A stretch of DNA of 36,603 nucleotides, from positions 1 through 36,603 of the forward strand of contig CALSRU010000017.1 of NCBI GenBank assembly GCA_943788835.1. The letters run 5' to 3'. Position numbers and translations under genes: made by a program. Source of the stretch: an uncultured Pseudomonadales bacterium. GTDB lineage: Bacteria; Pseudomonadota; Gammaproteobacteria; Pseudomonadales; UBA7434. This document shows, in pieces, positions 1 through 36,603 of this stretch. The notes beneath the pieces were generated by a model. It ran no database searches, was not told the origin of the DNA, and was given only the letters and a program-made list of their open reading frames with translations. Each line of letters opens with the position of its first letter. Position 1 is the first letter of the stretch.

Positions 1-64
1 CCAATGTGCACCCCGCATGACTTGCTCCGACTATTACTAACGGCTCATCGTGTGCTTCTACCAT
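1..64 (-). CDS. FAD/NAD(P)-dependent oxidoreductase, N-terminus only (cut by window edge)
   Basis: An ATG at 62-64 on the minus strand opens a reading frame that runs off the left edge of the window after 21 codons. It reads MVEAHDEPLVIVGASHAGC and onward. The segment LVIVGASHAG is a hydrophobic beta strand followed by a glycine-rich turn of the GxGxxG type (here GASHAG), the ADP-binding start of two-dinucleotide-binding oxidoreductases such as ferredoxin or rubredoxin reductases. The spacing from the start to the glycine turn is normal for that family, so this looks like a true N-terminus. The substrate and electron partner cannot be told from 21 residues. The ribosome binding site is weak (GTGAG). 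The flavoprotein call rests only on the Rossmann start. Confidence 0.6.
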   Translation of the reverse strand, partial: MVEAHDEPLVIVGASHAGCTL

Positions 65-216
65 AGGTCTCACTTTTTAAAAAATCAAAGGAATGTACTT
101 TACAATGCTAAAGGAAAATATAACGGCGTCACAAGCCTCTAGCGCAACAGAACCTAAATGAACTTTTAGTCCTCATTAGACCAATCATTAGGAATATTTA
201 TAAAGCCCTCAAATGC

Positions 217-256
217 ATAAACAAAAAACCCGGCAAAAGCCGGGTTTTTTGTTTAT
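217..256 (-). terminator. Intrinsic terminator of tRNA-Ser, long symmetric arms
   Basis: A perfect 18-bp inverted repeat: ATAAACAAAAAACCCGGC at 217-234, loop AAAA at 235-238, and its complement at 239-256. Read on the minus strand it is an A-rich arm, a CCCGGC/GCCGGG core and a T-run. It starts exactly at the last base of the tRNA-Ser CCA end. Because the arms are symmetric it could also stop transcription from the other direction. The terminator of tRNA-Pro at 18179-18219 has the same AT arms. Confidence 0.9.
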
Positions 257-345
257 GGCGGAGAGAGAGGGATTCGAACCCTCGATAGGGGTAAACCTAT
301 ACGCCCTTAGCAGGGGCGCGCCTTCAGCCACTCGGCCACCTCTCC
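256..345 (-). tRNA. tRNA-Ser(GCU)
   Basis: On the minus strand a 90-nt tRNA runs from GGAGAGG at 345 to an encoded CCA at 258-256. The acceptor stem, D-arm (GCCGAGTGGCTGAAGGC), anticodon stem CGCCC/GGGCG, a long class II variable arm and the T-arm GGTTCGAATCC are all visible. The anticodon loop CTGCTAA gives anticodon GCT (genomic 309-311), which reads AGC and AGU serine codons. It lies downstream of csrA, as in Pseudomonas, but has its own promoter at 393-421 and its own terminator directly at its 3' end. Confidence 0.97.
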
Positions 346-392
346 GTGTTAACTCTTTGTCACTCAAGCATACGTCTGCTAAACAGGCGCGC

Positions 393-421
393 AGCATACA
401 AACAATAGCGCTTAAATCCAA
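393..421 (-). promoter_or_regulatory. Sigma-70 promoter of tRNA-Ser with GC-rich discriminator
   Basis: On the minus strand TTGGAT (421-416) and TATGCT (398-393) are separated by 17 bases and followed directly by GCGCGCC. A GC-rich discriminator after the -10 box is the known signature of stringently controlled stable-RNA promoters. The tRNA begins about 45 bases further on. No test of activity is possible from sequence alone. Confidence 0.6.
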
Positions 422-651
422 GCCATTGGGGCAGTATTACTGCACATGTAAGCACCTACAAAGCACAAAAGTCGGCGAACTCTCTAAAAACGATTGCTCT
501 GACTGAACCACAACTATTTGTCTTTCATAAATTTATAAACACCTATCAAGGCTCGCTGCGTTACGCAGGACCCACCAAGGATGTCGCAAGAATCGATCTG
601 GCTAAGAGCGCTTAAACAGCCACGCACCTAACAAACAAAAAAGACGGTCGC
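422..651. other. Intergenic region between csrA and the tRNA-Ser promoter
   Basis: No convincing gene, repeat or RNA was seen here. Just after the csrA stop the minus strand reads GCGACCGTCTTTTTTG, a T-run without a convincing stem in front of it, so a csrA terminator is not clear. Confidence 0.4.
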
Positions 652-867
652 TTATTCGGGATCTTCTTCAATGGAGGAATTATCGGCAGCCCCTTCACGA
701 GCTTTCTCTTGTTGAATTCGATGATATATTTCTTCTCGATGAACAGCCACTTCCTTAGGTGCATTAACACCCAATCTCACCTGGTTACCTTTTACACCTA
801 AAACGGTAACCGTTACCTCATCACCAACCATTAAAGTTTCGCCAATACGACGAGTTAAAATCAGCAT
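652..867 (-). CDS. csrA: Carbon storage regulator CsrA/RsmA
   Basis: This is the small homodimeric RNA-binding protein that blocks or stabilises mRNAs by binding GGA motifs near ribosome binding sites. The start chosen is the ATG at 865-867, giving [16 protein letters not shown], the invariant N-terminus of the family, with a GGGAG ribosome site upstream. An in-frame extension up to 915 is not part of the protein. The mature 71 residues keep L4 and R44 ([13 protein letters not shown]), which contact RNA. The last 12 or so residues form an acidic tail, longer than the 61-residue E. coli and Pseudomonas proteins. The gene follows lysC and precedes tRNA-Ser, a conserved gammaproteobacterial order. 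The GacA-like regulator at 8203 belongs to the pathway that normally controls CsrA through small RNAs. Confidence 0.97.
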
Positions 868-1277
868 CTCGCATCTCCCGATGTCTTTGCTGGCATAAAC
901 AGCACTAACGTGCATGTAGCCTCCGGCTAACTTCCCTAAAAATAGGCAACCACAGCGTATGCATTAACAATTAACAGCACTGACTAAACCACGCCAGCGC
1001 TACCCCTCATTAAATAAAACACCCAGACCAAAAAAATCTAATGCCTTGGGCTCTACGCGTATTAACATGCACTCCACTTTATATTCTTGCGTACGTCGCT
1101 TTCATTTATGCCTGCTGCTTTCACAGACATAATTCAGCGTCGAACCACAAATGGTTGCCACTCCCTGTGCATGCTAATTCAAACCAAACTTCCAATAGCC
1201 TAGACGTAATCTGCAATTTACTGCAGCCATCCGGCTACCTTTACCTTACTCTCTACTCGTAATACTGTTACTTCCAG
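868..1277. other. 410-bp gap between lysC and csrA
   Basis: No gene is supported here. A 73-codon open frame on the plus strand (1041-1262) has no recognisable family. The csrA promoter should lie here on the minus strand. AT-rich stretches such as TATAAA near 1078-1083 are possible -10 boxes, but no well-spaced -35/-10 pair stood out. Confidence 0.4.
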
Positions 1278-2501
1278 TTAAACAGGCTGATCCAAATCAA
1301 ATGCCGCATGTAGCGAGCGCACAGCCAATTCCATAAACTTTTCTTCTATAACCACTGAAATTTTGATCTCTGATGTGGTTATCAGTTCAATATTAATAGC
1401 GACTTCGGCCAGCGTCTGAAACATTTTACTCGCAATACCGGCATGCGAGCGCATGCCCACGCCAACGAGTGATACCTTGCATATATTAGCATCCACTGAC
1501 ACTTCGCGGGCATTCAAATCTTTAGCAACTGACTCGGTAATGGCCTGTGCCTTATCAAGTTCATTGCGATGCACGGTGAAAGCAAAATCGGTGCTTCCGT
1601 CGGCGGCTACATTTTGTACAATAACATCTACTTCAATATTGGCGTCGCTTACTGGCCCTATAACCTTGTAGGCCACGCCTGGCGTATCGGGTACACCTCG
1701 CACCACAACGCGTGCTTCATCACGGTTAAACGCAATACCAGAAACTAATGGTGCTTCCACAGGCTGATCTCCTTCCACCGAAATTAAGGTGCCCTCACCT
1801 TCTTCAAAACTCGAAAGCACCCGCAAGGGTACCTGATACTTTCCAGCAAACTCTACCGCTCGTATTTGGAGAACCTTCGAGCCCAAACTAGCCATTTCGA
1901 GCATTTCTTCAAAGGTTATTCGGCCTAAGCGCCGAGCCGACTCAACAACTCTTGGGTCGGTCGTGTAAACTCCGTCTACATCCGTATAGATCTGACACTC
2001 GTCGGCTTTTAGTGCCGCCGCGAGTGCTACAGCAGTGGTGTCTGACCCTCCGCGACCCAATGTGGTGATGTTATTGTCATCATCACTGCCTTGAAATCCC
2101 GCCACTACCACTACGCGGCCCTGCTGTAAATCGTGACGCATCGCCTTATCGTCGATGCTTTTTATACGCGCTTTGCCATGTGTATCATCAGTAAGTATGC
2201 GCACCTGACTACCTGTGTAAGAACAGGCCTCAATAGACTCCGCATGCAATGCCATGGCCAGCAGGGCTATAGTGACCTGCTCACCGGTAGACAGCAGGAC
2301 ATCGAGCTCACGAGCGCTAGGAGACTTGCCCATGTCGCCGGCTAGGGCCATCAGCCTGTTTGTCTCGCCGCTCATCGCTGATACGACCACCACCACCTGA
2401 TCGCCACGCGCAACAAAACGCTTAACGCGAGTTGCCACCGCCTTAATACGATCCGTGGTGCCCACCGAAGTGCCGCCGTATTTTTGAACAATAAGAGCCA
2501 T
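1278..2501 (-). CDS. lysC: Aspartokinase (LysC type)
   Basis: It phosphorylates L-aspartate with ATP to 4-aspartyl phosphate, the first step to lysine, methionine and threonine. The 407 residues begin with MALIVQKYGGTSVG, which holds the KxGGTSV nucleotide-binding motif. The N-terminal two thirds is an amino acid kinase domain with the typical LGRGGSDTTAVALAAAL and YTDVDGVYTTDPR stretches. The last ~140 residues hold two ACT regulatory domains, expected to sense lysine and threonine. Its length matches the monofunctional Pseudomonas enzyme. The start ATG at 2501 has only an A-rich leader and no clear Shine-Dalgarno site. It is 112 bp downstream of dapC, also a lysine gene, on the same strand. 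In most relatives alaS lies upstream; here dapC does. Confidence 0.97.
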   Translation of the reverse strand: MALIVQKYGGTSVGTTDRIKAVATRVKRFVARGDQVVVVVSAMSGETNRLMALAGDMGKSPSARELDVLLSTGEQVTIALLAMALHAESIEACSYTGSQVRILTDDTHGKARIKSIDDKAMRHDLQQGRVVVVAGFQGSDDDNNITTLGRGGSDTTAVALAAALKADECQIYTDVDGVYTTDPRVVESARRLGRITFEEMLEMASLGSKVLQIRAVEFAGKYQVPLRVLSSFEEGEGTLISVEGDQPVEAPLVSGIAFNRDEARVVVRGVPDTPGVAYKVIGPVSDANIEVDVIVQNVAADGSTDFAFTVHRNELDKAQAITESVAKDLNAREVSVDANICKVSLVGVGMRSHAGIASKMFQTLAEVAINIELITTSEIKISVVIEEKFMELAVRSLHAAFDLDQPV

Positions 2502-2613
2502 AAAACTTTTTTATTTAAACCCAACTTACCACTTGCACAGCCAACACAGGGGAATAGTCGACTTATGAATCGGCGCGGAGTTTACACTACTCGCTCCCGA
2601 AAATTAAGCATTA

Positions 2614-3867
2614 TTAATAAACCCGCGATTGCACGAATTCTCGAATTCTTTGGGCTGCCTCAATGCACTGTTCTAAAGGCTGGACCAATGCCATACGGAC
2701 ATATCCCGCCCCTGGATTTGCGCCCTCAACTTCCCGCGCTAAATAAGAGCCCGGCAAAACAGTGACCTGCTGCTCAGAATAAAGGTCGGCCACAAAGGCC
2801 TCATCATCACAAGGCGTACCTGCCCACAGACAAAAGCCACCGGCCGGCCTTACGATGGGCATTACTGGCTGCAATAGTTCAAGCACCGCGGTGATTTTTT
2901 GCTGATACAGTTGGCGATTAACCCGCACATGCTCCTCATCACGCCACGCGGCAATACTGGCGGCCTGATGATGCGCAGGCATGGCGCTGCCGTGATACGT
3001 GCGATACAGTAAAAAGGCTTGCATCAGTGCCGCATCACCGGCCACAAAGCCCGAACGCAAACCTGCCAAATTAGAGCGCTTAGACAAACTGTTAAAAACC
3101 AAACAGCGTGCAAAATCATGCCGACCCAGCTCCTTGCAAACTTGAAGCAAACCTAAACAGGGTTCTTGCTCATTGGCATAAATCTCGGAATAACATTCAT
3201 CGCTAGCAATTACAAAATCAAATTGATCTGCTAATTCAATTAAGCGCCGATAATACTCTGACCCAAGCGCAAGCCCCGTAGGATTGGAGGGATTACAAAC
3301 ATAAAATAGCTGGCAACGCTGCCATTGCTCATCACTGACCGTATCGAGCTGCGGCACAAAACCCATAGCTTCAGTACAGGGCATGTAATGCGGTTGCGCG
3401 CCGGCCATCAAAGCAGCCCCTTCATAAATTTGATAGAACGGTGCTGGCATCATCACTAGGGGAGGCAATAGGGCGCTATCGCTTATATTGTTTGCTGGTG
3501 TCGTTGAATGCTTACCTGAGCGATTAACAATACACTGCGCGGCCGCAAACAGAGCTTCTCGCGTACCCTGTACCGGTAAAACCATTGTTTCATGATCAAT
3601 TAAATCGCGCGCGATGCCGTAGCGCTGAGTCAGCCAATCTGCTATGGCGCCACGCAGCTCCGAGCAGCCTTGGGTAGTTGGATAGCTGCGCAATGTCTGC
3701 AAATTGCTAACGAGCGCAGCGGTTACAAACTCGGGGGGCGGATGCTGCGGCTCACCAATAGCCAGAGAAATAGGCACTTGCGCTTTATGACGAACTTGCG
3801 CATTGGCAAGTAACGCACGTAGACGCGTAAATGGATAATCATAGAGCCGATTGAGATCAGAATTCAT
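2614..3867 (-). CDS. dapC: Succinyldiaminopimelate transaminase
   Basis: This is a PLP-dependent fold type I aminotransferase, expected to convert N-succinyl-2-amino-6-ketopimelate to N-succinyl-LL-diaminopimelate in lysine and peptidoglycan precursor synthesis. Visible motifs are VCNPSNPTG (residues 190-198), the cofactor-binding Asp in SDECYSEIY (D223), and the Schiff-base lysine in NSLSKRSNLAGLR (K263). The order map-glnD-dapC is also found in Pseudomonas and supports the assignment over other class I aminotransferases. About 20 polar residues near 117-136 look like a loop insertion before the usual APFYQIYEGAALMAG stretch. The partner gene dapD is not in the window. The next gene, lysC, belongs to the same pathway. 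Confidence 0.93.
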   Translation of the reverse strand: MNSDLNRLYDYPFTRLRALLANAQVRHKAQVPISLAIGEPQHPPPEFVTAALVSNLQTLRSYPTTQGCSELRGAIADWLTQRYGIARDLIDHETMVLPVQGTREALFAAAQCIVNRSGKHSTTPANNISDSALLPPLVMMPAPFYQIYEGAALMAGAQPHYMPCTEAMGFVPQLDTVSDEQWQRCQLFYVCNPSNPTGLALGSEYYRRLIELADQFDFVIASDECYSEIYANEQEPCLGLLQVCKELGRHDFARCLVFNSLSKRSNLAGLRSGFVAGDAALMQAFLLYRTYHGSAMPAHHQAASIAAWRDEEHVRVNRQLYQQKITAVLELLQPVMPIVRPAGGFCLWAGTPCDDEAFVADLYSEQQVTVLPGSYLAREVEGANPGAGYVRMALVQPLEQCIEAAQRIREFVQSRVY

Positions 3868-3904
3868 CGTTTATACCGCCCACAATCACTAAGCACTCCG
3901 AGTA

Positions 3905-3959
3905 TTGAACTATCCATTAATATTGAAACTATCCATTGAACTATCCATTGAACTACCCA
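3905..3959. repeat. 12-bp direct repeats between glnD and dapC
   Basis: Four copies of TTGAACTATCCA occur at 3905-3916, 3923-3935 (one extra A), 3936-3947 and 3948-3959 (TTGAACTACCCA). The last three are exactly adjacent. The array ends one base before the glnD stop codon and lies 38 bp upstream of the dapC start. Slippage or duplication explains it; no function is evident. Confidence 0.9.
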
Positions 3960-3960
3960 C

Positions 3961-6720
3961 TTAGCTTGCCTGCTGTGTATTTTCATCAAGCGCATCACGT
4001 AAATCACTTTGTATCTGCTCAATACGCGCCGGTTCTTGAATAATTTGATCTGTTCGGTCAGTCAAAAAAAACACATCTTCAACGCGCTCACCTAAGGTCG
4101 ATATTTTTGCGCTGTGTAGCCGCAACTTATGATTAAAAAACACCTGCCCAACTACCGCCAACAAACCCGGCCTGTCCGGTGCAACCACCTCAAGCACGCT
4201 GAAACCCGGCGCATAATCGTTTGAGAAGACCGTTTGACTGGGCCAAGTAAAGCTGCGCATCCGACGACTAAGCCTCCGGTCCGAGCTTAGCGATCGCTCA
4301 TCAGGCGAAGCTAACACCTGCATTAAACGCTGCTTAATTTCTTCAATGCGTTCGGCCTCAATCATTCCGCCCATTTTTGTGTTATTTTCACTGCCTGTGC
4401 CGACCAAATTATGCGTATCGAGCGCCTCTTGAAGCGATGCATCTAAAACATAAAATGTATCTAACACATGACCACCACCCGCTATAATCAAGCGCGCATC
4501 ATGAATGGATAAATTCAACTCCTCGAGCGCCACTGTCATGAAGGTAAAGCGATTTTCAATCAGCTTGCAGTAGACCGTAATTTGGGTAATTTCGGAACCA
4601 TCAAACTCTTGCGAAGGCTTAATTAAAATCAATGGGCTACCATCTTCTTCATGATCTAAGATACTCTGTGCATGCAACACTAAATCGTCAATAGATTCAC
4701 GTAAAAAATATTCATCAACACGGTTTTCCCACTGCCGCTCAACCGTCTCGACACTAGCCCCTAAGCTCTGTAACTGCGCTAAGGCTGTAGCCTGTTTAAC
4801 TGCAATAACTTGCTGCTTGTCGATTGGGTTTTCTAAGCCGCGTCTCAACACCCTCGTGGTGGCTGCATACAACTGTCGCAACAGCGAGGCCCGCCATGCA
4901 TTCCACAACTCAGGGTTTGTGCCATTAATATCGGCAACCGTAAGTATGAAAAGGCAATCAAGATAACGACGCTCGCGAACAGTTTCGGCAAAATTTTTAA
5001 TGACGTCTGGATCGGCGATATCTTGTTTTTGCGAAAAGCTCGACATCAATAAATGATTCTCAACTAGCCAAACCACTAGTTTGGTATCTAGCTCGCTAAC
5101 ACCATGCTGCAAACAAAATTCACGGGCATCATACGCCCCCAAAGTGGAGTGATCACCGCCTCGACCTTTAGCAATATCGTGAAAAAGAGCCGCCAAATAC
5201 AATAACTCTATTTTAATATGCCCATTAATGATTTTTGCCGCCAACAAATAGTCATATTCTGAGCCTTCATGTGCAAACCGATAAATATTTTGCACCACTT
5301 CAAGGGTATGAATATCAACCGTATAAACGTGAAACAGGTCATACTGCATTTTGCCAATAATCTCACCAAAAGCCGGTATGTATTTACTCAATATACCTAG
5401 ATTACGCATCCGTTTTAGCTGTAATGGCACATTGCGACCTGATTGCAGCAGCCGCATAAATAGAGCATTAACCTGAGGATTAAGGCGAAAATCGTCATCA
5501 ATATTCTCGCGAAACGTTCGCATAAGTCGAATCGTTCCAGCCTCAACACCATTGATGTAATTGTGCTCGGCCATCAGTAAAAATATTTCAAGCAGCGTTG
5601 AAAGATCCTTCTCAAATACGTCCTGACTGACCACACTGATGTAACCATTACGCACGATGAACCGCTCATTTAACTCGATGACTTCAACATCTTTACTGGC
5701 AACACTCAAAACTTCGTTGTAATGCTGCATCAACACATCATTGAGCTCCCCTAACAGCATGACGCGTGCATAATACTCATGCATAAACTGCTCGACAGCT
5801 AAATTAGCATCGTCATCAGCAAAGCCAAGCAGCTCAGCCACTTTTATTTGATATTCAAATAGCAAGCGGTCTTCATGTCGTCCAGACACCATATGCAAGG
5901 CGTAACGAACACGCCACAAAAAATCAACGCCACTAGAAAATGTCTCCGCCTCTATGTCGGTGAGGCGATTGTGAGCAGCCAACTGCTGAATATCACTCTC
6001 GCCAAAGCTACGCCGGGCAATCCAAATGATGGTTTGTATATCGCGCAGACCGCCAGGAGAGGTTTTTATATTCGGCTCGAGATTGTATTCGCTACTGTCA
6101 AATCGTCGATGCCGCTCGCGCTGCTCATCCCACTTGGCTACAAAAAAGTCATGGGATTCCCACATCAACTCCTGACTAGTTTCCTGCTGAATCGTCTCAA
6201 ATAGTTGTTCGTCGCCAACCAAACGACGTGACTCTAGCAAGTTAGTCATTATAGTGATGTCTTCGCCGGCAAACTTAACGCACTCTTTTACGGTGCGCAC
6301 GCTGTGCCCTAGATCAAAACCACAGTCCCATAAAAATGTCACCAAGGTAGCTATGACATCTTTATTTTTTTTTGAAGGCGCTTTTGCTAACAAAATCAGC
6401 AGGTCGACATCGGAATGAGGATGCAGCTCACCGCGACCATAACCACCTACCGCCAAAAGACATATGCCTTGACTAACGTCCCAGTCTTGCCGCTGCCATA
6501 GCGCCACAACAAATCGGTCTACTAACGAGGCTCTTGCACGAACCAAATCAGCCGCATCGTGACCCTGCCCAAAAGCCTCATCAAAGTGCGCCTGACATGT
6601 CTGCAAGAATTTTTTACTGCTCATTGCCGAATCGAGGCACTGTTGCAAAGACTCATCAAATTGAGAACTACTAAAGCCTAATATCGACATCAACTGACTG
6701 TTCATTAACCCGCCACTCAT
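3961..6720 (-). CDS. glnD: Bifunctional [PII] uridylyltransferase/uridylyl-removing enzyme
   Basis: GlnD senses glutamine and adds or removes UMP on PII proteins, setting nitrogen control. An N-terminal nucleotidyltransferase motif GGYGRGELHPHSDVDLLIL lies near residues 92-110. A PII-UTase linker domain follows, then an HD hydrolase domain with LFHDIAKGRGGDHS. Two C-terminal ACT domains follow, the second starting near FSVLEVVAPDRPGLL. The start is uncertain: a TTG at 6738 and ATGs at 6720 and 6705 are in frame. I chose 6720 (919 residues), slightly longer than the ~890-900 of E. coli and Pseudomonas; the short GGCGGG leader would also allow 6705. It is 88 bp downstream of map and on the same strand. 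Confidence 0.96.
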   Translation of the reverse strand: MSGGLMNSQLMSILGFSSSQFDESLQQCLDSAMSSKKFLQTCQAHFDEAFGQGHDAADLVRARASLVDRFVVALWQRQDWDVSQGICLLAVGGYGRGELHPHSDVDLLILLAKAPSKKNKDVIATLVTFLWDCGFDLGHSVRTVKECVKFAGEDITIMTNLLESRRLVGDEQLFETIQQETSQELMWESHDFFVAKWDEQRERHRRFDSSEYNLEPNIKTSPGGLRDIQTIIWIARRSFGESDIQQLAAHNRLTDIEAETFSSGVDFLWRVRYALHMVSGRHEDRLLFEYQIKVAELLGFADDDANLAVEQFMHEYYARVMLLGELNDVLMQHYNEVLSVASKDVEVIELNERFIVRNGYISVVSQDVFEKDLSTLLEIFLLMAEHNYINGVEAGTIRLMRTFRENIDDDFRLNPQVNALFMRLLQSGRNVPLQLKRMRNLGILSKYIPAFGEIIGKMQYDLFHVYTVDIHTLEVVQNIYRFAHEGSEYDYLLAAKIINGHIKIELLYLAALFHDIAKGRGGDHSTLGAYDAREFCLQHGVSELDTKLVVWLVENHLLMSSFSQKQDIADPDVIKNFAETVRERRYLDCLFILTVADINGTNPELWNAWRASLLRQLYAATTRVLRRGLENPIDKQQVIAVKQATALAQLQSLGASVETVERQWENRVDEYFLRESIDDLVLHAQSILDHEEDGSPLILIKPSQEFDGSEITQITVYCKLIENRFTFMTVALEELNLSIHDARLIIAGGGHVLDTFYVLDASLQEALDTHNLVGTGSENNTKMGGMIEAERIEEIKQRLMQVLASPDERSLSSDRRLSRRMRSFTWPSQTVFSNDYAPGFSVLEVVAPDRPGLLAVVGQVFFNHKLRLHSAKISTLGERVEDVFFLTDRTDQIIQEPARIEQIQSDLRDALDENTQQAS

Positions 6721-6808
6721 TAAACTACTGCTCGCCAATCTACTGCTTATTGGCCCGGTTTTTTTGGCTGCTCATACGCTGACGAATAACCCTAGCATAT
6801 TGGCCAAT

Positions 6809-7582
6809 CTAAAAACGCTCGTCACTTCGCGCGGTAAAGACCTCTACCCCGGTGGCGGTCACAGCCATTGTGTGCTCCCACTGTGCAGACAAGCGGCCGT
6901 CTTTAGTTTCGACCGTCCAGCCATCGTACTTACTGAGCTTGGTATGACGCTTGCCGGCATTGAGCATAGGCTCAATGGTAAACGTCATACCTTCCTGCAA
7001 CGCCAACCCTTTGCCAGGGTTGCCGTAATGCAGAACTTGCGGATCTTCGTGAAAGACTGCGCCAATACCGTGCCCGCAGTACTCACGCACGATCGAGTAA
7101 TAATACTTACTCGCATGCTGATAAATCGCATGCCCGATATCGCCCAAAGTGGTGCCTGGTTTGACGAGCTCAATACCTATGTATAAACATTCTTGCGTAA
7201 TTTCAATCAACTTCTGGGCATGGGCTGGGGCTTCACCAACACAAAACATTTTACTAGTATCGCCGTGATAACCGTCTTTGATCACCGTGACATCAATATT
7301 AATGATATCGCCACTTTTTAGCGTTTTTTTGTCCGTCGGTATGCCATGACAAACAACCTGATTCACCGAGGTACAAATAGACTTGGGAAAACCACGATAA
7401 TTGAGTGGCGCAGGAATCGCCTGCTGTTCGTTGATAATGTACTCATGGCAGATACGGTCTAGCTCACCGGTAGTCACGCCAGGCACAACATGGGGCCCAA
7501 TCATTTCTAAAACTTGCGCGGCCAGCGCTCCAGCAACGCGCATTTTAGCTAGTTCATCCACACTTTTAATCGATACGTTCAT
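6809..7582 (-). CDS. map: Methionine aminopeptidase type I
   Basis: It removes the initiator methionine from new proteins. The 257-residue length and numbering nearly match E. coli MAP. The five metal ligands are D97 (NIDVTV), D108 (YHGDTS), H171 (CGHGIG), E204 (TIEPML) and E236 (QWEHTMA). The ATG at 7580-7582 has an AAGGCG ribosome site. In most gammaproteobacteria map is divergent from rpsB-tsf. Here the divergent neighbour is a response regulator gene 620 bp away, so the ribosomal genes have been moved. Downstream are glnD and dapC, as in Pseudomonas. Confidence 0.97.
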   Translation of the reverse strand: MNVSIKSVDELAKMRVAGALAAQVLEMIGPHVVPGVTTGELDRICHEYIINEQQAIPAPLNYRGFPKSICTSVNQVVCHGIPTDKKTLKSGDIINIDVTVIKDGYHGDTSKMFCVGEAPAHAQKLIEITQECLYIGIELVKPGTTLGDIGHAIYQHASKYYYSIVREYCGHGIGAVFHEDPQVLHYGNPGKGLALQEGMTFTIEPMLNAGKRHTKLSKYDGWTVETKDGRLSAQWEHTMAVTATGVEVFTARSDERF

Positions 7583-8202
7583 AATGCGCCTTTTAAGTAA
7601 AGCCGGTTCGCCTGCCGCCGTTGCTGCAGCAGCAGTCTAGCTGACAAGCAATGCGAAGTACGATCTCGTTATAAAATAAGATTCGGCACCAATTTTATAG
7701 GATACAACCGGCCGCTGTCGTCCAAACGGCTCGGCATGGCGAATATTCACCAATTACTTTCACAAACAAAACTATCACTTTGAACCAACTTGGGGCGTGA
7801 TGCGAGTATGTTTGCACCTTACTTCCAACGGCTAAGCGCACTAACACCAATATTGCACTGAGAAAAATAATTTATAGGCAGCTGCAGGCACCGCTTGTTT
7901 CTGCAGGTTATAGCCGCAATAATTGGGCTACCCGCCAAGATCGAATTGCGACTATAATCACGGCTGGAGAGTAGGAGCTCCCAACTAAATAAGCATTATT
8001 AAACGCACGGATCACAACGTTACATAGCCGCCAGGCTTCGAGATAGAGCATCCGCAAGTCACAACTAATGCTGATTAGATTTACAGCGAGCTAAAGCTGA
8101 TAAGACCTTGTATGCGTAACGATGGCGGGTTGAGTCTAAAAAGCTCGATAAGACAACAAGTAATGGCCAGGCAGGCCACTATCAAAGGGAAATGGAAGAC
8201 TA
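7583..8202. other. 620-bp divergent gap between map and the GacA-like gene
   Basis: No gene is supported here. A TATAAT hexamer at 7953-7958 on the plus strand is a possible -10 box, followed by GGA-rich GGCTGGAGAGTAGGAGCTCC, but no -35 box at proper spacing is clear. GGA motifs are too few to claim a CsrB/RsmY-type RNA. The region must hold the promoters for both flanking genes. Confidence 0.45.
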
Positions 8203-8847
8203 ATGATTAAAGTAATGCTTGCTGATAGGAATGAGCTTGTTGGCCAAGGCATAAAAACGATCCTTAACGCGGCGGACGATATAACACTCGCCCACATAGC
8301 CCAGTCGGGCGAGGAAGCGCTGTCCCTCGCCAAGCTAAGCATGCCTCATGTGGTGTTAATAGACCCTCATCTAGATGGCACTGCGAATGATAGCGACAAC
8401 CTAGAAGTCACCCGCCAACTGCTCAAATTAAACGAAAAAATGAGTGTTATTGGTTTCTCCTCGAAGTTAAATCTAAGCTTCGCTAAAATGCTCCTTGGGG
8501 CTGCCGGTCATGGTTATTTATCTAAAGACTGCTCATCGCAAGATATACTAGCTGCCATTCGCACAACGCATCGCGGCGAAAATTATTTACCCTTCGCTTT
8601 AGCAGAGCGATTAAACGGCGGCCCGGGCGCCAGCAACCCCTTTGATTTACTCTCAGAGCGTGAATGCGAAGTTTGCACCCTCAAAAGCGAGGGGCTATCG
8701 CGTGAGAAAATTGCCCTTCAACTAGGTCTAAGCTTACGCACCGTTAATATTTATCAGCACCGTGCCTATAACAAACTCCAAATCTCTACCGATATACAGC
8801 TCTTCAGACTGGCAATTAAGCATCAACTCGTCCAACTAGAGCTTTAG
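8203..8847 (+). CDS. GacA/UvrY-like response regulator with atypical receiver
   Basis: 214 residues: an N-terminal receiver (about 1-120) and a C-terminal LuxR-type helix-turn-helix (about 150-205; LSERECEVCTLKSEGLSREKIA and LSLRTVNIYQHRAYNKL). Position next to uvrC-pgsA is the hallmark of gacA/uvrY, whose product, activated by BarA/GacS, turns on small RNAs that titrate CsrA. The phospho-acceptor D54 (VLIDPHLDG) and the K104-type lysine (YLSKDC) are kept. The acidic pair that binds Mg is D8-R9 instead of D8-D9, and the conserved proline after the acceptor is replaced (DPHLDG against the usual DVKMPG). The protein may therefore be phosphorylated poorly or act independently of phosphate. The ATG has a GGAAG leader 5 bp upstream. 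It is separated from uvrC by 343 bp, so it is probably not in one operon with it. Confidence 0.85.
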   Translation: MIKVMLADRNELVGQGIKTILNAADDITLAHIAQSGEEALSLAKLSMPHVVLIDPHLDGTANDSDNLEVTRQLLKLNEKMSVIGFSSKLNLSFAKMLLGAAGHGYLSKDCSSQDILAAIRTTHRGENYLPFALAERLNGGPGASNPFDLLSERECEVCTLKSEGLSREKIALQLGLSLRTVNIYQHRAYNKLQISTDIQLFRLAIKHQLVQLEL

Positions 8848-9190
8848 CAAACCTTGTAGCAATTGTGCATGAGCTTAATAAACGGTACCAAGCCCACAAA
8901 CCACCTCCCAGTTCATCACTCACTCAAGCTCTGCCTGCTAGCTTGTATTGGTTCGAGGCTTCGAATTAAAATCGAGAACCACCGCTCATGAGTGGCCTGT
9001 CTCACCAAAGTCACGGAGTATTTGCCCTTCGCGCGGCAACCCGTACAATAGTGCTTATTCATGATATCCGTTAATCCATTACATAGCCCACTCACATTGC
9101 TCACACTTACAGGCATGCCACAGTGCAGTTCAGCCCACAAGCCCATGCTTATTTTTGGCGACGACTTACGCCTAATAACGGGGAGACGTG
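8848..9190. other. 343-bp gap between the GacA-like gene and uvrC
   Basis: No gene is supported. It contains a candidate uvrC promoter at 9022-9049 and the ribosome site GGGGAG at 9180-9185. The imperfect inverted repeat GGTTC...GAACC near 8950-8980 may form a hairpin after the regulator gene but lacks a T-run. A 97-codon antisense frame (8916-9209) is judged spurious. Confidence 0.45.
9022..9049 (+). promoter_or_regulatory. Candidate sigma-70 promoter for uvrC
   Basis: TTGCCC (9022-9027) and TACAAT (9044-9049) are 16 bases apart, about 140 bp before uvrC. The gap after the regulator gene makes an independent promoter likely. No LexA box was seen at it. Confidence 0.4.
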
Positions 9191-11128
9191 TTGAGCAAAC
9201 CACCGCCATCTAACAACATCGAATCCAATGGCCAGCTTGATCAGGCACAGAACAAAGATTTAGCTAGCACAGTTGCCCGCCCAGCCCCAGTCACTAACGC
9301 TGCCAATGCCTTCGATGCAAAAAGTTTTTTAAGCGCTTGCTCGCAACGTGCTGGCGTTTATCAAATGTACGACCACAATGGCGACCATCTTTACATCGGC
9401 AAAGCTAAAAACTTAAAAAAACGACTAACCAGCTATTTTCGCAATGACCACCCAAGCGCAAAAACTAGCGTTATGGTAAGTAAAATTGCTCGTATTGACG
9501 TCACTGTAACCACTAGTGAAACTCAAGCGCTTGTTCTAGAACGGAATCTAATAAACGCCGAACGCCCGCCTTACAATGTTTTATTTCGTGACGATAAATC
9601 TTACCCCTATATATTTCTGTCAGATCACGAATACCCCAGGCTCACATTTTATCGCGGCAGTAAGCGTTCAAAAGGCCGTTACTTCGGCCCCTTCCCTAGC
9701 AGCCAAGCTGTGCGCGAAAGCCTCAATTTATTGCAAAAAGTATTTAAGGTGCGACAGTGTGAAGATAGCTTTTTTAACAATCGTTCAAGGCCGTGCCTAC
9801 AACACCAAATTGGCCGTTGTTCGGCGCCCTGCGTAAATCTGATTGAGCCTCAAGACTACGCAGGCACTGTGCGGCAGTCGAGCCTGTTTTTAGAGGGTAA
9901 AGCCGACACTTTGGGCACTGAACTCACCGCTGATATGGAGCGCGCGGCAGCTCAGCTAGACTATGAAACCGCCGCACAGAAACGCGACCAAATTACTTAC
10001 CTGCGCCGTGTTCAAGAAAATCAATATGTAGAGGGTAACTCTGGCGACATTGATATATTAGCCGCGGCCGTGAGCGCCGGGCATGCTTGCATCCAAGCAT
10101 TATATGTGCGCCGTGGCCGGGTATTGGGTAGCCGCAGCTTTTACCCGAAATCAGGGCTTATTGAAAACCCTGCTGAATTACTCGAAGCCTTTATTGCCCA
10201 CAGCTACCTCACTGGCGGCGGCAGCCTGGGCAGCGTGCCAGCAGAAATCATCACCCATTGCGCCCTCGATAACGCTTGTGAGTTAACCGAGGCGTTAAGC
10301 GAGCGCAGCGACAAGCAAGTCACCCTATTACACAACGTCAAAGCTGGCCGAGCGCGCTGGGTGAATATGGCAAATGAAACAGCCCAACAAAATTTAACCG
10401 CAAGGCTGCACAGCCGCCAACAAATTGAACAACGCTTTAATGAGCTGCAACAAGATCTCGACTTAGAATCACCGCCCACCCGCATTGAATGCTTTGACAT
10501 TAGCCACAGCAGCGGCGAGCAAACAGTTGCCTCGTGCGTTGTATTTGACCGCGAAGGCGCTAAAAAGAGCAACTACCGTAAATTTAATATTGAGGGCATC
10601 ACCGGTGGCGACGACTATGCTGCCATGTCCCAAGCGCTCACTCGACGCTACAAACGCCTACAAAAAGGCGAGGCGGCTCTGCCTGACATCTTACTCATTG
10701 ATGGCGGCAAAGGTCAGTTGACACAAGCACGCGAGGTTTTCGATACACTGGGCATTGAAGGGGTATTAATGATTGGCGTAGCCAAAGGAGCCTCCCGCAA
10801 GCCTGGTTTTGAAACCTTATTTGTCGGCAGCCATGACAATGTAGTACGCCTGCCCTCGGACTCTGCTTCGCTGCACCTCATTCAACAAATTCGCGACGAG
10901 GCGCATCGTTTTGCTATTACCGGTCATCGCGCTCGGCGCGCAAAAAAACGCAACAGCTCACCGTTAGAAGGTATTGAAGGCGTAGGGCCCAAAAAACGTC
11001 AGCAATTGCTTAAACATTTTGGGGGTTGGCAAGAAATTGAGCGCGCAACGGTCGATGATTTGGTTAAAGTGCCCGGAATTAGTAAAAAGATTGCCCAAGA
11101 CGTTTATGCCGCGCTGCATAACGCATAA
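9191..11128 (+). CDS. uvrC: Excinuclease ABC subunit C
   Basis: UvrC makes both incisions in nucleotide excision repair with UvrA and UvrB. Domains in order: GIY-YIG nuclease (GVYQMYD ... YIGKAKNLKKRL, residues 55-80), a UvrB-interacting UVR motif (ADMERAAAQLDYETAAQKRDQ), an RNase H-like nuclease (ECFDISHSSG, LIDGGKGQL, and EAHRFAITGHR with the catalytic His), and a C-terminal helix-hairpin-helix pair (EGVGPKKRQQLLKHFGG). The start is ambiguous: GTG at 9188 and TTG at 9191 are adjacent and in frame. GGGGAG at 9180-9185 sits 5 bases before the TTG, so I chose the TTG. Against E. coli, which starts near FDAKAFL, there is a ~37-residue low-complexity N-terminal extension. pgsA follows 82 bp downstream. 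Confidence 0.97.
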   Translation: MSKPPPSNNIESNGQLDQAQNKDLASTVARPAPVTNAANAFDAKSFLSACSQRAGVYQMYDHNGDHLYIGKAKNLKKRLTSYFRNDHPSAKTSVMVSKIARIDVTVTTSETQALVLERNLINAERPPYNVLFRDDKSYPYIFLSDHEYPRLTFYRGSKRSKGRYFGPFPSSQAVRESLNLLQKVFKVRQCEDSFFNNRSRPCLQHQIGRCSAPCVNLIEPQDYAGTVRQSSLFLEGKADTLGTELTADMERAAAQLDYETAAQKRDQITYLRRVQENQYVEGNSGDIDILAAAVSAGHACIQALYVRRGRVLGSRSFYPKSGLIENPAELLEAFIAHSYLTGGGSLGSVPAEIITHCALDNACELTEALSERSDKQVTLLHNVKAGRARWVNMANETAQQNLTARLHSRQQIEQRFNELQQDLDLESPPTRIECFDISHSSGEQTVASCVVFDREGAKKSNYRKFNIEGITGGDDYAAMSQALTRRYKRLQKGEAALPDILLIDGGKGQLTQAREVFDTLGIEGVLMIGVAKGASRKPGFETLFVGSHDNVVRLPSDSASLHLIQQIRDEAHRFAITGHRARRAKKRNSSPLEGIEGVGPKKRQQLLKHFGGWQEIERATVDDLVKVPGISKKIAQDVYAALHNA

Positions 11129-11210
11129 AATGTTGACGCAGTTAAATGATGAAGTTGAATGATCTCGCGTAATCTTCCGATTGCATATCAGAGACGCTAT
11201 TGGCCGACCT

Positions 11211-11774
11211 ATGGCAAACATAAACATACCCAACACGCTCACCTTGATGCGCATACTGCTTATACCGGTGCTCGTTGGCGTCGTATACCTACCGTATACG
11301 TGGACTGGCATTGCCGCGGCAGGTATTTTTTCGGTGGCCGCAATTACCGACTGGGTAGATGGTTACTTGGCCCGCAAGCTCAATCAAAGCACGCCGTTTG
11401 GTGCCTTTCTTGATCCGGTAGCCGATAAACTCATGGTAGCCGTGGCGCTGGTACTGCTGCTTGAGCAATACCCCTACCCTTGGTTTACCGTGCCGGTGGC
11501 TATTATTATTGGCCGCGAAATTGTTATTTCGGCACTGCGCGAGTGGATGGCCGAAATTGGCAAGCGTACGAGTGTGGCAGTTTCGATTATCGGCAAGTTC
11601 AAAACCACTATGCAAATGATCGCCATTATTGTGCTGCTCACGCAAACGAGCGTTGTTGACCAGCGTATTGAAGCCATCGGTTTTATTGCGCTTTATGTTG
11701 CGGCAATACTCACTATTTGGTCGATGACGGTGTATATGAAAGCTGCCTGGCGTGATTTAAGTGACTCTATGTAG
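11211..11774 (+). CDS. pgsA: CDP-diacylglycerol-glycerol-3-phosphate 3-phosphatidyltransferase
   Basis: It makes phosphatidylglycerol phosphate from CDP-diacylglycerol and glycerol 3-phosphate in the inner membrane. The CDP-alcohol phosphatidyltransferase motif DxxDGxxARx8GxxxDxxxD is complete: D47, D50, G51, A54, R55, G64, D68, D72. Several hydrophobic segments give the usual multi-span membrane topology. I chose the ATG at 11211 ([15 protein letters not shown], 187 residues; E. coli has 182) over a TTG at 11181, because family members begin with this NIPN(x)LT stretch. The ribosome site is weak, so coupling to uvrC is possible. Downstream are the tRNA-Gly-Cys-Leu genes, as in E. coli. Confidence 0.96.
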
Positions 11775-11868
11775 CTTTATTTCGCCCCAATAGACCATAT
11801 CACGGCCTTTGAAAATACTACTTAGCGACGTTATTCACCAATCAAAAAAATTGAATATTCTCAGCGAC

Positions 11869-11896
11869 TTGACATCAAATGATTTAAACTTACAAT
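11869..11896 (+). promoter_or_regulatory. Strong promoter of the tRNA-Gly cluster
   Basis: TTGACA (11869-11874), a 16-base spacer and TACAAT (11891-11896), followed by the GC-rich ACGCGCC. This near-consensus layout with a GC-rich discriminator fits a growth-rate-controlled stable-RNA promoter. The tRNA-Gly gene starts about 90 bases downstream. Confidence 0.75.
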
Positions 11897-11986
11897 ACGC
11901 GCCTCGAAATGATGCGGTAAGCTCACGTGCACAAGCAAAGCGCGGTGATTTGAAGGCATTAACCAAAGCATCAAAATAGAAGATTT

Positions 11987-12062
11987 GCGGGAATAGCTCA
12001 GTTGGTAGAGCGCAACCTTGCCAAGGTTGAGGTCGCCGGTTCGAACCCGGTTTCCCGCTCCA
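11987..12062 (+). tRNA. tRNA-Gly(GCC)
   Basis: 76 nt with encoded CCA. Acceptor GCGGGAA pairs with TTCCCGC. Anticodon stem-loop CAACC-TTGCCAA-GGTTG gives anticodon GCC at 12020-12022. T-arm GCCGGTTCGAACCCGG is regular. It corresponds to glyW of the E. coli pgsA-glyW-cysT-leuZ order. Confidence 0.97.
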
Positions 12063-12068
12063 TATAAT

Positions 12069-12097
12069 AATCGCCTGCCGCATTGGCGGGCGATTTT
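12069..12097 (+). terminator. Hairpin directly after tRNA-Gly (terminator-like)
   Basis: AATCGCCTGCC (12069-12079), loop GCATT, GGCGGGCGATT (12085-12095): an 11-bp stem with one T-G pair, followed by TTGATTT. It lies 7 bases after the tRNA-Gly CCA. The stem is strong and the T-run short, so partial termination or an RNase processing signal are both possible. It partly uncouples tRNA-Gly from tRNA-Cys and tRNA-Leu. Confidence 0.6.
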
Positions 12098-12154
12098 GAT
12101 TTAAGCGCTAGCATCAACCATACTAATGCTCGGTGCCTGAAAGCAAAACGATTA

Positions 12155-12240
12155 ACAAACTCGGTGGCAGAGTGGTTGAGCAGCACACTGCAATTCCGAA
12201 GCCCTTAACTGGTTAAGGTAAGTCGGTTATCTAACGGGCA
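12155..12240 (+). pseudogene. Decayed tRNA-Cys copy with palindromic insertion
   Basis: Positions 12162-12198 align without gaps to bases 12270-12306 of the intact tRNA-Cys next to it: 27 of 37 bases agree by hand count. The match covers the D-arm (GGCAGAGTGG) and the anticodon loop CTGCAAT with GCA at 12190-12192. The D-arm wording also matches tRNA-Cys of pseudomonads as I remember it. The anticodon stem no longer pairs (GCACA against TCCGA). The hairpin CCTTAAC-TG-GTTAAGG (12203-12218) stands where the short variable loop should be. A T-arm start GTCGGTT remains at 12222-12228, but its partner and the acceptor stem are lost. Most likely it is a dead duplicate; an unusual long-variable-arm tRNA is less likely. 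Confidence 0.6.
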
Positions 12241-12265
12241 AACGAAAACGCTTGATAGCAAGTTT

Positions 12266-12339
<74 letters not shown>

Positions 12340-12377
12340 TTTCAAAAGGCCCAACCAAGCCTCACTAGTTAAACCCT

Positions 12378-12466
12378 GCCCGGGTGGCGAAATTGGTAGA
12401 CGCAAGGGACTTAAAATCCCTCGAGGGGTGACCCTCGTGCCGGTTCAAGTCCGGCCCCGGGCACCA
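12378..12466 (+). tRNA. tRNA-Leu(UAA)
   Basis: 89 nt with encoded CCA. Acceptor GCCCGGG pairs with CCCGGGC. Anticodon loop CTTAAAA gives anticodon TAA at 12412-12414. A class II long variable arm is formed by CGAGGGG/CCCTCG. T-arm GCCGGTTCAAGTCCGGC is regular. It closes the cluster, corresponding to E. coli leuZ. No convincing terminator follows at once. Confidence 0.97.
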
Positions 12467-12903
12467 TTTCAATTAAGCTGCAAAAAACGCATCACCCTCT
12501 TTTATTTATTTGCTCTTAGTTAGCTTTCCCTCGGCACTTAGCTTTGAATCAGTCAACAAAAAGTGACCGAATCGGGGCCACTGCAGTTCTCATCAACCTG
12601 CTAAAATGCTCGCAACAAGAGGACTAGGCCAAGCCACACAGAGGCCGTTCACAGCTTTTTTGTACACAAAATAACCACTCTTGAGGCGCTTAAAAAAAAC
12701 GCTTGGTATCCATACAACACCAGTGGTAACATTCGTACTCGTCAAGAGCGACTGTTTCTATCTCCACCCCCTATAGAGATAGAGAACCGCCTTGAAGAGC
12801 GCAAAGTTTTGAAGGGTCACTTTGAACGTATGTGGAGGAACCTCCTGACCATTTGCGCCGGCAGTACTCAAATAACTTAAATAAAATTGAAGAGAGCCTG
12901 GAA
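12467..12903 (+). other. 437-bp leader/gap before the first PEP-CTERM gene
   Basis: No gene is supported. Two inverted repeats stand out. TTTTGT-AC-ACAAAA lies at 12658-12671. TCTATCTC (12757-12764) and GAGATAGA (12776-12783) enclose a C-rich loop, about 120 bp before the downstream ATG. The loop contains CCCCCTATAGAG (12767-12778), which recurs inverted with one change at 13621-13632. No -24/-12 sigma-54 promoter, known for some PEP-CTERM genes, was found. Confidence 0.5.
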
Positions 12904-13575
12904 ATGAAATCTCTGAGTCAATCCGTCTGCATAACAACCGCACTCTTATTCATGGCGAGCCCAATTAACGCTGCCACCGTTACAAAAGTGGGTACCGACG
13001 TCAACTTCACCTACGACGATGCAACCCTCTATGGCGCGGGCTGGGTAGTTGGCAATAAGCTGTTTTTTCTACCAACCGATTTTGAAAATGAGTCGACCGA
13101 TGGAAGTAACCCAGGTGTGGTTACCGACACGTTAAACATATTGGTTTCGCAGAACACCAATACAAGCTTTTTTATTGATTCAATAGAGGTGGCCGAGTCT
13201 GGGGATTACCTTTTAAATGGTGCGGGTAGTAGCGTTGCAGCGTCGCTGTTTACATCGGTAACTAGCCTGACAATAGGCGCCTCACCCACCAATACCGTGC
13301 TAGAACAAACGGGCACTATCAACTCGCCACAAGATGGCAGCACCAATCTTTGGAACTTAACCAACACCAACGACTGGGCATGGGAAAACGAAACATCAAT
13401 ATTGTTTCAAATCCAAAATAATTTAACGGCCAACACGACGGCTTCGGGTGAAACTGCTTTCATCCAGAAGAAAAATGTACCTATCCAAATATCGGTCGCG
13501 ACTATTCCAGTGCCCGCTGCCATTTGGCTATTTGGCAGTGCCTTAGTAGGCCTGGCCATTTTAAAACGTAAGTAA
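12904..13575 (+). CDS. VPLPA-CTERM (PEP-CTERM) sorted exported protein
   Basis: 223 residues starting at the ATG at 12904; an upstream frame to 12832 is rejected because this ATG begins a clean signal peptide (MKSLSQSVCITTALLFMASPINA). The body is rich in Thr, Asn, Ser and Gly and low in Cys, as expected of an extracellular beta-rich protein; no enzymatic motif was recognised. The C-terminus carries PVPAAIWLFGSAL, a hydrophobic span and KRK. This is the VPLPA variant of the PEP-CTERM signal, cleaved by an exosortase, often tied to exopolysaccharide and biofilm. No exosortase gene is in the window. A second protein with the same tail follows, but the two differ in body sequence. Confidence 0.85.
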   Translation: MKSLSQSVCITTALLFMASPINAATVTKVGTDVNFTYDDATLYGAGWVVGNKLFFLPTDFENESTDGSNPGVVTDTLNILVSQNTNTSFFIDSIEVAESGDYLLNGAGSSVAASLFTSVTSLTIGASPTNTVLEQTGTINSPQDGSTNLWNLTNTNDWAWENETSILFQIQNNLTANTTASGETAFIQKKNVPIQISVATIPVPAAIWLFGSALVGLAILKRK

Positions 13576-13751
13576 CCCTAGACCAAAACCATCCAGCAGC
13601 GCAAGCAACAGTCGCGATGGCTCCATAGGGGGCCGTTTCCGTTTGTCGCTACTCAAAGTAGCTTAAAACTAAGAGCGATGGTCCCTCAAAATTCAATCTG
13701 TACAACTATTGACCTTTAGCCCGATATCTGGTCAAATATACATCCCCTTGG

Positions 13752-13775
13752 CTCCTGAATTCTAATAATCAGGAG
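13752..13775 (+). promoter_or_regulatory. Hairpin covering the ribosome binding site of the second PEP-CTERM gene
   Basis: CTCCTGA (13752-13758) is complementary to TCAGGAG (13769-13775) across a 10-base loop. The second arm contains the Shine-Dalgarno AGGAG (13771-13775), 6 bases before the ATG at 13782. When folded the ribosome site would be hidden. This suggests translational control by a factor, temperature or RNA opening the stem; that function is inferred. Confidence 0.55.
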
Positions 13776-13781
13776 TATTCA

Positions 13782-14405
13782 ATGAAGAACCCTCTTATCG
13801 CTGCCACGCTGCTAGCACTGTCGTGCTCGTCTAATGCTGCGCTGGAAATTCGCGACCTTGATGACAACCTTGGCAATGGCTATGAAGGCGTTTACGACGA
13901 TGTGCTTGACATTACATGGTTGGCTGACGCTAACTCGGCAGATGGACAGCTCAATTGGGCTGACGCTGAGGCTTTCATCGCAGGTCTGAACAGCAGCAGC
14001 TACTTCGGCGTGACCACATGGCGGCAACCCACGGCTTCGAGCTGCGTAGGAACCAACTGTGGCAATGCAGCCAGCGACACGGATGATGAGCTGAGCTATC
14101 ACTTTTATCAAAATTTTGGTGCTACAACAGGATCGAACATAACCTCTGGAAACAATGCAGCTAATTTAGCTTTGTTCAGTAATATTCAAAACGATCTTTA
14201 TTGGACCGGGAGGGAAAACCCTAGCGACACCGCTATCTACTTTACCACCGCTTTGGGCATACAAGGAGGTGTGCAAAAGTCGAGCGAGTTTTATGTCTGG
14301 GCAGTGGCCGATGGTGATGTTAGCGCTATACCAGTTCCCGCCGCAGCATGGCTATTCGGCTCTGCTTTGGCTGCACTGTTAGTGGCAAGGCGCAGACACC
14401 ACTAA
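13782..14405 (+). CDS. VPLPA-CTERM exported protein with DUF1566 (Lcl C-terminal)-like domain
   Basis: 207 residues. Signal peptide MKNPLIAATLLALSCSSNA, then RDLDDNLGNGYEGVYDDVLDITWLADAN and NWADAEAFIAGLN ... WRQPT. This pattern is typical of DUF1566-like domains in surface proteins, where a calcium or glycan-binding role is suspected but not proven. The usual WRLPT appears here as WRQPT. SSCVGTNC could form a disulfide. The C-terminus has IPVPAAAWLFGSAL, a hydrophobic stretch and RRRHH, the exosortase sorting signal. The ribosome site lies in the hairpin at 13752-13775 and a strong terminator follows at 14419. It is 206 bp after the first PEP-CTERM gene, with its own leader. Confidence 0.87.
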   Translation: MKNPLIAATLLALSCSSNAALEIRDLDDNLGNGYEGVYDDVLDITWLADANSADGQLNWADAEAFIAGLNSSSYFGVTTWRQPTASSCVGTNCGNAASDTDDELSYHFYQNFGATTGSNITSGNNAANLALFSNIQNDLYWTGRENPSDTAIYFTTALGIQGGVQKSSEFYVWAVADGDVSAIPVPAAAWLFGSALAALLVARRRHH

Positions 14406-14418
14406 TCATTTACAGGCA

Positions 14419-14450
14419 ACAAAAAAGGCTCCTTCGGGAGCCTTTTTTGT
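14419..14450 (+). terminator. Intrinsic terminator after the second PEP-CTERM gene
   Basis: ACAAAAAAGGCTCC (14419-14432), UUCG-type loop TTCG, GGAGCCTTTTTTGT (14437-14450). Perfect 14-bp arms and a T-run. It closes the PEP-CTERM unit 13 bp after its stop and separates it from the Fur-controlled genes. Confidence 0.92.
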
Positions 14451-14538
14451 ACTCATTAAGATGACAAGCACCGACCGTCAACGTTTAACCGCAATCCCCA
14501 AGAGCCTCAATTGCACGTATGGCCTCGCCTCGCTACAC

Positions 14539-14568
14539 TTGCAAATGATAATCATTTGCATTTACAAT
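14539..14568 (+). promoter_or_regulatory. Fur box overlapping a sigma-70 promoter
   Basis: GCAAATGATAATCATTTGC at 14541-14559 is palindromic except at its centre and agrees at 15 of 19 positions with the classical Fur box GATAATGATAATCATTATC. It fills the space between TTGCAA (14539-14544) and TACAAT (14563-14568), a pair with 18-base spacing. Fur-Fe(II) bound here would block RNA polymerase, so the genes downstream should be expressed in iron shortage. Confidence 0.88.
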
Positions 14569-14596
14569 GCAGGCAACATCCTTGAGGACAATACTT

Positions 14597-15073
14597 ATGA
14601 AAATGCATTTTCTATGCGCGCTGCACCGCGCCGAACTATCGAGCAAATCAAACTTAGCTATCAACTGCTGGCAAAATGGCTTCGACGCCGGCCAACTACT
14701 CTATGAACAGGGCATGTGGCATGAAGCTGCACCTCATCTCGGCTGCGCATTTGAAACGGCAGAAATAATTCTGTCAACTAGCGCTGTCGACAGGCTAAAT
14801 GCCTGCGAGTTATTTACTTACTCAGCGCTTCTGCTTGCAGACACATTTATGAAAATCCATTTACTCAGGCATGCACATGCTATTTGTACATTAACGATCA
14901 CAAGGCTCGAGCGTGAACTCAATTACATCAGCAACACACCGCATGCAATCAAAAATCTTTTAAGCCAAGTTTATGAGCGTATTCATCAGATTGATAAACA
15001 AATGGCTAACAGCACAGCTACCGAGCAAAATGCAATATCGCTTCAGCAACTAACGTTTGCAGCGAACCACTGA
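14597..15073 (+). CDS. Fur-regulated helical protein of unknown function
   Basis: 158 residues from the ATG at 14597, with GAGGA about 8 bases upstream, preferred over an in-frame start at 14567 that would lie at the expected transcription start. I do not recognise a named family with certainty. No signal peptide or membrane span is evident, so it is probably cytoplasmic. The sequence is strongly helical and resembles tetratricopeptide pairs: LLYEQGMWHEAAPHLGCAFE near 34-53 and YSALLLADTFMKIHLLRHAH near 75-94. Cysteines lie at 7, 24, 50, 70 and 97 without a CxxC motif. Length, helical character and Fur control recall the small Fur-associated FagA protein of the Pseudomonas fumC-sodA operon, but I cannot confirm homology. 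The stop overlaps the ribosome site of the next gene, so they form an operon. Confidence 0.75.
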   Translation: MKMHFLCALHRAELSSKSNLAINCWQNGFDAGQLLYEQGMWHEAAPHLGCAFETAEIILSTSAVDRLNACELFTYSALLLADTFMKIHLLRHAHAICTLTITRLERELNYISNTPHAIKNLLSQVYERIHQIDKQMANSTATEQNAISLQQLTFAANH

Positions 15074-15085
15074 GGAGTTCTGGCG

Positions 15086-15343
15086 ATGAGTTTATTAATG
15101 CAGGGAAAAGACCTAAATCACCACCAACTATCAACGCAGCCTCACAGCATAAAGTTAAATCCATTGTCCGCCGTTGAAATTGACAATATAAACGTTTTTG
15201 TACCAATTAAAATTCGAGTAGCCGCCTTGCAAGCTCTAATTAATGGCCGTAATCTGCCATTATCTGACGTACATAGCGTTGACATCCAATCACATCAACT
15301 GCTTAAAGCACTCTTGCTCAATAGTGTTGCACACTGGGACTGA
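15086..15343 (+). CDS. Second gene of the Fur-regulated operon, 85-residue unknown protein
   Basis: A GAGGAG ribosome site at 15072-15077 overlaps the stop of the preceding gene and stands 8 bases before this ATG, so translation is real and likely coupled. The protein has a polar N-terminal ~30 residues and then a compact stretch INVFVPIKIRVAALQALINGR with mixed strand and helix character. It ends HQLLKALLLNS. There are no cysteines, no signal peptide and no membrane span. I do not recognise the family. The Fur box upstream of the operon implies a role in iron starvation. It converges with the cation efflux gene at 15407. Confidence 0.75.
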   Translation: MSLLMQGKDLNHHQLSTQPHSIKLNPLSAVEIDNINVFVPIKIRVAALQALINGRNLPLSDVHSVDIQSHQLLKALLLNSVAHWD

Positions 15344-15406
15344 TTGAGGTGGGCACGCGACTGCTTATCCATGCCTATCCTATTCAGCAACCAAAAAATG
15401 GCAAAA

Positions 15407-16336
15407 TCAACTGTTAAATTCTTTTGCCTGGCGCGGTGTACGTGGATTTTCAGGATCCACGGGGTCGGGATGCACGATCACATCGGCCCCACGAATCAGC
15501 TGCGACACTTCTTCTTCAATCCTGTCGACAATTTGGTGCGCCTCAAGCAGCGATAAATTTTCATCAAGGTCGAGATGCATTTGAATAAATCGGTTTTGGC
15601 CCGACTCGCGCGTACGCAAATCATGTATGCCTAATATCTCAGGCTTGGTATTGAGCAGGGCTAACAGCTTGGCTTTTTCGTCGGCGGGAATTTCATGATC
15701 CATTAACTGCTGAAATGATTTAACGCCAATGGCTATTGCACTAAAAAAAATAAAGGCCGCAATAAACATTGCCACAATAGCATCGACGTTAGACCAACCA
15801 TAAAAGCTTAAAGCCAGCGCAGCCAGCACACTGAGGTTAGTGAGCAAGTCAGTAAGATAATGCAGCGAGTCGGTAGCTATCACCGTTGACTGCGTCACGC
15901 GCACCACATGCCGCTGATATAACACCAGTACGGCCGTCAACACCGTAGCAATAAGCATAATGGCTATGCCAACATCAGCGTGTGTCACTTCAACCGTAAA
16001 ACGTAATCGCTCAACTGCGTGCACCACCAAAAAAATCGCCGATGCACAAATAAAGCCCACCTGTAGTAAACCCACCAGTGGCTCGGCTTTACCATGCCCG
16101 AAACGGTGCTCGGGGTCAGGCGGTGTAAGCGAATAACGCACCGCCAACAAATTGATCACCGACACAATCGCATCGAGCGCCGAATCCATTAACGAAGCAA
16201 GAATACTGAGCGAACCGGTCATCACCCAGCCCACGAGCTTTATCACAATCAGCACCGACGCTATTGCAACCGATGCATAAGTTGCGCGTCGCATCAGGGC
16301 TTTATTGTGCTCGCTCGTGCCAGTTTGTCTATTCAA
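15407..16336 (-). CDS. fieF: FieF-type cation diffusion facilitator (Fe/Zn efflux)
   Basis: 309 residues of the CDF family: about six membrane spans, then a cytoplasmic metal-binding domain (DLRTRESGQNRFIQMHLDLD). It exchanges cytoplasmic divalent metal for protons. The transport site is complete as in E. coli FieF/YiiP: D51 and D55 in span 2 (LMDSALDA) and H159 and D163 in span 5 (DSLHYLTDLL), a constant offset of 6 residues from E. coli. HRFGHGKAEPL is the conserved loop after span 2. The start is a TTG at 16336 with GAGCGG upstream; an ATG at 16294 would cut the conserved N-terminus. It converges with the Fur-controlled pair, an iron-themed neighbourhood. Actual metal preference cannot be read from sequence. 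Confidence 0.92.
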   Translation of the reverse strand: MNRQTGTSEHNKALMRRATYASVAIASVLIVIKLVGWVMTGSLSILASLMDSALDAIVSVINLLAVRYSLTPPDPEHRFGHGKAEPLVGLLQVGFICASAIFLVVHAVERLRFTVEVTHADVGIAIMLIATVLTAVLVLYQRHVVRVTQSTVIATDSLHYLTDLLTNLSVLAALALSFYGWSNVDAIVAMFIAAFIFFSAIAIGVKSFQQLMDHEIPADEKAKLLALLNTKPEILGIHDLRTRESGQNRFIQMHLDLDENLSLLEAHQIVDRIEEEVSQLIRGADVIVHPDPVDPENPRTPRQAKEFNS

Positions 16337-16427
16337 GGGCCGCTCGGATAAAGGATTAACAGGGCGTTATTTCCATTATAGTACGGCCGCACAACTGAAC
16401 ACATAGCCGCACCACGAGCGCTATCAC

Positions 16428-16727
16428 TCAGGGCAAAACCTTCTTAAACGGCTTTACGACCACCTTTGCATGAATATTGTTGAGCACATAGGGATCTTGG
16501 TCAGCCCAAGCCTGGGCAGCTTGGAGTGAATCAAACTGCGCCACAATTAAACTGCCTGTAACGCCACAACTGGCAAAATCTTCAGTGTCTGCTGCGGGAT
16601 GCGGGCCAGCCACCAATAGCTTGCCAGCATTGTTAAGCTCGGTTAAACGCTCAAGGTGAGCTGCACGATGCTCAACGCGCAGCGGCCAACTATTGTCAAC
16701 GTCTTCACTAATAATGGCGTACCACAT
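16428..16727 (-). CDS. yciI: YciI family protein
   Basis: 99 residues, close to the 98 of E. coli YciI. Typical features are MWYAIISEDVDNS at the start, RVEHRAAHLERL with H20 and H24, and LLVAGPHPA. The family has a ferredoxin-like fold with a buried His-Asp pair; the biochemical role is unclear, and related domains occur in muconolactone isomerase-like enzymes. GGAGA lies 5 bases before the ATG. It is 91 bp upstream of fieF on the same strand and may share a transcript with it. Confidence 0.9.
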   Translation of the reverse strand: MWYAIISEDVDNSWPLRVEHRAAHLERLTELNNAGKLLVAGPHPAADTEDFASCGVTGSLIVAQFDSLQAAQAWADQDPYVLNNIHAKVVVKPFKKVLP

Positions 16728-16801
16728 GTTATCTCCGGCTTCGATGAAAGGTAGGTTGAGGTTGTTGCTGGCGAAACGCTTACTTATCTCATTTAAAAGT
16801 C

Positions 16802-16852
16802 ATTGTTGTGTTCGATGCCATTGCTATTGTTGTTTTATTCGATGGGATTGCT
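16802..16852. repeat. Imperfect tandem duplication of 24/27 bp
   Basis: Unit 1 (16802-16825) and unit 2 (16826-16852) share ATTGTTGT at the start, TTCGATG in the middle and ATTGCT at the end. Unit 2 has three extra bases. It lies between yciI and the BKACE gene, upstream of both. Function unknown. Confidence 0.75.
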
Positions 16853-16875
16853 TTAGCTGAGTTTGTTATTTTAAG

Positions 16876-16903
16876 TTTACTCGGCGGTTGGGCGCGTTAC
16901 AAT
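16876..16903 (+). promoter_or_regulatory. Candidate promoter of the BKACE gene
   Basis: TTTACT (16876-16881), 16 bases, TACAAT (16898-16903), about 120 bp before the ATG at 17023. The -10 box is good and the -35 box moderate. Confidence 0.4.
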
Positions 16904-17022
16904 CGCTTACGCATCTGCCCTGCTCTCTTTGCTGAGCGCACATACCAAATATACTGATACAAACGTTTACTGCATGGGCACTCAAGCTCCATTCACCTGA
17001 CACCCAATCATAAGGTAACCCA

Positions 17023-17880
17023 ATGACTACGCAATCGACTCAACCTGTTTGGCTAGAAGTTGCCTTAAACGGTGCCGCAGGCCAAGCCATGCAGCCTAAT
17101 ATTCCCATAACGCCCAGCGCTATTATTGAGCAAGGCATTGCATGCGCAAAAGAAGGCGCAGCCATCATACACTTGCATGTTTACGATGAGCACGGCCAAC
17201 CCACCGAAGACGCCGATTTATACACCCGCGTCATCGAGGGCATACGAGAACAATGCGATGCCATTGTGTACCCGACGCTCGCCCTGCACGGCACCATTGC
17301 TGAGCGCTATGCCCCCATTAAAACACTCGCGCAACGCGGCCTACTCGAATGGGCGGTGGTGGATCCAGGCAGCGTCAACATCACGCATCCTATACACATT
17401 GAAGCCTCGCTAGACGGCCTTTGCTACACCAACCCCGACGATCATATTAAAGCGGGCTTGGCCCTAGCTGAGGCCGATGGCTGGCGGCCCGCTTACGCTA
17501 TTTACGAACCGGGCTTTGCGCGCTTAGGAGCAGCCTTGGCGGCGCAGCATTCTGCGTTAAAAACGCCCATTTACCGCCTTATGTTTTCCGACCACTTGCT
17601 GTTTGGAACCACACCCAGCGAGTTCGCACTCGAATTCTATGCGCAACACCTAGAAAAAACATGCCCTACAGCACCGTGGATGATCTCTGGGCTCGATGCC
17701 AATGTTGAAGGCCTCATGCCTATGGCATTAGAACTGGGCGCTCACCTGCGCGTAGGGCTCGAAGACGCGCCCCTAGGCACAACGCTTAGTAATGACGAGC
17801 TGCTTGAACAAGGGCTCAAAGCCATTCAGAACTCGGGCCGGCCATTGGCTACAGCCCATGAAATTCGGCAATGCGGGTAG
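17023..17880 (+). CDS. BKACE family protein (DUF849, beta-keto acid cleavage enzyme)
   Basis: 285 residues, the usual length of DUF849/BKACE enzymes. These are zinc TIM barrels that cleave a beta-keto acid with acetyl-CoA to a CoA thioester and acetoacetate. The zinc-binding HLH motif is present (AAIIHLHVYD, H50 and H52), and the C-terminal RVGLEDA (E247) supplies the third protein ligand region. The family is broad in substrate (3-keto-5-aminohexanoate, dehydrocarnitine and others). No carnitine or lysine degradation genes are nearby, so the substrate cannot be inferred. AAGGTAA serves as ribosome site. The gene stands alone between its own candidate promoter and a minus-strand region. Confidence 0.9.
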   Translation: MTTQSTQPVWLEVALNGAAGQAMQPNIPITPSAIIEQGIACAKEGAAIIHLHVYDEHGQPTEDADLYTRVIEGIREQCDAIVYPTLALHGTIAERYAPIKTLAQRGLLEWAVVDPGSVNITHPIHIEASLDGLCYTNPDDHIKAGLALAEADGWRPAYAIYEPGFARLGAALAAQHSALKTPIYRLMFSDHLLFGTTPSEFALEFYAQHLEKTCPTAPWMISGLDANVEGLMPMALELGAHLRVGLEDAPLGTTLSNDELLEQGLKAIQNSGRPLATAHEIRQCG

Positions 17881-17941
17881 CAACTAACACAATGAAATGG
17901 AGTAATGGGAAGAAACAATTATGTTCGTACGAAAACGTCAT

Positions 17942-18082
17942 TTAGCGATCAATAGGTAAGCTCACAGGGCCTTGAAAGCTGCTTAACTCCTCAAACCACC
18001 ATAAGGCACGTGCGGGTGGTGGTAACTTTACAACCCAAGGTTGTTTTAGTGAGATAGTTTTTAACGCAGCGCCTTCTGGCAA
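17942..18082 (-). CDS. Possible 46-residue small ORF or gene remnant
   Basis: On the minus strand an open frame from TTG at 18082 to TAA at 17942 encodes LPEGAALKTISLKQPWVV, then KLPPPARALWWFEELSSF and QGPVSLPIDR. Its composition (WWFEELSSFQGP, proline turns) looks protein-like rather than random, but no family is recognised and no clear Shine-Dalgarno site precedes it. An overlapping frame upstream (18061-18180) ends inside it, so a frameshifted remnant of a longer gene is possible. It lies just downstream of the tRNA-Pro terminator, a place where inserted DNA often decays. Confidence 0.3.
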   Translation of the reverse strand: MPEGAALKTISLKQPWVVKLPPPARALWWFEELSSFQGPVSLPIDR

Positions 18083-18178
18083 TCGACGCTTTTATCGGCA
18101 GCTTGAGATATACGACAAAAAGGCAACGCTTTGACCGGCAAATGATCCTGTCGCTTAGCCGAGTGCCCGAAAATATAC

Positions 18179-18219
18179 ATAAACAAAAAAGCCACCCATT
18201 AGGTGGCTTTTTTGTTTAT
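18179..18219 (-). terminator. Intrinsic terminator of tRNA-Pro, long symmetric arms
   Basis: ATAAACAAAAAAGCCACC (18179-18196), loop CATTA, and its perfect complement (18202-18219). On the minus strand it starts at the last base of the tRNA-Pro CCA. The AT part of the arms is identical to that of the tRNA-Ser terminator at 217-256, while the GC core differs. It should work in both directions. Confidence 0.9.
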
Positions 18220-18295
18220 GGTCGGGACGGCAGGATTTGAACCTGCGACCACTACACCCCCAGTGTAGTGCGCTACCAGACTGCGCTACGCCCCG
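18219..18295 (-). tRNA. tRNA-Pro(GGG)
   Basis: 77 nt on the minus strand with encoded CCA. Acceptor CGGGGCG pairs with CGTCCCG. Anticodon stem-loop CTACA-CTGGGGG-TGTAG gives anticodon GGG (genomic 18259-18261). T-arm GCAGGTTCAAATCCTGC is regular. It follows the merR-like gene by 64 bp without a clear promoter of its own, the same order as in Pseudomonas, so it is probably processed from the longer transcript. Confidence 0.97.
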
Positions 18296-18359
18296 AATTT
18301 TTTGCTTGAAATTGGTAAGGAGGATACTACGTAAAAAAGGATTTCCGATGCAGACTCTA

Positions 18360-18716
18360 TCAGGCCTTTAATACTTCAAGAACGTCTTCAAGCTCACCGA
18401 TCATTTGCTTGAGGAGTTGCTGCGATTGCGAACCATCATCTTTTGCTTTGTCGCCAGTGAGCTGCAGCCTTGCACCACCAATAGTGTAGCCTTGGTTGTA
18501 GAGCAAGCTACGGATTTGGCGAATCATGATGACGTCTTGGCGTTGGTAATAACGGCGGTTACCGCGGCGCTTTACCGGCTTTAACTGAGGGAATTCTTGC
18601 TCCCAATAACGCAATACATGCGGTTTAACCGCGCACAAGTCGCTGACTTCACCAATGGTGAAATAACGTTTCCCGGGTATTACCGGGAGCTCTTCATTGT
18701 TGCTCGGTTCCAACAT
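18360..18716 (-). CDS. MerR family transcriptional regulator (downstream of ihfA)
   Basis: 118 residues with an N-terminal MerR winged helix: [23 protein letters not shown] followed by [13 protein letters not shown], about residues 17-62. A short coiled helix ([20 protein letters not shown]) ends the protein, and no metal-binding cysteines follow, so it is not a classical metal sensor. The gene is conserved directly after ihfA in pseudomonads and relatives, where its target is not well defined. Its ATG lies inside the end of ihfA (23-bp overlap), suggesting translational coupling. Confidence 0.92.
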
Positions 18717-18996
18717 AGGTTTCTACTTGTTGCTTGAGTTTTTGACCAGGTTTAAATGTTACCACGCGCCGTGCAGAAATTGGAATCTCTTCGCCGGTTT
18801 TGGGGTTGCGGCCTGGCCGCTGCTTTTTGTCACGTAAATCAAAATTGCCAAAGCCCGACAATTTGACTGTTTCGTTGGTTTCAAGCGCTGCACGAATTTC
18901 TTCAAAAAACAGCTCAACAATTTCTTTCGCTTCTCGCTTGTTTAAACCCAATTCATTAAATAACCTTTCGGCCATTTCTGCTTTGGTTAGCGCCAT
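18694..18996 (-). CDS. ihfA: Integration host factor subunit alpha
   Basis: 100 residues of the HU/IHF family. IHF bends DNA sharply as an alpha-beta heterodimer and assists recombination, replication and transcription. [28 protein letters not shown] is the helical dimer base, [14 protein letters not shown] the first strands, and [14 protein letters not shown] the beta arm with the proline that intercalates DNA. Position after pheT with 65 bp between them matches the pheST-ihfA operon of gammaproteobacteria. Confidence 0.97.
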
Positions 18997-19061
18997 CTCT
19001 GATCACCTTTTCGGTTACCGTTGCAGTCGCCACCGCCGCAAATTTTTGCAGGGCTTACGCG

Positions 19062-21521
19062 CTACCTCAACGAAGCATTAAACTGCTCCTGTAACGCTGC
19101 GACAACCTCATTGGTCAGGGTTGCAACTTCTTCATCGTTTAGTGTTCGCAAGGGGTGCTGCCAAGTAAGACCGAGACCTATACTTTGCATACCTTCACCA
19201 ACGCCATCTCCGCTATAGCGGTCAAATACAATCAGGCTTTGTAACTCATTGCGGGCCGCTCTTCTGGCACAAGCCAGTACATCACCCACTAATACCGCCT
19301 GATCAACAATTACCGCCAAGTCTCTTCTCACTTCAGGAAACTTCGATAATTCTTTGAATTCTGGCACTTTTTTCTCAGAAATCAAGTTTAAATGTAATTC
19401 AAAGACCCAAATGTCGTGATCAATGTCTAAGCTGCGCTGCAATTCGGGGTGAAGGAGGCCCACTAGACCCACCACTTTGCCCGCTAAACTGACCACGGCA
19501 CTTTGGCCAGGGTGCATGTAAGGGTAGCTTTCGCCGCCCTCTATCGTGCGAAATTCCACCGCTTTGGCCGCAGTGTGACCAGTTAGCGCCAATAATGACT
19601 CAACATCACCCTTTATGTCGTAAAAATCGAAGGGGTCGGGCTTCTGGCCAGGCGCCCCATTGGACTCTGGTTTAGACATCCACGACTCAGGCACGCGATC
19701 ACCGCACAATAATCCAGCCAGCGCTGGGGTTTGCGCCAAGGAGCCATCTAAATCTTTAATCGCGCCATCGGCTTGGGGGACAAATCGCAACCCCATTTCA
19801 AACAACTGCAAACGCTTCTGTTGCCGACTTAGATTGTAGGCCGCAGCTGTGACCAAACCAGGCAGCAGGCTCGTGCGCATAACCGACATATCACTCGCGA
19901 TTGGGTTAACCAGCGTCACGCCAGAGGCATCATTAAAAAATTGGCTGTGTAATTGCGGGGCGATAAAACTGTAGGTAATGGCTTCTCGATAACCGCGAGC
20001 TACCAACTGCTGGCGAAAAACACCGGCGCGCGTAGACGACTCAGGCTTCAACGAAAAAGTCATAGGCGCTAGAGGCGGCTCGACAGGCAAGTTTTCGTAA
20101 CCATAAATACGCGCTAACTCTTCGAGCAAGTCAGCCTCGCAGGCAATATCAAAGCGATGCGGCGGCACCGTTATTTGCCAACCATGATCCATGTGGCGTG
20201 GAACAAAATCGAGCCGTGACAAAATATCGTTAACTTGAACGTCAGGCATCTCAAAACCTAATACGCGCTTAATGCGCGCTGCCCGCAAATCAACATGCTG
20301 CTGCGTATGTAGCTGACCGGCATCAGCTAAATTGATTGGACCTGCCTCACCGCCAGTAATCGACAATAATAATTCGGTGGCACGTTCAATCGCGCGCTCT
20401 TGACCCAAGCGGTCGACCCCTCGCTCAAAACGATGCGATGAATCGGTGTGCATACCCAGCTGCCGAGCTTTACCCGCATGTTGCTGAGGGACAAAAAAAG
20501 CCGCTTCAAGTAATACGTGCTGGGTGGCACTGGATACCGCTGAACTGGCTCCTCCCATAATACCGGCCACCGCTAACGCTTGCTTAGCATCTGCGATAAC
20601 TAACATATCGGCATCAAGTTCAACGGAGCTATCATCTAACAAGGTTATTTTTTCGCCCTGCTGGGCGTGGCGAACCTCAATATCTCCAGCAATTTTATCT
20701 ATATCGAACGCGTGCAAAGGCTGGCCTAACTCCAGCATGACATAGTTGGTAACATCCACCACCGCATCGATACTGCGCAATCCAGCGCGGCGAAGTTTTT
20801 CACGCATCCAAAGCGGAGTTTCAGCCGATGCATCCACATTGCAGATCACGCGTCCAACATAGCGTGGACAATAGGCTGGCGCCCGAAGATGCACAGTAGT
20901 TACTGTATCGATCTGTGCCGGTGTACTGGGCATTGCAGGTGCGCTGATGCGTGTACTCGTCAACACGCCCACCTCGCGCGCCACACCCATCACCGATAGG
21001 CAATCGCCACGATTAGGCGTTAAATCAAGTTCAATCACCGCATCATCTAAGCCTAACAAAGTGCGCACATCATCACCTACTGGCGCGTCAGCCGGCAATA
21101 TCATCAGCCCGTCCACCGTGTCCTCTAGGCCTAGCTCAGAGGCACCACATAGCATGCCAAACGATTCAACACCGCGAAGCTTAGCCTTTTTTATGGCCAT
21201 GCTCGGCTCGCCGTCAGTGCTTGCAGGTAAGGCCGCGCCGACTTTAGCAAACGGTATTTTTATTCCTGCCGCAGCATTAGATGCGCCACACACCACTTGA
21301 AAATTACTCATGCCATCAGTGACGCTGCAGACACGCAACTTCTCGGCATCGGGATGCGGCTCAACGCCCTCAATCAAACCCACCACTACACCGCTAAACT
21401 CGGGCGCTGCTGGCTCTACGGCATCGACCTCAAGGCCTGCCATTGTTAAGGCGTGCACCAACTCTTGAGTCGAGACCGACGGATTTACCCATTCTCGTAA
21501 CCAGGCTTCACTGACTTTCAT
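19062..21521 (-). CDS. pheT: Phenylalanyl-tRNA synthetase beta subunit
   Basis: PheT forms the alpha2-beta2 enzyme with PheS, binds tRNA-Phe and edits mischarged tyrosine. 819 residues, about 25 more than the E. coli and Pseudomonas proteins. The order is: EMAP-type tRNA-binding OB fold near 40-150 (VVVGLIEGVEPHPDAEKLRVC), B3/B4 editing module (LDLTPNRGDCLSVMGVAREV and later), B5 domain, catalytic-like core, and C-terminal anticodon-binding FDX-ACB domain (FKELSKFPEVRRDLAVIVD to the end). Extra residues near IKDLDGSLAQTP and ESNGAPGQKPDPFDF account for part of the extra length. It lies 99 bp after pheS and is surely cotranscribed. Confidence 0.97.
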   Translation of the reverse strand: MKVSEAWLREWVNPSVSTQELVHALTMAGLEVDAVEPAAPEFSGVVVGLIEGVEPHPDAEKLRVCSVTDGMSNFQVVCGASNAAAGIKIPFAKVGAALPASTDGEPSMAIKKAKLRGVESFGMLCGASELGLEDTVDGLMILPADAPVGDDVRTLLGLDDAVIELDLTPNRGDCLSVMGVAREVGVLTSTRISAPAMPSTPAQIDTVTTVHLRAPAYCPRYVGRVICNVDASAETPLWMREKLRRAGLRSIDAVVDVTNYVMLELGQPLHAFDIDKIAGDIEVRHAQQGEKITLLDDSSVELDADMLVIADAKQALAVAGIMGGASSAVSSATQHVLLEAAFFVPQQHAGKARQLGMHTDSSHRFERGVDRLGQERAIERATELLLSITGGEAGPINLADAGQLHTQQHVDLRAARIKRVLGFEMPDVQVNDILSRLDFVPRHMDHGWQITVPPHRFDIACEADLLEELARIYGYENLPVEPPLAPMTFSLKPESSTRAGVFRQQLVARGYREAITYSFIAPQLHSQFFNDASGVTLVNPIASDMSVMRTSLLPGLVTAAAYNLSRQQKRLQLFEMGLRFVPQADGAIKDLDGSLAQTPALAGLLCGDRVPESWMSKPESNGAPGQKPDPFDFYDIKGDVESLLALTGHTAAKAVEFRTIEGGESYPYMHPGQSAVVSLAGKVVGLVGLLHPELQRSLDIDHDIWVFELHLNLISEKKVPEFKELSKFPEVRRDLAVIVDQAVLVGDVLACARRAARNELQSLIVFDRYSGDGVGEGMQSIGLGLTWQHPLRTLNDEEVATLTNEVVAALQEQFNASLR

Positions 21522-21620
21522 CGCTTTGTACTATCCGTATTTATCATCATCTAATGGACAGTCATCAGATCGATCTAATGACTGTGCTCAACACGCTATC
21601 TGTAAGGCCTTACTTGCCAC

Positions 21621-23080
<1,460 letters not shown>

Positions 23081-23437
23081 TTAGGCTAGCGCGGCCTTAG
23101 CCGCATCAACCACTTTACTAAATGCTGGCTTATCGTGAACAGCAAGATCGGCCAACACGCGACGATCAAGAATAATTCCAGCTTTTTTCAAACCTGCAAT
23201 AAAGCGGCTATAGCTAAGACCATTGGCTCTAGAAGCTGCATTAACGCGAGTGATCCACAAAGCGCGAAACTGGCGCTTACGCTGACGACGGTCACGGTAA
23301 GCATACTGAGCGGCTTTAGTGACCGCCTGCTTTGCCACACGAAAAACACGTGAACGCGCTCCGTAATAGCCTTTGGCTAACTTTAAGATTTTTTTGTGTC
23401 TGCGACGCGCTACAACACCGCGCTTTACTCTTGCCAT
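23081..23437 (-). CDS. rplT: 50S ribosomal protein L20
   Basis: 118 residues, the standard length. [30 protein letters not shown] is the basic N-terminal extension that threads into 23S rRNA. The C-terminal half ([24 protein letters not shown]) is the globular part that in E. coli also represses the rpmI-rplT mRNA. It follows rpmI by 81 bp in the conserved infC-rpmI-rplT order. Confidence 0.98.
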
Positions 23438-23518
23438 GATAATTGATCCTGGTTGTAAACCTGTTAACTAAATCTGGATGATCGAAACACTGCTTGCAAT
23501 TAAACGAGTACAACTCTT

Positions 23519-23713
23519 TTAATTATTACGCATCATTTTGTCGATAAGTGGCTTATCAGCCGCATCAATGATCGACGTGCCGCGAAGCTGACGCTTACGC
23601 TTAGTCGTCATCTTAGTTAAGATGTGGCTCTTGTTGGCGCTTTTGCGCTTGTAACCGGCTGCGGTTTTCTTGAAACGCTTTGCCGCGCCGCTGTGTACTT
23701 TTGCTTTTGGCAT
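23519..23713 (-). CDS. rpmI: 50S ribosomal protein L35
   Basis: 64 residues from the ATG at 23713 ([20 protein letters not shown]), which is the family start; an upstream frame to 23776 is not coding. The protein is strongly basic and ends with the typical [10 protein letters not shown]. Its leader between infC and rpmI contains a perfect 12-bp inverted repeat at 23815-23841 that may matter for L20 control. Confidence 0.97.
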
Positions 23714-23814
23714 TTTACTATCTCTCGTTAATCGAACTTCTAATATACAAGCTGTAAAAGCTCGTTGTCTGCGCATCTGGCTAATATGCCAGGTATGCTT
23801 AACCTTCCTCTACT

Positions 23815-23841
23815 AATGTTTAAAGAGCTTCTTTAAACATT
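23815..23841 (-). promoter_or_regulatory. Perfect 12-bp inverted repeat in the infC-rpmI leader
   Basis: AATGTTTAAAGA (23815-23826), centre GCT, TCTTTAAACATT (23830-23841). As RNA on the minus strand it would be a long AU-rich hairpin about 100 nt before rpmI. There is no T-run, so it is not a standard terminator. The core TTCTTTAAACA recurs in the thrS-infC gap. A role in autoregulation or RNA processing is a guess. Confidence 0.6.
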
Positions 23842-23899
23842 CTTATCTATTAGCTAAACGTGCCTTACTAGCTAACGTCTTATTTTATTCTTGGTCAGC

Positions 23900-24427
23900 C
23901 TAGCGGTTTTTTCTTGGCGCTATAACCATCGACATTTGCCGACCTTCCATTTTTGGAAATTGCTCTACAGAGCCCAGCTCCTCTAGATCAGCCTCTACGC
24001 GCTTGAGTAACTCCAAGCCTATCTTTTGGTGAGCCATCTCACGGCCGCGAAAGCGAAGTGTGACTTTAGCTTTGTCACCGGCTTCTAAAAAACGCGTTAA
24101 GTTGCGCAATTTAACCGCGTAATCGCCGTCTTCAGTGCCTGGGCGAAACTTGATCTCTTTAACTTGAATCTGCTTTTGCTTCTTTTTCGAGGCCGCTTTT
24201 TTCTTTTTGATATCGAATAAATGCTTGCCGTAGTCCATTATTTTGCAGACTATTGGATCACTATCTCCGGCAATTAGCACGAGGTCTAGCGATGCCTCAC
24301 GCGCCGCCGTGAGCGCCACCTCTCTCGTCACAACACCGACTTGTTCGCCATCGGCGCCGATCAAACGGAGCTCTTTGGCCTCGATCGCTTCGTTAATAAT
24401 CGCCCGCTTGCTATCTTTACCCTTCAC
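23900..24427 (-). CDS. infC: Translation initiation factor IF-3
   Basis: 175 residues. IF3 keeps 30S subunits free and checks the start codon. The N-terminal domain ends at [14 protein letters not shown], a lysine-rich linker follows, and the C-terminal domain holds [19 protein letters not shown] and [14 protein letters not shown]. The start is the GTG at 24427: an in-frame TAG lies 3 codons upstream, and GTG AAG GGT AAA matches the start of E. coli IF3 (MKGGK), which uses the rare codon ATT. The enteric AUU-based autoregulation therefore may be altered here. No strong Shine-Dalgarno site is visible. It follows thrS by 161 bp, a wider gap than in E. coli. Confidence 0.96.
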
Positions 24428-24503
24428 GCTTGGCTACCAACGCTTTGAATTTGCTTAATAATCAGTGCTCCTCAATGAATAATACTAACGCTTGCTCATC
24501 ACT

Positions 24504-24523
24504 GTAGTTTCTTTAAACACTAC
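24504..24523 (-). promoter_or_regulatory. Small stem-loop in the thrS-infC gap sharing a motif with the rpmI leader
   Basis: GTAGT (24504-24508) and ACTAC (24519-24523) flank TTCTTTAAAC. The 11-mer TTCTTTAAACA (24509-24519) is identical to bases 23829-23839 of the infC-rpmI inverted repeat. A shared element in two leaders of one operon hints at common control, but the motif is short and AT-rich. Confidence 0.4.
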
Positions 24524-24588
24524 GAGTTTCTTACCCTTTTATCGGTCTTTATCTACGTTGCCCGACCTACGTTACGCGACCCTCAGGC

Positions 24589-26517
24589 TTAATTTTCGTG
24601 CCGCGAGCGCTGATCGATAGCTTCGCTTAACTGCATAGCGAACGCATCAACAGGCATACTACCCAAATCTTGACCATCTTGCGTTCTCACCGACACGCAT
24701 CCGGATTCAACTTCTTTGTCACCTACAACCAACAGGTAGGGTACCCTAGCAAGCGTGTGGGCGCGGATTTTAAAACCGATCTTCTCATTTCTCAAGTCTA
24801 ATTCGACCCGAAAGCCTTGTTTATTAAGGGTATCGTGCAACTTTATGGCATATTCGGCCTGATTATCCGTAATATTGATAATTACTGCCTGCGTTGGCGC
24901 CAACCAAGGTGGAAATCTACCTTCATATTCTTCAATCAAAATACCGATAAATCGTTCAAATGAACCCAAAATGGCCCGATGCAACATTACCGGCACCTGG
25001 CGACTACCATCTTCGGCCACATATTGTGCATCGAGGCGCTCAGGCATCGAAAAATCGACTTGAATGGTGCCGCATTGCCATACTCGACCAATACAGTCAC
25101 GTAATGAAAACTCAATCTTAGGCCCGTAAAAGGCACCCTCGCCCGGCAGTAAATCCCAGTCGAGCCCCTTGTTGTTAAGCGCCAGTTCCAGCGCCTGCTC
25201 CGATTTATCCCAAATAGCGTCCGAACCGACTCGCTCCTCGGGCCGAGTGGACAATTTAACGAGTACTTCGTTAAAACCAAAATCGCGATATACATCAAAC
25301 AAAACATCAATAAAGGTGGACACTTCGTCTTGAATAGCTTCTTCGGAGCAAAAAATATGCGCGTCGTCTTGAACAAAGCCACGCACTCGCATCAAGCCCG
25401 ATAATGTACCTGAGGCCTCGTTGCGATGGCAGCAACCAAATTCAGCTAAACGCAGCGGCAAGTCCCGGTAACTCTTGAGACCTTGATTGAATACCTGCAC
25501 GTGACAAGGGCAGTTCATGGGCTTAACCGCGTAATCGCGCGACTCAGATTCGATGGTGAACATATTGTCGGCAAACTTATCCCAGTGGCCCGACCTTTCC
25601 CACAAGCTACGGTCAACCACCTGCGGTGTTTTAATTTCGAGGTAGCCATTGCCCTGCTGCACGCCTCGAATGTATTGCTCAATGGCCTGATAGATGGCCC
25701 AACCGCGCGGATGCCAAAACACCATGCCCGGAGCCTCTTCTTGCAAATGAAACAAGTCCAACTTCTTGCCAAGCTTTCGGTGGTCGCGTTTCTCGGCCTC
25801 TTCCATGCGCGTAATGTAGGCTCTAAGGGCTTTTTTGTCGGCCCAAGCAGTGCCGTAAATACGCTGCAACATTTCATTATTAGCATCGCCACGCCAATAT
25901 GCACCAGCCAACTTAGTGAGCTTGAAATGCTTTAAAAAACGGGTGTTAGGGACGTGGGGGCCACGGCACATATCAAGGTAGTCTTGATGGTAGTAGAGAC
26001 CCATAGCCGTTTCACTGGGCATATCTTCGATCAAACGCAGCTTGTACTCCTCGCCCCGCTGAGTAAATTCGTCGATGACCTGGGCGCGCGGAGTCATCTT
26101 TTTAACCACATCGTAGTCTTGGGCAATCAATTCTCGCATGCGGCTTTCAATGGCATCGACATCATCGGGGGTAAACGGTTTATCAACGGCGATATCATAG
26201 TAAAAGCCCTCCTCAATAACCGGACCAATAACCATTTTTGCTTCAGGAAAAAGCTGCTTAACCGCATGTCCGATTAAGTGGGCACAAGAGTGGCGAATAA
26301 TCTCAACACCCTCCTCATCTTTAGCCGTCAAAATACGCAGCGTTGCATTTTTATCGATAATGTCGCTCGCATCACGCAACTCGCCATCAACTTGGCCAGC
26401 TACTGTAGCCTTTGCCAAACCGGGGCCAATTGACTCAGCCACTTGCATAATACTTACCGGCGCATCAAAGCTGCGCTCACTGCCATCGGGCAAAGTAATA
26501 ATCACGGGGTGGGTCAT
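24589..26517 (-). CDS. thrS: Threonyl-tRNA synthetase
   Basis: 642 residues, the same as E. coli. Domains: N-terminal TGS (about 1-62), editing domain with HSCAH (H76 and H80) and the later [13 protein letters not shown], class II catalytic core ([31 protein letters not shown] with the zinc-binding Cys, [14 protein letters not shown]), and the C-terminal HGTP anticodon-binding domain ([13 protein letters not shown] to the end). It charges tRNA-Thr and clears mischarged serine. It heads the thrS-infC-rpmI-rplT-pheS-pheT-ihfA string. No tRNA-like operator as in E. coli was identified in its 193-bp upstream region. Confidence 0.98.
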
Positions 26518-26661
26518 AAGATAGTCCTACTACAGTGGTGGCCGCTACCAAAGGCCACGTGTGTTTTTAAAGCCGCGCTAGGCTGCGAGACAAGGTGCAT
26601 TGAATCTATCGGCTGCTGTAACAAAAGTAAATACGGCCGCAATAGCTTGAGTTTTGATAAA

Positions 26662-26683
26662 AAGCCCCGCCGATACGGGGCTT
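26662..26683 (-). terminator. Intrinsic terminator after grxD
   Basis: GCCCCG (26664-26669), loop CCGATA, CGGGGC (26676-26681), with flanking A/T pairs. On the minus strand it ends in GGGGCTTTTTATC. It lies 28 bp after the grxD stop and isolates the thrS operon. Confidence 0.88.
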
Positions 26684-26710
26684 AACAGCATCGTTATTTG
26701 TGAGCCTAAG

Positions 26711-27040
26711 CTATTCGCTCTCGGTGGCCGGCACAGCTTGATCTAGTAAAGTTTGTAACTCACCGTTACCGTGCATCTCTACAATGATGTCGCAGCCGCC
26801 AACCAACTCACCACCAACCCACAACTGAGGAAAAGTCGGCCAATTGGCATACTTAGGTAAGTTAGCGCGAATATCGGGATTAGACAGCACATCAACAAAA
26901 GCAAAACGCTTACCACAGGCCATTAAGGCCTGAACGGTTTGGGCAGAAAATCCGCACTGCGGCTGATCGGGTGAGCCCTTCATATACAGAATGACCGCAT
27001 TGCCTTCAACTTGGCCCTTAATGGTTTCAATAATATCCAT
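26711..27040 (-). CDS. grxD: Monothiol glutaredoxin Grx4 type
   Basis: 109 residues. The CGFS active site at 29-32 follows K21 (YMKGSPDQPQCGFS), and WPTFPQLWVGGELVGGCDI contains the cis-proline and glutathione-binding loops. CGFS glutaredoxins hold a [2Fe-2S] cluster with glutathione, often with BolA, and deliver clusters and signal iron status; they do little disulfide exchange. The gene has its own terminator downstream. The next gene on the opposite strand is argD. It is one of three iron-linked loci in this window. Confidence 0.96.
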   Translation of the reverse strand: MDIIETIKGQVEGNAVILYMKGSPDQPQCGFSAQTVQALMACGKRFAFVDVLSNPDIRANLPKYANWPTFPQLWVGGELVGGCDIIVEMHGNGELQTLLDQAVPATESE

Positions 27041-27291
27041 GCGCCTACTTACTACCTCTCTGCATTCTCTTGTTCAAATTAAGTTGGCTCGTAAACATGC
27101 AACGCCGCGATGAACGAGGCGCCAACAACCCACAAGCTAATGTACTGCGAGGCGTTATTGTAGCTGCCTCGTCGTTAAATGGCTATGCAGCGCCATAGCG
27201 CGCCGCAGCGATTAGCCACCCAAATTCACCGATAAGGGTCTTGGCTGAGCTAGTCTGCGACATTTGCACGTAAAAACATTCTGCGATAGGA

Positions 27292-27510
27292 TCAACGCTT
27301 ACGGGCAGCGTTCGCTGCCTTTTTTAGTTTAACCACAACTTCCCGAACAAGCGCAGCGGTCAATCTCGCCAAGAGCGGGTCGAATAGTGTTTTTTCACCG
27401 TTCGCATCGGCATGGTTTTTATTGATGGCAATGCTTGTAGCTTTGCCGGTCGAGCTTGACCCGCTAGGCTTGGCTAGCGGCTCTTTAACTCGCGGCAATG
27501 CCTGAGCCAA
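27292..27510 (-). CDS. Hypothetical 72-residue basic protein (uncertain)
   Basis: An open frame starting with TTG at 27510. The first half is polar and low-complexity (KPSGSSSTGKATS). The second half, DPLLARLTAALVREVVVKLKK, is an amphipathic helix followed by AANAARKR. The composition is protein-like, but the start has no ribosome site (CCCCG upstream) and an in-frame TAG lies two codons upstream. No family is recognised. It is divergent from argD by 52 bp. Confidence 0.3.
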   Translation of the reverse strand: MAQALPRVKEPLAKPSGSSSTGKATSIAINKNHADANGEKTLFDPLLARLTAALVREVVVKLKKAANAARKR

Positions 27511-27562
27511 ACACTACGGGGAAGAACAGTATCTCGCGCAGCGTGATGCCAACAACGAGCCA

Positions 27563-28777
27563 ATGAGCCTTAACATGAGCGACTCTAGCCATTTAATGCA
27601 TACCTACAATCGCCTGCCGGTGCAATTCACTCGTGGCGAAGGCTGCTGGCTGTTCGACGCGCAGGGTAAACGCTACCTCGATGCCTTGTGTGGCATTAGC
27701 GTGACTAACCTAGGCCACTGCCACCCGGCGGTGACCCATACGATCATGCAACAAGCCAACACACTGCTGCACACCTCCAACCTCTATCAAATTGCCGCTC
27801 AGGAAGATCTAGCCGATCAACTGTGCGGCGTAAGCAATATGGATCGAGTGTTTTTTAGCAACTCGGGCGCAGAGGCTAACGAGGCGGCCATTAAACTTGC
27901 CCGCTTGCACGCTCACAATAACGGCAATAGTCACCCAATCATCGTTACTTTTGAAGGCAGCTTTCATGGCCGTACGCTAGCTACTATCGCTGCTACCGGC
28001 AACGAGGGTATACGCCAGGGCTTTGGCCCTGTGCTACCGGGTTTTGTGCACTTACCTCTGAATGATATCGCCGCCGCTGAAGCACTTTTTACCCAACACA
28101 CAACCATTGCCGCTGTATTAATCGAACCGGTCCAAGGCGAAGGGGGCATTCATGTAGCCGACCCGGCGTACCTAAAAAAGCTAGAGCAATTGTGCTGTGC
28201 GCAAGGAGCATTGCTCATGCTGGACGAAGTGCAATCAGGCAATGGCCGATGCGGAAATTACTTCGCCTATCAAAATCTAGATGGCACCCAGTTTGCCCTG
28301 CAACCCGATGTGGTCACCACAGCCAAAGGCTTGGGCAATGGCATTCCGATTGGCGCATGCTTGGCGCGCGGCGAAGCGGCAAGTGTTATGGCTCCAGGTA
28401 AACATGGGTCAACCTTTGGGGGCAATCCATTTGCCAGCAAGGTAGGCAGTGCGGTTGTACAAACCATTATGGACGACCACCTGCCTGCCCGCGCCCTTAA
28501 ACTCGGGCAACATATGCATAGCGCATTTTCGGCTGCCCTAGCAGGCATGCAAGGCGTGCGAGACATTCGCCACAGCGGTTTAATGTTAGGTATTGAACTC
28601 GACCGCCCTTGCGCCGAGCTCATGGCCATGGGCTTGCAGCAAGGCATCATTATTAACGTGACCGCAGGCAGTGTAGTGCGCCTACTGCCGCCGCTAGTTA
28701 TGAGTGATGGTGAATGCAATCAGATGATTGAGCAAGTCAGCGCGCTCATCGTCGAATACCTAAGCAAAGAAGACTAA
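27563..28777 (+). CDS. argD: Acetylornithine aminotransferase
   Basis: 404 residues of the class III PLP aminotransferases. It converts N-acetylglutamate semialdehyde to N-acetylornithine in arginine synthesis and often also acts in the lysine pathway. Visible: FFSNSGAEANEAAIKLAR, SFHGRT, the cofactor Asp in LMLDEVQSGNGR (D221), and the Schiff-base lysine in TTAKGLGNG (K255). SGNGRCG replaces the more common TGMGRTG. ATGs at 27563 and 27575 are both possible starts; neither has a strong ribosome site. argF follows 89 bp downstream on the same strand, the pair found in many proteobacteria. Confidence 0.94.
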   Translation: MSLNMSDSSHLMHTYNRLPVQFTRGEGCWLFDAQGKRYLDALCGISVTNLGHCHPAVTHTIMQQANTLLHTSNLYQIAAQEDLADQLCGVSNMDRVFFSNSGAEANEAAIKLARLHAHNNGNSHPIIVTFEGSFHGRTLATIAATGNEGIRQGFGPVLPGFVHLPLNDIAAAEALFTQHTTIAAVLIEPVQGEGGIHVADPAYLKKLEQLCCAQGALLMLDEVQSGNGRCGNYFAYQNLDGTQFALQPDVVTTAKGLGNGIPIGACLARGEAASVMAPGKHGSTFGGNPFASKVGSAVVQTIMDDHLPARALKLGQHMHSAFSAALAGMQGVRDIRHSGLMLGIELDRPCAELMAMGLQQGIIINVTAGSVVRLLPPLVMSDGECNQMIEQVSALIVEYLSKED

Positions 28778-28866
28778 GTTCAACGCAACTTTTAAGGCCC
28801 TGCATTTAATTATTGCCGGTCCATAATTACCCCACTAAAATTTAATGACAACCGCAGGGATTGACC

Positions 28867-29760
28867 ATGCAAAACCGTCACTTTTTATCATTACTTGATT
28901 GCAGCCCCACCGAACTGGGGCAAATTATCGAGCGTGGCATTGCACTCAAAGCTGATCCTATTAGCGATAGATTTAAAGGCAAGGTCATGGCGATGATTTT
29001 TGACAAGTCATCTACCCGAACTCGCATCTCTTTTGAAGCTGGCATGGCACAATTAGGTGGCAGCGCGCTTTTTCTATCATCACGCGACACGCAACTTGGC
29101 CGCGGCGAGCCCATAGAGGACAGTGCCCGCGTCATATCGTCGATGGTGGATATTATTATGGTGCGCACCTTCGGCCATGATGCCATTGAAAAGTTTGCGC
29201 AGTACTCCAGCGTACCGGTCATAAATGCACTCACTGACTCGTATCATCCCTGCCAACTGCTGGCTGACATCATGACCTATGTTGAGAAACGCGGCAGCAT
29301 AGCCGGAAAAACGGTTGCTTGGGTAGGCGATGGCAATAATATGTGCAATTCTTATATTAATGCGGCTCGGCAGTTCGATTTTAATTTACGCATTGCCTGC
29401 CCAGACGATTTCAAACCGCTAGACGATATTGTTAGTAAAAATAGTGACCGTGTATGGATGGGTAAAAATCCAAAGGAAGCTGTTAGTGGCGCCGACCTAG
29501 TAGTGACCGACGTTTGGACTTCCATGGGTCAAGAAGAAGAAAAACAAAAACGCCTACAGGCTTTTGCCGGCTTCGAAGTAAACCACGAACTCATGACTCA
29601 TGCAGCCAGCAACGCAGCTTTTATGCATTGCCTACCTGCCTACCGAGGACTTGAGGTGAGCGGCGAATTAATTGAAGATCCAGCCATCAGCCTTGTATGG
29701 GACGAGGCTGAAAATCGATTGCATGCGCAAAAGGCCCTCATGGAATTTTTGCTTGGCTAA
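28867..29760 (+). CDS. argF: Ornithine carbamoyltransferase
   Basis: It makes citrulline from ornithine and carbamoyl phosphate. I chose the ATG at 28867 (297 residues) with CAGGGA 7 bases upstream; a TTG two codons earlier is less likely. The carbamoyl phosphate motif STRT (49-52), HPCQ (127-130) and the ornithine-site HCLP (254-257) are all intact. [13 protein letters not shown] and MVRTFGHD identify an anabolic OTC rather than an aspartate carbamoyltransferase. No convincing ArgR box was found upstream of argD or argF. Confidence 0.97.
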
Positions 29761-29848
29761 CATTTCTTGCTTGGCTTACATACTGTAAGACTAATATTAG
29801 AAGCACCCAGCCTGAATTTGCACACGCTAATTTTGCACAGGTTAGTGG

Positions 29849-31363
29849 CTAGTTGAGCAAACGGTTGATGGCCTGCTGCCACCCCCCATAAAGAGCATCC
29901 GCATCGCTTGCACTCATACTAGGAGTATAACGATGCTGCAGCTGCCAAACTTCACCTATGGCCTGCAGTGAATCAAACACACCCACTTGTAATCCGGCCA
30001 AACTGGCAGCTCCCCAAGCGGTCGCTTCGGCAATGTGCGGTACTTCGACCTGAGTTTGCAATATATCGGCTAGCGCCTGACAAGCAAAACCATTGGCCAC
30101 CAAACCGCCATCTACGCGCAGTACCGGAGGCGTTTGCCCACCATCGGCCTGCATTGCCTCAACTAAATCACGTGTTTGGTAAGCCTGCGCCTCTAACGCC
30201 GCGCGGGTTAAGTGCGCCCGATTAGTATCGCGGGTCAATCCCACAATCATCCCGCGCGCATTAGCCTGCCAATAAGGTGCACCTAAACCCGTTAGCGCCG
30301 GCACAAAATACACCCCACCATTACTTTGTACTGACGTGGCCAAAGCCTCACTTTGCGCTGCGTCATCAAACAATTGCAAGCCGTCACGCAGCCATTGGAT
30401 TGCCGCTCCAGCTACAAAAATTGAACCCTCTAACGCATAATGCGTTGCACTATCTAAACGGTAAGCCACTGTGGTGAGTAAGCGGTTCTCAGAGGCCAGC
30501 GCTTGAGCACCGGTGTTCATTAGCATAAAACACCCCGTGCCATAGGTAGATTTAATGCTTCCCGGTGCAAAGCAGCCCTGGCCTACCAGCGCGGACTGCT
30601 GATCACCTATCATTGCTGCAATAGGCAAATCTACGCCTAACGATGTAATCGTGGTGCGACCAAAATCACAGGTGTTATTTTTAACTTCAGGCAGCATTGA
30701 ACGAGGTATATCAAACAGCCGCAATAACTCCTCGTCCCATTGCTGTTCATGAATGTTATAAAGTAAAGTTCGCGATGCATTGGTAATGTCGGTGGCATGC
30801 TCGGCGCCATCGGTTAAGTGCCACAACAAAAAACTATCGATTGTGCCAAACAATAGGTCGCCCGCCTCAGCACGAGCGCGCACGCCTTCCACCTCGTTGA
30901 GAATCCAGCGCAATTTGCTGGCGCAAAAATAGGGGTCGAGCAACAAACCCGTCTTGGCGGTCAAGCTCCCCTCATGGCCCGCGGCTTTGAGCTGCTCACA
31001 GTAATCAGCCGTGCGGCGGTCTTGCCACACAATAGCGTTGTAAACCGGCTCTCCAGTATTACGATCCCAAACCACCGTAGTTTCGCGCTGATTGGTGATG
31101 CCGACCGCTTCTATTACAGCCCCCTGCTCGGCCGCAGCCTGCACGACCTCTTGGCACACTGCCAAAGTATCTTGCCAAATATTGACAGCCTGCTGCTCAA
31201 CCCAGCCATCGTGGGGGTAGAACAACTCTAATTCACGTTGCGCCACCGCTGCGACGTTGCCGCCCGCGGTAAAAAGTATTGCACGCGAGCTCGTAGTGCC
31301 TTGATCAATCGCTAATAAGTAAGTCGAATCGGCATGGGCCGGAGAGGAACTAGAAGTATTCAA
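29849..31363 (-). CDS. glpK: Glycerol kinase
   Basis: It phosphorylates glycerol with ATP to sn-glycerol 3-phosphate. FGGY family: YLLAIDQGTTSSRAILF at the N-terminus (phosphate 1 loop), GITNQRETTVVWDRNTGEPVYNAIVWQDRR, IGDQQSALVGQ, and VDGGLVANGFACQALADIL. I chose the TTG at 31363 because AAGGAG stands 5 bases before it and it gives 504 residues (E. coli 502); the frame extends to a TTG at 31408 without support. The gene stands alone: glpF, glpD and glpR are not in the window. It converges with argF. Confidence 0.96.
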   Translation of the reverse strand: MNTSSSSPAHADSTYLLAIDQGTTSSRAILFTAGGNVAAVAQRELELFYPHDGWVEQQAVNIWQDTLAVCQEVVQAAAEQGAVIEAVGITNQRETTVVWDRNTGEPVYNAIVWQDRRTADYCEQLKAAGHEGSLTAKTGLLLDPYFCASKLRWILNEVEGVRARAEAGDLLFGTIDSFLLWHLTDGAEHATDITNASRTLLYNIHEQQWDEELLRLFDIPRSMLPEVKNNTCDFGRTTITSLGVDLPIAAMIGDQQSALVGQGCFAPGSIKSTYGTGCFMLMNTGAQALASENRLLTTVAYRLDSATHYALEGSIFVAGAAIQWLRDGLQLFDDAAQSEALATSVQSNGGVYFVPALTGLGAPYWQANARGMIVGLTRDTNRAHLTRAALEAQAYQTRDLVEAMQADGGQTPPVLRVDGGLVANGFACQALADILQTQVEVPHIAEATAWGAASLAGLQVGVFDSLQAIGEVWQLQHRYTPSMSASDADALYGGWQQAINRLLN

Positions 31364-31667
31364 GAGGACTCCTTGAGTTGGGGTAGTTGAGTTAGCTGGG
31401 CTGAGCAACGCCTTGACTCATCGGCTGGCGTAGCCAAAAACAGAATAGTCGCACTTTACGTCCGGACACCCCGCCGTGCAAGTAACGGCACTGTGAACGG
31501 TTAGCTTTGCCCCTCCTCTCCCATATCGCCTGGTGAGCATGTAGCGGCAACAAAAAATGGTACATTTTTGCAATCTGGTGTAATTAGCAACAGTAGAAAA
31601 ATGCATCACAAGTGAACAACGCCAAAACATTAAGGCGTAAATTGGAAGTACCTACCAACCATTAAAG

Positions 31668-31709
31668 TTATCCACAGAATTCCCACAGAATAAACCGGTT
31701 TTATCCGCT
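31668..31709 (+). promoter_or_regulatory. DnaA boxes upstream of nrdAB
   Basis: TTATCCACA at 31668-31676 is a perfect DnaA box. TTATCCGCT at 31701-31709 agrees at 7 of 9 positions. Further downstream TTATCAACA (31879-31887) agrees at 8 of 9. DnaA regulation of nrdAB is established in E. coli, so a similar link between initiation and nucleotide supply is likely here. Confidence 0.7.
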
Positions 31710-31727
31710 TGCGTTTTCCCTCAGACC

Positions 31728-31773
31728 GCACTATCTTGTGCCTTATGACGAACCAACACCCAAGATGTTGGGT
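31728..31773 (+). promoter_or_regulatory. Tandem NrdR-like boxes of nrdAB
   Basis: Box 1 GCACTATCTTGTGCCT (31728-31743) and box 2 ACCCAAGATGTTGGGT (31758-31773) fit the NrdR consensus core CwAtATaTwG at 7 and 8 of 10 positions. They are 14 bp apart, 30 bp centre to centre, close to the spacing typical of NrdR pairs. Box 2 could also form a CCCAA/TTGGG hairpin. NrdR represses ribonucleotide reductase genes when dATP is high. Confidence 0.65.
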
Positions 31774-32113
31774 TTTAAGCTATTTCTGAGAAAATCATTG
31801 TAAATCGATTACTTGGCCCGCTAGAGCGCACTATTTAGGATGCTCTGGCACAGGATTGGCTCCGTCAACAAACAGGAGTTATCAACAGCAAAGACCATTT
31901 AGCGAGGCGCAGCGACAATATTTTGACAATCGCATTGGCGCAAGAGCAAGGTGGTGAACTGACGCCGACAGAGCCCTAATTTAGAAGCAAGAGATGAGAT
32001 TAAAGAGTAATCAGGATCAGTAGAAGCAAGAGCAGTCAGAAAAACACCAGACAAGAATACTAACAACTAACAACAAATCATAATTTATACAGCCATACCA
32101 AGGGGAAGCCAGC

Positions 32114-35032
32114 ATGCAAGCAACCGAGTCCGGATCCGCCAATCCATCCACTCTCGACAGCCAAAAACCAACCACCGGTGCAAACGCACCCTCCACCAAT
32201 TCAGCACTCAGCGCCGAAGCCATGGATATGACTGCAGTGGCACCGGGCCAAATTCGGGTGATTAAGCGGAATGGCAAAGTAGTCGGTTACGACAACAGCA
32301 ATATTAGCGTAGCAATCACTAAGGCATTCCTAGCCGTAGAAGGCGGCAATGCTGCAGGCTCAAGCCGCATTCATGAAACGGTGGCTGACATGGCTGCTCA
32401 AATTACAGCGATCTTTGAGCGACGCATGCCCTCTGGCGGCACGATCCATATTGAAGATATTCAAGACCAAGTAGAACTTGCGTTAATGCGCAGCGGTGAG
32501 CAAAAAGTTGCCCGCTCTTACGTACTTTACCGCGAAGAGCGCACGCGTCTGCGCGCCGAGCAAAGCGCTGCCGAACAGCCACGCGAGCACGCCATTAATG
32601 TGGTGCACGCGGATGGCAGCCGTCGCCCACTCGACTTCGCCCGCTTAACAACGATTGTTACTGAAGCCTGCCAGAATTTAACTGACGTAGACGCCGACAT
32701 CATTCTGAGCGAAGCGTTAAAAAACATGTACGACGGTGTCGCCGCGGATGAAGTGAACTCATCATTGGTAATGACTGCGCGTACGATGGTTGAACAAGAC
32801 CCCAATTACAGTTACGTAACGGCTCGCCTACTGCTGGACAACATTCGCGCCGAAGCACTGCAGTTTTTGGGCATTGCTGAATCGGCCACGCAAAGCGACA
32901 TGCACGCACTATACGCCCCTGCGTTGGCCGCCTACATTAGCGCCGGCATTGACCACGACCTACTCTCTCCTGAACTGGCCAGCTTTGACATTCCTCGCTT
33001 GGGCCAGGCTCTTGATGCGAATCGCGACTTACAATTTGGTTACCTAGGTCTACAAACATTATTTGATCGCTACTTCATTCATAAAGATGACGTTCGCATT
33101 GAACTGCCGCAAGTATTCTTTATGCGCGTTGCCATGGGTTTAGCTATGCGCGAAGACGACAAAGACGCGCGCGCTATTGAATTTTATGAGCTGCTGTCAT
33201 CGTTTGACTACATGAGCTCCACGCCCACGCTGTTCAATGCCGGCACATTGCGTCCACAACTATCATCGTGCTATCTCACCACAGTGCCTGACAACCTCGA
33301 CGGTATTTACAATGCGATTCATGACAATGCCATGCTCTCAAAATGGGCAGGCGGGCTAGGCAACGACTGGACCCCTGTCCGTGCTCTGGGTGCTTATATT
33401 AAAGGCACTAACGGCAAGTCACAGGGCGTGGTGCCATTTTTGAAAGTGGTCAACGACACAGCTGTAGCGGTAAACCAAGGCGGCAAGCGAAAAGGCGCCG
33501 TATGTGCCTACCTCGAAACGTGGCACCTTGACCTTGAAGAATTTTTAGAACTGCGCAAGAACACGGGCGATGACCGTCGCCGCACACACGACATGAATAC
33601 CGCCAACTGGGTACCTGATTTATTCATGAAGCGCGTTTTCCAAGATAAAGATTGGACGCTTTTCACGCCCAATGATGCGCCTGACTTACACGACCTGTAT
33701 GGCACAGCCTTTGAAACTCGCTACACCGAATACGAAGCCATGGCCGACGCCGGCGAGTTGTCGGTGTTTAAACGTGTCAAAGCGCAAGACCTATGGCGCA
33801 AAATGCTGGGCATGCTGTTTGAAACCGGCCACCCTTGGATTACCTTTAAAGACCCATGCAACATCCGCTCGCCGCAGCAACATACCGGCGTGGTGCACTC
33901 ATCTAACTTGTGTACCGAAATCACGCTCAACACCAGCAAAGAAGAAATTGCCGTGTGTAACTTGGGCTCAATCAACCTGCCCCAGCATTTAAATGACGAT
34001 GGCCTCGACCTCGCCAAACTGCAAAAAACGGTTAACACGGCGGTGCGGATGCTCGATAACGTCATCGACATCAACTACTACTCGGTGCCTCAAGCACGCA
34101 CCTCTAATCTGCGCCACCGCCCAGTCGGCCTGGGTGTAATGGGCTTTCAAGATGCTTTGTACAAGCAGCAATTGGGTTACGGCTCTAATGCGGCGGTTGA
34201 GTTTGCCGATCGCTCAATGGAAGCCATTAGCTATTACGCCATTCAGGCCTCATCACAACTGGCCCAAGAGCGCGGCAGCTATGCCACTTTTGAAGGCTCA
34301 CTGTGGAGCAACGGCATTCTGCCCATCGACTCACTCAAAAATCTTGAGCAGCAGCGCGGCGCTGAGTTTATTGAAGTAGACCACAGCCAAACACTTGACT
34401 GGGATACGCTGCGCCATGAGGTAAAAACCAATGGCATGCGCAACTCTAACGTTATGGCGATAGCGCCCACAGCAACCATTGCTAACATTACGGGCATTTC
34501 GCAATCGATTGAACCTACCTACCAAAACCTGTACGTTAAATCGAACTTGTCAGGTGAGTTCACGGTCATCAACCCTTATTTAGTGCGCGACCTCAAAGCC
34601 CGCAACTTGTGGGATCAGGTTATGGTCAACGACCTTAAACATTTTGACGGCAGCGTTCAGCAAATCGACCGCATTCCGGCCGACCTAAAGGAGTTGTATG
34701 CCACGGCCTTTGAAGTAGAGCCTCGCTGGATTGTTGATGCCGCTAGCCGCCGCCAAAAATGGATCGATCAGGCGCAGTCGCTCAACTTATACATCAACAA
34801 TGCCAGCGGTAAAAAACTGGATGTCACTTATCGAATGGCTTGGTTCCGCGGGCTTAAAACCACTTACTACCTCCGTTCACTGGCAGCAACCGGCACCGAA
34901 AAATCGACCATCGATAGCGGTGCTCTCAACGCAGTTGATAGCAATGCTAAAGCCTCGGGAGCAATGGCAGCACCAGCGCCCGTGCCACAAGCTTGCTCCA
35001 TTGATGATCCTGATTGCGAAGCGTGCCAATAG
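32114..35032 (+). CDS. nrdA: Ribonucleoside-diphosphate reductase class Ia, alpha subunit
   Basis: 972 residues, close to the ~960 of the Pseudomonas enzyme and longer than the ~760 of E. coli. A ~45-residue low-complexity start precedes two ATP-cone domains, about 47-141 (IRVIKRNGKVVGYDNSNI) and 161-255 (INVVHADGSRRPLDFARL). The barrel has the active-site cysteines SSCYL and NLCTEI and the radical-transfer tyrosines in PTYQNLYVKSNLSGEF. The C-terminal tail CSIDDPDCEACQ carries the redox pair C968 and C971. The ATG has an AAGGGGAAG ribosome site. Two cones suggest dATP-dependent inhibition by oligomerisation as in P. aeruginosa. It is controlled from the DnaA/NrdR region; nrdB follows 145 bp downstream. 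Confidence 0.97.
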   Translation: MQATESGSANPSTLDSQKPTTGANAPSTNSALSAEAMDMTAVAPGQIRVIKRNGKVVGYDNSNISVAITKAFLAVEGGNAAGSSRIHETVADMAAQITAIFERRMPSGGTIHIEDIQDQVELALMRSGEQKVARSYVLYREERTRLRAEQSAAEQPREHAINVVHADGSRRPLDFARLTTIVTEACQNLTDVDADIILSEALKNMYDGVAADEVNSSLVMTARTMVEQDPNYSYVTARLLLDNIRAEALQFLGIAESATQSDMHALYAPALAAYISAGIDHDLLSPELASFDIPRLGQALDANRDLQFGYLGLQTLFDRYFIHKDDVRIELPQVFFMRVAMGLAMREDDKDARAIEFYELLSSFDYMSSTPTLFNAGTLRPQLSSCYLTTVPDNLDGIYNAIHDNAMLSKWAGGLGNDWTPVRALGAYIKGTNGKSQGVVPFLKVVNDTAVAVNQGGKRKGAVCAYLETWHLDLEEFLELRKNTGDDRRRTHDMNTANWVPDLFMKRVFQDKDWTLFTPNDAPDLHDLYGTAFETRYTEYEAMADAGELSVFKRVKAQDLWRKMLGMLFETGHPWITFKDPCNIRSPQQHTGVVHSSNLCTEITLNTSKEEIAVCNLGSINLPQHLNDDGLDLAKLQKTVNTAVRMLDNVIDINYYSVPQARTSNLRHRPVGLGVMGFQDALYKQQLGYGSNAAVEFADRSMEAISYYAIQASSQLAQERGSYATFEGSLWSNGILPIDSLKNLEQQRGAEFIEVDHSQTLDWDTLRHEVKTNGMRNSNVMAIAPTATIANITGISQSIEPTYQNLYVKSNLSGEFTVINPYLVRDLKARNLWDQVMVNDLKHFDGSVQQIDRIPADLKELYATAFEVEPRWIVDAASRRQKWIDQAQSLNLYINNASGKKLDVTYRMAWFRGLKTTYYLRSLAATGTEKSTIDSGALNAVDSNAKASGAMAAPAPVPQACSIDDPDCEACQ

Positions 35033-35177
35033 TGCATTGTCACCAAGGGTCGAGCGAAGCAAACGAAGCTAGTAAAAAATACTGCCAAAAAGAGATCCGA
35101 ATAGACCCGTGCAGCAGTATATGAAAAAGTAAGGTATACAACAGACAAGATCCACCGAAAAAACCGGAGCATAAATA

Positions 35178-36548
35178 ATGATTAGTTGGGATGAATACAA
35201 TGAAGAAGCTGTCAACGGCGCGAGCGCTTCAGCCACTCAAGCCGCACCCGAAGTGGTGAGCGCCGCGCTCGCTGCGCTGCAAACTCCAGCACCAGAAACG
35301 CAAACGGCTGCCGACATCGTGCAGGCCCGTGCCAATGTGAAAGCAACCGTAGCGCCTCTTGCAGCCGCCGCACCTGCTGTCGAGCCCGAAGTAGAAGCCA
35401 GCACCAGCCAAGAAGTGCCTGCAGCAGAGCCCACCGTTGAGCCCGACACGGCCGCTCTTATTTCCGCCGCGCACGAAGCCGTAGCCACCATGGACGTTGC
35501 CGCCGGTATCGAAGAACTAGAGATGGGTGCACAGCGCATTGAAGTCGACCAAAAGCGCATGATCAATTGCCGCGCCGACCTCAACCAGCTAGTGCCATTT
35601 AAATATGACTGGGCTTGGCAAAAATATCTTGACGGCTGCGCCAACCATTGGATGCCGCAAGAGGTCAACATGAATGCGGACATCTCACTGTGGAAAACTG
35701 AAGGCGGTCTGAGCGACGATGAACGTCGCATTGTTATGCGCTCGCTGGGCTATTTTTCTACCGCCGACTCACTAGTCGCCAACAACCTAGTGCTGGCACT
35801 CTATCGCCTGATCACTAACCCTGAGTGTCGTCAATACATTCTGCGTCAGGCCTTTGAAGAAGCCATCCACACACACGCCTACCAGTACTGCATTGAGTCG
35901 CTAGGCATGGATGAAGGCGAAGTGTTCAACATGTACCGCGAAGTCCCTTCAGTGGCTAAGAAAGCCGCCTGGAGCCTTAGCCACACGCATTCACTGAGTG
36001 ATCCTACCTTTAACACCGGCACGCACGAAACCGACCAAGAATTGCTGCGCAACTTAATTGGTTTTTATGCGGTTACCGAGGGTATTTTCTTTTACTGCGG
36101 CTTTACCCAAATTCTTTCAATGGGCCGTCGCAACAAAATGACGGGCGTGGCTGAGCAGTTTCAGTACATTTTGCGCGATGAGTCAATGCACTTAAACTTT
36201 GGTATTGATGTCATTAACCAAATTAAGCTAGAAAACCCAACTCTGTGGAGCGAAGAATTCCAGCAAGAAGTCATTCAAATGATTTTGGAAGGCACCGAAA
36301 TCGAAATCGAATACGCTCGCGACACCATGCCGCGCGGTGTACTAGGTATGAATGCGCAAATGATGGAAGAATATTTGCACTTTATTGCCAACCGTCGTTT
36401 AGCGCAGTTAGGCCTACCCGAGCAGTACACGGTGGCAGCTAACCCGTTCCCATGGATGAGCGAGATCATGGACTTGCGCAAAGAGAAAAATTTCTTTGAG
36501 ACGCGGGTTATTGAGTATCAAACGGGCGGCGCGTTGAGCTGGGAATGA
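35178..36548 (+). CDS. nrdB: Ribonucleoside-diphosphate reductase class Ia, beta subunit
   Basis: 456 residues; the diiron-tyrosyl radical partner of NrdA. Ligands: D197 ([10 protein letters not shown]), E228 and H231 ([10 protein letters not shown]), with the radical tyrosine Y235 four residues after the His as in E. coli, then E301 (AVTEGIFFY), E335 and H338 (RDESMHL). The C-terminus ALSWE is the peptide that docks on the alpha subunit. Between [10 protein letters not shown] and [19 protein letters not shown] lies a ~100-residue Ala/Pro/Glu-rich low-complexity segment. A shorter one exists in Pseudomonas, and none in E. coli. CGGAGC serves as ribosome site. A terminator follows at 36577. 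Confidence 0.97.
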
Positions 36549-36576
36549 TTCTATTTACCGGCTGATATCACCCAAT

Positions 36577-36603
36577 AAAAAGGCAGCCAATTGGCTGCCT
36601 TTT
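36577..36603 (+). terminator. Intrinsic terminator after nrdB (cut by window edge)
   Basis: AAAAAGGCAGCCAA (36577-36590) followed by its complement TTGGCTGCCTTTT, which runs into the window end at 36603. It ends the nrdAB unit 28 bp after the nrdB stop. The symmetric arms would allow bidirectional use. Confidence 0.88.

What the first reader, a model, noticed from the sequence alone, without database searches (positions are those of the whole stretch)
12155..12240. tRNA-Cys relic with a 16-nt palindrome in place of the variable loop
Between tRNA-Gly and the intact tRNA-Cys lies a sequence sharing 27 of 37 bases with that tRNA-Cys in register, including a GCA anticodon in the loop CTGCAAT. The anticodon stem and acceptor no longer pair. 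CCTTAAC-TG-GTTAAGG sits where the variable loop belongs. It suggests duplication of cysT and decay. A more exciting but less likely reading is a non-canonical RNA that kept the anticodon arm for another use.
Basis: seen in the sequence. Interest (0 to 1): 0.6.

Follow-up and report, generated by a model that had tools for sequence, protein, structure and literature searches.

The report
Relic of the original tRNA-Cys gene
Beside the working cysteine-tRNA gene lies the broken 5' half of an older, group-typical cysteine-tRNA gene, whose job was apparently taken over by a different version of the gene shared with another bacterial family; it is a clear molecular fossil, not a new kind of RNA.

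Summary
In detail: window 12158-12198 is homologous to positions 1-41 of tRNA-Cys, with GCA in CTGCAAT and a broken cloverleaf. But the relic is not a copy of its neighbour. Its best match among 34 order tRNA-Cys types is 34/41 (35/41 for the copy in sister genome G007), against 28/41 (30/41) for the neighbour; at five of five scored diagnostic sites it has a base other than the neighbour's. The intact gene is a divergent type, found in 3 of 5 genus genomes with a recovered tRNA-Cys and letter for letter (74/74) in two genomes of another family. Best reading: the native tRNA-Cys decayed after a foreign-type tRNA-Cys settled beside it. An exact-pattern scan of a collection of 84,980 species genomes found the relic in one other contig, G007's. 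The relic's 5' half diverges like other non-gene DNA (3/41 against 677/5801). The palindrome is not conserved: 4 of 7 bases of its 3' arm differ in G007. After position 41 no tRNA homology beats shuffles clearly. Transcription could not be tested. A tRNA pseudogene with an unusually readable history; modest interest.

The parts
11987..12062 (+). tRNA-Gly (GCC), intact
   Evidence: ARAGORN; Rfam RF00005 71.1 bits; 0 of 76 differences in G007
12069..12095 (+). intrinsic-terminator-like hairpin between tRNA-Gly and the relic
   Evidence: Scan (12 pairs; 2 terminator-like sites found in the region scanned, 1.4 expected from shuffles); fold z -4.29; hairpin plus T-rich tail also found by script in the same spacer of G007, G003 and G001, not in G010, where a 17-base one, shorter than the script's minimum, is seen by eye (letters)
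12158..12198 (+). tRNA-Cys relic, homologous to tRNA-Cys positions 1-41, GCA anticodon kept, order-typical type
   Evidence: nhmmer E 9e-6; 0 of 5000 shuffles; 34/41 to the best order type against 28/41 to the neighbour; present in G007 = L060
12199..12239 (+). degenerate 3' remainder of the relic; no detectable tRNA homology; fastest-diverging of the four spacer segments measured (9 of 41)
12203..12218 (+). palindrome CCTTAACTGGTTAAGG, not kept in G007
   Evidence: letters; 4 of 16 positions differ in G007, all in the 3' arm (alignment printed); 23 such repeats in the window
12266..12339 (+). intact tRNA-Cys (GCA), divergent 'A-type', the only tRNA-Cys found in the genome
   Evidence: ARAGORN; one match each in G000 and G007; 74/74 in G007 and G010 and in G263 and G351
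12378..12466 (+). tRNA-Leu (TAA), intact
   Evidence: ARAGORN; 0 of 89 differences in G007

Best explanation
12158-12198 is the surviving 5' half of the lineage's original tRNA-Cys gene, of the type normal for this order of Gammaproteobacteria. A second, divergent tRNA-Cys of a type also carried by another family (genus g93 of family f41) became established directly downstream in the same pgsA-Gly-Cys-Leu cluster. It could do the job alone, so the original lost its 3' half and its pairing by ordinary mutation. Shown: the homology, the type assignment, the broken fold, the sister copy, the type shared with a distant family. Inferred: that the divergent gene came by horizontal transfer, its direction, and that the relic makes no functional RNA.
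For: Profile and shuffle tests. Both relics are closer to 22 of 34 order tRNA-Cys types than to the neighbour; 12 of 34 are not closer. At sites 9, 13, 20, 25 and 27 both relics have a non-neighbour base; a sixth differing site, 5, was left out because the order is split there. Both relics share five changes from the G298 type: 1, 22, 28, 29, 37. The fold is broken. The 5' half differs at 3 of 41 positions between the species, other non-gene DNA at 677 of 5801 (Fisher p 0.62), and the three tRNA genes at 0 of 239. The genome has one tRNA-Cys by two searches. The A-type occurs at up to 3 mismatches in 11 of 390 order genomes: 3 of this genus, 8 of g93; the gene is 74/74 identical in G263 and G351, between pgsA and tRNA-Leu. 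A-type and g93 variants form one group, support 99. UvrC+PgsA place g93 with G051, which has an order-like gene (62 of 74 to the A-type), far from this genus (G351 too short for that tree). G010, also A-type, groups with G004, G001, G005 and G008, support 92 and 94, not with G000/G007; G001 has the order type. The Cys-Leu spacer of G000 is most like those of G165 and G263 of g93 (0 and 1 of 500 shuffles as good) among 38 compared.
Against: The flank evidence is mixed. G010 and G003, the latter with an order-type gene, come next in the Cys-Leu spacer comparison (3 and 4 of 500), so that likeness may be ancestral; the 40 bases upstream show no clear likeness to G263 or G351 (56 and 406 of 500). 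Blastn hits for G263 and G351 stop exactly at the ends of the gene. An old tandem duplication with lineage-wise loss would also put order type next to A-type. The relic's 5' half (7%) and the whole spacer (11%) diverge less than fourfold sites of uvrC and pgsA (102 of 392, 26%), so some constraint is not excluded. Only two genomes are known to carry the relic, both draft assemblies.
Confidence: 0.65

Rival explanations
1. Vertical version: an ancestral tandem duplication gave two tRNA-Cys genes; one diverged into the A-type, and different lineages later kept different copies. The relic is the lost copy.
For: Duplicated tRNA-Cys genes are seen in this cluster elsewhere in the order: Gly-Cys-Gly-Cys in L086 and Gly-Cys-Leu-Cys in L102; close paired pattern matches in G060, G146, G267 and G320. 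A-type and order type occur in different members of the genus.
Against: The A-type is identical, 74/74, in two genomes of a distant family whose relative G051 has an order-like gene, and at up to 3 mismatches it was seen in 2 of the 142 genera sampled in the order.
Confidence: 0.25
2. Scar of a mobile element that integrated in the tRNA-Cys gene: it left the host's 5' half upstream and rebuilt an intact gene with its own 5' part, then was deleted.
For: Geometry: 5' fragment, then an intact gene whose departures from the G003 gene all lie in positions 9-48 (letters). Partial plus complete tRNA copies at the ends of integrated elements are a documented source of tRNA fragments (PMC9897764, abstract and section 12 read).
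Against: Only 67 bases separate the homologous part from the intact gene, so no element or integrase lies between them. No displaced order-type 3' half in G000, G007 or G010 (0 of 3, up to 3 mismatches). No exact 35-base A-type match in viral contigs; best phage and plasmid-collection relatives are 82%.
Confidence: 0.07
3. A functional non-canonical RNA or operon leader that kept the 5' half of the tRNA, for instance as the hairpin TCGG-GCAG-GTG / CAC-CTGC-CCGA predicted in both genomes.
For: The same 11-pair hairpin is in the predicted fold of both relics. None of the three differences between them (2, 20, 21) falls in those 22 paired bases. The spacer is slower than fourfold sites.
Against: Folding not clearly better than shuffles (62 and 15 of 200 as good). 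Divergence not below other non-gene DNA. The 3' part is unconserved. With two genomes, covariation cannot be judged.
Confidence: 0.04

Closest known systems
Prokaryotic tRNA gene fragments and pseudogenes (PMC9897764)
   Same: Partial tRNA-like sequence near a complete gene; fold lost
   Different: Fragment and complete gene are of different types, so the relic is not a partial copy of its neighbour; no mobile element or CRISPR array is seen between them
tRNA gene set evolution by duplication, loss and horizontal gain (PMC7661048, listing and five passages seen)
   Same: Gain of a tRNA gene making another redundant, with loss of one
   Different: There a duplication was observed in laboratory populations; here an intermediate of replacement seems preserved in the sequence
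Tandem tRNA 5'-fragment units upstream of tRNA-Cys and tRNA-Leu in genus g93 (seen here)
   Same: 5' part of a tRNA, then other sequence, then the intact gene, in the same cluster
   Different: Those units keep 5' parts (about 25 and 56 bases) nearly identical to the intact gene and carry hairpin-rich inserts; their core patterns are not in the window

Membership tests
tRNA pseudogene (decayed tRNA-Cys) | Significant homology to a tRNA gene | tested here: met
   nhmmer E 9e-6; 0 of 5000 shuffles
tRNA pseudogene (decayed tRNA-Cys) | Cloverleaf destroyed | tested here: met
   10.7 (G000) and 14.9 bits (G007) against 93.4; acceptor and anticodon-stem pairs broken
tRNA pseudogene (decayed tRNA-Cys) | Redundant with a working gene | tested here: met
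   Intact tRNA-Cys 12266-12339, the only one found
tRNA pseudogene (decayed tRNA-Cys) | Evolves without constraint | tested here: inconclusive
   Same rate as other non-gene DNA but slower than fourfold sites; two genomes only
tRNA pseudogene (decayed tRNA-Cys) | No mature tRNA made | not testable with these tools
   No RNA data
Xenologous replacement of a tRNA gene | Resident gene identical or nearest to that of a distant lineage | tested here: met
   74/74 in G263 and G351; group support 99; distant in UvrC+PgsA
Xenologous replacement of a tRNA gene | Transferred flanking DNA or a recognisable vehicle | tested here: inconclusive
   Cys-Leu spacer most like G165 and G263, but G010 and G003 are close behind; upstream flank unlike G263 and G351; no viral carrier by exact pattern, phage and plasmid best 82%
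tRNA fragment from element integration | Element or integrase between partial and complete copy | tested here: not met
   67 bases between the copies
Long-variable-arm (type II) tRNA | Variable-arm helix conserved, acceptor paired | tested here: not met
   Palindrome broken in G007 (alignment); acceptor unpaired

The most novel reading that the evidence does not exclude
The relic belongs to a wider habit of this order, in which 5' halves of tRNAs are kept upstream of intact genes in the Gly-Cys-Leu cluster as parts of transcribed regulatory RNAs. In g93 such 5' pieces are fused to conserved hairpins; in the window the piece would serve, or would have served, as a structured leader of the tRNA-Cys-Leu transcript after the terminator behind tRNA-Gly.
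Probability: 0.05. Interest if true: 0.65.

Novelty: new member of a known kind. Interest (0 to 1): 0.3.

Why it matters
It seems to catch an essential tRNA gene, single-copy here, late in its replacement, with the old gene still readable beside the new one; such replacements are otherwise inferred from trees. It also shows that 'duplicate and decay' readings of tRNA relics need outgroups: here the relic, not the intact gene, carries the type normal for the order.

Tried and rejected
Chance similarity: rejected. Decayed copy of the present neighbour: rejected by five diagnostic sites. Functional type II tRNA or other RNA: no conserved long arm, acceptor open, folds not clearly better than shuffles. 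An insertion bringing in the palindrome (an ACG repeat flanks a stretch in G007, by eye): left open, because the 3' part gave no homology clearly above shuffles. Displaced 3' half elsewhere: none in 3 genomes searched. Phage, viral or plasmid source: 82% at best in phages (5 records) and plasmids (9 records), no exact 35-base match in viral contigs; the spacer has no plasmid match. Rfam: nothing over the spacer up to E 10. A weak profile hit (12.9 bits) 256 bases upstream of tRNA-Gly in G039 (L031 and L089) was not followed.

Limits: 7 of 12 genus genomes gave no tRNA-Cys. Three of these have a pgsA locus without a recognised tRNA gene: two end inside tRNA-Gly, and the third (G004) stops 91 bases past the pgsA match, so these look like assembly gaps. 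The order searches drew 390 genomes and the class search 369, the latter with a strict pattern; match lists were cut. The genome-contig scan demanded an exact pattern, does not hold contigs under 3,000 bases and may leave out the window's own genome. Dropped rows: diagnostic site 5 (order split), G351 from the tree (too short), outgroups with too little sequence. Alignments differ slightly between (spacer before the relic 5 of 94 with 2 gap columns, or 8 of 95).

Literature searches: (one search failed). I saw listings, plus PMC9897764 (abstract, outline, section 12) and five passages of PMC7661048. I claim nothing about what is absent from print.

The check mended one statement: I had written that flanks show no likeness to g93 outside tRNA genes; the Cys-Leu spacer does.

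Full report
What is there. The window is contig C17 of a 2.76-Mb draft genome (G000). Genes that I read as uvrC and pgsA (9188-11774; names from my knowledge of the proteins and the gene order) lead into tRNA-Gly (11987-12062), tRNA-Cys (12266-12339) and tRNA-Leu (12378-12466), all + strand. The 203-base Gly-Cys spacer holds a terminator-like hairpin at 12069-12095 (fold z -4.29) and then the reported relic.

Is the likeness real? Yes. Ungapped, 27 of 37 bases agree with the intact gene; the next best place in the window, either strand, has 23. A local alignment of the intact gene with the spacer scores 24, which 11 of 5000 dinucleotide shuffles reach; the tRNA-Cys of G298 scores 53, which none of 5000 reaches (maximum 31). 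A profile built from 34 distinct tRNA-Cys sequences of the order, leaving out the window's own type, finds 12160-12198 at E 9e-6 and the same place in G007 at 3.3e-7. With structure included, the covariance model gives 10.7 and 14.9 bits against 93.4 for the intact gene, with acceptor, anticodon stem and one D-stem pair broken. After position 41 no alignment with either tRNA-Cys type beats shuffles convincingly (G007: 1262 and 553 of 2000 shuffles reach the score; G000: 259 and 205 of 2000).

The sister copy. One other genome of the genus, G007, has the same arrangement, 95% identical over 480 bases. An exact pattern for the relic found one contig in the 84,980-species collection, CAJQKT010000096.1 of an uncultured Pseudomonadales bacterium, which carries the same sequence as the G007 locus. 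G000 and G007 are clearly different species: 80 of 291 and 22 of 101 fourfold sites differ in uvrC and pgsA. The palindrome CCTTAACTGGTTAAGG reads CCTTAACTGATGAAAA in G007 (alignment), leaving 3 of 7 pairs, so it is not a conserved part.

Decay or constraint? The three tRNA genes have 0 differences in 239 bases between the two genomes. The relic's 5' half has 3 in 41, the 3' part 9 in 41, the whole spacer 22 in 203, and all other non-gene DNA aligned in the window 677 in 5801 ('non-gene' means outside the ORFs of at least 150 aa used there and the tRNAs, so some short genes may be included). Fisher p is 0.62 for the 5' half and 0.051 for the 3' part. Against plain decay, fourfold sites differ at 102 of 392, so the spacer as a whole is slower than silent sites; I cannot separate weak constraint on the cluster from local rate. 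The hairpin predicted in both relics is not clearly more stable than shuffles (z -0.37 and -1.50; 62 and 15 of 200 shuffles as good).

Which tRNA-Cys is it a relic of? Forty loci with a tRNA-Cys were fetched across the order and read with five from the genus; they hold 47 tRNA-Cys genes. Genus members G003 and G001 carry an order-type gene; G000, G007 and G010 carry the divergent A-type, letter for letter alike. The relics match the type of G298 at 34 (G000) and 35 (G007) of 41 and the A-type at 28 and 30; 22 of 34 order types beat the A-type in each case, 12 do not, and the lowest has 22 of 41 for G000. At sites 9, 13, 20, 25 and 27, where the A-type departs from the order majority, both relics have a non-A-type base; at 20 that is the majority base in G000 and another common one in G007. 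Site 5 was left out because the order is evenly split there. Both relics share five changes from the G298 type (1, 22, 28, 29, 37), so decay began before the two species split.

Where does the A-type come from? Searching 390 genomes of the order with a 44-base A-type pattern, up to 3 mismatches, gave 11: three of this genus and eight of one genus (g93) in another family, f41. Two of those, G263 and G351, have the identical 74-base gene, between pgsA and tRNA-Leu; the other six have variants at 70 or 71 of 74. G051, of the same family but another genus, has an order-like gene (62 of 74 to the A-type). A stricter pattern gave 1 of 369 genomes in the class, G000 itself. On a tRNA-Cys tree the A-type and the g93 variants form one group with support 99 (74 sites, most other nodes weak). 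UvrC plus PgsA put g93 with G051 and far from this genus (without G351), and put G010 with G004, G001, G005 and G008 rather than with G000/G007. Flanks are mixed: the Cys-Leu spacer of G000 is most like those of G165 and G263 (0 and 1 of 500 shuffles as good, 38 spacers compared), but G010 and order-type G003 follow closely (3 and 4 of 500), and the 40 bases upstream resemble G010's only. No carrier was found: the best phage and plasmid-collection relatives of the A-type gene are 82%, and viral contigs gave no exact 35-base match. Transfer between the families is the simplest account; the greater variety in g93 suggests g93 as source, but direction is inferred.

Most likely history. Native order-type tRNA-Cys in the cluster; an A-type gene becomes established just downstream; the native gene becomes redundant and loses its 3' half and pairing; in G010 no trace of a native copy is detected (no profile hit off the tRNA genes at E 0.05). 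Vertical duplication with differential loss is the main rival. Both make the sequence a pseudogene, of a known kind; tRNA fragments and tRNA gene gain and loss are documented in prokaryotes (PMC9897764, PMC7661048).

A side discovery. In g93 the same cluster and other tRNA-Leu genes carry 5' tRNA pieces fused to hairpin-rich units, upstream of the intact gene. This is reported under Noticed in passing; it does not involve the window's DNA.

Noticed in passing
L139 (G225) 1474-1575, L132, L136, L143, L145, L149 and others; genus g93: A unit of about 75 bases, fused to roughly the first 25 bases of tRNA-Leu, stands in one to three copies upstream of intact tRNA-Leu genes; its core matches in 16 of 50 g93 genomes at up to 3 mismatches. 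Leu genes that I read by eye as CAA- and CAG-type have it too. All 14 units aligned carry CAGGANG at the first site, 13 of 14 CAGGA(U/C)G at the second; I recall this as the repeat motif of CsrB-type CsrA-binding RNAs. In the consensus fold the first lies in a hairpin, the second only weakly; 5 of 30 pairs have changes on both sides, three of them in the last hairpin. Rfam gave only sub-threshold matches besides tRNAs, one of them RsmY (20.6 bits, cut-off 57) in L137. A CsrA-binding RNA built into tRNA-Leu transcripts would deserve its own study.
   Followed up: partly
L123 (G225) about 2659-3230 and L122 (G165, reverse strand): Three near-identical tandem units (G225) and one (G165) of the first ~56 bases of tRNA-Cys plus a hairpin-rich insert at the T loop, upstream of the intact tRNA-Cys.
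   Followed up: partly
window 12069-12095; Gly-Cys spacers of G007, G003, G001, G010: A hairpin with a T-rich tail lies between tRNA-Gly and tRNA-Cys in 4 of 5 genus clusters by script and in G010 by eye (17 bases, below the script's minimum; letters). tRNA-Cys-Leu may have its own promoter; none scored in this spacer.
   Followed up: partly
window 12339-12377; Cys-Leu spacers of G010, G003, G165, G263: A short stretch around AAAGGC..ACCAAGCCT is shared by the Cys-Leu spacers of this genus and of two g93 genomes; cause unknown (old element or transferred flank).
   Followed up: partly
window 12832-13575 and 13782-14405: Two neighbouring proteins end in IPVPAAIWLFGSALVGLAILKRK and IPVPAAAWLFGSALAALLVARRRHH, like PEP-CTERM-type sorting tails (recalled; not searched).
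   Followed up: no
G002, G004, G005, G006, G008, G009, G011: Seven of 12 genus genomes have no tRNA-Cys by pattern; two pgsA loci end exactly inside tRNA-Gly, so repeated tRNA genes probably break these assemblies.
   Followed up: partly
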